This document shows positions 1-64,000 of a stretch of 64,000 bases of DNA, one piece after another (position 1 is the stretch's first letter; each line of letters begins with the position of its first letter). The DNA comes from Ricordea florida (lineage: Eukaryota; Cnidaria; Anthozoa; Corallimorpharia; Ricordeidae): assembly GCA_949710005.1 (NCBI GenBank), contig OX453285.1:989797-1053796 (forward strand), written 5' to 3'. The notes under the pieces were generated by a model that saw nothing but the letters and a program-made list of their open reading frames with translations, was not told the origin of the DNA and made no database searches. The translations under genes were made by a program, and so were the position numbers.

Positions 1-1850
1 CTTCTTATAAATCCTGAAAATAGCAAGTCCCTGAAAGTAGCGACCTTCCCGAAAGTAGCGAGTTCTCAAAAAGTATCAAGACTAACTTTTTTTAATTATG
101 TTATAAACATACCAAATGCCTTAATAGTTTTCCAGTTGCAATCCATAGTCAAATAATTAATGTACTGTAGTGCTAATGAAGTCTGCAGCTGCATTCCCGA
201 ACCTTCCAACGAATATTTGCATAACGCAATAGTGGTGAAAATGAAAAACTAAAGGAGCAAACAGATGTGCTTGGTGGAGGTCCTGTACAAACCATTACTG
301 GAAAAGGAAATCAAGACGACTTACTGTGTTTCCAGACAAAGCAGAAATCGCACCTGAAGGTGTTTTGGTGCAGGGAGGAGGCATCAAGATTCTTTGCTTT
401 CACCAAATTGATGTTAAAAAAGGACTTGGAAGTCTAAGAATAGAACTATGAGGCACGCAAGTAGAACTTGTCCTGAGAAGTGACCACACAATATACATGT
501 AGGTATTTAAATATCCAGAGCCCACAGTAATGTGGCAGACAAAAACATGAAACTGGACAAATGAATTCCTTCTAATTTGTTAATCATCACTCTCGTTTTT
601 TATCAAAGGGTATTGCTGTATTTTACATAGAGATCTATGTGACACAGACTATGTAACACAAATAAATTTGTTTTTAATATCATGTTGTTTATTTTTCATT
701 TTGGGAAAGGGTTAATGCCAACTTTGTTTAATTTATGCTTTTTGGTCCCCAAAAATAACAACCCCCCGAGAGAAATGACACCAGGAAAGTAACCAGGCCA
801 AAGGCTGCTAATTCTGAAAGTAATGAGGGTTGCTACTATGGGAACTTTACAGTAATGTTCATTAATTACGCGGGATGACATAGTCAGCCAGCGTTTAAAA
901 TTCGGTAGCGCATTCCTTTTGTCGTCTTGGGAGTCAAAAATTGCCTTGTTTTTTTTAACTTTCCCGTATCCCGAGCCCATCCCAAAAAAATTGTGTGATT
1001 TTTATTGGCTGTAACTCCGAATCACGTGCACGTCAGGTTGGATTGCACCATGGATATCCATGATCGCACAATCAGCAAAAAAACGTACTGCGACAGCAAT
1101 TTTAAACCAACACATCCCGCGTAAACGCCTTCAGACGTCTTCTTGTTCATAGCAAGTTTCATTGTATCCCTGGCTCCATGATTTAAGGCAAGATAAACCA
1201 ATTCCTGTCTTCTGATTGAGCAACCTGAAAAACTCTTGCCTACTGGGAGTTTCCTTTGCATTCCAGCAAGAAGATTCTGTTTTAGGCATATAAAAAATCG
1301 TCTATTAAACAAGCTGGACCTTGACCTTGGCCAGCTAGCTAGACCTCACGCTTTGTCAATAACCTATATTTGATATATATACCTACATTTGTGAGTTGGC
1401 AAGTTCAGTTGAGCATTGCAACTACCACCCAAGTGAACTAATTTATACTATCACTGAAGTTAAAACAATGAATAATAATCGTTTCCATGACTTCAGTTGA
1501 AACCTACATTTTAATTGGCTACCCAAGTATGTATAAAGATGGAGCCATCTTGTCTGTTCTGGTTTCCTTGTACTTTCCACTTAAGGCCAGAAATACATGC
1601 ACATTCTTTAACAAACATTTCATGTTTGTAGGAGTGATTTGGGATTTCCAAATCACTTCATATGGGAGAGATATTAGAGTGTTTTGGTGAGATAACAACA
1701 GTCAAGACACATTGCGTTGTCTGATATTAGGAGTACTGTCCCCACAGTAAATTTCACTTTACTGGGATTTAGTAAATCTTTCATGGACCAGGCTTATTCG
1801 GTTAAGATGGCTAGGTAGTTGCCTCTATTTGTTTCAATTTTTTTCCTCAG
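1..1850. other. Left-edge non-coding stretch (probable intron)
   Basis: No convincing exon is seen here. It probably lies in an intron of the + strand gene whose exon starts at 1851. Short degenerate 'gaaagtagcga' repeats occur in the first 70 bases. An AATAAA at 661-666 follows two short overlapping open frames (about 265-450) that match no family I recognise, so an alternative 3' end or an old repeat is possible. Confidence 0.4.
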
Positions 1851-4800
1851 AAAAGTTATTGGTTGAAGAGCGCAAGAAAAGGTCCTCTGCCACAACTGTT
1901 GCTCCTCAGGAAAAATCTCCACCAAGAACCAAAAAAAGAAAGGAGGAAGTCTCAGGAGAATTCTCCGATGCTAATGACGATCTTAGTGAAGATGAACAGG
2001 AAGTAGATACTTTGAAAAATGAGACATTTGAGCAAGACCAACTAGGTATGTAAAAATGTATATAACGTAATAAAGTCAATAATTTTTTAAAGTGATGATA
2101 GCAAAGGCGATGATGATGATGATGATGATGGTGATGATGATGGTGATAGTGATGATGATATTAATGATGGCAATAATAATAATACTCTGGCATGCCATGG
2201 CAAAGTGTAAATCCTCTGCAATACACTGGCAAGCTATCCATGGACTGACCTTTCCCTTTACATTCCTCATGGAGCTAAAGCTTCAGCAGTTTGCTTTCAC
2301 ATCCTTTGGTGTCTTAGAGCTCAAATTAAATTTTGGATGGTGGCTTAATTGTCATGTTGACCAGCCTGAGAGATTTTAGACAAGTTACACAGGGCTAAAA
2401 ATTAACTCCAGTGCTTTGTGGCCAGTCAGGCCAGTTTTATTGAATTCTTAGTGGCCCATCCCAAAATGAAGTGGCCCTCGATTTTTTTTTTTCAGAGTCA
2501 CGCGGCAATCACAAAATCAAAGTGGCTTCTAATGTTGTGAATGTGGATCACTCATAAAAGCACTGTTAAAACGGCTTGAAATTTGTGACCTCTCACGCGA
2601 AAACGTACACTAACGGCTTTCCGTTGAACGGGTAAAACGAACGGCTATCGAACGGGTAAGAAACGGCTCACTAAGCCGTTTGGAACGGTTGAAACTGAAC
2701 GGCTGAACGGCTTGCCAAAAATTCTGAACGGGTTGCAGTGAACGGCTGCACGGCTTGCAAAAAATTTTGAACGGGTTGTCGTGAACGAGTGAACGGCTTA
2801 TTAATTATTCCGAACGGATAGCCACGAACGGCTGAACGGCTTGTGTAAAATTTTGAACGGGTGGCTATGAACGGCTGAACGGCTTATGAAAATAAACGGA
2901 TATCCAGGAACGGCTGAATGTCTCACCGAAAGTAAATTGCCGAACGCGAGAAAAAATTAATAATAATATTCACGACGGTACGCGGCTGACGGCAAATGTA
3001 AACTTCGTATGCACTGCAAAATAAATATGTAACTTTGAACTGGCAGCCAGATGTTTCGAAAAATCCGCTACTTTATTGATCGCTTTAACTTAAGAAAAGT
3101 ATAACTTGGTCGCTTGATCGAGCGATGAATCAGGGTTCTTTCCCGAGTTTGCGAAGAGGAACGTAAACAAAACCAACACAATACCGAGTCATTAGAACGA
3201 ACGCAAGAAATATTCATGGCGGCACACGGCTGACGACAAATGTAAACTTCGTCTGCACTTCAAAATAAATAAAACTTTGAACTAACAGCCAGATGTTTTA
3301 AAAAATACGCTACTTTATTGATCGCTTTAACTTAAGAAAAGTATTAAACTTGAGGTTCGCTCCCAAGTTTGAGAAGAGGAATGTAAACAAAACTTGCACA
3401 AAACAAATTATAATATCGAGTCATTTGCCGCTATTTTTACAAAATAAAAGATACGTGAGTGTTTATATGTCCAATCTTCTTAGCTTGTTATAAGTATGCT
3501 TTTCCAAACTGGTATTAAACTCTGGCCTGAGCTCACTGTGAAGAGCAAAACGCGCGCGAAAAGCGAGGCAACTCCTTAGCTTCGATTAGAAAACCTCGCT
3601 AAAGTTTGACTCAATTGTGAAGACGCTTTAGCTTCGATTTCAAAACCTCCCTAAAGTTTGACTCAATTGAGAAGACGCTTCGATTTCAAAACCTTGCTAG
3701 ACTTTGACTCAATTGTGACGACGCTTTAGCTTCGATTAGAAAACCTCGCTAAAGTTTGACTCAATTGAGAAGACGCTTCGATTTCAAAACCTTGCTAAAC
3801 TTTGACTCAATTGTGAAGACGCTTTAGCTTCGATTTCAAAACCTCCCTAAAGTTTGACTCAATTGAGAAGACGCTTCGATTTCAAAACCTCCCTAAAGTT
3901 TGACTCAATTGAGAAGACGCTTCGATTTCAAAACCTCCCTAAAGTTTGACTCAATTGAGAAGACGCTTTAGCTTCGATTAGAAAACCTTGCTAAACTTTG
4001 ACTCAATTGTGAAGACGCTTTAGCTCCGATTAGAAAACCTCGCTAAACTTTGACTCAATTGAGAAGACGCTTTAGCTTCGATTAGAAAACCTTGCTAAAC
4101 TTTGACTCAATTGAGAAGACGCTTTAGCTTCGATTAGAAAACCTCGCTAAACTTTGACTCAATTGTGAAGACGCTTTAGCTTCGATTAGAAAACCTCGCT
4201 AAACTTTGACTCAACTGAGAAGACGCTTTAGCTTCGATTAGAAAACCTTGCTAAACTTTGACTCAATTGTGAAGACGCTTTAGCTTCGATTAGAAAACCT
4301 CGCTAAAGTTTGACTCAATTGAGAAGACGCTTCGATTTCAAAACCTTGCTAAACTTTGACTCAATTGTGAAGACGCTTTAGCTTCGATTAGAAAACCTCG
4401 CTAAAGTTTGACTCAATTGAGAAGACGCTTCGATTTCAAAACCTTGCTAGACTTTGACTCAATTGTGAAGACGCTTTTCAACTTAACATATGAATAGCCA
4501 CGCGAGTTTGTCGGTCTCTTGTCTTCATTAGCGCAGGTCGCAAGTCGTGATTATAATATCAATAGACTTTTCAACTGCTGTTATGACCAAAACTTTATCA
4601 CTTTTGGTTATGACTAATACCTTTTCTCGCAATAAAAGCATTAACGAAGCAAGACACGGGGACACGGCTTCATTTGTAACCGCATTGCTTTTGATTACAC
4701 GGCACCGATCGAGACCACAACTGAACCAAGTCGTTGTTTGTTTACAACGGTTTCGAAGATTTGGGCTTTGCCAAAATAAAATGACAAGGCAATAGAATAA

Positions 4801-7800
4801 TAGCTCCGCCATTGAAAACTTTTCGCAACCTTCATTCTGCATGGGGTGTTTAAACGAGTGACAAGTTACGACTCTAGATGATAAGTTTTGCCGCATTAAA
4901 ACTGGTGCATTCTTTTCGCCACGACCAAATGTAAACAATCGTATTAATTGATAGTGTTGTTGGAAAGTTAAATTATCTTAAATGATAAATCGAGGGTTTG
5001 AAAGTCTAATAAAACTTATAGAATACAAAATATTAACACTACAAACAAGTCACGGGGTAAGATTTCGAAAAGTAGTTGGCGATACTTTAGCCTTCGATAA
5101 AAAACAAACAAAAGGAATCCGTCGGCATTTGACGACTTTGACGGGCTTTGTGACTCTTATTTACACAAGGGCGCCTTTGCAGATTCTTTGTCGCTGATAA
5201 GAGAAAAAACTTTCGCCCGCCGAATCCTAAACAAACATCTCTGGCCTTTCGAACGGATGACTGTAGCCGTCCGCACGGGTGAAGATTTCCTCTAAACGGA
5301 TACTGAGCTGTTCGAGCAAACGAGCGGATTACGTTCGTTTTTTTCCTGAGAGGATGACCGAAGCTGTTCAAACGGATCGAGAGATTTTTTGAACAGATGA
5401 CTCAAGCCGTTCGAACGGATCGAGAGATTTTTTGAACGGATGAGCCGAGCCGTTCGAACGGATGCTAATTTTTACTGAACGGATGACCAAAGCCGTTCGA
5501 ACGGATGCAAATTTTTTCTGAACGGATGACTCAAGCCGTTCGAACGGATCGAGAGATTTTTTGAACGGATGAGCCGAGCCGTTCGAACGGATGCTAATTT
5601 TTTCTGAACGGATGACCGAAGCCGTTCGAACGGATGCAAATTTTTTCTGAACGGCTGATAAACGGCTTGTGAACGGAATTCCGTTCAAAAACGGAAAGCC
5701 GTTAGTGTACGTTTTCGCGTGAGAGGTCACATTTCCACTTCAGAACTAAAAATTGACAAAAATGAATGATCTTAGAGTCTAGGCAAAGAAACGAAGAGAA
5801 AGGTAGTCCAATTAACTACATATTGAGTTTTATTTTATTTTTATTACTTTGTATTTTGCATAATTTACATTGCAACTTTTCCAAATTCTGTAGCATAGTC
5901 GTACATCGGTTGATCAAACCTTGACTTTTGGTAGCCCTGGTTAGTTTTAACTCACCACTGGCGACTGTGCGACCGCCAGTTTTTAGCCCTGGTTACATCT
6001 TAAGTTTGCTGATAACAAAAGTAAAAATGATAGGTGCTACTACGACGAAATTTTCATGTCATACTTATTAAAAAAAAACATTTAAATCAACTTATTAATA
6101 AAGACTGTAAGTTACTTTTTCACTGAAATGAAGGTTTACCACGCGCAAACTGGAAAAATCTAGCTCCGAAAAGTTCGTTTTTTTACGTCCGCCATTGCAA
6201 ATTTATGTTCCAGTGAGCCTGCGATATGGGCTGCAGTTATAGCCATTTGATCTATTGCCTTGTTCTCGTGACGTCATTTTCTTAACTCCGGTTAGCGTCC
6301 TCTCGGTATATTTTGCTTTTTTCTCGCCACAAAATGTCTCGTTCGCCTTCACCTTCGTCTTCACGCGAAAGTAATCATACTTTTAGCGACGAAAGTGAGG
6401 CCGGGAGCCTCTCTGAAACATCGTCCACCGAAAAAGCTGGGTACGATGACTCTGTAGAGCCGGTTCCGACCGAAGAAGAAGTTTCACAGTATCTTCAGCA
6501 GCTGGATTTGGAGGAGGAAGAAGAGCAGATATTGCTCAGCCGTTTTTCTGGAGAGGAAGACATTGGGAATTGGTATGTACTCATGCCCTGATTCGTGTTA
6601 ACAAATACAGAATCTTTCACCATACTACAAGCATTTTAATATAATCCACAGTTATACGTTTACGGATTACGTAGCCCTTGTTAATCAGCCTCGAATTCAC
6701 AGAGTAAGCTTAGTCTATGGTGAGCGTAGATACAGCAACTTTTTCAGTATCACTTTAGATGGCTTCTGCGACGTTGACCTCGGCGGCCAGTGAGCACATA
6801 TCGGCTGAATACTAAGGCAGCTGATCGTTTGGGTGAAATTATCATGTCATTCCTTTCTTTTCTACATCACATTTTGTGTAGGTGTAAATGTTCCAATTGC
6901 TCCCTTGAGCGTATCACAAAATCGGAAGAGTGTTGGTGCTGCATAGATATGGATAGGTGCAACGAGAGTATGTTTGCGGTCGATAAGGAAGGTGAATGTA
7001 TCACCGCACACCCAGGCTATGCAGCATGTTGTTTGAACAGCTGGGTCCTCTCCACAGCAGCTATACGCCTCAAGACTACGGCTAAAAAGACCTACAGTAC
7101 TACAAAGACGGAAAGAAACGCAGCAGAGTCCGAGTGAGTGCTATTATTTAATTTCTGATATTTTTTTCAACATCATGAAAACAAAGCGAATTGAAGGTCT
7201 TACTAATGTCAGACAATGTTTTGTTGGTGAGATGAAATGATAGGTACTTTTCATCAACCTATATAAAATGAAGAAAAAAATTAGAGGACATGTTTGTATT
7301 AACCCTGGACTTGTATATTGTCATCATTTATCGAAATGTGAGGATACGGAAATGATTATTTGAAAAAAAAAGTAAGGATGTGAGTTGCCTTCATATGTGC
7401 CATTAGAGCCAGTGGGCCCAAAAAGGACAGTTACATGCACTGTGCTCTGCTAACCATCACAGTTTTTATTTCAGGTTCATGCGGTCTGTAGCATATCGCC
7501 AATTTGTGCACCTTGTCTATGGGTATGTTGGGGCCTCAAGGAGAATTCCACTGCCCAACTGTGTGTACAACAGTATACGAAAGACATTTCCTAATGTGGG
7601 TAATGAGTACACAGGCTATGAAGAGGAAGAAACCCAGGACTGATTATTAAAGCAAAACTTTGGTAACAGCATTTTGCATTGTGTATATATGGTGAATTAA
7701 AATAAACTGTATTCTGTATCACCACCCTTTAATAATACAGTTTCCTTTGCCACCAACAATTGTGAATGTCATGATTAAGGTCTAATATTATTCACTGGTA

Positions 7801-10800
7801 GGAGCAGAGCACTGTCCCTTCTTATGTCCTCTTCTAGGCTGACCACATTTTTTGCATGTTGGTGCTCTCCTTGGTCTTTTCTCAACATTTCTGTTTGTGG
7901 CAGAGTCTTGAAGCTGCTTCAGCTCGGCATCTGACAAAAGACCAACCAGACAAATTAATAACAATCAGGGTACCTTGTTGTGGTTGCTAACTTTGTATTA
8001 ATGCTGTACACAGAATAAATTCTTTCTATGGTACACTGAGTGTGATTAGTATTCAGGCCAAATTTAAACTCATTTGTTAGCACTTAAGGTAAGTAAGCTT
8101 TTTTCTTGAATATTTTGTAACCCTATAAAGATATAAATTATGCATCCATGGTACCTGAACATGTTGGTGGACTTATTGTTGTCTTCCTTTTCTTCCTTCT
8201 CAAAAATTTTTCCTTCGCCTTAGCGGTGCTTTCCTTGTCTTTGAGCATGCTGTGAAGTGGCTGTGGGACTTGAGTTCTGAGCTCATCACTTAACTGTTTC
8301 AATTCTGCCCTTGGTGTTGTTACCAGGGTATTGAATATTTCAGCAACATAACCTTGAATTAAACAAGTATTTGAAGTTACAACTTGTTGATAGCTAGATA
8401 AATGATGGGTGTTATTTCAAACCTTCACATGTTTCTCTTCATCAATCCAAAAGTATTCTATTGATAACTACAGCTGCAGTTCCCTCTGATTTTTCACGTT
8501 CAAAAACCTATGTTTTTCATCTAACATTGTTTCCCCACCATTTCTGTTAAACTGAAGTGTTCACAAGGAAAATGCCCATCATACCATAATTTTGTTTGAC
8601 ACGGGCTTCCCTGACTGTTCCTTCCCCCTCTTTAAACTTAGGGTAAGTGACGTGAAGTTTAGTGTTGCCTTGAGGATCCTTCAGCTTCTCTCTGTCCACA
8701 TTCCAATTGAAGTGGAGAGCAGCTAGAATGGTTCTGAAATACAAGTGAATAATGAGGCTTATTTATCATGAAAGGGACTTGCAAAAGTTGTGAGGGATCA
8801 GTATGGAAAGCACCAAATACAGGCCTAAAAATAATCTTAGAATTCATCACTAACTGTCCTTTACATAAGTTGGTGGTTTAAAAGTGAAGAATCAAAATAT
8901 TAAATGCAAAATTTTTACAGGCTCTTTAGATAGGCCTTCACACTGCCACCTTTAATATAGACTGCAGAGGACAGATTCCTGGATACTTGTGAATACCTCA
9001 GTTTGGCTGTATTGAGCTGGACACCATATCTATTAGTAACATTGCCATCAAAGGCTATAAATGTGCAAAACTTAGTACTTTTATCAGTAATGTAAAAAAC
9101 ATGAACCTAATAAAGCAGGCTTAACTTTTAATTTCTTTTTCAGCGTAATTATTTTATTTGATTATTACCTGCATTTCATTCCAAGGTATGAGAATGCCAA
9201 CATTTTATGAGCAAATTGATTGACAACAGAGTGGTATCCTTCAAGGCAGCTCGTCTGCTGTATTGGTGATGCCTGTTTTATTCCCCTGAGCAAGAAAGAG
9301 TTGTTGAGTGCCTCACACAGCTTGTTGTACACCTCGGAACCTGATGTAAATGAAACAGTAAATATCAGGCTTAGTGTACACCCCCGGGGGGGTACTGTAG
9401 GAATGTCTGGGTGGGGATGTGCTGCTGGAACCCGTAGCCTATACCAGGGTAAACCCCCAAAGTCACTGATATCCTACAGTACCTGTTTTCCAGAAACTGA
9501 GTTCACTACCACAGTCTAGCAACAACAAAACCTTATACCGCAGTTGTTTCTCTCCCAAAAAAAAGATTTATTTATACTTTATCAGTTTTTTTTTCCAGAT
9601 AAAATCTTCAACCAACTGGTCAGTTTTGTGAAAAATGATACCCCATCCTATATGTATAGCATATATCCTATGCTGTAGTAAATTCCTTGAAAACCATACC
9701 CTTCACAGCGGCACATACCTATATAGGCCATATATGGCAATGCCCCGCCCTTCCCTGGGTATACACAATAGCCCATTTCCGAGTTGCTACATGCCTCAGT
9801 TTCATAGCGAATCCAGGTGCAAGACCATTCAAATGGAAATGAGTTTAATTTGCATAAGAATACTCTATCATTTCCATTTGAATGGTCTTGCACCTGGACT
9901 CGCTATGAAACTGAGGCATGTAGCAACTCGGAAATGGGCTATTCTTTTCACACTGATAAAGCAGTCATAAATATACTGTGAATTCACATTTCCAATTTTG
10001 ATTAACAGTTAATAATTTTTTTGCAAATTACAATGCTATGTTCTTTGCTTGCTTCTGAGATATGCTCTTTTGCCTTGGAATTTGCTTTCTTTATTTAATT
10101 TAACAAGGTCACACATGACTTGTTCATAAATATCACAAAACTCTCTTTCACTATGTATTTTTACCTTTTGTGAGCCACAAACGTTGCGTAGTAACTGCAC
10201 CATGTGCACATTTGCTGAAAAGCCTCTCTGGTATGCTTGTGTGCTGGTTCAGAACGTGATACTGAAAGGATCGGAACTTTGCAAGGATTACTTCCTGAAG
10301 CTTTGGCTGTGTAGATGTCACACACCAATAAAAATGGCGAACACAGGCTTTTTTCCATCTACCAATTGCCTCCATACCTTTTTCTTTACTCAGTTTGGTA
10401 AGAATCTTTTGAATTTCTAAACCAAATTGGAAGCAACTTGTGCATTAGACAAAGCAGGTAATGTATATGCCTCAAACCTTTTGTGCTCATAACTACAGCT
10501 GTCTTAACTATGTCTTTACACTTGATTTGCTGGTGATGTAAACAAAAGTAATACTTTCACTGCATTTTGCAACTCACTTTTTCCTATGTGCCAGAGGTCA
10601 AAAAAATGATCAATTACAGGCTTCCCAAGATCCCTGCATTTTTTGGGGCATTCATCCTTCATCCACTTTGTGATCTGTGAGTGGCGGTCTGAAATGAAGG
10701 CTGTAATAATCATTGCTGTCCCAAGGAGGAATGTAAATCCCTGTTGATGGCCCATGAACTCCATTGCCGAACTGCTACCTGCCTCATTTGCCTGAAAAGG

Positions 10801-13800
10801 AATGAAAAGAGGAGCTACCAATATGTTTTTTTCCAACAGGTCATTGATTATGAATATGCTGCTTATGTATTTAGATGTTGTTCAAAAGTAAAATGAAAGG
10901 AAAAATTGTTTCAAATGGCATTGTACTCTAAAGTGTATTAGTGACAGCATATTTTGGCCCTTTTGCTGTAATACCTGAAATTACTGTTAGTGTGTATTAA
11001 TTGAGGGTAACATTAATACCTGTACCAACGCAATGTGGATTATATAGCCAATGGTACAACAGAATATGGTGTAAGTGCCATATTTTGCAGAATGGCCCAT
11101 ACTGTCGTGTCTGCCATCTCCAGCAAGCACCACCTCCTGGCCTTCGAGTCTTTGCAGAAGGCCAGCCTGATAACCTCTCCAGTATTTCACAATCGCTGGT
11201 ATCAGCAAGTGACGTTGATGGTGGAAATATGTGGGGAAGTTGTAAACAAGTACACCCATGTGCTTGAACACCAGCAAGATCTTGTTTATTGATGCACCAG
11301 AACACAGAATACTAAAGCTAAGCAAGAGGGAACTTTCCAGCAGGGAACTTCCCCAACATTAAGGGCTGACTGGTCCATGTGAACTCTCGTTTGCATTGGG
11401 TACAAGATGATTGGATGGTCAGCATGGTTCCAGATTGTGAAATAGAAATAATGGGACTGCTTGCAAAGCACCAGTGGCAAGTTTGAAACAGTAATAGTAA
11501 TTTGGACAAAAAGACTATTCCTTTTGGTTCTTCTCTGTAGTTTTTCCCCTCACAGTTCAACCTGTAACATACAAATTAGCAATATGGTAAGGAAGGTGTT
11601 AAATTCATAAGAACAATATAATTGTAATATTGTTTTCCTGAGTATAAAATTTTCTCAAAAATGTTCATGGTAACAATAACTTTGTAAGCAAACTACTGCA
11701 AGCGTGTACCTTGACCTGGGCTCCTGATCACAGTTGTCATCACCTGCTTGCTGGTAAGCATTGTCAGCTTCTTCTGGTGTCCAGCATGGATCTCCTTCAT
11801 CACATATATCCAGATGATCTTTCTCCTCCTCGGTGCCCTTGTCATCATCAATGCAGGTCTCTGAGCAGTGCATCTGTTTGTCTAGATCACATTCACTGTT
11901 GTCCAATATTTCTACTTCATCAGTTTGAGATTCTGAAATGTATGTTGTTTTGAATAAGTAACCTCAGTGAGAATGCAGTGTTAATTGCCAAGTTGCTTGA
12001 ACTACAATATAGTGCTGACCTGTTGAAGTTACCTCTGCCCTTGTGATAATGTTTTCAATGGTGTTAGCCCATGTGGATTGACTGGTACTGAGTTTTGTCT
12101 TCAGACAACGTATTTGCCTCTGCAGTTTTTTCTTCTGATGACGCAGATTAGTACAACTTGAACAAACTGGCTGTCCGGCTGGCTGAAATAGAATGTTAAT
12201 TGTTTACATTAAATTTCGAAATGCATATTTTCCTTACTAGGTAGAAAGAATACATTTACGAAAATGGGGGCAATTTTTCTGGATATTAGACACCCCGAAT
12301 CAGCCAGGTTACAAACTATAATACCTTATCGGATGGATAATAGGATGAACATTCTTCAGGACTCTTATTCTGCACTGATCCCTCCACTACCTCTGTTTCT
12401 TCAGCTGGGGTGCATGCCTGGGGAGCAACATCCTGAAGTGCACATGCCAGCTCATGTTCGTTGAGCAATTTGGATGACTCTGGATTGTCAACCAAAACTG
12501 CATTTGTCAAGGAATGTCCTGCATTGGTCAACAAAGAATCAACCTACAAGAATTCAGAAAGCATGGTTCTTTAGCACATAGTGTATGTGCATTAACCCCT
12601 TTTCATAATTGTTACAATTTTCCAACATTGTTGTTGGTCATGTTTGATTGTTAGAAACAGATTACCACAACTGACCTGCACAGTTCCGTCATCATCAGTG
12701 CTGCAGGCAGCTGTTGAGACGTATTCCTCCAGCAAATCCTTCATTAACGAATAAAAATACATTCAGATAAACTATTTGGACGTGTTTTATTCATGTAATG
12801 TAGACAGTAATCACTGACCGGCTCTTTCGCATTATCCTTGGTGCTGCAGGCACCTGACGAGGCTGTCTCTTCTAGCAATTCCTTCAAAACCTGTTCAAAT
12901 AAAAAATACGATATGTAAGCTTATCTCTAAATCAAACACAAATTTGCGTTTGGTTAGTCGGATAACTTACAGCATTTCGCAAAATGTAAAGCAATAAATT
13001 TCGACTATTTGTTTATCTTTTGAAATAATTATTATTATCGCTACACGTATCCCATGTAAACGCAGCTCTCAACAATTTTCATGAAATCTGCCGATCTTGT
13101 ATGCGATGCAGGCCATGTATTCTGTTCAAAAAATGAGAATGACCTTAGTACTTCTTTGGTACAATGTATCACGATGACAAGCAGTGGAAATTCGAAAAAA
13201 AAAGGAAAAGCTCAACAAGCATTTATCCAACTTTTGGGAATTCAAGCCATTTTTTTTGTAATACGCAAACTTTTCCTTTTAAAGAAATGTAAATAGAATT
13301 GGCGAAAAATCACACATATCGTGCACGACAATGCTGGAAGATTAAGCTAACCTTTTGACGCTCCTTGTCCTTCATGCGACGCTGTCTCGGGGAGTCGGTG
13401 TCTGTTGATGGCTCCTTTTTTTACATATGCTCGGCAAAGAACCAGGTTTAATTTGCCGACGCTGCCTTGGGTCAAAGGCGCGAGTAAAACAGTGTTCCTC
13501 GAAGTGTGCCGAGCAAATAACAAAGCGAGCCCGAGGTTGAGGGAAAAAATTCTTTCTTTTAGTTCTTACAAATCGAACCCAGATATCTCTCGTCTTATCG
13601 GTCGGACTTGCATGCAGAGCAATGCCTAACGCTCTGTTTGTGCGGTTGCTGCATCCCTGAACAACACAACGACTTCCTACCATATTGAAAAGATAACAGT
13701 CTGCGAAAGCAGAAACTCGCCAGAATCGTATGAGAAATTAGCCATGTGTTAAGAAAATGACGTCACGAAGGTTTTATTGCGACCTGGCCTGTGGCCATTG

Positions 13801-14388
13801 GTAACCAGGTCGCAAGAACATGGCGTTTTAATGGCGGGCGAAAATTCGAAGAGTTTGAGTGCTAAAATAATACAGTTCTTGCCATCTTACAAAAACGAAA
13901 ATTGGAAGTAAAGTTCTCAAGGATGTTACCTAGCTTTTGAACTGAAAAAAAAGTTATGTGAAAATTTCGTCGTAGTAGCACTTAAAGCTCTTTCCTTGTT
14001 TTCCTTTTCTGTTTTCTTTCAATTGATTTTTTAAATCCTAGATCAACAAGATGCCCAACCAGATGATGCAGCTATACATGATGAAAGACCTACAAAATTT
14101 AAGCAATCTCTGAGGAAAAGACCAGTTTCTGAAACATTGTCTGCAAAGCAAAGTGTCTCACAAGCTGTCTCAATAGACCTGCCTGTTACCAGAAGAAAGA
14201 ACTCCAAACAGACGACAAAAATCCCACCAAACAACAAGGCAAAGAATTTAAAAGAAGGCAATGATGATAAGAGTTGGTTGAGTCCAGTGTTGAAGCTTAT
14301 TTTGGCTATACTGTGCTTTGTGGTATTTACAGCAGCATTGATTTACATATTAATGGAGCAAGTGCCAAGCAATCAGATAGAGGCTTAA
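1851..14388 (+). CDS. LAP2/thymopoietin-like inner nuclear membrane protein, C-terminal part (partial gene)
   Basis: Two exons join in phase: 1851-2045 (acceptor tcag, donor gtatgt) and 14042-14388 (acceptor cctag, stop TAA at 14386-14388). The first exon begins inside a codon with [K]KLLVEERKK, which resembles the end of a LEM domain (YEKKLL), then turns into a Lys/Ser/acidic linker. The second gives a basic, Ser/Thr-rich nucleoplasmic-type region and a single C-terminal membrane segment (LKLILAILCFVVFTAALIYI), followed by MEQVPSNQIEA and the stop. That layout (LEM, long disordered basic linker, single C-terminal anchor ending ME-x-N-like) is that of LAP2-type proteins, which tether chromatin and lamins at the inner nuclear membrane. 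The LEM exons would be left of the window. The roughly 12-kb intron is packed with transposons. Family assignment is inference; another tail-anchored LEM or nuclear-envelope protein is possible. Confidence 0.5.
2107..2187. repeat. (ATG)n-like microsatellite
   Basis: An imperfect gat/gtg triplet run lies just downstream of the donor at 2046. Met-rich and Ile-rich open frames over it are artefacts of the repeat. Confidence 0.8.
2967..3393 (+). repeat. Direct duplication of a ~200-bp segment
   Basis: 2967-3172 and 3210-3393 are diverged direct copies. Each runs from a 'ttca(c/t)g(a/g)cgg' start, through 'gccagatgttt' and 'ctttattgatcgctttaacttaag', to 'gaagaggaa(c/t)gtaaacaaaac'. Both are internal to the 41-bp-TIR element. 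Confidence 0.7.
3597..4470. repeat. 46/52-bp minisatellite, about 18 copies
   Basis: Each unit contains 'tttgactcaattg', 'gaagacgctt', 'cgatt' and 'aaaacct(c/t)'. Spacing between successive 'tttgactc' motifs alternates between 52 and 46 bp because a 6-bp tttagc-type segment is present or absent. Variants (gattaga versus gatttca) are interspersed, suggesting repeated block duplication. Confidence 0.85.
6267..6286 (+). promoter_or_regulatory. CRE-like (TGACGTCA) promoter block of the P2RX7-C-like gene
   Basis: CGTGACGTCATTTTCTTAAC lies 48 bp upstream of the ATG at 6334. The identical block occurs inverted upstream of the THAP gene at 13748-13767. TGACGTCA is the consensus CREB/ATF site. Its use as a promoter element here is inference from position. 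Confidence 0.5.
6334..7643 (+). CDS. P2X7 C-terminal (ballast)-like cysteine-rich zinc-binding protein
   Basis: Three exons in phase: 6334-6572, 6882-7133 and 7475-7643, giving 219 residues and TGA at 7641-7643. Residues 1-79 are a Ser/acidic low-complexity leader. From residue 80 the cysteine pattern WCKCSNC, then ECWCC, then CITAHPGYAACCLNSWVL, then YRQFVHLVYGYVGASRRIPLPNC and IRKTFPN...YTGYEE matches the intracellular C-terminal ballast domain of vertebrate P2X7, a zinc-coordinating module; stand-alone homologues are familiar in invertebrate genomes. No P2X channel domain or membrane segment is present, so it is not a receptor. It lies inside the TIRs of a THAP element and is fully open while the transposase is frameshifted. 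Role unknown; DNA, RNA or protein binding is plausible for a soluble Zn-cluster protein. Host capture or a transposon accessory protein are both possible. Confidence 0.75.
7701..7706 (+). terminator. Poly(A) signal AATAAA of the P2RX7-C-like gene
   Basis: AATAAA lies 58 bp after the stop codon at 7643. A minus-strand ATTAAA (ttTAAT-type at about 7728-7733) lies 55 bp past the stop of the convergent transposase gene, so the two transcripts end within tens of bases of each other. Confidence 0.6.
7788..13683 (-). CDS. THAP-domain DDE transposase-like gene (13 exons, two frameshifts)
   Basis: Exons (5' to 3' on minus): 13352-13683, 12819-12890, 12676-12738, 12325-12543, 12020-12182, 11710-11932, 11020-11561, 10578-10791, 10165-10416, 9169-9340, 8585-8733, 8155-8352, 7788-7930; about 913 residues. 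Exon 1 is a THAP C2CH zinc finger (MVGSRCVVQGCSN ... FVICSAHFEEHCF), a DNA-binding fold common in transposases. Exons 2-6 are acidic, with a short coiled coil in exon 5. Exons 7-11 hold the transposase-like core: CTQCKREFTW, GDGRHDSMGHSAKYG, FISDRHSQI, FFDLWH, LEGYHSVVNQFA. Exon 13 ends in a C-x2-C..H..C knuckle (CKKCGQPRRGHKKGQC). Intron phases agree throughout except for a 1-base deficit in a 7-A run in exon 1 (about 13420) and an out-of-frame stretch in exon 7 near 11320, next to a duplicated AAGTTCCCT. It is probably inactive unless these are sequencing errors. Confidence 0.7.
9767..9943. repeat. Near-perfect 76-bp-arm hairpin (foldback repeat)
   Basis: Arms 9767-9842 and 9868-9943 are inverted copies with a single mismatch, separated by a 25-bp loop. 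It lies in the intron between exons 9 and 10 of the THAP gene, so it is either a MITE nested in the larger transposon or a recent palindromic duplication. Confidence 0.85.
13748..13767 (-). promoter_or_regulatory. CRE-like (TGACGTCA) promoter block of the THAP gene
   Basis: This is the inverted copy of the 20-mer at 6267-6286, placed 64 bp upstream of the transposase ATG (13683-13681). A GGTCGCAA..TTGCGACC inverted motif lies just outward (about 13777-13815). Confidence 0.5.
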
Positions 14389-14721
14389 AGCCAGTGATGA
14401 AACAATTATTTCTTTTGAGAAGTACATTAAGTAGCAGCAGGTGTAGGTATAGTGTGCGTGTCAGTATGGTTAGTGACCATTTATTGTTTATTGTGATAGG
14501 TTCAACTTTGGTGTTGAAAGAACAGTTTAACTCTGATTGAGTGTTGGGGTGTTAAAATTTTTATTCAGGTGACTCCAAACCTACCTCTTTCACAAATAAC
14601 TGCACATTACAACATTTGAAGTTCTGGGGTTTGAATATGTTCTGAATTAGACAGCTGACCTTATTAAAGAAGGCAGCTGTAACACTTCAGGGGTCGTAAG
14701 AAAAAAGAAGTTTAATGTTAG

Positions 14722-17175
14722 CAGGGGCGGATCCAGGATTTTACATGAGTGATTTGCAGCACCTTAACTAGGGGGGTTTGGGGGCATGCTCCCCCAAGAA
14801 AATTTGAAATTTAGTGCTCCCAGAATGCAATTTTCCTGCATTCTGAGAGCACTTTAAGCCATTCAGACACATTAACAGTACCTCCTCAGAAAGGCATAAT
14901 TCTTTACAAAAAAATCAATTCTGTGTATTTACACAGACAAACCAGAATAACATTAAATTTTTTTTTTGTCGAGAAATTTGCCTTTCTGTGTCTAAGGAGT
15001 CTAGCATGTGAATTAAGATTGAGGGCTACCTTTGAAAATGTAGTAGACCTGCTGCCTGAGAAGATCCATTGCTTTCTTTTGTAGTCTAACTGTGAGTGAT
15101 CTGGTTAAGTCTAAAATGTGTCTCACAATAACAAGAGTAACAATAAAGAAAAATGTAATTGCATTCATTAAGGCTTGTGCATCATTTCTACTGTTTTGAT
15201 TCCAATTCCCATGGCTAGGAGCATTTCTGTCCATTGCAATGTCTTCAAGTGTAGCCACAACTGGGTGAAGAAGCTCCACGATTCGGTCCATACCATCAAT
15301 GCACTCAATCCACCTTGTTCGACACACATTTACCAAAACGAAGTGGTTGGCAGCAGGCATCAGTACTCTAATCTTGCTTATCAAATGCTGCTGTCGCTTC
15401 GGGGAATTGTCAAAAAATTCTGAGAGCTTTTTTACAACATCCATCATGTTTCTAACAAGTGGTAACTGGCACGTGTCAGTAACACACAAGTTAAGCCAAT
15501 GATTCATACAGTGAACGTAAAGAGCCTTGTCATGTTCAGCCCTAATAAGTGATGAAGCTCCATTCAAGCGCCCAGACATAATTGCCTGCACCATCATAAC
15601 ACTGGCCACGACAGTCATCCATAGATAGTCCTAAATCAGCTACAGCACCAGTTATTAAATCTTTGATAGCTGCTCCTGTTGTTCCATCCTCACAATGGTA
15701 GAATCCTACAAACTCTTCTCTGACTGTTTTGGTCGAATCGAGAAATCTGATCACCACTGAAAGGGTTTCTTTATTTGATATGTCAGCTGCTTCGTCAGAC
15801 ATAATAGAAAAATATTTGCTGTCCCTGATTTCCTGTGACAAATTTTTCACTATGATAGCACCCACAGTTGTAATCATCTCATTTTGAATGGTTTTAGAAA
15901 TATAAGTCGCATTTCTGGGAGCGGTTTCCAGGTGATGTTTTAGTGTTTGGTCGCCGCTGTCAATTCGAAATTCTAACAGTGCATGGAAATTACCGGAAAG
16001 ACTGCCATTTCCTCGATCATCATCTCGTGTACCTCTGAGGGCTATGTTGTTTTTTCCGCAGAAAATTATTGTTTTCAAAAGGGATTTCAGAATTTCGCGA
16101 TTTCTATTGATTTGCTGTTGAAGTAAATTGTTGATCTGCTGATCAATTGGAACCGCTTCTCTTCTCATGTTTCTCAGAAAATTCTCCATTGCGATCACTG
16201 CAAAATTATGCATCTCCGCACATTTCCCGCTGGCGTGTTTGGTAAAATGTGAAACGGCGGACGTCCAAAGTGTGAGTGGAGACTTGAACAATTTGTCTAG
16301 TTTATTCGTATTTCGCCCACACTGGACTCCAAAACAAACACACGGTAAACAAAATGCACCATCGACATATTTAGAGTATGCTAGCCAGGGAAATCTTTTC
16401 AGCCAGCTCCACACAAAATGACGGCTAGAATTCGAACATTCCACTGACGCTGGGAAATCAAATAGCTCACCTGGTTTCCACACATTCTCTATGAACTTGA
16501 ACTTGTCCTGGTCCGAATATGAGTTGATTTCCTTGAAAACCAAGCCAACATCATACTGTGAACAGTCCTGCTTCCGACAAACTGGATCGCCTCGAACCAT
16601 CATTTATAATTAAAATTTCCCTCGTCTTCCTCCGTAGCAAGTTAATTTAATGAACTCTGATCGGAGCAAGAACAACCAAGGGACTTTCGGGGAGAGGCTT
16701 CCCTTTATATACGATTGTCAGTAGTTTGCACGGTAGTTTGCGTCCTGGATAGCCAATCACAACCGAGTTTGAGTAGTTCGCAAGACAATGCGAGTGATTC
16801 TGGCCAATAGAGGAGGGTTTCGAGTGATTTGTGGAAAGATCGATAAACTAACCACTCCCACCCACTGCGTGCAAATTTTGTCCGGTCGTGCCTACGAATT
16901 TTTTCGTGTTGTTCTCCGAAGTCTCGACAAAGGACGAAAGCGCGCGAACGGAGATTCGTCAAATTCGTTCGGAAAGGACTGGGTTTGCTGTGTACTCGAC
17001 GGTATAACGAGATTCGACGATTTTTTTCTTTGTTTTATTTCATAATTAACACTGCAACAAGAAGGATAATTGATTTCTTGAGCTTCAAGAAACAACCTGA
17101 GAAATAACAAACCCAGGTTTGGAAACATTTGAGTGATTTCTGGAAATCACTTGAACTACCCTGGATCCGCCCCTG
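14722..17175. mobile_element. hAT element (ZMYM1/DUF4371-type) with 5-bp target duplication
   Basis: CAGGGGCGGATCCAGG at 14722 is inverted at the right end (..CCTGGATCCGCCCCTG, ending 17175). GTTAG flanks both ends (14717-14721, 17176-17180). The interior carries a broken minus-strand transposase. It is inserted about 330 bp after the stop codon of the LAP2-like gene, probably in its 3'UTR. Confidence 0.85.
15013..16603 (-). pseudogene. hAT transposase relic (TTF zinc finger + DUF4371)
   Basis: The frame 16603-15542 encodes a TTF-type zinc-finger region (KYVDGAFCLPCVCFG), then the DUF4371 core including IMSDEAADISNKE and GQCYDGAGN. At about 15575 one extra base (GGCAAT-T-ATG) shifts the frame. 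The sequence then continues in another frame (15618-15013) as SGRLNGASSLI..., ALYVHCMNHWLNLC, RTRWIE and LTVRLQKKAMD before stopping. The C-terminal hAT dimerisation region is absent, so the element is both frameshifted and 3'-deleted. Transposases of this type are often annotated as 'zinc finger MYM-type 1-like'. Confidence 0.85.
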
Positions 17176-17180
17176 GTTAG

Positions 17181-17839
17181 AAAGTAGGTGGTAATGATTT
17201 GAGAAGTAGGCGGCAAAATTTGCAGTTGCCTGCTTCTATTGAAACTCCAGGAAGTTATTTGCTAACTGAAAGGTATCAGCAGCTGAAGCAACAGGAATGG
17301 AAATGTTTTTCAGCAGCTGAATATTTTGAATATTTTACCCAGTCATGCACTGATAAATCCTTTTTCAGCCAAGGAAATTATCATGGTTGAGTTACACTCT
17401 TAGGTGTTTTGCTGTAACAGGCTCCATGCCTGACCCTTTTTTTATTATTTTCCCTCATTGGATGTAGTTTGCTGAAAGACTGATTTAACTCAAACTTGAA
17501 GGACATATATTTGCACTACAAATTTAGTTGTAAACTTGATCTTTTGCAACTGATTTGGTAGTTAATTGAAGATTTGATGAAAAAGCAAACATCATTTTCA
17601 GTATGCTGTGACAAATCATAAATGCCATTGTATTAATTCTTTTAATATGTGCTGTTTTGTAATGATAAATTAGACTACATGTTGGAGTTTTTTCTTTGGC
17701 AACGAAAACTCAGAAAACACAACAAACAAGCAGTTAACTGTTGATTATTAGAAACCAACTTGAATACAAGTTACATTCAGTTTTATATCAATGAGATTGA
17801 TTATTGATTATTCTTATAAAGTACATTGTGTTGTTCCAC
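17181..17839. other. Non-coding stretch, possible 3'UTR continuation of the LAP2-like gene
   Basis: No supported exon. A 63-codon open frame at 17199-17390 matches nothing I recognise. No canonical AATAAA is seen. Confidence 0.3.
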
Positions 17840-17843
17840 TTAA

Positions 17844-19903
17844 GGTGGCTCGATAGTCCAAAAATGGCAAATTTTGTTAACATTTTTTAAACAGTTTACC
17901 TTCACCCATGGCCTTTTATTAAAGTCAATAGCACTGAATAGCCTTCAAAGAATAAGTTCCAACAAGTTTTACGCAAATTCCTTACATTCCTGATAAACCA
18001 CACCCCCTCAAAGAGCCACACCCATTTCTGCAAATTGAATTATGGGGTAACCAGTAAACACAATATCTCCAGTATGCTTCATAGTGGATAACTGAGATTT
18101 GGCACACTGGAAACCAATGTCCAGAGCTGTGCAATGAACTAGGAATATCAACTTACTATGAAATGATAGCAATTAACACTCTCTCAAAAAAGTGAAAACA
18201 AATTTGCATGAAGTACTTGGACAAAAAATAGCATAAGTCATAACACATTGCTCAAAACCTCATTGTTTTAGTTCATTGCATAGCTCTATTCATACTAAAC
18301 ACTGAGTGAAAATTTTGTTTGAGTATTCCAAATATTCTTTGAGATATTACGTTTACCATGTCCAAGTAAGCCTCGCGTACGGAATTTAAGAAAAATGAGT
18401 GTAAAAGATGAGCAGTACAATTTGAATCACAGTTATGTCTTAAAAGGCTCCAGCTTTATAGTGTAGCCCTTCAAGTGCCTCTTAAGTCTCAGTGTATCCT
18501 TTCTTAAAGTTTCTAATTTGCCTTCTTCTCTTCTTTGAATGCTCTGTACTCTTTCTGCGAGAATGGCGTAGTCTATTGTGGTCAAGTCTTTTGCAGCCAT
18601 TCTTGCAGTGCACTCCCAGGTTGATTCCTAACTTTTGAAGGACTAAACGGATTGAGCCTGCACACTCATTAAAGTGTGAGACTGCTAGAAATACAGCAAG
18701 TTCAACAGTGTTCAAGCCAGTGATTGTGGAGAGGGCCGTGACAACTCCATACGAGGATGAATATCCTCTTTTCCTCCATGTCGCCATCTCCTGATACTCC
18801 AATGTCAAATATCCCATCTTCCTGTGGCTCATAAAAGGTTTTGACTTCTTCAGCAGCATTTGCCATACTTTGCTTACAGACAACCTGTGTAGCACTCCTG
18901 ACAACATGGTGTCTGTAAGAATTTTCATTCATTGCATAGTTGGCAGGGGCATGTTCATGACACAATTATGCAAGTGCTTGATGGCCAATACCAATGTTTC
19001 TGGTAGCCACAACTATCCTCCTGTTTACCTCGAATGCTTGGCTCCCTTCGATTTTTGAGGAAGAGCAAAATTTCTCAAAGAACGTGCTCTTTTGGTTCTC
19101 GCACTTCAGTACAAAAAGGGAAGCGAAACCCATCTTGGCACCGCTGTCTTCCTGCAACTCGACACGGCCATGCTTGCAAACAGGACAACACAATAAATGA
19201 AAAACTGCCGAAAGCACAGAAATGTCAACCAAACGAAAACCCTCTGGTCCTTCGGAATAATCTTCGCTTGAGTTTTTATCTGATTCACTTGAAATTTCGT
19301 CCAGTTTTCTCACAGAAGCCGGGAGAGATTTCACTTTGGTAGCATCAATACTCAAACTCCGCTTGTTTTCTTCGGTGTCGAATACTTCGGTTTCTTCCGC
19401 CGATTCTTCACCAATCGAAGCCTCGTTGTCCGTTCTTTTTTCCTTCGCAGTATATCTATTACCTGCGAATCTCCTTTTCTTGCTTCCACCACTCCTAAAT
19501 TTTTTCTTTGGAGGCATTTGCTCAATTTGTTTGACAGGAGAAATTCTGAAAATGGAGACTCGAAAATACGCTCGTGTTTGAAGGATTCAATGCTTCATGT
19601 ATTTACCATGAAGTGACCAATGTCTCTTACCCGGGCCCCTACAGGTATTGAATCGCTCCTGGGAGCATTTTTTCTTGATTTCATCCCATTTCTGTTTCAA
19701 AAACGACGCGTAAACAACTCTGGTTGCCATGGAAACGGTCTGTGTTTTTTTTACCGAAGTTCACAAATGGCTCAAAAACACATTTATTTTAAAAGAAAAT
19801 TGGAAAAAACACCCCTAACTCAAGACTACAATAATTAAACTTGCCTCAAAAACCATAATCTAAAAATTGCCATTTTTCAAGAATTTTGGCCTATCGAGCC
19901 TCC
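17844..19903. mobile_element. Mutator-like DNA element flanked by TTAA
   Basis: The left end GGTGGCTCGATAGTCCAAAA and the right end (inverted, GGAGGCTCGATAGGCCAAAA) are diverged terminal repeats. Each is bordered by TTAA (17840-17843 and 19904-19907). A degraded Mutator-like transposase lies inside on the minus strand. At 2060 bp it is an internally deleted copy. Confidence 0.7.
18482..19517 (-). pseudogene. Mutator-like transposase relic
   Basis: It starts MPPKKKFRSGG (19517) with a basic N-terminus, a CPVCKHG knuckle, FEVNRRIVVATRNIGIGHQAL and AAEEV. It then shows DIGVSGDG, where the family has DIGVSxDGTW with the catalytic Asp; an extra G at about 18766 breaks the frame. The next frame resumes as YSSSYGVVTALS and jumps to AVFLAVSHFNEC and STEHSKKRRRQIRNFKKG, so the central catalytic region is deleted. 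At least three lesions (stop near 18966, frameshifts near 18930 and 18766) plus the deletion show it is dead. The family is the animal 'Mutator-like transposase domain' group, recognised from motifs only. Confidence 0.8.
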
Positions 19904-19907
19904 TTAA

Positions 19908-22900
19908 TACTATTGTATATCTTGCAGAATAGATAGCAAGTGTTTAAGCCAATCAAGTTGAAGGATTCCTAATAGTTTGCGAGTTGGTTTATACATTATT
20001 TCATATACTGGTATATCGCTCTTGGAGTGATAGGTTTTAAGTTGTAGGAAACTCTGATCTGTTGTTCATTTTTGGATAGTATTTTTGTTTCTATAAATAA
20101 CCAGGTGGTAACTCAACAAATTCTACTGGCACTTTTTCACTGCCAAAAACTGACCACACTTAGTTTAAATGTTTTATTTTTTTCCACTAAAAGCTTTCTT
20201 AAAGATCGCAGTGTGAGGCAAGATTAATGAAGATACTAAGTGTGTATTTGACTGAGTTTTGATCCAAAAACTATAATTTGCCATGTTAAACCTCTCCTCA
20301 GTAATATAGCTGTACAAAGAAAGGTTTGCAGGTAAATGATATTTAAAGGATATGACATGGTGCTACACTTGTCTTTTTATTGTGAACAACCATAAAATTA
20401 GAAGCAGATTTCTGATAACTCTGCCTCATAGAGGTGAGTGACTAGTGAATCTCTCCTACAGAAGGAAATTTGAATTCTGTAGTGGTGACCCAATCACAAA
20501 AAGTGAACAGTTTTTCATATTTTTGTACAATTTCAAGAGTTTTTTCTCCTTTTCCTCTACTTCCAGCACTTGGTAGACAGTAAAAAAGGCCTACAGCCTA
20601 CAACTCTTGAAACCTTTGTTTGTTTGTTCTTCTTTTTAGCTGCATGTGCTTTCTTTTAGTTGAAATATTCTGTTTATTTTTTTTTTTAATCTGCAAAGAT
20701 GGCGTTGTCCAAAAATTAGAGACCCTTTGATTGGGGGACGGAAATCTCTCACTGCGCGTGTGTTTTATAGGGTAATTTTGGCGGGAAAATGCAGCAACAG
20801 CCATAGATCGCGACCGTTCTTAAGTGTTCATTCCGCTACGAGGTTTGCACAACACGTCGTGGCGAGAAAGCAAGGCAAAAGAATGTAAGTTGTAACGTGT
20901 TTTTGCCGTCACAAAAGGAAGATTAACTTTCTCTTCACTCAAATTAACTTCTTGATTTGTGACATTCATGGGTCAGCTGTTTTGAACGCTTTGCAACTGT
21001 TTATTCACATCAAACTTGCGGCCACTTTACAGTTGCACGCTAGCATCATGTGAATGAAACAGAGCTTGGCCGCTATAAAATGTACGAAAATATGTTTAAA
21101 ATGCTGTCAAATGAAAGTCAGCAAACTTTAAGCCCTAGCTAAACGTTCCAACATGTTTGTCAAAAGTTTATTCGACAACATGTTGGAACGACTGGAAGAA
21201 TCTCGACCCAACAGTTTTCGTTTGTTGAATGGCGACGAACATCGTTGGTTCGTTTTATCAACGCGACAATCTTCAATGGGCTAAACAATCTTGTCTAACA
21301 AGGTGTTACTGTTCTACCGGGGCGTTAAAGTTCAAGACAAAGAAAAGAGTTTCTTGGAAGGAACTTTTACACCCAATTTAAGTAAATTGGTTGCTTTTAA
21401 TATCAGGTAATACGCCCTTCCCAATGTTACACTGTTCCCTCACCTAGAAATGTCAGTTTATTCTTCACAGCTGATGTAAAACAAAGAAAGCCAAACATTC
21501 TTAAGTACAAAACTAACCCTAACAAAGAAAATGAACACCCTTTGTTGCAGTGGGGATGACCCTAAAAATTTGACTATAAGAACAATGCCATGATGTTACA
21601 CAGACTGAAATGACCAAACAAATAATTACCATACATGATCCAGCCCTTGAGTGGGTTCCGATATAGAAGATAACTACTGTATCAAGGTCACATAAGACAT
21701 AAACTGGGACCTCAAATTTAATATGCCAAGTCACATGATTCCCATACTGACTATGTGGGTCTTTCTGCCTCCGTTATGGGATACACAGGTTAAACTGTTT
21801 TTTTCAATGCTTGATTTAAATTCCATGCAGTCAGAAATGGTCTTTAATCATAAAACTGCTCCTTCTGAGTCAAATCCTTGTATACATCCCAAGACCCAGA
21901 GGCCAGTTTGCAAAAATCGACAGATCTGTTCAGTAGAATGAGATTCCCTCAAAGATTAGACACCTTGCCTTGTTAAATGATTTCAAAACTGTTTGAAAAA
22001 ACTTATTAATATTGCACTTTATTTTTCATAGTTTAATTGTTCTCTTGTTAAGGTATCAAGGCGTTATTTTCTATGCCAGTAATAGGGAGACCTTGTGAAC
22101 ATGATATAATCTTAAGTGTTATTTAAGATTGATGATGATTATGATTCTTCTTAATATTTCTGCAGTTAACACAAAAGAATACAAATTTAACCTACTGCAG
22201 TTTTCATTGTGAACACCAGTGTATTTTCAGAAGACCATGTAAATAATGCACTTTGAAAATTATTTAAGATTGATTATGATCCAACTTAAATTTGCAGCTA
22301 TTAAAATTAACTAAACAATACAAATTTTAACCACTGTAATTTTTATTGGGAACACCACACTTAGAATTATGTTGGTATCACTAATAAAATAAATATATGA
22401 AAACACTCCTGTGTAATACATGCGGATATATGTATGGTTATATTATAATGCTATTGGTAAGACAATCGTGGACACAAGTACTCCTAAGTATTCATAATAA
22501 TAATACTTTACACTGCACAAGACAAGTTGTTCCCTTGTGTTCCAATATATCACACATCAAATCAATCCAAAAAGATTCCCTTCCATTTAAAGAATGTGTA
22601 AGCCACCATTCTAGGCCCTTCCAATTTAGAATCAAATGAAAGGCAATTATTACTCTTAAAATATATATAAAATACATACATGGGGTTGTCAAAAAGGGCC
22701 AGCGACTGACGATGTTGGCAGCTTCTTTCATGTTTACTGCAAGCTGCTGTTTGTTGGGGATGCAGTTTTTCCAAATAAAGGAGACAAACAAAGCAATAAA
22801 AGCAATGCTCTCCATTGTGTTGTTTACTTTCCTACATTCTACTGCTATGGAAAATTGTTCTGATAACCCTGCATGCAAACCACAACAAAACTATCTATCC

Positions 22901-25136
22901 TTGGTTTCAAACCAATTAATTGATGGCTAAAAAATAATATAATGCAGACCCCAGCCACTGGCTAGCACTGTAGACCGGTCAATTGACTTGCCAACACCAT
23001 TAGGTATTAAGATAGGCCAAAACAGGAATAAACAGTGCAATATGGCTAGAATAAATGGGGCTGTAATAATGACTAAGTCACAAACACTATCTATATATAC
23101 TGAATATATAATCATGTCTCAATCTTGCTACAAAACATTACCACTTTTGTACCTATTTCATAGCTCCTCATGAGTTAATACCAGTACTCCTTATGAGGAC
23201 AATCTAACCTTGGGAAGTTAAAAAACTGAATGTACTGTATATACTGCCATGCTTACTACTGTGCTTTTTATCTACTATTTTTTTTTACTGTGCCTCTTAT
23301 CACTATTTCATAGTGTCCTTGCAGTCAGAGTCAGACCTGGCTGGGTTTGCCAAGAACCCTGACAAACTAAACTATTACAGTTAGAAATACCAGTAAGCTA
23401 CAGATGTAAATGCTTTAAGCCTCGCTAATGATCAACACACTGCACTGAGAATGTTGAAAGTAAACAAACTGTGTGAGAATTTTAGGCCAAGTATCAAAGA
23501 GCAGCTTATTTACGATTATAATCCGTGAATACACACACTGATTTATCATTACATTTATACTGAACATTACAACCTCTAGCTCTATGTCAGCCATTCTCCA
23601 ATCATATCAATACTACATCATGACAAACTGTATGATGCAGCAGTCAGCAGCTCATCTCTATGTACACCAAAGAATAGACTGAATGCATAAATGGCGGCCA
23701 AAAAAATATTCTTTTGTTTATGTGCTAATTAGACTCACTAGCATCGTTTGCACGGCCAAAATTCAAAAGAAATGTTGCTTGAGAGCGAGGCTAGTGACTT
23801 TAATTAGCATATAAACAAAAGAATACATTTTTGGCCACCATTTATGCATTTGGTCTATTGTTTTGCTTTACACAGCCAGTAGTGCAATGCAAGTTTAAGA
23901 CTCAAAACTCTGAAAGAAATCTTTGTAATTTAACCACAATGAAAACCCTGCTGAAGCTAACTAAGTAGAAACCTGACAGTCTACTTATAAACAAGGTACT
24001 TCAAAGTTTAACTCCTGATTGTTGTGGGTTGCTTTAATCTTGTGTAGGATCTGGGATCTAGCTATCACATATAAAAAGGTTTTTGCGTGGCTTATGCACA
24101 AAGTGCAACACACACATACAGTCAATTGTCAGCTAAAATACTTTTTACATAGTCAGAAATATGATTCTCCCCACCAAAGTTTAACTCCACAATATACTTT
24201 ACACTATATGTCAATAAAAAGTATTGTAAGTACTACATGTGCAACTCATCAGTGAATACTGTCAAATAATACAATGTGACTAACCAAAGGTAAAGTTAAA
24301 CCAAGGTTTGTCGTATTCCTTTCTTACCTCTACCCTAAACTTATCAGCCAATTTATGTCTGGATGGTAAACAACAGTATTTTTCTAATGCACAGGGTACA
24401 TGTGTGTGGGTCACTAACTACTACTTTTATCAGGTGTCTCAGTTTATGGAATTTCAACCCCTGCTCTGTAAGAACCAACCTGCAAAAAAAAAAACGGCTG
24501 GAAGAAGACAAGGTACATGACTTTGTAAGAAAAAATATTTTGTCACACCATGGAAGATTTGTGGTGAAATTCATAGAGAAGATGGGGACTGCAAACAGTC
24601 TGCATCTTCTAAGATTAATCACTAATCACTAGAGATCAGTTACTTCAAATGAAAGACATTTGTACTGTAGCTGCAATTAAAGCATTAACCTTGAGACACT
24701 ACCACTGCTGAACATTTCATCAGATTAAAATACGTTTTGTGCTACATTCACACGCAAGTTTAACATGTTTAAAAGGTACCTTTAAACCTGACGCTGAAAT
24801 CTGACAATCAAATGGTTGACAGATACAACATTAAAATAATGCAGCCAGTAATACCACCTAATTAACAGTAAGACTGCAAGTTCGAATTCTCATAAACAGG
24901 GAATGAAGAACACAGTTGGAAGTCAACTATGGACAGTGGATCTGATTCATAAACCTAAAACTTCTAATGTTTTTGTTTTACTGTAGTAGACGCAAGTGTT
25001 TTTTGCTACTTGTTATCTATCACAGAAGACGATGGGGAGTAAGTTAGCCAATTATATTACAAGAATTCTAAAACTATGCAAGACAATTGCTAATTAGTAA
25101 CAGGTTACAATATTATTGATGTGGTTTGAACTTCAT
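19908..25136. other. Intergenic / 3'-flanking region
   Basis: No exon with consistent splice phase was found. On the + strand a GC-richer patch (about 20740-20890) ends in AAAGAATGTAAGT, a good splice donor, and could be a first non-coding exon. Minus-strand AATAAA occurs at about 22343 and 22018 as distant poly(A) candidates for the SGLT gene. A short hairpin lies at 21144-21190 (ccaacatg..catgttgg). Confidence 0.4.
23667..23874. repeat. Foldback MITE
   Basis: About 70-bp diverged inverted arms share AATGCATAAATGG, GGCCAAAAA, TTCTTTTGTTTAT and GCTAATTA. The centre is roughly 23755-23785. Confidence 0.75.
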
Positions 25137-28100
25137 CTAGCGATAGTACACCCACAAAAACACCAGTGATATGAGAAGCATGACACTCATCACCCGCAAA
25201 AACCATTTCAGCACTGGGTCTTCCTCAGGGAATTCAACCACTTTAAGTTTGATTATGTCTCCTGTTGCTACAGACAACACAGCAGCTTCTTCTTGTACTG
25301 CTGTGTCTGGCTCATTCAGATGTTCAACAGACCTGCAGACATCTGTAGTTGCAAATGAGGTTTCCATATGGGTGGGACTCCCCAGTGGGACTAATTTTAA
25401 ACAAATAAGAAATCAATAAATTAGAGATATTGGAAAATAAAAACAATTTTTGAGAAAGAGGGGCTTATAAACTGAATTGTAGTTGGGACTGATGTCTACA
25501 TCTATATGGAACTTATTTTAAATGCAAGAGAAAAATAATAAATTGGAGTTTTGAAGAAGAAAAAATCTTCCAAAATTGATTTTGATGGTCAGCACTTGAA
25601 ACCATATTATCAAATCAAACTTTTGCATACATTTAGGTTATTGATGTCCTAAAGTATAATAATTACAATAACAACAATAATAATAATAATAATAACTGTA
25701 TCAGTACAGTCGAACCTCGATTATCCGGACATCGATTATCTGGACTTTTTCTCTGGTCCCGTTTTTCTATGAATATTAATGACCTTAGATGTTAAGAACT
25801 TTAGGAGGCAAAAAATTCAGAAATTATGTTAAAAGTCAGGAAAATTGCGTTTAAAACAGCGCATTACACGCGCATTATCTTTATTTCTTTTGTTTAAATT
25901 GACTCATTAATATTCATATTTTCGATTATCCGGACTCTTGATTATCCGGACTATTTACCCTGGTCCCACCGAGTCCGGATAATCGAGGTTCGACTGTAAC
26001 CTATTATGGATACATGACTAGAATTAGGGTGAATGTTAAGTAGGGAGTGGTCCAGAAAATGGCTTTGCTGGGAACTGACAGGAAATTTACTAAGGAAAGT
26101 ATTGTCCCTGCATGAGGGAAGGAAAGAAAGAGAGCCCTGAGACCCGTGGTGACTTGTTGAAACCTGCACTCAAGGGCTTAAAAAACCACACCCAACAGCA
26201 TGTCTGCCTTTGTGAACTTATAAGGAATGACTCACTTCACTAGGTGTATAAAGATATGGCTTATGCTCTGCCAGTGCAAATAAGCAATTTGATCCTCATT
26301 AATTTTATCATTGAATATTACCTTTTTCTTTGCCTGGTTCCAAAAGTTCAATAGCTTCGTTATTAACTACAGTGCCATTGGCCTGCTCAATAGCACTTGG
26401 TTGTACAGCGGTGTCACTATGGGCGATGGGAGGGTCATTGATAGTACTCCATGTCAGACCACCCAGTTCATCACGAGGTATCTTTCTGGTAAATAAGCTT
26501 ACCACCACCATAAAAAAGCCACTTATACCAAAGATGATGATTGCTGTGGAACAAATAAAATTTCATGATTTACATGTACCCCATTTTTGGCCCTTTGTTA
26601 GCATAAAAAAAAGATTCAAAGAGGATAATTATTACAAGGCACAATGTATACATGAAATTTCTCTATGAGTGTTGAAAAATATTTCACAAGTGAGAGTAGC
26701 AAATAAGGGAAATACTTTTTAACACGAGAAGAGAATTTCCAAGCAATCATGTCATTTTCTTTTTATTACAGCTTTATACAAAATGTAGTGGAGTACTTCG
26801 TGCCAAGTTGTGGCAACTGTAAATTTAACAGTACCCTGCAAGTTACAACACACCTGTGAAAATCATTTATATCATGGTGTGACGTTTATTGATTTGCTAC
26901 CACTTGGTATATACCACTCAATTTCGTATATGATAGACAAAGTTTCCTATGACTTACCAAAGTACATGAAATGAATCTTAACAAATGCTGGACGGTTGTC
27001 TGGTTCGCCGCAGCGTGGCGTCCCATACACAGTTGTCACAATGAACCGAACCATACTAACCACAAAACCAATCAACAATCCAGATAGGGCACCTGCTTCT
27101 GTCAAGCCAGTCCATAGGATACCCAGGCTGAACACCATAGTTATAGGTGGTGCTAACAGAGACTGAACAGTCTGGATGTAGACAAAGAGCTCAGATCCAA
27201 GAGACCCTAAAAATCAATGATCAGTTTTAAAAATCTTGATGTTTTGAACACAGCTAGGGGTAAGAGTAGTTATTAGTGAAGTTTGATTGCTGGGGTGTAT
27301 TTCTAAATAGAACTGTTATTGATATCGCTGACTAACATTATTATTGGCAACCTGATCAAGAACATTAATTAACATCACCTAACAACACCTAAATCACTTG
27401 ACTCTGATGAGGTCTGCTTAGGTTGTCAAAACATCAATCAATGTGCTGATTTATAATTACAAATCACATCTGATTCCTCTGTGGACCATTTTTTCATAAC
27501 TAACTTCTGAACCCCAGAGCCAAATTATAGAAGTTTAAATGTCAGCAAAAGTGCAACTTTGTTTAAGAAAAAAAAATATAGATTGGCACACCTTGGATGA
27601 CTGGCAGCCAGCACAAACTGACGCCAACAAGAATTGCCACCACAACTCGACCCACAATCACTTTCTCGTTTTCCTTGCACTAAAATGCATGAAAAAGAAA
27701 AAAAAAACAGAGTAACACTTCCTTCAGAACTGGAATTGTAATAGAATTGAAACAGTGATAAAAAGTACAAGGCTGTAAATTATCAACTTGATGCATTTTA
27801 CAGTACAAATGAAAATAAAGACAGCAAAAGTATTAGATTAGGTCTGCCACAGAGCAGCCAGATTAATATGTAAGTCTCAACCTGCAACAAGCTCTTGCTC
27901 TCCAGCAACATTTTCCATAAAAATCCTCTAAATTTTCCGAAAATTCAAGCTGTCGTATAAACTTACTCTTTAATGCCAGGGGCCTCAAACTTGGCCATTT
28001 TGGTATTTTCGATGCGCTCTTTCCATTTCTGGCATTTGTTAAGTTATAACCCATAATTTTATGAAAAGTAGGTCACGTGATGGCTTAGCTGCAAAGGGCC

Positions 28101-31100
28101 TATTCTATAAACCAACATAGAAGGGAAGCATGTGAAGGTGACAACTGAGAATTACAACTTAAAAACAGTGAAGAAAGACAACAAATTACCTGAGGTCTGA
28201 CACGCATCCACACATCCACAGTGAAAATTGTTGCACTACTGTTGAACGCTGATGATAAGGAAGACATCAGAGCTGCCATCATAACGGCCATCATCACACC
28301 CACCATACCAACAGGCAAAACATTCAGAACCAACCTAAAAAAATACGTAATGGTTAGTGATCACCAAGTTTACTGGTCAGAAAGTACATATTTATTGATA
28401 TATGTATTCTGCACAGTGGTGGAAACACGGAAGTGTAATGGTTGGCATGTCAGACTTCCAAGTAGGTAGTTTGGAGTTCAAGCTGTGTTTTTTCTTAGCT
28501 TAACTGAACTCCACAATGTCTCCCTCCACCCAGGTATATAAATGAGTACTGACAATAAAATGGAGTAACCCTGAATTGGACTAGCATTCCATCCAGTGGG
28601 GAGTAACAATATTCACAGGTACTCTATGCTCTGAAACCAGGATAGGCTCCAGCTGCGTGAGTGGTGTGTGCCTTTACCTATTATTCTGCACAATACTAAA
28701 AGTCTACCGACTACTCTTTACATACGTTTTCAAAAAAAATGCATGACCACACTGTGTGCTGCTATACATCATCCTGACCAACTATGTCATTAGTTTAGTA
28801 ATTGTTATTTTTCCCCTTGTTTTACCTTCACTACCCACAATATACAAAAGCAACTGGGAAAATAATGCTTAAACCAAGGCTATGTTTTTGTTGAGAACTT
28901 ATCAAGGTAAAAATTGCTTACACCACAACACTCCACAGTTAAAAAAGCTAGAACCACATCCAATCCATCTACATAAATTCCCTATTTAAAACAAGTGATT
29001 GCCAAAATGGTAGATATTGCTGCCAACAACAGCTTACCAAAAATGTTTTTATCTGGAAAAAAGTATAAAACTGAAGCAATGAAAGTTTGCTGCAAATGTT
29101 GACTATCCTCCACTTAATGAATAACAAAGTTTTAATGAAAATACTGCAATTTTAACTACAGTAAAAAAAAAACCTGCAGAACTCACTTGGGATAGGCAGT
29201 GTTTGTACAGCCCCACTCATTACCACAAGCAATTTGACAGCTTTCATGATCAGGGCAAGCCACTGTATTTGGAAACAGCACCCTGCTTATCATCCCAGGC
29301 ATAACCATAATAAAAATTGGCAGAATTTTTAGAAATCCTGCAAATATGGAACCTGCTTTGGCCTGAACATTGTTCTTAGCACCAATGGCTCGTTGCACAA
29401 TCACCTGAGAATTAAAGAGAGAGACAGACTTCTTTTAAGTGCTGAACATTACTCGAGACAAAAAAATTTACTTTGACTGTTGAACATTTTAATATTTTCT
29501 ACCAAGGTTGTACTGTATTGTGATTTTCATTTTCACAAGTTACAGTACTTGTTTCGTTTCGTTTCGTCGATTACCAATTGTTTCGTTTCTTTTGTTTCTT
29601 TTATTTTTGTCGATTACCATAAGCCCCTTGCGTGACAGATATGCAAATCCAGTTGGCTGTTCCATTAGGGCTTCAATGTGTGGGCCCAAAAAGTTTCCTC
29701 GTAAACATTACGACCAAAGAAGTACTCTGCACAATTTTATTGTGGAAATCTTTAACGTTTCCGTGATATCCCTATTTGAGAATTTAGTGTCTTGAAACCC
29801 AAAAATGTGTATGCTAGTATGATTATTCAATCAGTTGTTTTCATATGTTGTGTTCAGACACGATACAGCTGCTCGTTTTCACCAACAAAGAGCTGGGTTA
29901 TTCAAAAGATAGGTTGAGAGTCACTGTTGTGGCAATCATCTTGCTTTAAAAACAGAAAAGCTAACTGTTTGGTAAAATTTATGGCTAAAACATAAAATGG
30001 ATGCTACTTTTTTTAATGGATAAGGAATGCCGTTAAACGCTTAACCAAAATTGTTAAACTGTTGTGAGATTTTTGTAAATGGATAAGAAAAGCATTTAAA
30101 CACTTTGCGTAATCCATTAAACGATTGCACTATAAACAGATGCTAAATGGACATTAACAGATTCTTCAGTTAAATGGTAAAGCGTTAGTGCCAGTTTTCG
30201 CTTTCCAGGTCACCTGTCTAATTTAAAACACAATTCAAATACCATTTACCTGATCTGTACACCAATACCACACCCCCATAATGGGTAGAGTAGTCCACAG
30301 ACCAAGCCAGGGATAATCAGGGTCATCAAGTGGGCGAATCATATTGCTCCAGTAGGGAGTCATTTTGAAACAGCTTTCGGGGGCAGGAGCTGAAGTGGTA
30401 TTTGATGTATAATTCCCTGTTATGTTATTCATTGTGGTAAAGGCTGCCAAAGTGGCATTCACTGTCGGAGCAACTGTGACTGGGAGATGTGCACCCATAG
30501 AAGTGCCATATTTAGCCCACAAGGCATTATATCCTCCGACTTTTACGAAACCTAAGGAAATAATAAACATATAAATAAATACGCAACAACGACATCTAAA
30601 CCTGACCTTTCTTTAAACCCAAACCAACCTCAAATACTTCTTTTACTCTTAAAACTCTTCTCTATCTCATCCCCTCTGTTCCTTTTCTTCCTTCCCCTAC
30701 CAAGCTCCCCTTCCTCCCACAGAAAATGAAATATGGCAAGGGCATCATTAATTAATTTAGGAACACATTCAGTGGCTGAGACTTGAGTGTTGTAAAGTTT
30801 TATTAATATTCATACATGTATAGTCTTAGGCAAGGGAAAGCATAATACCTTTTACAAGACAATGAACATGTTGGGTTTCTTTTGTTTCTGCTTTTAACAA
30901 AAGATTGCAAAGAAAGCTGATGTGTTTTTTGCATAGGTTATTTTTTGTAAAATAAGGGAAAAATCATAAAAAAAAATTATACAAAATCGCGCACTCTGAT
31001 TGGTTCGCTATCTTGGATTATCAGCCGGTAATCACCTCGACGAACAAAATGGCTGCCAGTCGTTCATGCGCTTTTGATAAAATAATTTTTTTCATGTTGT

Positions 31101-34100
31101 ACAATGATTTTTCTTTTCTTTTTTTGAAATAATCACCTGTGTATTTGTACTAAAACAATTATTCGCCTCAGGCTCGGTGATTATCGGTGAATATTCACCG
31201 ATAATCACTTCGCCTTCGGCGAATAATTGTTAAATGGTATACTCCTATACATACGTAGATTGAAAAGTTCCTAGCACTTACTTAAGATGGCCAATACAAC
31301 AGCCCCCATGAGCATTATGGTACATTGCAGGACATCAGTGTAAATAACTGCAGTTAATCCACCTGAAAGAAACAAAGTGAAAAAATACTACACGGTTAAT
31401 ACCTGGATAAAGTTCCAATCAAATGAAAATATTGCCAAAGCTCTTTTTGCCACCACTCTTGTCGGCAACCAGATTTAGTTACGACCACCTTTGTGAAATT
31501 CTGTCTGAACTGTCACTTAGACTCTGTAATGAGAAACTCTTATAAGCAAATGCTCCCGTAAGCGATCAAAACCTCTCTTGAAAATTACCAATTGAACTTT
31601 TCCTTTGTTTGTAATTTCTTGTAAACAAACATCCAAAGAGCTCGATTCAATTGAGTTCTATTAAAGGTAGACACAAAATCAAATTAAACATCAAGTATAT
31701 CAAAAGCAATCATGACAATCTCGCATCTTGCAAATTTACCCAAATAATACTAGTTAATTTTGAAAAAAACTTACCCAGGAGGGTGTAAACAGCTGTAATT
31801 GCCAACATGCAAGTAGCAGATATGTATATATCCCAACCAACGGCTTCATTGAGGAAAACACTTCCAGCATAAATATCCACCTATAAAAGCAGAAAATTAC
31901 AATTGCAATTAACAGTAACAGTGTAATCACTTTATTTAAAACATGTTGATGATGGCTAATAATAAAGGAGCTCCTCTGTTTACCTGAACAGTAGAGTTTG
32001 CATCTGGTTGCTTTGCCAGGGCAAACACTTGTCTAATATTGTTTTGTATTCTCTCTCACAATCTCTAAATTTTCATGGCTATGCACGTGACAATACCACC
32101 AAAGTGCACAAAGTTTTAAACACTCACAGAGGGATACACTACCAAGAACTAGAGAGTGAATTATTACTCTAAAATAATAAAAATGGGTAACTACTTACAG
32201 AAGTCTTGGTAAACACATAAGAGATGAGAGCCACAACAGTCAGATATGTTCTGATCCAATGACTTTGAAATCTCTTCTTCAAGAACTCTGGCATTGTGAA
32301 TACCTGCAAGGCAATGGCAAATAAAATGAAAACAGATGCAGATATATACATGTACTGTTATTTCTTTCTTTCGTATTAAAGGAACAAACTAAATCCTTTA
32401 TCAGTAAAGACCTTATGCAGGAATTCAGTAGCACCTTTTGTATCATAAATTTTGACATTAACACTGAAACTTACCCGCGACTTCAAGTAGATTGGTACAA
32501 AAATCCAGCCAAGCAGTAATAATATCCAACAGGCCTAAAGTATCAAACACCATAGGAAACAAAGGTTAAATAATCAGGATAATAACATTGTAAAATATAA
32601 TAAGGTCACTTATCTTCATAAGTCTCCACATACAGGGTTCGTACGCTTTTTTGGAATAAAAATTCAAGGACTTTTCAAGGACTTTCAAAGACATATTTTC
32701 CATTTTTCAAGGACTCCACGCACTGCAAAATCAAAGGATGTTCAGCTTCTGACAGTAGCGATTGTGCCCAGCTAAGAGACAGCTAAAGTGTATGTCTTTT
32801 TGAGTTCATCCACAACATATTACGTGTTGCTACATTTCTGCCATTAGAATATAATTATTTTCATATAAGGCACTCTAGAATCTAAGTTGGATGAAATTAG
32901 CTACAAATTTCAAGGACTTTCCAGCACTGACTCCAATTTTCAAGGACTTTCAAGGCCTTGAATTTTTATTTTGAGATTCAAGGACTTTCAAGGACTTTCA
33001 AGGCACATGCAAACCCTGCACATAGTATTGCAAATCAAATTATGTACTAAAATTTGCCAATATCCCATTGAGAATTAGGCTCTCCTGGACAAATGTTTCT
33101 GTGGTAATTCCTCATTGCAGATGCTCTGATATGATTTTCTTAAGACTTGGATATGTTGATGGGAGTCGATCTTGCCGAGATCTGACCTACTACGTCTCCC
33201 CAAAATCTCTTAGAGATTGGCAATTTTCAAAAACAAATGCCAAGATCTCTACAAAATATGTAATTGGTTCACAGGGGTTATAACTAATGCAAGTTGTAAT
33301 TGGAGATCGGTTTAAGTGTCTGGAGACAAATTAAAGATAAATTAGTCACCTCATACATATCTGTTGCCTAAAATGTTGAATTCAAAATGTGCTAAAGGGA
33401 GCTGTACACGTGAGTGCGCCTGCAAATGTTATGATTTTGCGGACCATTACCTGCCATTCGTAGGATACAACGCCAATTCCTGTTGCGGCACCAGAACCAG
33501 CTAAACCAATGAAGTGCTCACTACCAATGTTACTTGCAAACAAACTTGGTCCAACCTAAAAAAGAAAAGCAAGTAAATGTAATGCATTTCCTCTCTATTT
33601 ATAATACAAGTTCGCATGAGACTCCTCCAATGCTTTGTAAGTGTTTGATATCCAACACAAATACTCTATTTACCCGTGTATAATATGCACCCGTGTATAA
33701 TTTACGCACCCTTTATTTTTTTACCATAATTTGGAAAAAAAAAACAGGCTTTGTGTAGTTGACCTTTATGAAATCATTTATTGAAAGAAAAATGGCTGTA
33801 GAAGAGGAGTAGATCCACCAGGAATCACCACGACATCCATGTTTTCTTATTTGAACATAGCCTGTAAAGCAGGCGTTTTGTAGTGTATGAATACTTGTGC
33901 TTGGACGCCATGTTAGAAATGCTGCAAGTAGTGCTTGTCCCAGTCCACTCTATGTAATATCATCCAAGATGGTGGCTGATTAATGATCTGGTTTGAACAA
34001 CTCTGTCAGGATTGCCTGGAACGCGTAACAGAAAAGCAGGCCTTTCGGTTAACGATCATCATTGATTTTAAGTTGTGTGTCTTCTCAGCACACCAACAAC

Positions 34101-37100
34101 TGTCACTTGGTTCTTCTCATTCCTTGAACTTTTGATTGCTCGAAAGAGACATGTTGTTTTGTTGTTCTTGTTAGGTGTTTCGTCTCAAGTCATTTAAATT
34201 CCATCACAGACCAAAATGGAAACCTTTTTAGTTGTAGTAACTTGAATTGCAGTCATTAACAAACAGTCACATGGAAGCTTTTGTTTTGTTGTTTAGAGTA
34301 TGCTAAGGAGAACGTTCCTAAACAATGGACTCTGTGTATAATATGCATCACAAATTCAAACTGTAATTCCTTGGTATAAAAGCGCATATTATACATGGTT
34401 ACATACAGTATACGTAAATGGAAGGTCGTAGGTTTGCAGGGGCGTAGCTAGGGGGAGAGGGTCCTTGGGTGCCTGTGATCCCCCCTTTTGTGGGATAACT
34501 GTTTTATGTCCCCAGAATTCAGTTGGCCAAAAAACGCAAATCTGAAGAATCAACATGCAATAAATCTTTCCCATGGGCAGATAGTTAGATTTGGTAAAAC
34601 ACGGAGTGGAAGTCGATATACCAATCTGGTATTCCCCTGGGTGTGACAAATCCCAGCTACACCCCTGGGTTTGACTCCTTGAACTCACATTTACTTTTTC
34701 TAAGTTTGTCTGTCACAGTGCTAAAAAATAAATCTTTTAAAAACATACATGTATGTCCTACTGGGAACAAAAGTTTTGAGCACTGTGTAATATATTTTGC
34801 TTCTCGTATACAAGCAACCACTGTATCAGTAACTGTATCTGGTAGCTTGAGGGAAACATATTTTGCCAAATTTTATTGGAAGATTGAACACTTCAAGAGA
34901 AAATCTGAACATACCGCCCACCACATAACAGAACGGCCAGCTAAGAAGTAGCTTTCCGCTGTTTCCTGTTTCCCTCTTTGTTTCCTGAACTTGGTCTGAA
35001 AAGAATAGAATATCACAATGTTTTTGTCAATACAATTTTATTGTTATTAATAGGGTTTGCAACAGTCAATATGATATCTTCTCAGACACCATTATAACTT
35101 TATTAACATGGCTACTGCTTTTATTTTCCTTTACACATACTAGGAACTGCTTCAGTTTACCTGAAAAAAATGTATGTGTGACGAAACTAATGTTAATGTT
35201 AATGTTAATGATTGTTGTTACATGGTGGCAGCGAGTGGAGAGCTATAGTGGTACAATATTACACATAGTTTCTCATCAACGCAAGAGTAAAAAGAATGGC
35301 ATCGGGATACTCCCTACCACCTCCAGCGCACCTCGAGATTCATGACTCGAACGCTGCGGAAAAGTGGAAAAAGTTCCTGTTAGCATGGGAAAACTACGCT
35401 CTCGCCACAGAGCTCAGCGAGAAGTCCCAGCCAGTACAAGTAGCCACACTCTTGACAGTGATAGGCGAAGAAGCAAGAGAGGTGTACTCGACCTTCAACG
35501 ACTGGGTAAACGAGGGAGACGACAAGAAAATCGGACCAGTACTAAAGAAACTAGGAGATTACTGCGAACCGCGCAAGAACATTCCCTTCGAAAGATATCG
35601 CTTCAACCGACGTATTCAAGAGCCAGGAGAGACTTACGACCAGTATCGCACGGCACTTCGAAAGTTAGCCGAGGGTTGCAATTTTGCAACAATAACTCCC
35701 GAAGAAATACTTCGCGACCGCCTGTTGTTTGGAATTCGTGACAACAAACTCAGAGAGAGATTGTTAAGAGAGACAACATTAACACTCGCCAAAACAGACG
35801 AAATCTGCAGGGCATCCGAGAGCACAACTGCTCAGATGAAACTTATGGAAAAAGAAGAGAATCCATCAAGCACCGTAAATGCAGTCAGAGAAAAAAGCAA
35901 GAACCTTAAAGTGCCAAGAAAACGAAATCTCAAAGGCAAGGACTCCCAACACGGAAAGCCCAAAGAATGTGAGAGGTGTGGCTCTGTTCATGATCACGCA
36001 AAGAAAGAACAATGTCCGGCTTTCGGCAAGACGTGTTTGAAGTGTGGTAAACTATCGCATTTTGCAGCTAAATGTCGCAGTAAGAAACGAGACAACAACA
36101 CTCGCACGTTTGTTAGAGCTGTCGACGACGATGTCAGCGAATCCGAGGTATTCTACGCCGACATGATATCAGCAGTAGATCTGGATGATTCCCAACTCGT
36201 GACACTAAAACTGGAGTCTGGCAATTATCTGCGGTTTCAACCGGACACTGGAGCACAGTGCAACGTAATTCCGGTAAGCCTCTACAAGAAAGCCACAAAA
36301 GACCACAAATTGGAACGCGTGACACCACTGAACACTCAACTCTCAGCCTACGGTGGTTCGAAATTACAAGTTGTGGGCCAAGTTCGCATTACCGTGTGGC
36401 GTGACGACTACAGATGTCAGTTGGATTGTAAACTTGTTGACAACAACACAATCCGCCCCCTCCTTGGACGAAAAGCCTGTGTGGGCATGAAGATCATTAC
36501 ATACACTGACAATGATCAATTAAACAAACCACAAACAGGAAATGCCCCAGTGTACTCGCTCGAAACGGCAGCAAAAGTAACGCAAGCGCCCATTACCAAA
36601 ATGGCCCTGATTAAGAAATACCCGCAAGTTTTCGGCGAAGGTGTCGGAAAGCTGGCCGGTGAACACCATATTAGAATTGACAGCACCGTTAACCCTGTAC
36701 AGCACGCACCGCGTCGCGTACCTGTGGCACTCAGAGCTAAAGTAAAAGAAACCTTAGAAGACTTGGAGAAACAGGAAATCATTGCACCCGTGACCTGTCC
36801 CACAGCATGGATAAGCTCCATGGTAACTGTACCGAAGAAAAACGGAAAACTACGCGTATGCCTGGACCCCAGGGACCTCAACCGTGCCGTCCAACGCGAG
36901 CACTACCCTCTCCCAACAATTGAAGACATTGCTACTCGACTCCACGGCGCGAAAGTCTTCACAAAGCTCGATGTACGAAACGGATTCTGGCATGTGGCCC
37001 TTGATGCAGAGTCGTCCTACCTGACAACCTTTCACACCCCGTTTGGACGTTACCGTTGGCGACGCCTGCCTTTCGGTATCAGCTCAGCTCCTGAAGTCTT

Positions 37101-40100
37101 CCAACGCAAAATGCACGAGCTCATTGAAGGACTTTCAGGCATCGAAGTCGTGGCAGATGATTTTATCGCAATTGGTTGCGGAAACACAGTTGAAGAGGCC
37201 ATTGATGACCACGACACAGTCCTGATTAGATTCCTGGAACGCTGCAAAGAGCGAGGCGTTAAGCTCAACACGGACAAGCTCAACCTCCGACTAACGGAAG
37301 TCCCGTTCATCGGACACGTCGCCACAGACAAAGGTCTATGTGTAGACCCCGCCAAAGTCCGGGCGATCAGCGAAATGCCCGCACCCACAGACAAAGCCGG
37401 AGTTCAGAGATTGCTGGGACTCGCACAGTATCTCAGCAAGTTCCTACCACGTCTGTCTGACATCACAAAGCCATTAAGAGAACTCACCCAGAAAGACGTA
37501 CAGTGGACCTGGGAAACTGCCCAAGAAGAGGCATTGGTGGCGCTAAAGAATGCTGTCATGACTACCCCAGTCTTGCGCTACTACAACCTAGAGGAAGAAG
37601 TCACGCTCCAGTGTGACGCCTCTCAGTTTGGGTTAGGCGCCGCCCTATTACAAAACGGACAGCCGGTGGCCTACGCATCGCGTGCTCTTACAGATGCAGA
37701 AACTCGCTATGCCCAAATAGAAAAGGAACTGCTCGCAATCGTTTTTGCGTGCGAACGTTTTGAGCCGTATGTGTACGGCCGTGACGAAGTCCATGTGGAA
37801 AGCGACCACCAGCCCTTAGAGTCAATCTTTCTAAAGCCACTCCACTCAGCACCTAAGCGACTCCAGCGAATGTTGCTGAGACTCCAAAAGTACAGCCTTC
37901 GAGTGACTTACAAGAAAGGTCACGACATGTTTCTGGCCGACACCCTGAGCAGAGCTTTCCTCCCAGAGGTCAACGCCTGTGAGTTCACGCAAGAGCTCGA
38001 GGAAGTGGATCACACAGCCTCACTACCAGTCAGTGACGAGCGTTGGCAGCAGATCAGACATGCATCGGCAGATGATCCTGTGTTACAGCAGCTACGTGCT
38101 ACTATACGCCGGGGATGGCCAGAAACCAGATCCGAAATTCCGGAATGTCTCTACCCCTACTTCGACATGAGAGATGTGCTGACTGTCCAGAACGAACTCG
38201 TCTTCAAAGGACAACTTCTCGTAGTACCAGCCTCCCTACGTAAGGAGCTTATGGCAGTGGTACACAGCTCGCATATTGGCGTTGAAGGGTGTATACGCAG
38301 AGCACGTGATACCCTCTACTGGCCCCGCATGGCAACCGAGCTACGAGAGTACATCTCGAAGTGTGACGTATGCCTAGCGCACCGCACCGGACAAGCCAAG
38401 GAAACACTCGTACAGCACGAAGTGGTGGCCCGTCCCTGGTCCAAAGTCGCCGCTGATCTTTGTGAGCTAGACAACCGCACACTCCTAGTCATCACTGACT
38501 ACTACAGTAACTTCATAGAAGTTGCTCGACTCAACACCGCGACGTCACGCAACGTCATCAGAGAAATGAAAGCCGTATTTGCCAGGTATGGCATTCCAGA
38601 CGTCCTCGTGACGGATAACGGTCCCCAGTTTGCATCCGCTGAATTCGCTGTCTTCGCGAAAACCTGGATGTTCAAACACAGTACATCATCACCCTACCAT
38701 CCACAGTCAAATGGAAAGGCTGAGAACGCCGTGAAAACCGTGAAACGCCTGTTTACCAAGTGTAAAGAGTCTGGCCAATCAGAGTTCCTAGCACTGTTAG
38801 ATTGGCGGAACACCCCGACTGAAGGAATTGGCACCAGCCCCGCCCAGCGTCTAATGGGACGTCGCTGCAAGACCCTCCTTCCTGTCGCCGGTACCCTGTT
38901 ACAGCCTCGTTACTCAACAGAAGAGGAGACACGCGCGCTTATTGGCAACAAACAGCGGCAGCAGCACTACTACAACAAGCATGCAAGGCCGGCACTGCGA
39001 CCAATCGGACAAGGTGAAACCGTGCGCATGAAACTACCTGGTCAGAAAACCTGGAGCGCTGGTACCTGCATGGCACAAGCTGGTCCGCGTAGCTACGATG
39101 TGAAAGTCGGCGAGACTGTATACCGTCGCAACCGCCGCCAGCTGATTCAGTCCAAAGAACCTCCCATTGTAGACTCCAGCGAGCCAGAACCTTCTACATC
39201 ATGTGCAGAGACAAAACCTCAACAGATTGAACTAGCCAATCAGCCGCTGACCCAAGCATCCAGCACCCCTGACTCACAACCTGTTAGTATACGCAGATCA
39301 CAACGTACCCGCAGACCACCTGCTCACCTAAAGGACTTTGTCACCAAATGAACTATTAGTTCCTCTAAATACTTGTTGATTCGATCTTGATTTATTAGGA
39401 AACACATGTAGCTTACTTTCTTTATAGGAGGAAAGATGTGACGAAACTAATGTGGTTTATCTAGAAACCACAAGGGCTGACCGAAATAGTTTACGTGTCT
39501 GCGGTATCTATTACCGGAAATAGTTTAGATTTTTCACTAGCCACTCCTAGCACATGTATTACTTGTTTTTCTATCTGCTCTACAACATTATTATTAAACG
39601 TCATTTGCTAAAGAAAGTCTCTCGCGTGTTGTTACAGTATGAATATTATTATAAAGACAGAAATTACAGAAAATCACTTAGTGATTATAGATAACTAGTG
39701 TGTATATAGCATTGGTACACCAACTAAGGAAATTAAAACTGCAGAGGAAACGCTGATGATAAAGAAAAATTGTAAGCTTGCTATTATTAGCAGTGCTCGA
39801 CCTTAACTTTTTATATCGCTGGTCCTTGGACTAGTTGAACTGAAAATTTACTAGTCCTGAGTAAATCGGTGGTAGTCCTGTGGTAGTCGGAACATTGCGA
39901 GGAACGCATCGAAACAGCGTTTACAAGACGTATATTTTGTTTTCACCTTGTATTATTTTTTAAACATTACAAACTACAAAGTAGTTACTGGTCCTGTGAC
40001 TAGTGGTTCTAAGTTTCTACTAGTCCAGAAGCATTTTGCACTAGTCCAGAAGCATTTTGCACTAGTCCAGGACTAGTGGACTACCGCTAAGGTCGAGCAC

Positions 40101-43100
40101 TGCTTAGAATCCCAAATGAACATGGCGTTAAAAAAAAAAAGAACCAGACAGCATTTTAAGACCAGTTCCAGCCTTCGGCAGGTCCCAGTAATTAAAAGGC
40201 TAAACAGAACGATAACTGTATTTTAAAATGTAGTTATGGTCTGCATGCAGACATTCAACTGAATAAAAAACAACCACATTCCAAGTTCATTGCTTTGCAA
40301 CTGAGCCAAGTATCCTTTTTGCAAATATTTTTTTCAAAGTTTATCTGCAATCTTTTCACCATGAAGTAGTTTGCTGCAAAGTTTTCTTTTATGTTTACCC
40401 AGCAACTTCATCCTGGCCTTTCTTTTAACTCAAACCAACCTCTTCCACCTGAGTCTGTCTCAATCTCTTACATTCCTATCCTTCCCTCCCCAGCCCAGCC
40501 CCCCTTCCTCCCACAGAAAATGATAGAAGGCTTGGTTGTCATTAAATTTCAAGTGTTGTAATTGTACGTAACTGTTTTAGGAACAGTTAGGTACCTATTG
40601 AATATATGACTGGGGAATAATTTAGACAATTCACATATCTGCACATATTTAACTATTCCTATCCTCAAAAAACAATGCATCAAAAGATAGGCCAATCAAT
40701 TGAATCAAACAATTTACAATCTAATGCAGACCTTCCCTCTAGCTATCGTATATCTGTTGTGAGTTTAAAAGTGGTTTTCCGATACATTAATTAGCTCTGC
40801 AAAAGTATTATATAATAGTTGGGAGGAATCCTGGTTGCTGTTTTTGGAATGCAGCAAAGACAATGGTATAATTTCCATATGGAACAAATTCAATTATTTC
40901 TGTGTATGTGTGCATTCTTATCAGTTGAATTTATTTTTGTGCCTGAAGAAAGATTCTAAAGATGTTAAGCCTTATTTTTTTTTTCCCCTTTTTATTATTA
41001 TTATGACTAAAGGGATTTGCGTTTCAGCCATTCTAAGGCGCTGTAATCACTCACTGTCACTTACTGATGACAACCTGAATTAAACTGCTCTTTCTTACAC
41101 TGGAAAGTACATTTACATTGGAATTGTCATCAAATAGAACGCATGCAGGGGGTTTCTATTTCCGCGTGCCAGACAGGAAATGAGCGACCAGCATTGCACG
41201 CTGAAATATTAGACAAATGCATGTAGGCTGGTGTCACCATCGTCTATAATTTGCAAATCTGCTGCTAGAACAAATCACAAGTTTTTGCTCCATTCTAGGA
41301 TATCTTGCTTAACAATTTCTACATATTAAAAACAAAATCCAAGTCAGAATCATTTTGTCCTTTGGAAAGGCGATATCTTTCAAAAACTCGTCCGTACGTA
41401 GACACAATGTTTTCACTCGAGATCACAAAAGGTCTCAGAAACGTAAACAGTAAGGAATTTACGGAATTTAATGCGAAGTAGAATTCACCAGCTGGGGCTT
41501 TACATGCTTACCAAACTTATGTAAAATCACGGTCAATCGGTAAAAATAGAGCTATTTTCATCAAACTTGGTCTAGACAATAATTTTTCGAATAATCAAAC
41601 TATTTGATTATATGACCTTTACGAAATCCCGGTTTGTAATGGATGCAATCGTAACATGGTCGAGGTATCAGATGGTTTTAAGAAATCTGTTATAAGTTGA
41701 CGAATTTGTAGAAGGGTAAAACAAGGCACGTAGACATGCCCAACTTTTTGACGTTAAACACCTGTTTATAAATAAACAAGTTGAATAGGTATGTACATGT
41801 TAACGCATAGAAGGTACAATAACTTCTATCGTTACGTAACGCCGGGTTAATAAGTTTGTACAAAAGCCAACTTGAAGCCAATCGCAAAAATGCCAAACGA
41901 GTTCACTTGCAGATAAAATATGGAATCGAATAAAGTATAAGTTGCTCGAATTTGGGTCATAAAAACAACGCGTAGTACTCAGTGATCATGTGAGTCTCAG
42001 TTTCAGTTGTAAGAGTACATAAGCGAGTTCAATTATTATCACCCGAGGGCCGGCGCCATCCCCAGACCCTTCCAAGATCTTCTGACAAGGAAAGGCCTAG
42101 TTTAATGGGGAACTATTACTGAATCATCACTGGCAAGAAGGGCGCCTTAGAATATGTCAATTTGCTGTGTTCATGTATCAGATACTCGCAAAAATATAGC
42201 TTTGCGAAGTCGCCAAATTTCTAAACGTCTGCATCATATTGTTTGTCCCTCCATACAAACACCCAGGACGAAATTTTGCTTAAGTTTATTGAGATGGATC
42301 TTTGTTAGTTTATCATTCCCTTACTTAAAAACTTTACGGAATGTACAGCAATCCTTTATTACCGTGGAAATGCATTTTTGATAACTGAGTCTGCAGTAAA
42401 AGTTCAAGAAAACCGTTAGAGAATCTTGACCTATGCATTTTACGGAATGCATGAGACGTTACAACTGGGACGGTGCATACATGTACTCAGTAACGCTGCA
42501 GAAATACTTCACTTAATTTCGGGTAAAAAGAAATCGACTTAACATTCGTAGTTCCAAAACTGTCATGATCAAACGACCAAAAGTATTGAATATACATGCT
42601 AATATCGATCTCTTTTTCATGCAACTCGTGCATTTCCTTGTACATTTCAACAACGCTGAAATTCGGATACCTCTGGTAAACCCTTAAAATTTCGGTTTCA
42701 TTCATCTTTACCTCAATAGTACTTTTACGTGGAAGATCGTTTCGATACTCGGGATGTTTTTAAAGATTCCAAGATTTGACCCTTCATGCAAAGCTATTTC
42801 AGAAACGCGTCAATAATTCTTGATGAATATTCAAATTACTGCGCAGTACAATCTTTCATTTTAACAATATCGCTGTACGTTGCTTGGTGAGGTTTAGTTC
42901 AGTTTTAACCAGATCATCAGATACAAGACAACCCCTGACATTTAAGCATTCAAACACTAAAGATTTGCATAATCCACGCTGGCAACGTAGTAAAAAGAGG
43001 AACAAAGTTCAACCGAATGCGGAATGGGGACTCGTACAAGAAAACCTAGGTTTCCATACCCCGGAAATAGAAAAAAAAACTTACCCATAAACCAACGATC

Positions 43101-43180
43101 ATACAGGCAACGAAATACAAGGCTATGATAACCCAGTCAACCGCATGTAACTGTTTTTTCTCCGCAAATTCAACGGCCAT
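25137..43180 (-). CDS. SLC5A: Sodium/glucose cotransporter (SLC5/SGLT family), complete 14-exon gene
   Basis: Exons: 43085-43180, 34915-34995, 33451-33555, 32475-32534, 32199-32303, 31775-31880, 31282-31362, 30250-30551, 29187-29404, 28190-28334, 27592-27679, 26958-27206, 26322-26543, 25137-25390. All introns are GT-AG and phases close exactly: 2112 nt, 703 residues, stop TAG. SGLTs have 14 helices and import sugar with Na+ across the plasma membrane. Family motifs: [55 protein letters not shown] and [12 protein letters not shown] (Na2-site region). Equivalents of the human SGLT1 sugar-site residues are kept: N68, H73, E92, Y307, W308, K338 and Q462; the SGLT1 Thr287 position appears to be Gly304. 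NxT/S sites occur in the exon 8 loop, and the chain ends in a hydrophobic C-terminal helix. Substrate is probably a hexose; the exact paralogue (SLC5A1/2/9-like) is unresolved. Intron 1 holds a Ty3/gypsy element. Confidence 0.93.
25661..25697. repeat. (AAT)n/(AAC)n microsatellite
   Basis: A short triplet run in SGLT intron 13, just left of the pogo-like element. Confidence 0.7.
25707..25996. mobile_element. pogo/Tigger-like MITE
   Basis: The inverted termini begin CAGTCGAACCTCGATTATCC and are flanked by TA on both sides (25705-25706, 25997-25998). TA duplication and CAGT..GAACCTCG ends are typical of the Tc1/mariner pogo branch. 290 bp, no coding capacity, in SGLT intron 13. Confidence 0.85.
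30601..30750. repeat. Dispersed repeat copy (pyrimidine-rich)
   Basis: It shares a diverged block with 40418-40540: 'acc(t/c)ttcttt', 'aaccaacct', 'cttccttcccc' and 'ccccttcctcccacagaaaatga'. Both copies are in introns of the SGLT gene and in the same orientation. Confidence 0.6.
31154..31231. repeat. Palindromic segment of an inverted-repeat element
   Basis: aacaattattcgcc at 31154 pairs with ggcgaataattgtt ending 31231. A second inner palindrome (cggtgattatcgg/ccgataatcac) is centred at about 31194. It lies in SGLT intron 7. Confidence 0.7.
32633..33018. mobile_element. hAT-like MITE with 6-bp target duplication
   Basis: Ends CAGGGTT..AACCCTG with internal inverted 'aaggactttcaagg' motifs. 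CACATA flanks both sides (32627-32632, 33019-33024). It lies in SGLT intron 3. Confidence 0.8.
33671..34401. mobile_element. Inverted-repeat element (TGTATAATATGC termini)
   Basis: The left end TACCCGTGTATAATATGCAC and the inverted right end TAACCATGTATAATATGCGC are similar. No coding content. It lies in SGLT intron 2, 36 bp from the next MITE. Confidence 0.6.
34437..34667. mobile_element. hAT-like MITE with 6-bp target duplication
   Basis: CAGGGGCGTAGCTAGG at the left and the inverted form at the right (..AGCTACACCCCTG). GGTTTG is duplicated at 34431-34436 and 34668-34673. It lies in SGLT intron 2. Confidence 0.85.
35177..35222 (+). repeat. 5' LTR, internally collapsed (46 bp)
   Basis: The first 17 bases (TGTGACGAAACTAATGT) and last 10 (TGTTGTTACA) equal the 3' LTR termini. 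The middle is replaced by extra TAATGT hexamers copied from the left junction. Confidence 0.85.
35296..39351 (+). CDS. Gag-Pol polyprotein of a Ty3/gypsy retrotransposon (K02A2.6-like)
   Basis: A single 1351-residue frame with no internal stop. In order: a Gag region; two Cys/His clusters, the second a CX2CX4HX4C knuckle at about residue 247; aspartic protease motif DTGAQ at 317-321; reverse transcriptase with the catalytic VADD at 619-622; RNase H with CDAS at 773-776; integrase zinc finger (H990, H993, C1023, C1026); and a D,D35E core with D1054, D1107 and E1143. PR-RT-RH-IN order defines Ty3/gypsy. Gag and Pol are fused without a frameshift signal. Codon use is GC-richer than the surrounding intron, consistent with a recent insertion. 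Transcription from its own 5' LTR is doubtful because that LTR lacks most of U3-R-U5. Confidence 0.96.
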   Translation: MASGYSLPPPAHLEIHDSNAAEKWKKFLLAWENYALATELSEKSQPVQVATLLTVIGEEAREVYSTFNDWVNEGDDKKIGPVLKKLGDYCEPRKNIPFERYRFNRRIQEPGETYDQYRTALRKLAEGCNFATITPEEILRDRLLFGIRDNKLRERLLRETTLTLAKTDEICRASESTTAQMKLMEKEENPSSTVNAVREKSKNLKVPRKRNLKGKDSQHGKPKECERCGSVHDHAKKEQCPAFGKTCLKCGKLSHFAAKCRSKKRDNNTRTFVRAVDDDVSESEVFYADMISAVDLDDSQLVTLKLESGNYLRFQPDTGAQCNVIPVSLYKKATKDHKLERVTPLNTQLSAYGGSKLQVVGQVRITVWRDDYRCQLDCKLVDNNTIRPLLGRKACVGMKIITYTDNDQLNKPQTGNAPVYSLETAAKVTQAPITKMALIKKYPQVFGEGVGKLAGEHHIRIDSTVNPVQHAPRRVPVALRAKVKETLEDLEKQEIIAPVTCPTAWISSMVTVPKKNGKLRVCLDPRDLNRAVQREHYPLPTIEDIATRLHGAKVFTKLDVRNGFWHVALDAESSYLTTFHTPFGRYRWRRLPFGISSAPEVFQRKMHELIEGLSGIEVVADDFIAIGCGNTVEEAIDDHDTVLIRFLERCKERGVKLNTDKLNLRLTEVPFIGHVATDKGLCVDPAKVRAISEMPAPTDKAGVQRLLGLAQYLSKFLPRLSDITKPLRELTQKDVQWTWETAQEEALVALKNAVMTTPVLRYYNLEEEVTLQCDASQFGLGAALLQNGQPVAYASRALTDAETRYAQIEKELLAIVFACERFEPYVYGRDEVHVESDHQPLESIFLKPLHSAPKRLQRMLLRLQKYSLRVTYKKGHDMFLADTLSRAFLPEVNACEFTQELEEVDHTASLPVSDERWQQIRHASADDPVLQQLRATIRRGWPETRSEIPECLYPYFDMRDVLTVQNELVFKGQLLVVPASLRKELMAVVHSSHIGVEGCIRRARDTLYWPRMATELREYISKCDVCLAHRTGQAKETLVQHEVVARPWSKVAADLCELDNRTLLVITDYYSNFIEVARLNTATSRNVIREMKAVFARYGIPDVLVTDNGPQFASAEFAVFAKTWMFKHSTSSPYHPQSNGKAENAVKTVKRLFTKCKESGQSEFLALLDWRNTPTEGIGTSPAQRLMGRRCKTLLPVAGTLLQPRYSTEEETRALIGNKQRQQHYYNKHARPALRPIGQGETVRMKLPGQKTWSAGTCMAQAGPRSYDVKVGETVYRRNRRQLIQSKEPPIVDSSEPEPSTSCAETKPQQIELANQPLTQASSTPDSQPVSIRRSQRTRRPPAHLKDFVTK
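39437..39636 (+). repeat. 3' LTR (200 bp)
   Basis: It starts TGTGACGAAACTAATGTGG right after the polypurine tract and ends GTTGTTACA before the GTATG target duplication. Confidence 0.9.
39791..40102. mobile_element. hAT-like MITE (CAGTGCTCGACCTTA termini)
   Basis: Inverted 15-mers CAGTGCTCGACCTTA at both ends. No clear target duplication. It lies about 150 bp past the gypsy element, in SGLT intron 1. Confidence 0.7.
40103..43084. other. Remainder of SGLT intron 1
   Basis: No supported exon. A 72-codon minus-strand open frame at 42487-42705 ([16 protein letters not shown]...) has protein-like composition but matches nothing I recognise and lacks clear splice or poly(A) context. Confidence 0.4.
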
Positions 43181-45755
43181 GTTTATCTTCCGTCACACAC
43201 AACTAGTGTTTGTGTCCACGTTGCAAGCTCGTCCCTTGTGCTTCCTCGGGAACTAGACACGAATGAGATAAGTTATCGACCAAAGCTTTATTTGTCCGCC
43301 TTGTTCTGTGTAAAGACCTGTCTTCTGGACTTCAAGACGATTATGCAAAGGAAAGATTCGAATTTCCTCGGAAAACACCGGAGACTCGAGCCTTCTACGG
43401 TTAAATTACAACTTCGCACCAAACGAAAGCATTGGACCATGTAAATAGGAGTGGAGGGGGCGTGAATGTTCTGAGTGACACATCTGCTATGACGCACGGC
43501 TTCCTCATTGGTTCGATAACGTATGGTGAACAAAGAAATGAAAACAAATTTCCTGCTGTTTTGACGGGTTTGAAGTTGGACCTGCTTCAAGCATTTTTTT
43601 CCATTCGTTTTTTCTGAAACGTGCAGAAAAAAAGAAATATCGGTTCAGTTCTGTTAACCTTCAAGGTGTTTTCCCGGCCTTATTGGTTTCTATCAATTAC
43701 TTTCCCCGCCGCGTGCGAAATTAGGGGAGAAACGGATATTTTACGGTTTACACGCTCAAACATTAAATCTTAATTTCATATCATCTCATCTAGCGACTCA
43801 AAACTTACAAGGAAGCTGAAAAATTCACAAAACGTAGATCTTTGAAAATGAATTCGCTTTTTTTTTTACTTAATAAGGTCAAGAGAAGGCAAGACACCTT
43901 TATGTTTTGTTGATAGGCCATATTTTAACGTTGGCGCGAAAACAGAAGCCAGCCAATTTACAATTCTTACGCACGCACCTTAGTCACGAGATCAGAGAGG
44001 TGCAATTTAAAGCGCTGTGAAGTCGGTCTGTTCAGAAAAGTCCTATTGTATAATATCAGCTATGAACATCGAGTGGGTGGATCATACGAGGTGAAACCGA
44101 ACAAAACAACTGTCTTTCAGGTCTAAAGGACGACGCAATGACTTTGCATGTATGCACTTGTTGTAGAACCTGTTGTGCCAGTATAGATCCAGCATTTTTG
44201 CGCCATGCACCACAAATATATTTATTTTTAATTGAAAATCCAGATCCCATGTAAACAAGAAAGAGCAAGAAAAAAATTGAGGCAAAACAAGACTTGTTCA
44301 ATTCACGTTTGGCGTGACTTTACATGAAACATGTGATCCGTTTTTTTAGCAAGTTTACCAAGATGATGGGAAGTGATATTAAACCTTCAAGAAACTTGAA
44401 ATAGTGACCATAATCACTATACGAACATTGCTCGTTTTGCTCAATCATTCAGATTCAAGAGTATCTGTTATGTTACACGCACAAAGAAAACCTTCCGAAA
44501 CAGGCACAAATTGTTGGTCATTGTAATGAAAATCGAATTAAACAATTTTACTTGGCTAAAAATAACTTTTCTCAGGCAAGAGCATTGACTCCTGGCTGCC
44601 GGGTGCATTTTTTTCTCACTGCTATTGGTCCAGCAAACATTTGTTTACATTGTTAGAAGTTGATGTTGTATCCAGGCAGCGAGTTTCCATTTGTTTCACC
44701 GCTCTTTTTGCTACTTTCAGCTGCACATATCTTTTATCTATTTGAACACGTCCATTCACACGAAAATCTTTGCTATTTACGTTTGACAATTTCATATTTT
44801 TACGCGGTTACGTTATTCTCATAAAATTTAATTTTCTTCCTTTGACATTAACATTTAAATTGCTGTCAGGCAACTGTGATATTCGTGTCTCGAAGTCTAA
44901 ACCGAAAAATTCTTTAAACAAATTTTTACATTGATTCTTTTGTCGTGGAGATCAGTCTATTTTCTCCTTATCTTTCCATCGTTGCCCAAACAAGGCTGTT
45001 CCTCCTACATATAACTGACAAAGTGACCACGAAAATTAAAAGTTTCAAGAACGGGTTGTCAAGCTACACACTTAAACGGTTCAATGCTATTATTGCTAAT
45101 ACCAAATGAGAACTTTAAACGAAGCGAAACCCGGTTTTCGGCTTAACGCCGGTTAATTAGATGATTAAGAAAAGGAAACAAGCCTTGTAGGCGAATAGAG
45201 ATTTAGTGTGGGTGGATTTTTTATAATTTCCATCCAATTTGTGTTGAAATAATTGCTGAGAGTAGGCTACAAACTTGACTGTGCATTGATGTACGACTGC
45301 AGAGTTTGCAGACAATGAAGAGAAGCAATACCGACGCATGTCATGTATGAGAAGAGCGTGGGGTGGCGTCACAGTTAGCCACTTTCAATCAGTTGACGGA
45401 ATTGACTGAAGCCTCTTCAATCAAAATCGGCGGAACTTGAATAAAACTGCTTTTATAATTCCGGAAGAAATATTCAACACAGTCTTAGCTAAGAATTAAG
45501 ATAGCAGTCGTAGTAACATTGTTTTGGCGTGTAACAAATATCATATATCGTCAGTTTGGCTGCAGGCGCTTAGGTCTCATTAACATCTATAAACGTTGCA
45601 ACTGCCCATACCAATATCATGACCTCCTGCCTCGGCACAATATTTAGACTTTTATCTGCGTATAATTATATTATCCGTGTGCCTCGTACACCCTGACCAC
45701 CTGTTTGCTAATCTTGTGAAGGCATGTTGCCATGAACTGCTGAAGTACAACTACT

Positions 45756-46503
45756 ATATTATTATTACAGCTACTAATCCTACTTATCCTAAGTACTACT
45801 ACTACCGCTAACAATACCACTATCACTACCCCTACCAGGCCTACCCTTGAAGCTCACTACTGCAAACACTATTCATTTCTGCTACTGCTACTGATACAAC
45901 TACTACTACTACCACTGAAAGACTCCTACACCTACAAGTTCTGCTAATGAATCGCTGCTATTACTAAGACTATCACTATCACCACCTCTACCCTTAAATT
46001 TAAAGCTATTGCTACTACTGCATCCACCACCATTTCTACTACTACGACTACTACGACTACTACGACTACGACTACTACTACTACTACTACTTCTACGACT
46101 ACGACTACGACTACTACGACTACTACTACCACTACTACGACTACGACTACTACGACTAAGACTACTACGACTACGACTACTACTACTACTACTACGACTA
46201 CGACGACGACGACTACGACGACGACGACGACGACTACGACTACTACGACTACGACTACGACGACTACGACTACTACTACTACGACTACTACTACTACTAG
46301 ATTACGACTACTACTACTACTACCCCACAAAAGAATAATATCATTGGTTAAAAAAGTATAAATAATAGTGCTGCACGTGCAGCACGCATTTTAGCAAGTA
46401 TATTAACGGTCCTCTGCATAACTACTACTACTACGACGACTACGACTACGACGACGACGACTACTACTACTACGACTACTACTACTACTACTACTAGATT
46501 ACG

Positions 46504-46581
<78 letters not shown>

Positions 46582-46773
46582 GGCTGCTGCTACTGCTACT
46601 GCTGCTGCTGCTACTACTACTACTACCACTTGACTACTACCACTATCATTATCTCCACCCCACGTCTACCATGAGTACTGCTATTGCTATTGCTATTGCT
46701 ACTGCCACCATCACTACCCCCACCCTTACTACTGAAGCCGCTGTTGCCGGCACTGCCCCTGCTACTGCTACTA
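45756..46773. repeat. CTA/CGA triplet array (~1 kb)
   Basis: Imperfect cta, cga, act and ctg triplets run through most of the interval, interrupted at 46323-46422 by a 100-bp non-repeat block. The block recurs at 46812-46911 with two substitutions noticed. Long poly-Val, poly-Ser and poly-Leu frames over the array are artefacts. Confidence 0.9.
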
Positions 46774-47151
46774 GGGAGTTTAAGAAACGACGACGGCTAC
46801 GACTACGACAACCCCACAAAAGAATAATATCATTGGTTAAAAGAGTATAAATAATCGTGCTGCACGTGCAGCACGCATTTTAGCAAGTATATTAACGGTC
46901 CTCTGCATAACGACTTCGTGAAATCATCCAATTTGAGGTTTTGATGACAACGTAAGCATGTATCAGAGAATGCTTCATTCTCTATTTCACTCTGAAACCG
47001 CTAGTACCAAGTCAGTTTATTTTTAGGATACTTATCCCATTTTGTAGGACGTGAAGGAGACTGAATAATCGCGAAAGACTTATGAGAGAGCCAAGTTATA
47101 TTCTGAGATGACGTTTTCGTCTACCGTCGCCTTCGGAGATCTTAAACTCCC
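46774..47151. mobile_element. MITE with GGGAGTTTAAGA termini, source of the triplet array
   Basis: GGGAGTTTAAGA at 46774 is inverted at the right end (tcttaaactccc, ending 47151). TACTA flanks both ends (46769-46773, 47152-47156). The left interior contains cgacgacgg-ctacgactacgac triplets followed by the 100-bp block with the palindrome GCTGCACGTGCAGC. Confidence 0.75.
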
Positions 47152-50140
47152 TACTATTACTCCTACGACAACTTCTACTACTGCGAATACCAAAACAGTA
47201 ATTAGTTATGTTGACAATGAGAGGCCTTTAATGGTCAAATGTTTGCAATTGAGCATAAAAGAACAATATTTCAATCATCGGTGATGGATTTCACGCGCCG
47301 TTGCTCGATGATTCTTTATCACTTCACATACGACAGATATCGTGATGTTTGCGTTTTTTTGTGCAATGTGAACTTCATTTGCGCGCGTTTCTAGACTGTC
47401 TCTTGCGAAAAAATGTGATGGGAAATTTGAGGTATTACGAGGTTCAAATGAATTTGTTGATTGCATTTAAATGAGTTTGTTTGCATCATTAGATAAATGC
47501 AAACAGAATATCACTATTCTTCACCTCAGTTCCCTCATTTTGTATCACCTTTAGAAATATTAGGAATATTTGCAAGGCAACAATACACACTGGGGGGGGG
47601 GGGGGGGGGGCGAAATGGGAGCCAAAATGGCTCCATATGATATCCCAGAGTCTGACCACCACAAACGCGAGCTAAATTTCAGAGTAAAAGGCAAATAATG
47701 ATGTGAAGTTATAGCGAAAGAAACAGATACATGTTTGATTTTACTGCAGAAAAATTCAGTGTGACTCGTAAACTCTCGGTTAATTAATTTGCAAACAAAA
47801 CTGACATCGATCGATGTTAAGAAATAAATTATTGTTTTCAAATAATGAAGTTGATATATGTTGAGTCTGGTGAAAAAGTGAAAGATGCCTGTATTTTTTC
47901 AGTATGTTACAGACTGGTGTTCATCGTGGAAAGTATAGTCTTTATATAAGTTTGTCCTTTCGTCTCAGGACGTAGCCGAATCGCGACGTTTATCAAAACA
48001 TGACATCGCACGAATCCCGGGGCACGAATGCGAGAGATTTGCCGCGACATTTTTACGAATGAAATTTAACGCGGAATTTATCAGTCGAAATGGTTAAACG
48101 TATATACTGCTGTCTCTTAAACCGATGCAAAGGCTAGGAAAACAATGTAAGAAGGAAGGAACAGGGTGTGAAGGCTCCTAAAAGTAACACAGTACTGATG
48201 TCTACAACAGTACAAAACATAGTACAGTTTGAGTACAAGACTTTGTTGCGACCAATGAGCGATCCTTTAGCGCTAAGTTCCATGCCACGTTACAACCACA
48301 CTACAGATCTTTGAGTTTGGTTGCTTAGATCTCTAAGAAACTGTTTTGGCCAAAAAGGATAAAGTCGTCCATTACTGTTATGTACACCGCCGTGCTCTTG
48401 CTTACTGCAATGACGAATGACCAGTGCTTACGTGTTATACGTAAGGAAATGATTGAGCAGTTGGTTTCTTTGAAGAAGCCACGTGTTACTATGGCGGTCT
48501 TGGTTTGTCATTCAAATTTTACTCATTTTCCAACTGCTATTTTGGTATTAAGCTACCCCCTAGAGTGCTCCAATTACCAGATCCGGCAAAACAAACTTAA
48601 ACACGTTTTGTATCAAACCTTTCAGTCCTCAGGATAAAGACCAAATAAGCATATTTTTGAAATTCACCTGTCTCTCCTGCGGGGGAGCTGGCATTATACA
48701 ATAATTTGCGTTGGCTTGATCCTGATTAAAACAAACTTGAAAGAGACCGATACGGGAAAGGTGAGGCGGCATCATGGCTGCTAAATGTGTGGGTGGTGGT
48801 GTGCTGTCAAGCCTCTTTCTTGAACTAGCTGTGTTTAGCAATACTATACTTAACTAAAGACCAAAATTTAATGCCCTCCGTATCGCAGACTTTGCCATTT
48901 TCAAACTCTTAGTTCATTACACGTTGTAAAGAATACTTTGTATTATAAACTGAAGTAACGCGGAGCTCGCTTAGTAATCGCGTGTTTGATTGAGTTTCAT
49001 GCTTATATCGACTTGTTTTGTGCCGGTTGACTAATTCAAGAATAAATGATACTCTTTTCCAGACAAAAACGTTTTGGTATCATTAATTTATCCTTGACTC
49101 AACTGCTTCAAAGCCATATCTTTAACTACGGAACGTACCCATATATTGAGCCTATCTGTGGACATTTCCCCTGTCCCTTCACCAGAGAACTAGATAGGTC
49201 GCTGTTTTCCTTTACATTTATTATTTTTGGGAGCTGTTCAGACTCCCTCAGTTGGGTAACCACTTCAAGCGCGCAGCTGGAATATCCTGTCTCACAGTAA
49301 CTTATACACCACAGCACATGCACAGTCTTCACAAGCATGCATGTTCACGGCCTTGTGGCGAAAAAAAATGATGCAAAATGAAACAGACTTCTGGGGTTTG
49401 TACTCCGAGACGTTTTGTTTTCCTAACCCGCGAATATTTCGTCTTTGTACATTAATTAGTTATTCACCGGCAAATGAAAACACTTGCGAGAGACCGCGAA
49501 CAGCGAGTATGTCATTCATGATAACTCTGAGTGTCCGCGCAAGTGGGAATATAGTAACAAAACCATCTCCTTCAAAGAATCAGGAAAAACAGACCTCTCT
49601 CTACCTGCTGACTGCGGAGTAAATGAGAATTTTTTTTTCAGATCGTGCTACTCTTCAGCTTTCTGTATTGGTTGCACCTCGTGTTTGGCACAAAATAAAG
49701 CCAAACAACACCAGCCAATACGATCTGGCGCTGTATTTAAATTTACTTTAAATTTTTTTTACAGCCCTCCGTTCTACGAACTTAGCCGGAAACTACTCGA
49801 ACCAATTTCTCAACCTTAGTGTTCATAGTTTTTACGCCTGGCAAAATCTCTGGATCTCAAAAGCTGACGGGATTAGCGTGACTGGTGCAAAACGCGCGAT
49901 TTCCATGCGTTAATCAAATGAACTCCCTCTTAGATCATTCTAGTGAAACGGGAAAAAGCTTTTTTTAAATTAACTTAGATATGCATAAATTTATATATGA
50001 AATATTATTAACATATATATTCCTTTGAAAGCTCGATTTCGACACTTGACTCACGAAGTTAGTTTGACTATTGCCACCACTTTTGGTTTTGCCCTTCTAT
50101 CTAACACGACCTTCATCTTTCAGAGCATTCGGACTAAAGA

Positions 50141-50307
50141 CAGGAGCGTAGCTAGGGGGGTCCTGGGGTGCCCGTGACCCCCCCCCCCCTTGGTAGGCCT
50201 TCTTTTAAGCAAACAACCTACAATATTCAGGTTTCGAAAACGCCATGACAAGAGTGAGTAGCCTCTGTGACCCCCCCTTCTGGGTCAAAATCCTGGCTAC
50301 GCCACTG
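50141..50307. mobile_element. hAT-like MITE with 5-bp target duplication
   Basis: CAGGAGCGTAGCTAGG and the inverted CAGTGGCGTAGCCAGG. AAAGA is duplicated at 50136-50140 and 50308-50312. Same family as 34437-34667. Confidence 0.8.
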
Positions 50308-51986
50308 AAAGAGTTCTAATTTGTAAGTGACCGTCAGCTGTACACTCAGTTTGAGTGCATGATGCACTCAAACTGATTCTTTATACTGCGTTAAAATGCG
50401 GATGGTGCAGTATTTTGCTTCTCTCGTTTACTCGGAACCAAACTATTAATCACACCTTCTCATTTGGCAGATAGTTTCACTTTGGATAGTAAAATTTTAA
50501 TTGAAATTTCGAATACTCTTCAATAACTGAGAGTACTAAATCTGCACTCGAACAAGGTAACGAGTCCTTTTCTCTTGCTGTGATTAATAAGTCGCAAAGC
50601 TGTTGAGGTTTATCAGTGCAAGGGTGTGACTTGTTAATTATCTTAACATAACAAAAACATAACAACAAATTGGAATATGAAACTGATTTTTTTGCGTTAC
50701 ATAATGATGTACAGTGAAGACTGATGTGTATCATAGTGTCTGTTAAATACTACACTGGAACAGTTGTTGCTGGGAGTGTTAAATGGATAGAACTATTGAA
50801 GAAAGTTCCTATTTTTTCCTATTTTGGGGCTAGAATTCCTGGTTTTTCCCTATTTTTCACTCACTGTCATTCCTATTTTCCTATTTTCATAGTGACATTT
50901 CTCACTTGACACCCTGATTTATTCTTAGTCTGTCATTTATGAATTATAGTAAAACTTCAGATTACTCGCTTCTAGACATTAACATGGGCAGGTGTCTCAA
51001 TGAAATCTGCATATCCTTGCCATGCGCATCTGCATACCATATGTTTTGCACGTTAGTGTGAATGTGCCAAAAGTCACTCAAGAATATGAAAATGAATAAA
51101 ACACATCTTGGCAATATAATGAGCTTATCTTTGCCAGTGATGTATTATTCGGCTCACATGTTTTGCGTCATACGTAAAGAATGACTTATAGATGAATTAT
51201 CAATTCAATTCAATCTTTATTTTTTTTTACACGACGATTACAAGAGAAAAACATAATTACAATATAAATATTAAAATGAGCCAAAAGGAAAAATAGAAGA
51301 AGGAAAAAAAAAGAGATGAATTACTTTGCTGATGTATCGTGTGATCAGGTAGAAATGATAAAATTATGATCATAGAAAACCACGATACTTACATTTTGAA
51401 ACCATCTCGTAAAACGTGCGCCTCAACTAACAGACAGAAATCAATTTTAATTCGGCACGCACTTGAAAATGTGTCGTAATTTTGTTTTTATAGTATAAAT
51501 GAAGCTTTCTTGTTTCTTTGTGGAAAGTAAGTAAACGAGCCCTAAATGTACAGTTTAGTTCGGATATTTCACAAACACGTTAATGAAGCCCCATTAGGGG
51601 GGGTCTGAATATCCCGTATCCCTATAATTTTTTTCGCAAATATCCCGTATCCCCAAAACCCCTAATGGGGCCTCGTTAATTGCGTTTGTAGGATTATGCC
51701 ATTTTCGCCTCAGTTTTTGTTTTCTTTGTTGCATCAGTAGTTTCTTCGATGAATTCATTGTTCAAACATAATTTGATCGGCCGTCATTGATATGTTTCAT
51801 CGAAAGCCCTGCTGTCACATTGTTAACTCAGGGATCAAACGAAAAAAAAAGAAAAAAACAAAAGAATGCCTAAGCGTTTGCATTTCTTTTTCTCTTCAGT
51901 AAAGAAAAAGACTACCACAGTAAATAACTCCCCCCACCCATGGAAAAATATAACAAACTGTTTCATTTCCCATTAAAAATATGACA

Positions 51987-51992
51987 TTTATT
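51987..51992 (-). terminator. Poly(A) signal (AATAAA) for the coiled-coil gene
   Basis: TTTATT on + is AATAAA on the gene strand, 643 bp past the stop. A possible alternative terminal exon lies just upstream (acceptor at about 52100, frame ISIQEQKLKTLQQKAGMKTYCKAPS-stop). Confidence 0.5.
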
Positions 51993-52189
51993 GAGTCAGA
52001 CATTTTGAATACAAAATTCTAAGAAGGTGCTTTACAGTAAGTTTTCATTCCAGCTTTTTGTTGTAATGTCTTCAACTTTTGTTCCTGAATAGAAATACCT
52101 AAAAACAGAAAAAAACTATAAATAAAAATGTAGAAATTGGTAAAGAGATATCAAGGTTATACCATGACTTTTTCTGTCGTACTGATTAT

Positions 52190-52425
52190 TTTTCTACACA
52201 GTGTGGTTGTAACTTTTTCATCTCTGGATCAAACCATGCAGTGTGATCATTCTTAGGAAAGCTATTGAAGAGCACTGTACTGTGGTACTGTTCGTTTTAC
52301 TATACAGTGTGATTCTAACTTTTTCATCTGTGGATCAAACCATGCAGTGTGACGCGGCTTTCCGTTGGAAAAGCTACTGAAGAGCACTGCACTGTGGCAC
52401 TGTTTGGTTTACATGTAGTGTAGTT
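52190..52425 (-). repeat. Tandem ~115-bp repeat in the 3'UTR of the coiled-coil gene (2 copies)
   Basis: Two copies share 'ctttttcatct(c/g)tggatcaaacc', 'atgcagtgtga' and 'gaagagcactg(t/c)actgtgg'. The same unit occurs inverted at 56513-56815. Confidence 0.8.
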
Positions 52426-52634
52426 TCAAAAAAATCTTTCCTTACTGATTGATAATTGTGTTTTCCGCTGTATAACGTCAGTGTCTTTACCTAACGTAGA
52501 TCACAAACTCCTCTTCCTGTTGCCCTCTTTGATTCCATAAATAAACCAGTCAGAAGCCAGAAGTAAATGCAAATAAGTATATTTCCACCAAACGTAATAT
52601 AATCCAGTCAATAAGTAATCGCTGAAATGTCAGT

Positions 52635-55600
52635 TCAGTAAATATGTCTCTGGATGAAACTTCGCACGGAGTTGTAAGCTTGTCGCAGTGTTCCCATAAT
52701 TCCAGAGTTGTTTAATTCTACACGCAACTGTTCGTTCTGAAACGTGGAACATAACATATATAACATATATAAAACGCTGTAACTAAGATAAACAAACAAA
52801 CATCTACAACTTTATTACTTTAACTGAGTACAATGAATAAGTGAGTATTCAACTTAAAAATGCTCAATTGTGAATTCAATGAAAACATATTAAACTGTAT
52901 TTATAATCCCCAAATTTTACCATCCTATTACAGATGTACTAATAAAAGTACAATTCAATTTCTTTATGATGCTGCATATTTGCGAATATCCTATTCTTTA
53001 ATTGTGTAAATGCATTACTCGAACCTTAACCTTTTAAGGTCCGATGTTAAAATTGAAATTCTCCTTAGTGGCTTCCGTACATTTCATTCAGGAGCAGTAA
53101 GGAGAATATGTTAGACCATCAAAATGTTTGTCCATTGTTGATCATTCCCGTATAATCTTTTATAAAATAACTCAGATTCTTTGCGCGCGCTTAAATAACC
53201 TGTATTCATTGCTTTGTATTAATATCTCGAGGAGAAAACGTATGCCCATAGCTATACCTCAAATTGTTCTTTCTCAAGTTGTTTCCTCAATTGGTCGTTA
53301 GTTCTGAAAGACAAATGAAATATAAAATAGTACGTGCAGGTGAATGATGTTTTTTTTTGACTCTGTCACAGGTAAACTCGGCAAAACCAAATCCGAGTTC
53401 TTCCAACAAGAGTCAAACCTACGACCTTCCGATAACTAGTACGGACGCTCTACCACTGAGCTATAGGAGACTCGTGGGAGCAAGGTCATTAAACTAGGTT
53501 CATGGGACAAACATCCTGCGTACTGTTAGGACTTGAAAGTAAAGATAACTAGTTCAGACACTCTACCACTGAGCTATAGGAGACTTGTGGGAACAAGGCC
53601 ATTAAACTAGGTTCATGGGTCAAACATCGTGCATACTGTTAGGACTTGAAAGTAAAGATAACTAGTTCAGACGCTCTACCACTGAGCTATAGGAGACTCG
53701 TGGGAGCAAGGGCGTTAGAAAAAATGTATGTATTTTCACACTTCTGCTTATCTCTTTGGCTACCGCAATGACACCCAATGTCTGTACATAGACAATCGAA
53801 CCAATCTATAACTGTACCGAAGTATTTTTGTGTAACAACGTAGTATTACATACCTCTGTAATTCCTCAATTGCTTTAGTTTCGATCTGAAATTAACGAAC
53901 GAAAATTGCCAATTGGATAAAAATGTCTGCTGCCCCACCCCTGACCTTACCATAATTCTCTCAAGAGGATGACATGCAATTTCTAATTTTCACCTCGAAG
54001 AATTTGGTTATAAATCAATTCAATATCGCTGAGTTGATTATTCTTTTCAATTCTGATCGTCTGTTTGGCAATGGATGATAAGTCAGATTTACAATTACAC
54101 TCTAACTTATTTTAATGGTATCAATATTTGTTACCGAATTGTCCAAAGTAACTCATCAGACAGTGCATACCTTTCGTTGCTTCGTTTTTTTCACATTTTT
54201 CCTCTTTCTTTTCCTCACTGTTACAGCCAGAACTACCTTTCCTCCTTCTAAACGACTGTGTCTGTTTGAAGGTAAAAGGTACAAAATTAGACATAAAGTG
54301 ATTTAGTCCTGGCTGTATAATTTATTTTTAGAACTTTAGATGCATCAGTTGTCTGGCAATTTCTGTAAATGGCGATATTTCTACTTTACCAAAGAAGAAC
54401 TGAATTGTACCAAGATTCGCACAAACATTAGTATTGAAGTGATTCTACCAAAACTTTCTCGAAATAATGTCTAATAGATGTGTATTTTGCTTGTGTTAAT
54501 ATGTTTGATAAGGTTGTTGATCCACAAAATAAAATTCACGCTTGCGCTTACATCTTTACAAAGACATGCATTTCAGTACTAACTTGAAAATGGTAATACT
54601 TACGCTTCCGTTAGAGCTGCACTCTCAGGCTTCTGTCGTTGAATATATGAAGATAAAAAAGTTGTGGTATTAATTTTAAATCAAAGGCTCCTTCGAGCTA
54701 CCTCATGGTCTGTGGTAATTATTCCATGAAGTGCTGTCCTTTCCCCAGACAATAAAGCGTTCATTCCGAATAGTTCGTGTTGTGCACTCTTGCTACGACT
54801 TATCGATTACTCGTCGTCCAAATTGGAGACATCGTCACGTTTAAGACTTTAAAACCCATTTCTTTCTCCTCGAGCATTCTTGAACACATTTCCTGTTAGT
54901 GTATTTTGATCAAAGATGGAGCAAAAGGAACGAAAACCCGCCTTGACAATCTTTACGTCGGGCTCGACACAACTGACGCCATTTTGTAAACAGGGTTTGC
55001 CGCTTTGTCCCACCCCCTCCCCCCACATATGTCAACATAAAACAATAGCACGACTTTGTGGACAAAACCAAACCTAGTAGAGGAGACAGGGGAGAACCTG
55101 TTTAATTCACATTTAATGCAGATTTAATGCATAAATTAATTGTCTAACGGGAATGGAGTGACAAATCCATCCATCACTATACCTCATGGTATACCATGGT
55201 ATACCATGAGGTAAATGGTATACCATGAGGTAAAAAGGACTATAAAGAATTGCTTTTCAATCATCTCATGAACGGTTAATCGAACCTTAAACGCTTTTTA
55301 CCTTCACATGCAGACCTGTACTTTGGTCCATCAACGTTATTTGTCCTCTGCAAACAATTATTGAAAGAGATTTTGCTGAATAGTTTACCTTTATGTTTTT
55401 GACTAACGGTTAGTTTTTTAAAACGCATAGAAATAGTCATGTTATAGAATACTTTATTACTGAGATGAAAAGTTTTCTTGGTGTAGCCGGCACGAAAAGC
55501 ACCTAAAAAGCAGTCCGATAAGTTATTTGCGATGATACATAAATAGTCTTCCAAATTTCTTAACAGTGCTCTGGTCCTATGACGTCCGGCTTCTTTTTAC

Positions 55601-56158
55601 CATTAATAATATACATGCAAAAATTTCAGCATGCTCATTGGCTGAAAGCACGTCAATTATTCCCAAACAGTGCAGAAAATTGAAATTGAGTGCAAAAAGT
55701 TGAAATTGAGTGCAGAAAGTTGAAATTAAATTTTTGCATGTATATTATTAACAAGTAATCACATGACTTGTCTCGTGCAATTTGGGATAAATCAGCACTC
55801 GTAAATTTTTCAAAGACTACAAATTGGTTTGCCTTTGAAAAATTTACTCGTGCTGATTTATCCCAAATTGCACTCGAAATCATGTGATTACCTATACGAA
55901 TTGCGCCACTTCAGCATAAATCTGTTACTCCTCTATTCAGGTTGTAAGTAACGTGCTTAGAGCCGCATGTCACTTGATAAGGATCTTTGTATGTTGTCAC
56001 AAAGCAACTGTAAGATGGCCAGTGTCTGTTCCCTAATACTTAATGCCCTGAATCCCCCAATACAATGTACAATAAGCCTATTTTAAGCTTCTTTTTGATT
56101 TAGCCCAATCTGTTTTTATTCACTGAATTTTCTTTGGCCACTGTCCACCTTTATCAGA

Positions 56159-56193
<35 letters not shown>

Positions 56194-59100
56194 CAATAAC
56201 AATATTAATAATAACAATAATAATAACCATCCACAAGCGATTGCCGAAGAGGGCGGCATGATAAGCATATTGTTTTGACTTAATCACAAATGGTACTTAC
56301 ATTAGCTCCAAGTCTCTCTCGGCCTTTAAACAAAAGAAAGTTGTTGTCAGCGCAATTATATTTATCACTTATTTGGTACTATTGTGGATTTGTACTCTTG
56401 GTAACGTTAACTTCACGATGTACATGGAAGTTAAAAACACATACGGTAAAACAGTCAGTTAAACCATACGATACTGTTTAGTAGCCCAACTTCTTATAGA
56501 CTAAGTATTCCCACACTACATGGTTTAATGAAAGAGTTAGAGCCACACTGTACAGTAAAACAAACCGTACCACAGTACAGTACGGTTCAGCAGCTTTCAA
56601 ATAACTGGTGACACTATTTGGTTTGATAATAGATGAAAAAGGTAGAATCACACTGTACAGTAAAACAAAAAGTACCACAGTACAGTACTGTTCAGTAGCT
56701 TTACAAAGAATGGTCACACTGCATGGTTTGATCCACAGATGAAAAAGGTAGAACCACACTGTATAGTAAAACAAACAGTACCACTGTACAGTAATGTTTT
56801 GTAGCTTCAGTTCCAAAATATCACTTTCAAATTCCGTTCGCCAATAAACAATTAAAATTTAGAAAGTAGAAAAAGTTAGTGACAAATTCCTTAATTTAGT
56901 TACCTGTACAGTCTCTGACATAGTGTCATTGAGCTCAGTTATAATTAACTCTTTCATTTTCTCTTCTTTGTCATTTCCAAAACCACTGGAAGTTGCTGCT
57001 CGTAATCTGTCATTCTCTTTTTGAAGTTCAGTTATGCGCCTGTGGTGAAAATCGATATCATTGTACTTTTGTTTCCTCGAGTTGTTTTTTACAAGCAAAG
57101 TAAAACATGTTTAGTGGAAGAAAATCGAATTAACAAAGCATAATGAAACTTACATTTGACTCACTTCATTCTTCAATCTCTCATCCTAAAGGGAAAAGCA
57201 TAGTACATGTATTTTAGCTCTACAACTAAGCTCATCTTACGAAGAACGCAAAGCGATTTGCGTGCTTATCCCGGGGGGGGGTACTCCCTTACATGAGCCT
57301 AATGGGGATGTGCCGCTGGATGGGGTCGCATTTTCACAACTGCAGTGACTGTAATGGGGTCGCATTTTCAATACAGTTACTAGAATGGGGTCGCAAATTT
57401 TCGAATTTTGGGGGTAAATAGGGAATCAAAATGGAAAGATTCTCGGTTAAAAAGATCAGAAAGTTGTTTATTAAATTTAACAATAAGCTTGCATTGACCG
57501 CATTACATTCCGTTCTTGAAACCAAAACTTAAATATTGACCAGTTACAGGAGCCCATTATATGGGCTCCTGCCAGTTACTCAATAGCACAAACCACGTGG
57601 CCCGGCTTTTTAAAGGATTGACAAGGTAGATGCATAAATAGAAAGTGACTAAGTTGGGATCGCAAAAATTACATTTTCCAAAAGGGGACTAAGATGGGGT
57701 CTATAATTGGCCAAAAAATAGACTAAAATGGGGTGGGGGCTCTAAGAGGCCAGCGGCACATACCCAGCAAACATTAACCCAAGTACCCCCCCCCCCCGGG
57801 GGTGCTTACACGCTTTAATTCAATGCAAAGGAATTGCGAAAGAGTTCGCATTAAAATTCGAACGAAAAACGTAACGTTCAGATTTCTATCTCTCATGAAT
57901 GAAGGTGGACAATTTCTAGAGAATAAAAATAGATCGGGTAAAAGTTGGCAATTTTTGTTTTGTTTATTTTTGTAGCTAGTCAGCAATGGGGGTTGACAAG
58001 GACCAAGGAAAAATGCAGGGCACAAAAACAACAAGTATTTTTCTCGATTTCCAAACTCGTCACGATAATTGATTTCTTTTGTGCTCGGTAATTTGATTTT
58101 TTTCCGGTTTCCGGAGCCAAAGTGCTCAAACACCGTGCCTGCGTTTTGTCAAATTCGATATGCATTAAAAAGTTACGGAGAATTTTCAAAACAAGGTCAA
58201 AAATAATTATAGTGATCGTACAGAAATAGCTCTCAACGAAGAAGTTTTGAGAAATTAAAAAATGCAGACACGGTTTTGCTCTTTGTATGTTAAACAAACT
58301 TCCTTCCAAATTTGGAGTCAGTTGAATAAATTCGCTTTGAGTTAAAGCGGTCAGAAACCAAATTAGACGCTCGGATTTAGACGTCGTGGAAAATTTGACG
58401 ATTCTTAATATCACAAAATGGTAGATGCAGGCAGCTAGTCTGTCTTATAAGCTTTAATTTGTTTTAGGGGTTTAGGTATCTGCAGTTTAACACAAGCGTG
58501 CTTCATCGTTTCGACTTGAGACACCCCTGAAGGTACACGGTAACCTTAAGTAACTACTTAAACTTACCTTCAGAGCACGATCTATTTTGCATCCCTCCTT
58601 TCTTAAAGATCGCAACATTTCACTCAGCTCCGCCTTATCTTCCTCTGATTTCTTCAATCTAAAAATGATGGAAAATTACACAGCCATAAGAATTATTTGA
58701 AAACTAAACTGCTCTGGGAAAACAGAACAGAACTTAAAATATAAGCAATATAAATCGCGTCACTTACTCGTTATGGACTTCGTCCCAAGCCTCCTTGAGT
58801 TTAGCAATCTGTGGAAGACGAAAAAAGTATGTTTTGTTTAGCTTATAATGTACGGGTTGATACAAGAATACCATGTTTTCTTATCGTGCTGTACTGAGTC
58901 TTTTGGAATTGAATAGCTCTAGAATACTTGATCAGAAACCCGAATGCTGTATTGTTCCCAGTACTTTCTGATGAGCATATAGTCAGCGTATGTTTTGCCT
59001 ACAAGCATTCCCACTTTCTTGGATATTTGTAAGGCGACTACTGATAAGAATTAACTTTATGGAATTGCGTCAGGATCTGACGATATTTTACGGCTCATTG

Positions 59101-62100
59101 TGTAGTGACGACAGAAAACATCTTTCCCTTGGTCTCACGAAGCCTCATCATTTTACAAAACAGGTAAAACGTCTTTTCATACTTTTTTCAGCACTGTCAC
59201 TCTGAACTAAACTCGGTAAAGTAAAATCCAAGTTCTTCCATTAGGACTCGAACCAAAGACTTTCCGATTACTAGTCAGTCAGAGCCGAGCTATACTAGAC
59301 ACTTGGGAGCAAGGCCAAGTGATGAACTTTTCTTCTAGTTGAGAACAAGCAACTGCCATTGTTACATACCTAGAATTTCATTCAACAAAACGAGCACTGT
59401 GATTGTTTGATTCTTGGTCACGTGCCCTTGATTGGCACTTCGGTCAAGTATCCGATCGGGATACAAGTGCCAATCTGCGCAATTGTATCCCGATCGGGAT
59501 ACAATTGCGCAGTTGTTGCCCGGGCGCCAGTTGTGCCGTCTTTGTTTACTTGTTTCCCTCGGGACCATACACTAAGTAAGTGTACAATGTTATCTTACGT
59601 ACCTCTTTGTCATCTTGTTTCTCTTTCGTCTGTAGGAACTGGAGGTTCCTGTAATAGAACCAATAATATGGCGTGAGACGTTAAGACAAAAAACAAGTCT
59701 GTGTTTATCTGAAAGTGTTCTTTTATGTTCGTATCCCGAAGTCTTTATCAATACTTTGCCTCCTCAAGAGAAAATGAGGTAAGAGAACGTATCTTCCATA
59801 CTGGGTTCTCTTACTATGATAAGGGGACAGAATCTATTTTTAGATCCGGAAACTATTTTAACTGACCAATGGCTGATGTCCTCATCACGTGGTTGTAATT
59901 TCAATGCGCCATGTGGAAACCGCGCAGCCATAGAACGAAATATAAATAGATTCCGGGATGAAAATAGATCAGTTCTGTCCCCTTGTCATATCAGACGGGG
60001 TTATGTTCTCTTTTCTCATTTTCTCTTGGCCTCCTTTAGTGTCTCGAGGAGGCTGAATCGATCTAAAACCAGAATCCCAAAAGACCTGAAACGTGTATTA
60101 AGTTTTCTTTGAACATCATTAAGCACACAGCTTGTCTACACTCAAGCTACCAAGTACCATATTTGTAAAACAACAGAACCTTAATAAGGACACGTTCGTT
60201 GTTGCAAATGCAAGAGGGACCTTACGCAAGGATGACGCCGACGTCAACGAGAACGGCTACGAAAAACATAAATTCGCATTACTGCAATAAAATTGCAATT
60301 ATTCCAACACATTCTCCTTCAGTTTTCAAACTCATGCCAACTGTCCAGGAAGTTAACTTGCATGAATGGCGTTGATGTTATCCGAATAAATTGAACATTT
60401 CTCTACTTGTGCTCACGTCCTCCACAGAACTTTAAATTTGGTCATTTCACGTCGTTGTTTTGGAGAGAACGGCAACGAAATGTACCAAAATGCAAAACCC
60501 ACGTGCGGGGCGTGCAGAGCCATTATTTTTGCTCATTATGCCTACTGTTTTTTTTTTGGCGTTCTCGTTCTCGAAGACGTCGTCCTTGCTTAAGGTCCCT
60601 AAGTTGTTTACGATGCACCGTGGAAGAAGAACAGCGCCTGTGGGCAAACTCAAAGACCGGAGAAAACAGTTTTCAATTATGGTACTTCGAAAATATTGAA
60701 TCTGTGAACGAGCATTACATGTTTATGTCTGGGTTTCAGCTAAAACTAAATTCTTTATAATAATGATAATAATGAAAATAACTTTATTTTATGGAGGCTG
60801 AAGAGATGACACTAAATAACTGATGAAATAGCGACCCTCTAGCTACCTAATAAGTCTAAAATGACCCTAATTAATTCATTGGGATTAATAATTTTGGAAT
60901 ATATAGATATGTACAAATTTACTAATAATAAATAATTACAAAATGACAAAATATCAGAATATAGTAAGAAGGTACATATCGATCTTTAAAACTGATAGTG
61001 TGCCGTATGTCTTAACACTTTCCTTAGAATCAAACTAAATTGTCTCTGGACTTTAGAGCCACCAGTGAAGGGAGTGTATTGCACGCAATAAAGAGAATTT
61101 CTACTCTAATCTTAACATAGTCAAAGTACAGTAAACGATCTTACTTTTTGTATCGGGAGGTGTTGCACTTGACTTTTTCCTCCAGTTCCTAGTACAGAAC
61201 GCAGGGTTTTCAATAAGGATTGTAGTAGCAGGAGAATTGTGTAAAGTAAGAGGAGAATATTCTGAAAGTGCTCCATGTCTGAATTTAAAACTAGCTCAGG
61301 CCATCTAAATTTGGCCGCGGAGAATTCTTTGTAGAAGCCGGAGAATCCTTCGTTGTAGCCGGAGAATTTTCCGATCTCCGATACCTAATGAACACCCTGA
61401 GAACGCATCAAGTAGACAAACTGAATCCAGTTATATGTAATTGCATATCATCCGAACCGAACAAACAAACTTTTCCATAAATCTAGGCATTTTTAGATTT
61501 AAGGTTTTGATTTTTTTTCTTTGATAGCGATGAGCGCCGAAACCCTACGCCATTCCCCGTCTAGAAAACTACGTAAAATATAGGCATTGCATGAAAATTG
61601 GCAGATGTTTTGAACAGGCTGTCACATTATTGCCTCTGTTTCAAGATCAAGAAAAGTGTCACTGCATACCGAGCGAAGAGAAAATTTTGACTTTTGCATT
61701 TAACAGTTTAACACCTAAAGGGGATAACCTAATTCCAACACGGTCCGTTAAAATCATAAAAGAAAATTGGAAGTTTTACCTTATTTGATTGGCGCTCCTC
61801 CTCTAGGTCGACTTCAAGATTTTTCAACTTGTTTTCCGCATCTCTACCGAACAGAAGAACACAGAAAGGTATGTGTGAAATTCTTGATGGAACTTATTGT
61901 TTATTTATTTTGAGGATGGAGGCTTTATTTAACGAAAGCGATCAAGGAATATGAACACAAAGTTAAAAAAAGTGAAGATCTCTACAATCTTACTCTAAGT
62001 CGTCAGTCAGTGAACTTATCACTTTCTTCTGAGATTTCACCGTGTACTTGAGTCTCTAAACAAATATTAACAAAATCGTATATAAATAACGAATAAAACA

Positions 62101-63318
62101 AGAAAAATACCCAATAATGATTCGTCTCATTACAATATAACAAATTACAAACCTTGATTTTTGTTTGTTGATCTTCTGCCAAAATGCTGCAACATCAGGA
62201 AAAATTTTTTTTTTTAGCAACTCACTTGAAAGTTACTTACATTGGCTTCTAATGCTGCGCCAAAATTCGTATCTGTGAAAAACTTTCACATCAGATCTTA
62301 CCCTTTATTTGACATGGACTGCGGAGTGCTATCTGCATGAAGTCGTTTAGGGGTTTCCTCAAGCTCCTGAGAGCAAAAATATAACAGTACCATTTGCCTT
62401 GTTAACGCCGACTAAACAATGACATTATCATGCTATAAAATGTTGACTTATGAAAATCTTATTCCTCTTATTGTTACAAAACTGAAAATAACAAACCTGA
62501 AGTCTTATTTGTGTATCTTCTGCCAAGTTCCTGTGAGATTACGAAAATGAATTTTCTTTAGTAACGTGGTGGTACTTTCTGTGGCCTCCAATGTTTCGCG
62601 AAGATTGTCATTGTAAACTTTGAAGAACCTTACCTTCTCTTTGGCTCATTCTGCTGAGTGTTATCTTGTTGAATGAACACAGGAAGCTCCTGTGGTTTCT
62701 GAAAACAAAACGACAACATTTACCGAGTTTCCATCAACCAAAACCGCTTCCAGAAAGCCAGGAAAGAATAAACTACAATAATTTAAAATACCGATTCAGA
62801 GTGGTAAAAATGCTACAAATGCTGTTCAAGTTGCAATCAGTGCAACTTTGTTGTGCAGTAAGTTGAAAAAAATGTTCAAAGCCGAAGAAATGTTAAGCTT
62901 TAGTGTAGTTCAGTCCTTTAGCTTCCAAGATACCGTGTTAATGATTGTGCTCAAAATAAACTCCAAAGCCAACCCAGCAGTCTTGCGCACACTGAAAGAA
63001 ACTCAAGTTCAGCGTACACGCAATAAGAGTGGCGAATGTCCTGTTAGACGCGAAATTTCTGAGTACAATATTCTCAACTTTGTTCTCTATCACATTAAAA
63101 AAGACTTACTTCATCCTCCTCCCTGAGTTTCTGATGGGCATCAGGAGATCTCTTCTTCAGTTGTCCAACTGCGAGGGAAACAGAAAGAACAAAAAACTCA
63201 AAACGCGCAACACCAAGAGTTCTTTCCGGAAAAACTTTTTCGAAGATCACATTGTAACAATAATGCAAGCAAAAAAAACTCTCAGCGCTAAAAGAACCTT
63301 ACCTTCAGCAGCAGACAT
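52635..63318 (-). CDS. Multi-exon coiled-coil protein, function unknown
   Basis: Exons: 63303-63318, 63110-63168, 62634-62698, 62497-62530, 62302-62366, 62153-62186, 61994-62055, 61780-61843, 61145-61188, 59603-59648, 58768-58808, 58568-58658, 57154-57185, 56904-57039, 56301-56323, an ambiguous short exon, 53854-53885, 53258-53303, 52635-52736. Phases close from ATG to TGA if a 13-bp exon (54604-54616) is used, giving about 334 residues; alternatives are 55302-55347 plus an 18-bp exon. The start MSAAEVGQLKKRSPD is short and polar, and most of the rest is Glu/Lys/Leu/Gln-rich heptad-like coiled coil (LKKSEEDKAELSEMLRSLRK, RITELQKENDRLRA). No signal peptide or membrane segment. The C-terminus GTLRQAYNSVRSFIQRHIY is not helical-heptad and may be a binding tail. 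I do not recognise the family; a cytoskeletal, centrosomal or vesicle-tether role would be a guess. Confidence 0.75.
53361..53715 (-). repeat. tRNA-derived SINE-like repeat with 113-bp triplication
   Basis: On the minus strand the sequence reads TATAGCTCAGTGGTAGAGCG (tRNA A-box region) and, 45 bp on, GGTTTGACTC (B-box-like), followed by an AACTCGG tail. The A-box half recurs with exact 113-bp spacing (gataactagt at 53431, 53544 and 53657). Only the first copy has the B-box side. It lies in an intron of the coiled-coil gene. Confidence 0.75.
55604..55890. repeat. Two adjacent palindromic repeats
   Basis: taatatacatgcaaaaattt (about 55607) is inverted at about 55730-55748, enclosing three tandem 'gtgca(g/a)aaa.ttgaaatt' units. 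Immediately after, an inverted pair (aatcacatgactt..gataaatcagcac) spans about 55757-55890. Confidence 0.7.
56157..56227. repeat. (AAT)n microsatellite
   Basis: aataat triplets with occasional aac, in an intron of the coiled-coil gene. Confidence 0.85.
56513..56815 (+). repeat. Inverted intronic copies (about 3) of the 3'UTR ~115-bp repeat
   Basis: Tandem units with 'cacactgta.agtaaaacaaa', 'gtaccac.gtacagta' and 'tggtttgat.....agatgaaaaaggtag' are the reverse complement of the unit at 52190-52425. They lie in the intron between 56904 and 56323. Confidence 0.8.
57269..57801. mobile_element. MITE with GGGGGGTACT-type termini and 7-bp target duplication
   Basis: The left end CCGGGGGGGGGTACTC...GGGGATGTGCCGCTGG is inverted at the right end. 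GTGCTTA is duplicated at 57262-57268 and 57802-57808. Internal 'atggggtcgca' repeats. A diverged fragment of the same family lies at about 9379-9440. Confidence 0.75.
59205..59330 (-). repeat. Second tRNA-derived SINE-like copy
   Basis: The reverse strand has TATAGCTCGG and GGTTCGAGTCC (a consensus B box) followed by AAGAACTTGG, matching the 53.4-kb repeat. Confidence 0.7.
59759..60054. mobile_element. Inverted-repeat MITE
   Basis: GCCTCCTCAAGAGAAAATGAG at the left pairs with ctcattttctcttggcctcc at the right. Inner inverted 'aaggggacagaa' and 'tctattt..atcc.g' blocks support it. The exact right end is unclear. Confidence 0.5.
60215..60600. mobile_element. MITE with AGGGACCTTA termini
   Basis: AGGGACCTTACGCAAGGATG and the inverted AGGGACCTTAAGCAAGGACG, flanked by AAG on both sides (3-bp duplication). 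It lies in an intron of the coiled-coil gene. Confidence 0.7.
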
Positions 63319-63717
63319 ACTGTAAAACTGCAAAAAGATTCTTTCGTACGATTTGAATGCAATAGAAAATAGCAGTAGAAACAACTCAACTGAAGTCCGT
63401 CGTGTTTGCTACTACAGTAACTTATTCATTCATGACGTAACAATGATTGATCACGCGATGACGTGCTGCTCAGCGCGCGAAAAACGCATGCAACAGCAAC
63501 AGGAGCCCGCGGTTCACCGCATTTCCGCAATCTGTCAGCTAGGCTCAGGCTTACATTCAAAACCTTTCAAGGGATGATTTCTCACTTGAAAACTTTGTGT
63601 ATAGTTTGTTCACAAATTAATTTTCGTACTCCTATTCTTTTTTCTTACGTATTGTCAGTGAGCAGGATAAACAACATAAATTTGTACTACGCAAATTCAA
63701 CATTCGTTTCAACTGTC
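63319..63717. other. 5' flank / promoter region of the coiled-coil gene
   Basis: No exon is supported upstream of the ATG at 63318. CRE-half-site-like TGACGTAA and ATGACGTG occur at about 63434 and 63459. Confidence 0.35.
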
Positions 63718-64000
63718 CAGGGACGGCGGAGCCGGGGGGGCTGGGGGGGCTTTAGCCCCCCCACTTTTGAGGAGGATGACATTTTATTTTGTTTAAGCAA
63801 CAACTTTACACAAGCCTCGTCGGAAACGTTTCGCCCTTTACGTATTTTTAACATTTTCTCAGCGAGTGCTTCCTTCCCACAGACGGGAAGCTTGTGTTCA
63901 AAAACCGCAGGTAAGCGTTGGAGACCGGAAGGCTGAGAAATAACCTCCAAAATATTGCTGTAAGCATTAAAAGTACCTTTCATTTTACGCTTTATCCAGG
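63718..64000. mobile_element. hAT-like element, truncated by the window edge
   Basis: It begins CAGGGACGGCGGAGCCGGGG with a G-run/C-run subterminal hairpin (GGGGGGGCTTTAGCCCCCCC). The right end is outside the window. Confidence 0.5.

What the first reader, a model, noticed from the sequence alone, without database searches (positions are those of the whole stretch)
6034..13981. P2X7 ballast-domain gene carried inside a THAP DNA transposon
Seen: a three-exon frame with the cysteine and aromatic pattern of the P2X7 intracellular ballast domain lies, together with a THAP/DDE transposase-like gene, between identical 23-bp terminal inverted repeats and identical 20-bp subterminal inverted repeats. 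Known: in vertebrates this module is the C-terminal part of P2X7, and its source outside P2X receptors is debated. Inference: the domain may be an accessory or cargo protein of a mobile element family, and the vertebrate receptor could have gained it from such an element.
Basis: partly seen in the sequence, partly recalled or inferred. Interest (0 to 1): 0.88.

Follow-up and report, generated by a model that had tools for sequence, protein, structure and literature searches.

The report
Coral Kolobok transposon carrying KolX
A jumping gene in a coral-like genome carries, next to its own transposase, a small zinc-binding gene whose relative forms the tail of the vertebrate P2X7 receptor; the link is real but was published in 2022, so this is a well-preserved example rather than a new discovery.

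The parts
6034..6056 (+). left terminal inverted repeat, 23 bp
   Evidence: identical to 13959-13981 reversed; only 2 matches in window with up to 3 mismatches, none in 100 shuffles
13959..13981 (-). right terminal inverted repeat, 23 bp; followed directly by TTAA
6266..6286 (+). left subterminal inverted repeat, 21 bp, holding TGACGTCA (6269-6276), 58 bp before the KolX start codon
13748..13768 (-). right subterminal inverted repeat, 21 bp, holding TGACGTCA (13758-13765), 75 bp before the THAP start codon
6334..6572 (+). KolX exon 1 (acidic N-terminal part)
   Evidence: spliced open frame
6882..7133 (+). KolX exon 2 (CxCxxC, ECxCC and further cysteines of the zinc site)
7475..7643 (+). KolX exon 3 (AYR...PLPxC...IRKxFP tail) with stop codon
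13425..13683 (-). transposase exon 1: THAP domain
   Evidence: Pfam PF05485; coordinates
11716..12890 (-). transposase middle exons (12819-12890, 12676-12742, 12325-12543, 12033-12182, 11716-11932); exact joints not settled, acceptor proposed for the second is not AG
   Evidence: weak to moderate match to P0028 residues 82-299
11020..11561 (-). transposase exon with first catalytic D (AGDGRHDSMGH) and the frame break
10578..10791 (-). transposase exon with second D (SDRH) and the DxxH motif (DLWH)
10165..10416 (-). transposase exon of the insertion region between DxxH and E
9169..9340 (-). transposase exon with third catalytic residue E (SCLEGYHS)
7791..8733 (-). transposase last exons (8585-8733, 8155-8352, 7791-7930), ending in CxxC...GHxxxxC

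Best explanation
The 7.9-kb stretch is one copy of a Kolobok cut-and-paste DNA transposon of the KolX-carrying (Kol0) lineage in a coral-like genome. Shown: the ends, two convergent genes, THAP domain and DDE signature, ballast-type KolX, and the gene pair in other animals. Inferred: the transposase binds the ends through its THAP domain and moves the element into TTAA sites; KolX is an accessory protein made together with it, both from promoters just inside the ends that share TGACGTCA (CRE/ATF-like) and CCGCCAT (YY1-like) motifs. This copy has an open KolX but a broken transposase, so it is probably no longer autonomous, although its ends look intact. What KolX does chemically is not shown; most likely it is a zinc-stabilised partner of the transposase or of the element's DNA, perhaps responsive to guanine nucleotides.
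Against: No matching TTAA duplication here: TTAA right, ATAG left. The identical 23-bp core begins GT, while published Kolobok ends are 5'-RR (PMC9587614) or AG in Xenopus (PMC6004289); counting one or two more bases outward gives RR (AG left, AA right) but then TTAA does not fit. In one search the TIR alone aligned best to another spot of L001, about 70 bases further in (15 of 1000 shuffles as good), and the window's left end did not align beyond chance (102 of 300 shuffles), so the L001 end is only suggestive. No further TIR copy in the window and no whole-genome count. Transposase broken. No tree with reference Kolobok lineages was made.
Confidence: 0.92

Rival explanations
1. A host ballast-domain gene bracketed by chance, or captured once, by a THAP transposon.
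For: Only one copy in the window; no target-site duplication.
Against: The gene pair recurs in Acropora cervicornis and, in the same tail-to-tail order, in mussel-derived DNA. KolX relatives fall into three clusters each in Acropora palmata and Montipora foliosa and four in Actinostola. Published as the standard second gene of Kol0. Both genes start just inside the ends behind the same 21-bp repeat.
Confidence: 0.03
2. KolX has been taken over by the host and the element is a relic around a host gene.
For: KolX is open while the transposase frame is broken.
Against: The 23-bp and 21-bp repeats are still identical, which suggests a young copy; one frame break can be recent or an assembly error. 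Selection on KolX was not measured.
Confidence: 0.06
3. The subterminal 21-bp repeat is a transposase (THAP) binding site rather than a promoter element; not exclusive with the main explanation.
For: P element transposase binds internal sites near each end (PMC7776569 passages); the repeat is identical at both ends.
Against: What recurs in L001 is the TGACGTCA core, 107 bp before its THAP start, which resembles a recalled transcription-factor consensus.
Confidence: 0.35

Closest known systems
Kolobok, Kol0 lineage with KolX (Kojima & Bao 2022, PMC9587614)
   Same: Transposase with DDE and DxxH plus KolX with the cysteine-based ballast fold; lineage reported in cnidarians among others
   Different: TTAA duplication and RR terminus not verified in this copy; transposase frame broken; placement in Kol0 rests on KolX, not on a tree
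Xenopus XKol Kolobok elements (PMC6004289, passages)
   Same: THAP plus DDE transposase; TTAA seen at one end here and at the L001 junction
   Different: Their listed ends begin AG and 9 of 10 have TTAA at both sides; the word KolX does not occur in that paper's main text
Vertebrate P2X7 ballast domain (exon 13)
   Same: Same fold and zinc cysteines
   Different: Fused to a receptor and in one exon (PMC7016195 passages); KolX is a separate protein from three exons; of five rat GDP contacts only the R546 and R578 equivalents are kept
P element / THAP9
   Same: THAP plus RNase H-like core
   Different: P element has a GTP-binding insertion domain and makes 8-bp duplications (PMC7776569 passages); here DxxH and E are about 120 residues apart (H607 to E728)

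Membership tests
Kolobok superfamily | DDE transposase with C/DxxH between second D and E | tested here: met
   GDGRHDS, SDRH, DLWH, CLEGYHS in window frames; matching columns invariant or at least 90% conserved in 31 chosen of 73 relatives
Kolobok superfamily | THAP domain in the transposase (as in XKol) | tested here: met
   PF05485 E 4.8e-13
Kolobok superfamily | 4-bp TTAA target-site duplication | tested here: inconclusive
   TTAA at right end only, ATAG at left; TTAA at the one junction of L001
Kolobok superfamily | termini 5'-RR | tested here: inconclusive
   23-bp core begins GT, preceded by AG (left) or AA (right); exact end not fixed without other copies
Kol0 lineage | encodes KolX with the ballast fold | tested here: met
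Kol0 lineage | transposase groups with Kol0 in a tree | not tested
   reference Kolobok set not at hand
P2X7 ballast (P2RX7_C) | seven zinc-ligand cysteines | tested here: met
   window protein has all seven; no substitution in the 20 rows of A4, one gap in one row at three of them. A4 holds 20 of 72 listed relatives; the dropped P0012 and P0013 lack some of these cysteines, probably through faulty gene models. That there are seven is from PMC9587614; which positions they are is recalled
P2X7 ballast (P2RX7_C) | GDP-contact residues of rat P2X7 | tested here: not met
   2 of 5 positions kept (R546 and R578 equivalents, 18 of 20 rows each), as PMC7016195 reports for invertebrates
P element | GTP-binding insertion domain and 8-bp duplication | tested here: inconclusive
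   stretch from DxxH to E about 120 residues; no 8-bp duplication seen; GTP-binding residues not compared

The most novel reading that the evidence does not exclude
KolX supplies in trans the guanine-nucleotide function that P element transposase carries inside its own GTP-binding insertion domain: a zinc-built, nucleotide-sensing subunit of the Kolobok transposition complex, later reused as the cytoplasmic tail of P2X7.
Probability: 0.12. Interest if true: 0.75.

Novelty: new member of a known kind. Interest (0 to 1): 0.42.

Why it matters
It gives a readable example, from a lineage far from vertebrates, of the transposon gene proposed as ancestor of the P2X7 ballast domain. An open KolX beside its transposase makes the ancestral function of that domain testable: the receptor tail's zinc site, and perhaps its guanine-nucleotide site, may date from work in DNA transposition.

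Tried and rejected
Chance bracketing was rejected because both gene starts sit behind the same repeat and the gene pair recurs elsewhere. P-element membership was considered and not adopted (no 8-bp duplication seen; KolX present). A viral source was looked for: KolX, the KolX alignment, the transposase alignment and the exact TIR gave no relative in viral contigs (3 stretches matched, none a relative; 33, none; 9, none; 0). In genome contigs 102 stretches matched and 2 encoded relatives, both in records of bacterial assemblies but with animal-type content. A single-sequence PDB search with KolX found nothing; the profile did. The transposase profile gave 14 PDB hits up to E 1, best 0.016; the one alignment shown lies in a low-complexity region and none is a transposase by name. 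For L001, only the right-end alignment supports the presumed terminus; the TIR-alone alignment pointed about 70 bases further in, and the left-end alignment was at chance level. TGACGTCA is absent from L002. Of 111 inverted-repeat pairs in L002 the 25 longest were shown and none encloses both genes, so the ends of the mussel element are not known. Further literature searches (P2X7 with Kolobok; P2X7, ballast, guanosine, zinc; P2RX7_C names with coral) failed unanswered, so later work may be missed; others (P2X7, ballast domain, transpos; KolX, Kolobok) each returned only PMC9587614, and one search returned nothing.

Full report
What is there. A 26-nt inverted repeat (96%), of which 23 bases form an identical core, bounds 6034-13981. 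A second, identical 21-bp inverted repeat starts 232 and 213 bases inside the two ends. On the plus strand three exons join into a 219-aa open frame that Pfam names P2RX7_C (48.8 bits). On the minus strand runs a gene with an N-terminal THAP domain (50.1 bits) and exons holding GDGRHDS, SDRH, DLWH and CLEGYHS. The two genes point at each other.

The transposase copy is damaged. Inside the exon 11020-11561 the match to the Acropora millepora relative P0028 changes reading frame: P0028 residues 299-379 lie at window 11563-11321 and residues 386-479 at 11298-11017, in another frame. The KolX frame is open. Neither could be checked against a second assembly.

Relatives. With KolX, 27 proteins pass E 1e-3; the 15 that carry a name are from corals and sea anemones (Acropora, Montipora, Oculina, Stylophora, Actinostola), the other 12 are unnamed. 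The alignment search lists 70, adding Exaiptasia, Actinia, Desmophyllum and the jellyfish Rhopilema among the named; together 72 different proteins. With the transposase, 73 proteins pass; the named ones are from corals, anemones, octocorals, a jellyfish, molluscs, a sponge, amphioxus, a priapulid and fish. So the window is most likely from a hexacoral; the species was not established.

Linkage elsewhere. In Montipora foliosa both kinds carry the contig length 43,476,796 bp and in Acropora muricata 30,617,840 bp, which at chromosome size is weak evidence. A contig filed under a Bathymodiolus symbiont (L002) holds transposase segments on the plus strand within 3547-8987 and KolX exons on the minus strand near 12541 and at 11740-11603; these two exons joined score 90.3 bits to P2RX7_C. 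That is the same tail-to-tail order, in what I take to be mussel DNA.

Ends. A contig filed under a Marinifilum genome (L001) carries a related transposase (71% in its best segment). Upstream, a reverse-transcriptase frame runs to LNFDATLKSLK and breaks at CTTTAAAG. From there the DNA aligns to the window's right end, TIR included (score 26, reached by 5 of 300 shuffles, largest shuffle 36). Against this, the TIR alone aligned best about 70 bases further in (15 of 1000 shuffles as good), and the window's left end aligned no better than chance (102 of 300). I read the junction as TTAA followed by AGTGGTACTATG, which would fit Kolobok, but call it suggestive. In the window the right TIR is followed by TTAA and the left is preceded by ATAG, so the duplication is not demonstrated.

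Regulation. TGACGTCA occurs twice in the 64-kb window, both times in the subterminal repeat (14 of 100 shuffles have two or more, so the count alone is weak), and once in L001, 107 bp before the THAP start (12 of 200 shuffles have one). It is absent from L002. CCGCCAT stands 155 and 144 bases, and TGACGTCA 235 and 216 bases, from the window's left and right ends; in L001 the figures are 150 and 212 counted from position 1081, five bases before the presumed first base. The names CRE/ATF and YY1 are recalled. I read the pair as a shared promoter module; binding by the THAP domain is the alternative.

What is known. Kojima & Bao (PMC9587614; I saw the abstract, sections 3 and 10, and passages of sections 12 and 16) state that the Kol0 lineage encodes a transposase and KolX, that KolX shows the ballast fold, and that P2X7 arose by fusion of a P2X4-like gene with KolX. 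Rump et al. 2020 had found free ballast proteins across animals without the transposon link ('transpos' occurs 0 times in the main text, passages). A 2023 Clytia paper (PMC10620158, passages) cites only the Rump fusion model in what I saw. THAP in Kolobok is in print (PMC6004289, passages).

Mechanism. Shown: the gene pair, its repeats, its recurrence. Inferred: cut-and-paste into TTAA by the THAP-DDE transposase, joint expression with KolX, loss of autonomy of this copy. KolX's biochemical role is unknown. P element transposition needs GTP bound in an insertion domain (PMC7776569, passages), and the P2X7 ballast holds a guanosine nucleotide (PMC7016195, passages). KolX as a separate guanine-nucleotide subunit of Kolobok is a bold reading that nothing here excludes, but the loss of three of five contacts speaks against a conserved pocket.

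Noticed in passing
window 9767-9943: Two 76-nt arms, 99% complementary, 25 nt apart, lie between two transposase exons; perhaps a small foldback element in an intron.
   Followed up: no
window 5340-5658: A tandem array (43-bp unit, 129-bp higher unit) just left of the element.
   Followed up: no
window 15545-16603: A minus-strand frame with DUF4371 (E 2.6e-22), a domain I recall from hAT-like transposases; the adjoining frame 15016-15630 had no Pfam match.
   Followed up: partly
window 18969-19586: A minus-strand frame with a Mutator-like transposase match (PF20700, E 5.4e-10); the next frame 18485-18928 had no match.
   Followed up: partly
window 35269-39348: A 1360-aa open frame with reverse transcriptase, RNase H and integrase domains, a retroelement polyprotein.
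   Followed up: partly
window 14035-14388: A frame ending in a hydrophobic segment with a sub-threshold RAMP4 match (E 0.0016, 18.8 bits against cut-off 24); perhaps a host 3' exon whose intron holds the element.
   Followed up: partly
L001 (JAOARS010000090.1) and L002 (NZ_CAHJWD020000427.1): Animal-type DNA filed in bacterial assemblies: coral-like under Marinifilum and mussel-like under a Bathymodiolus symbiont.
   Followed up: yes
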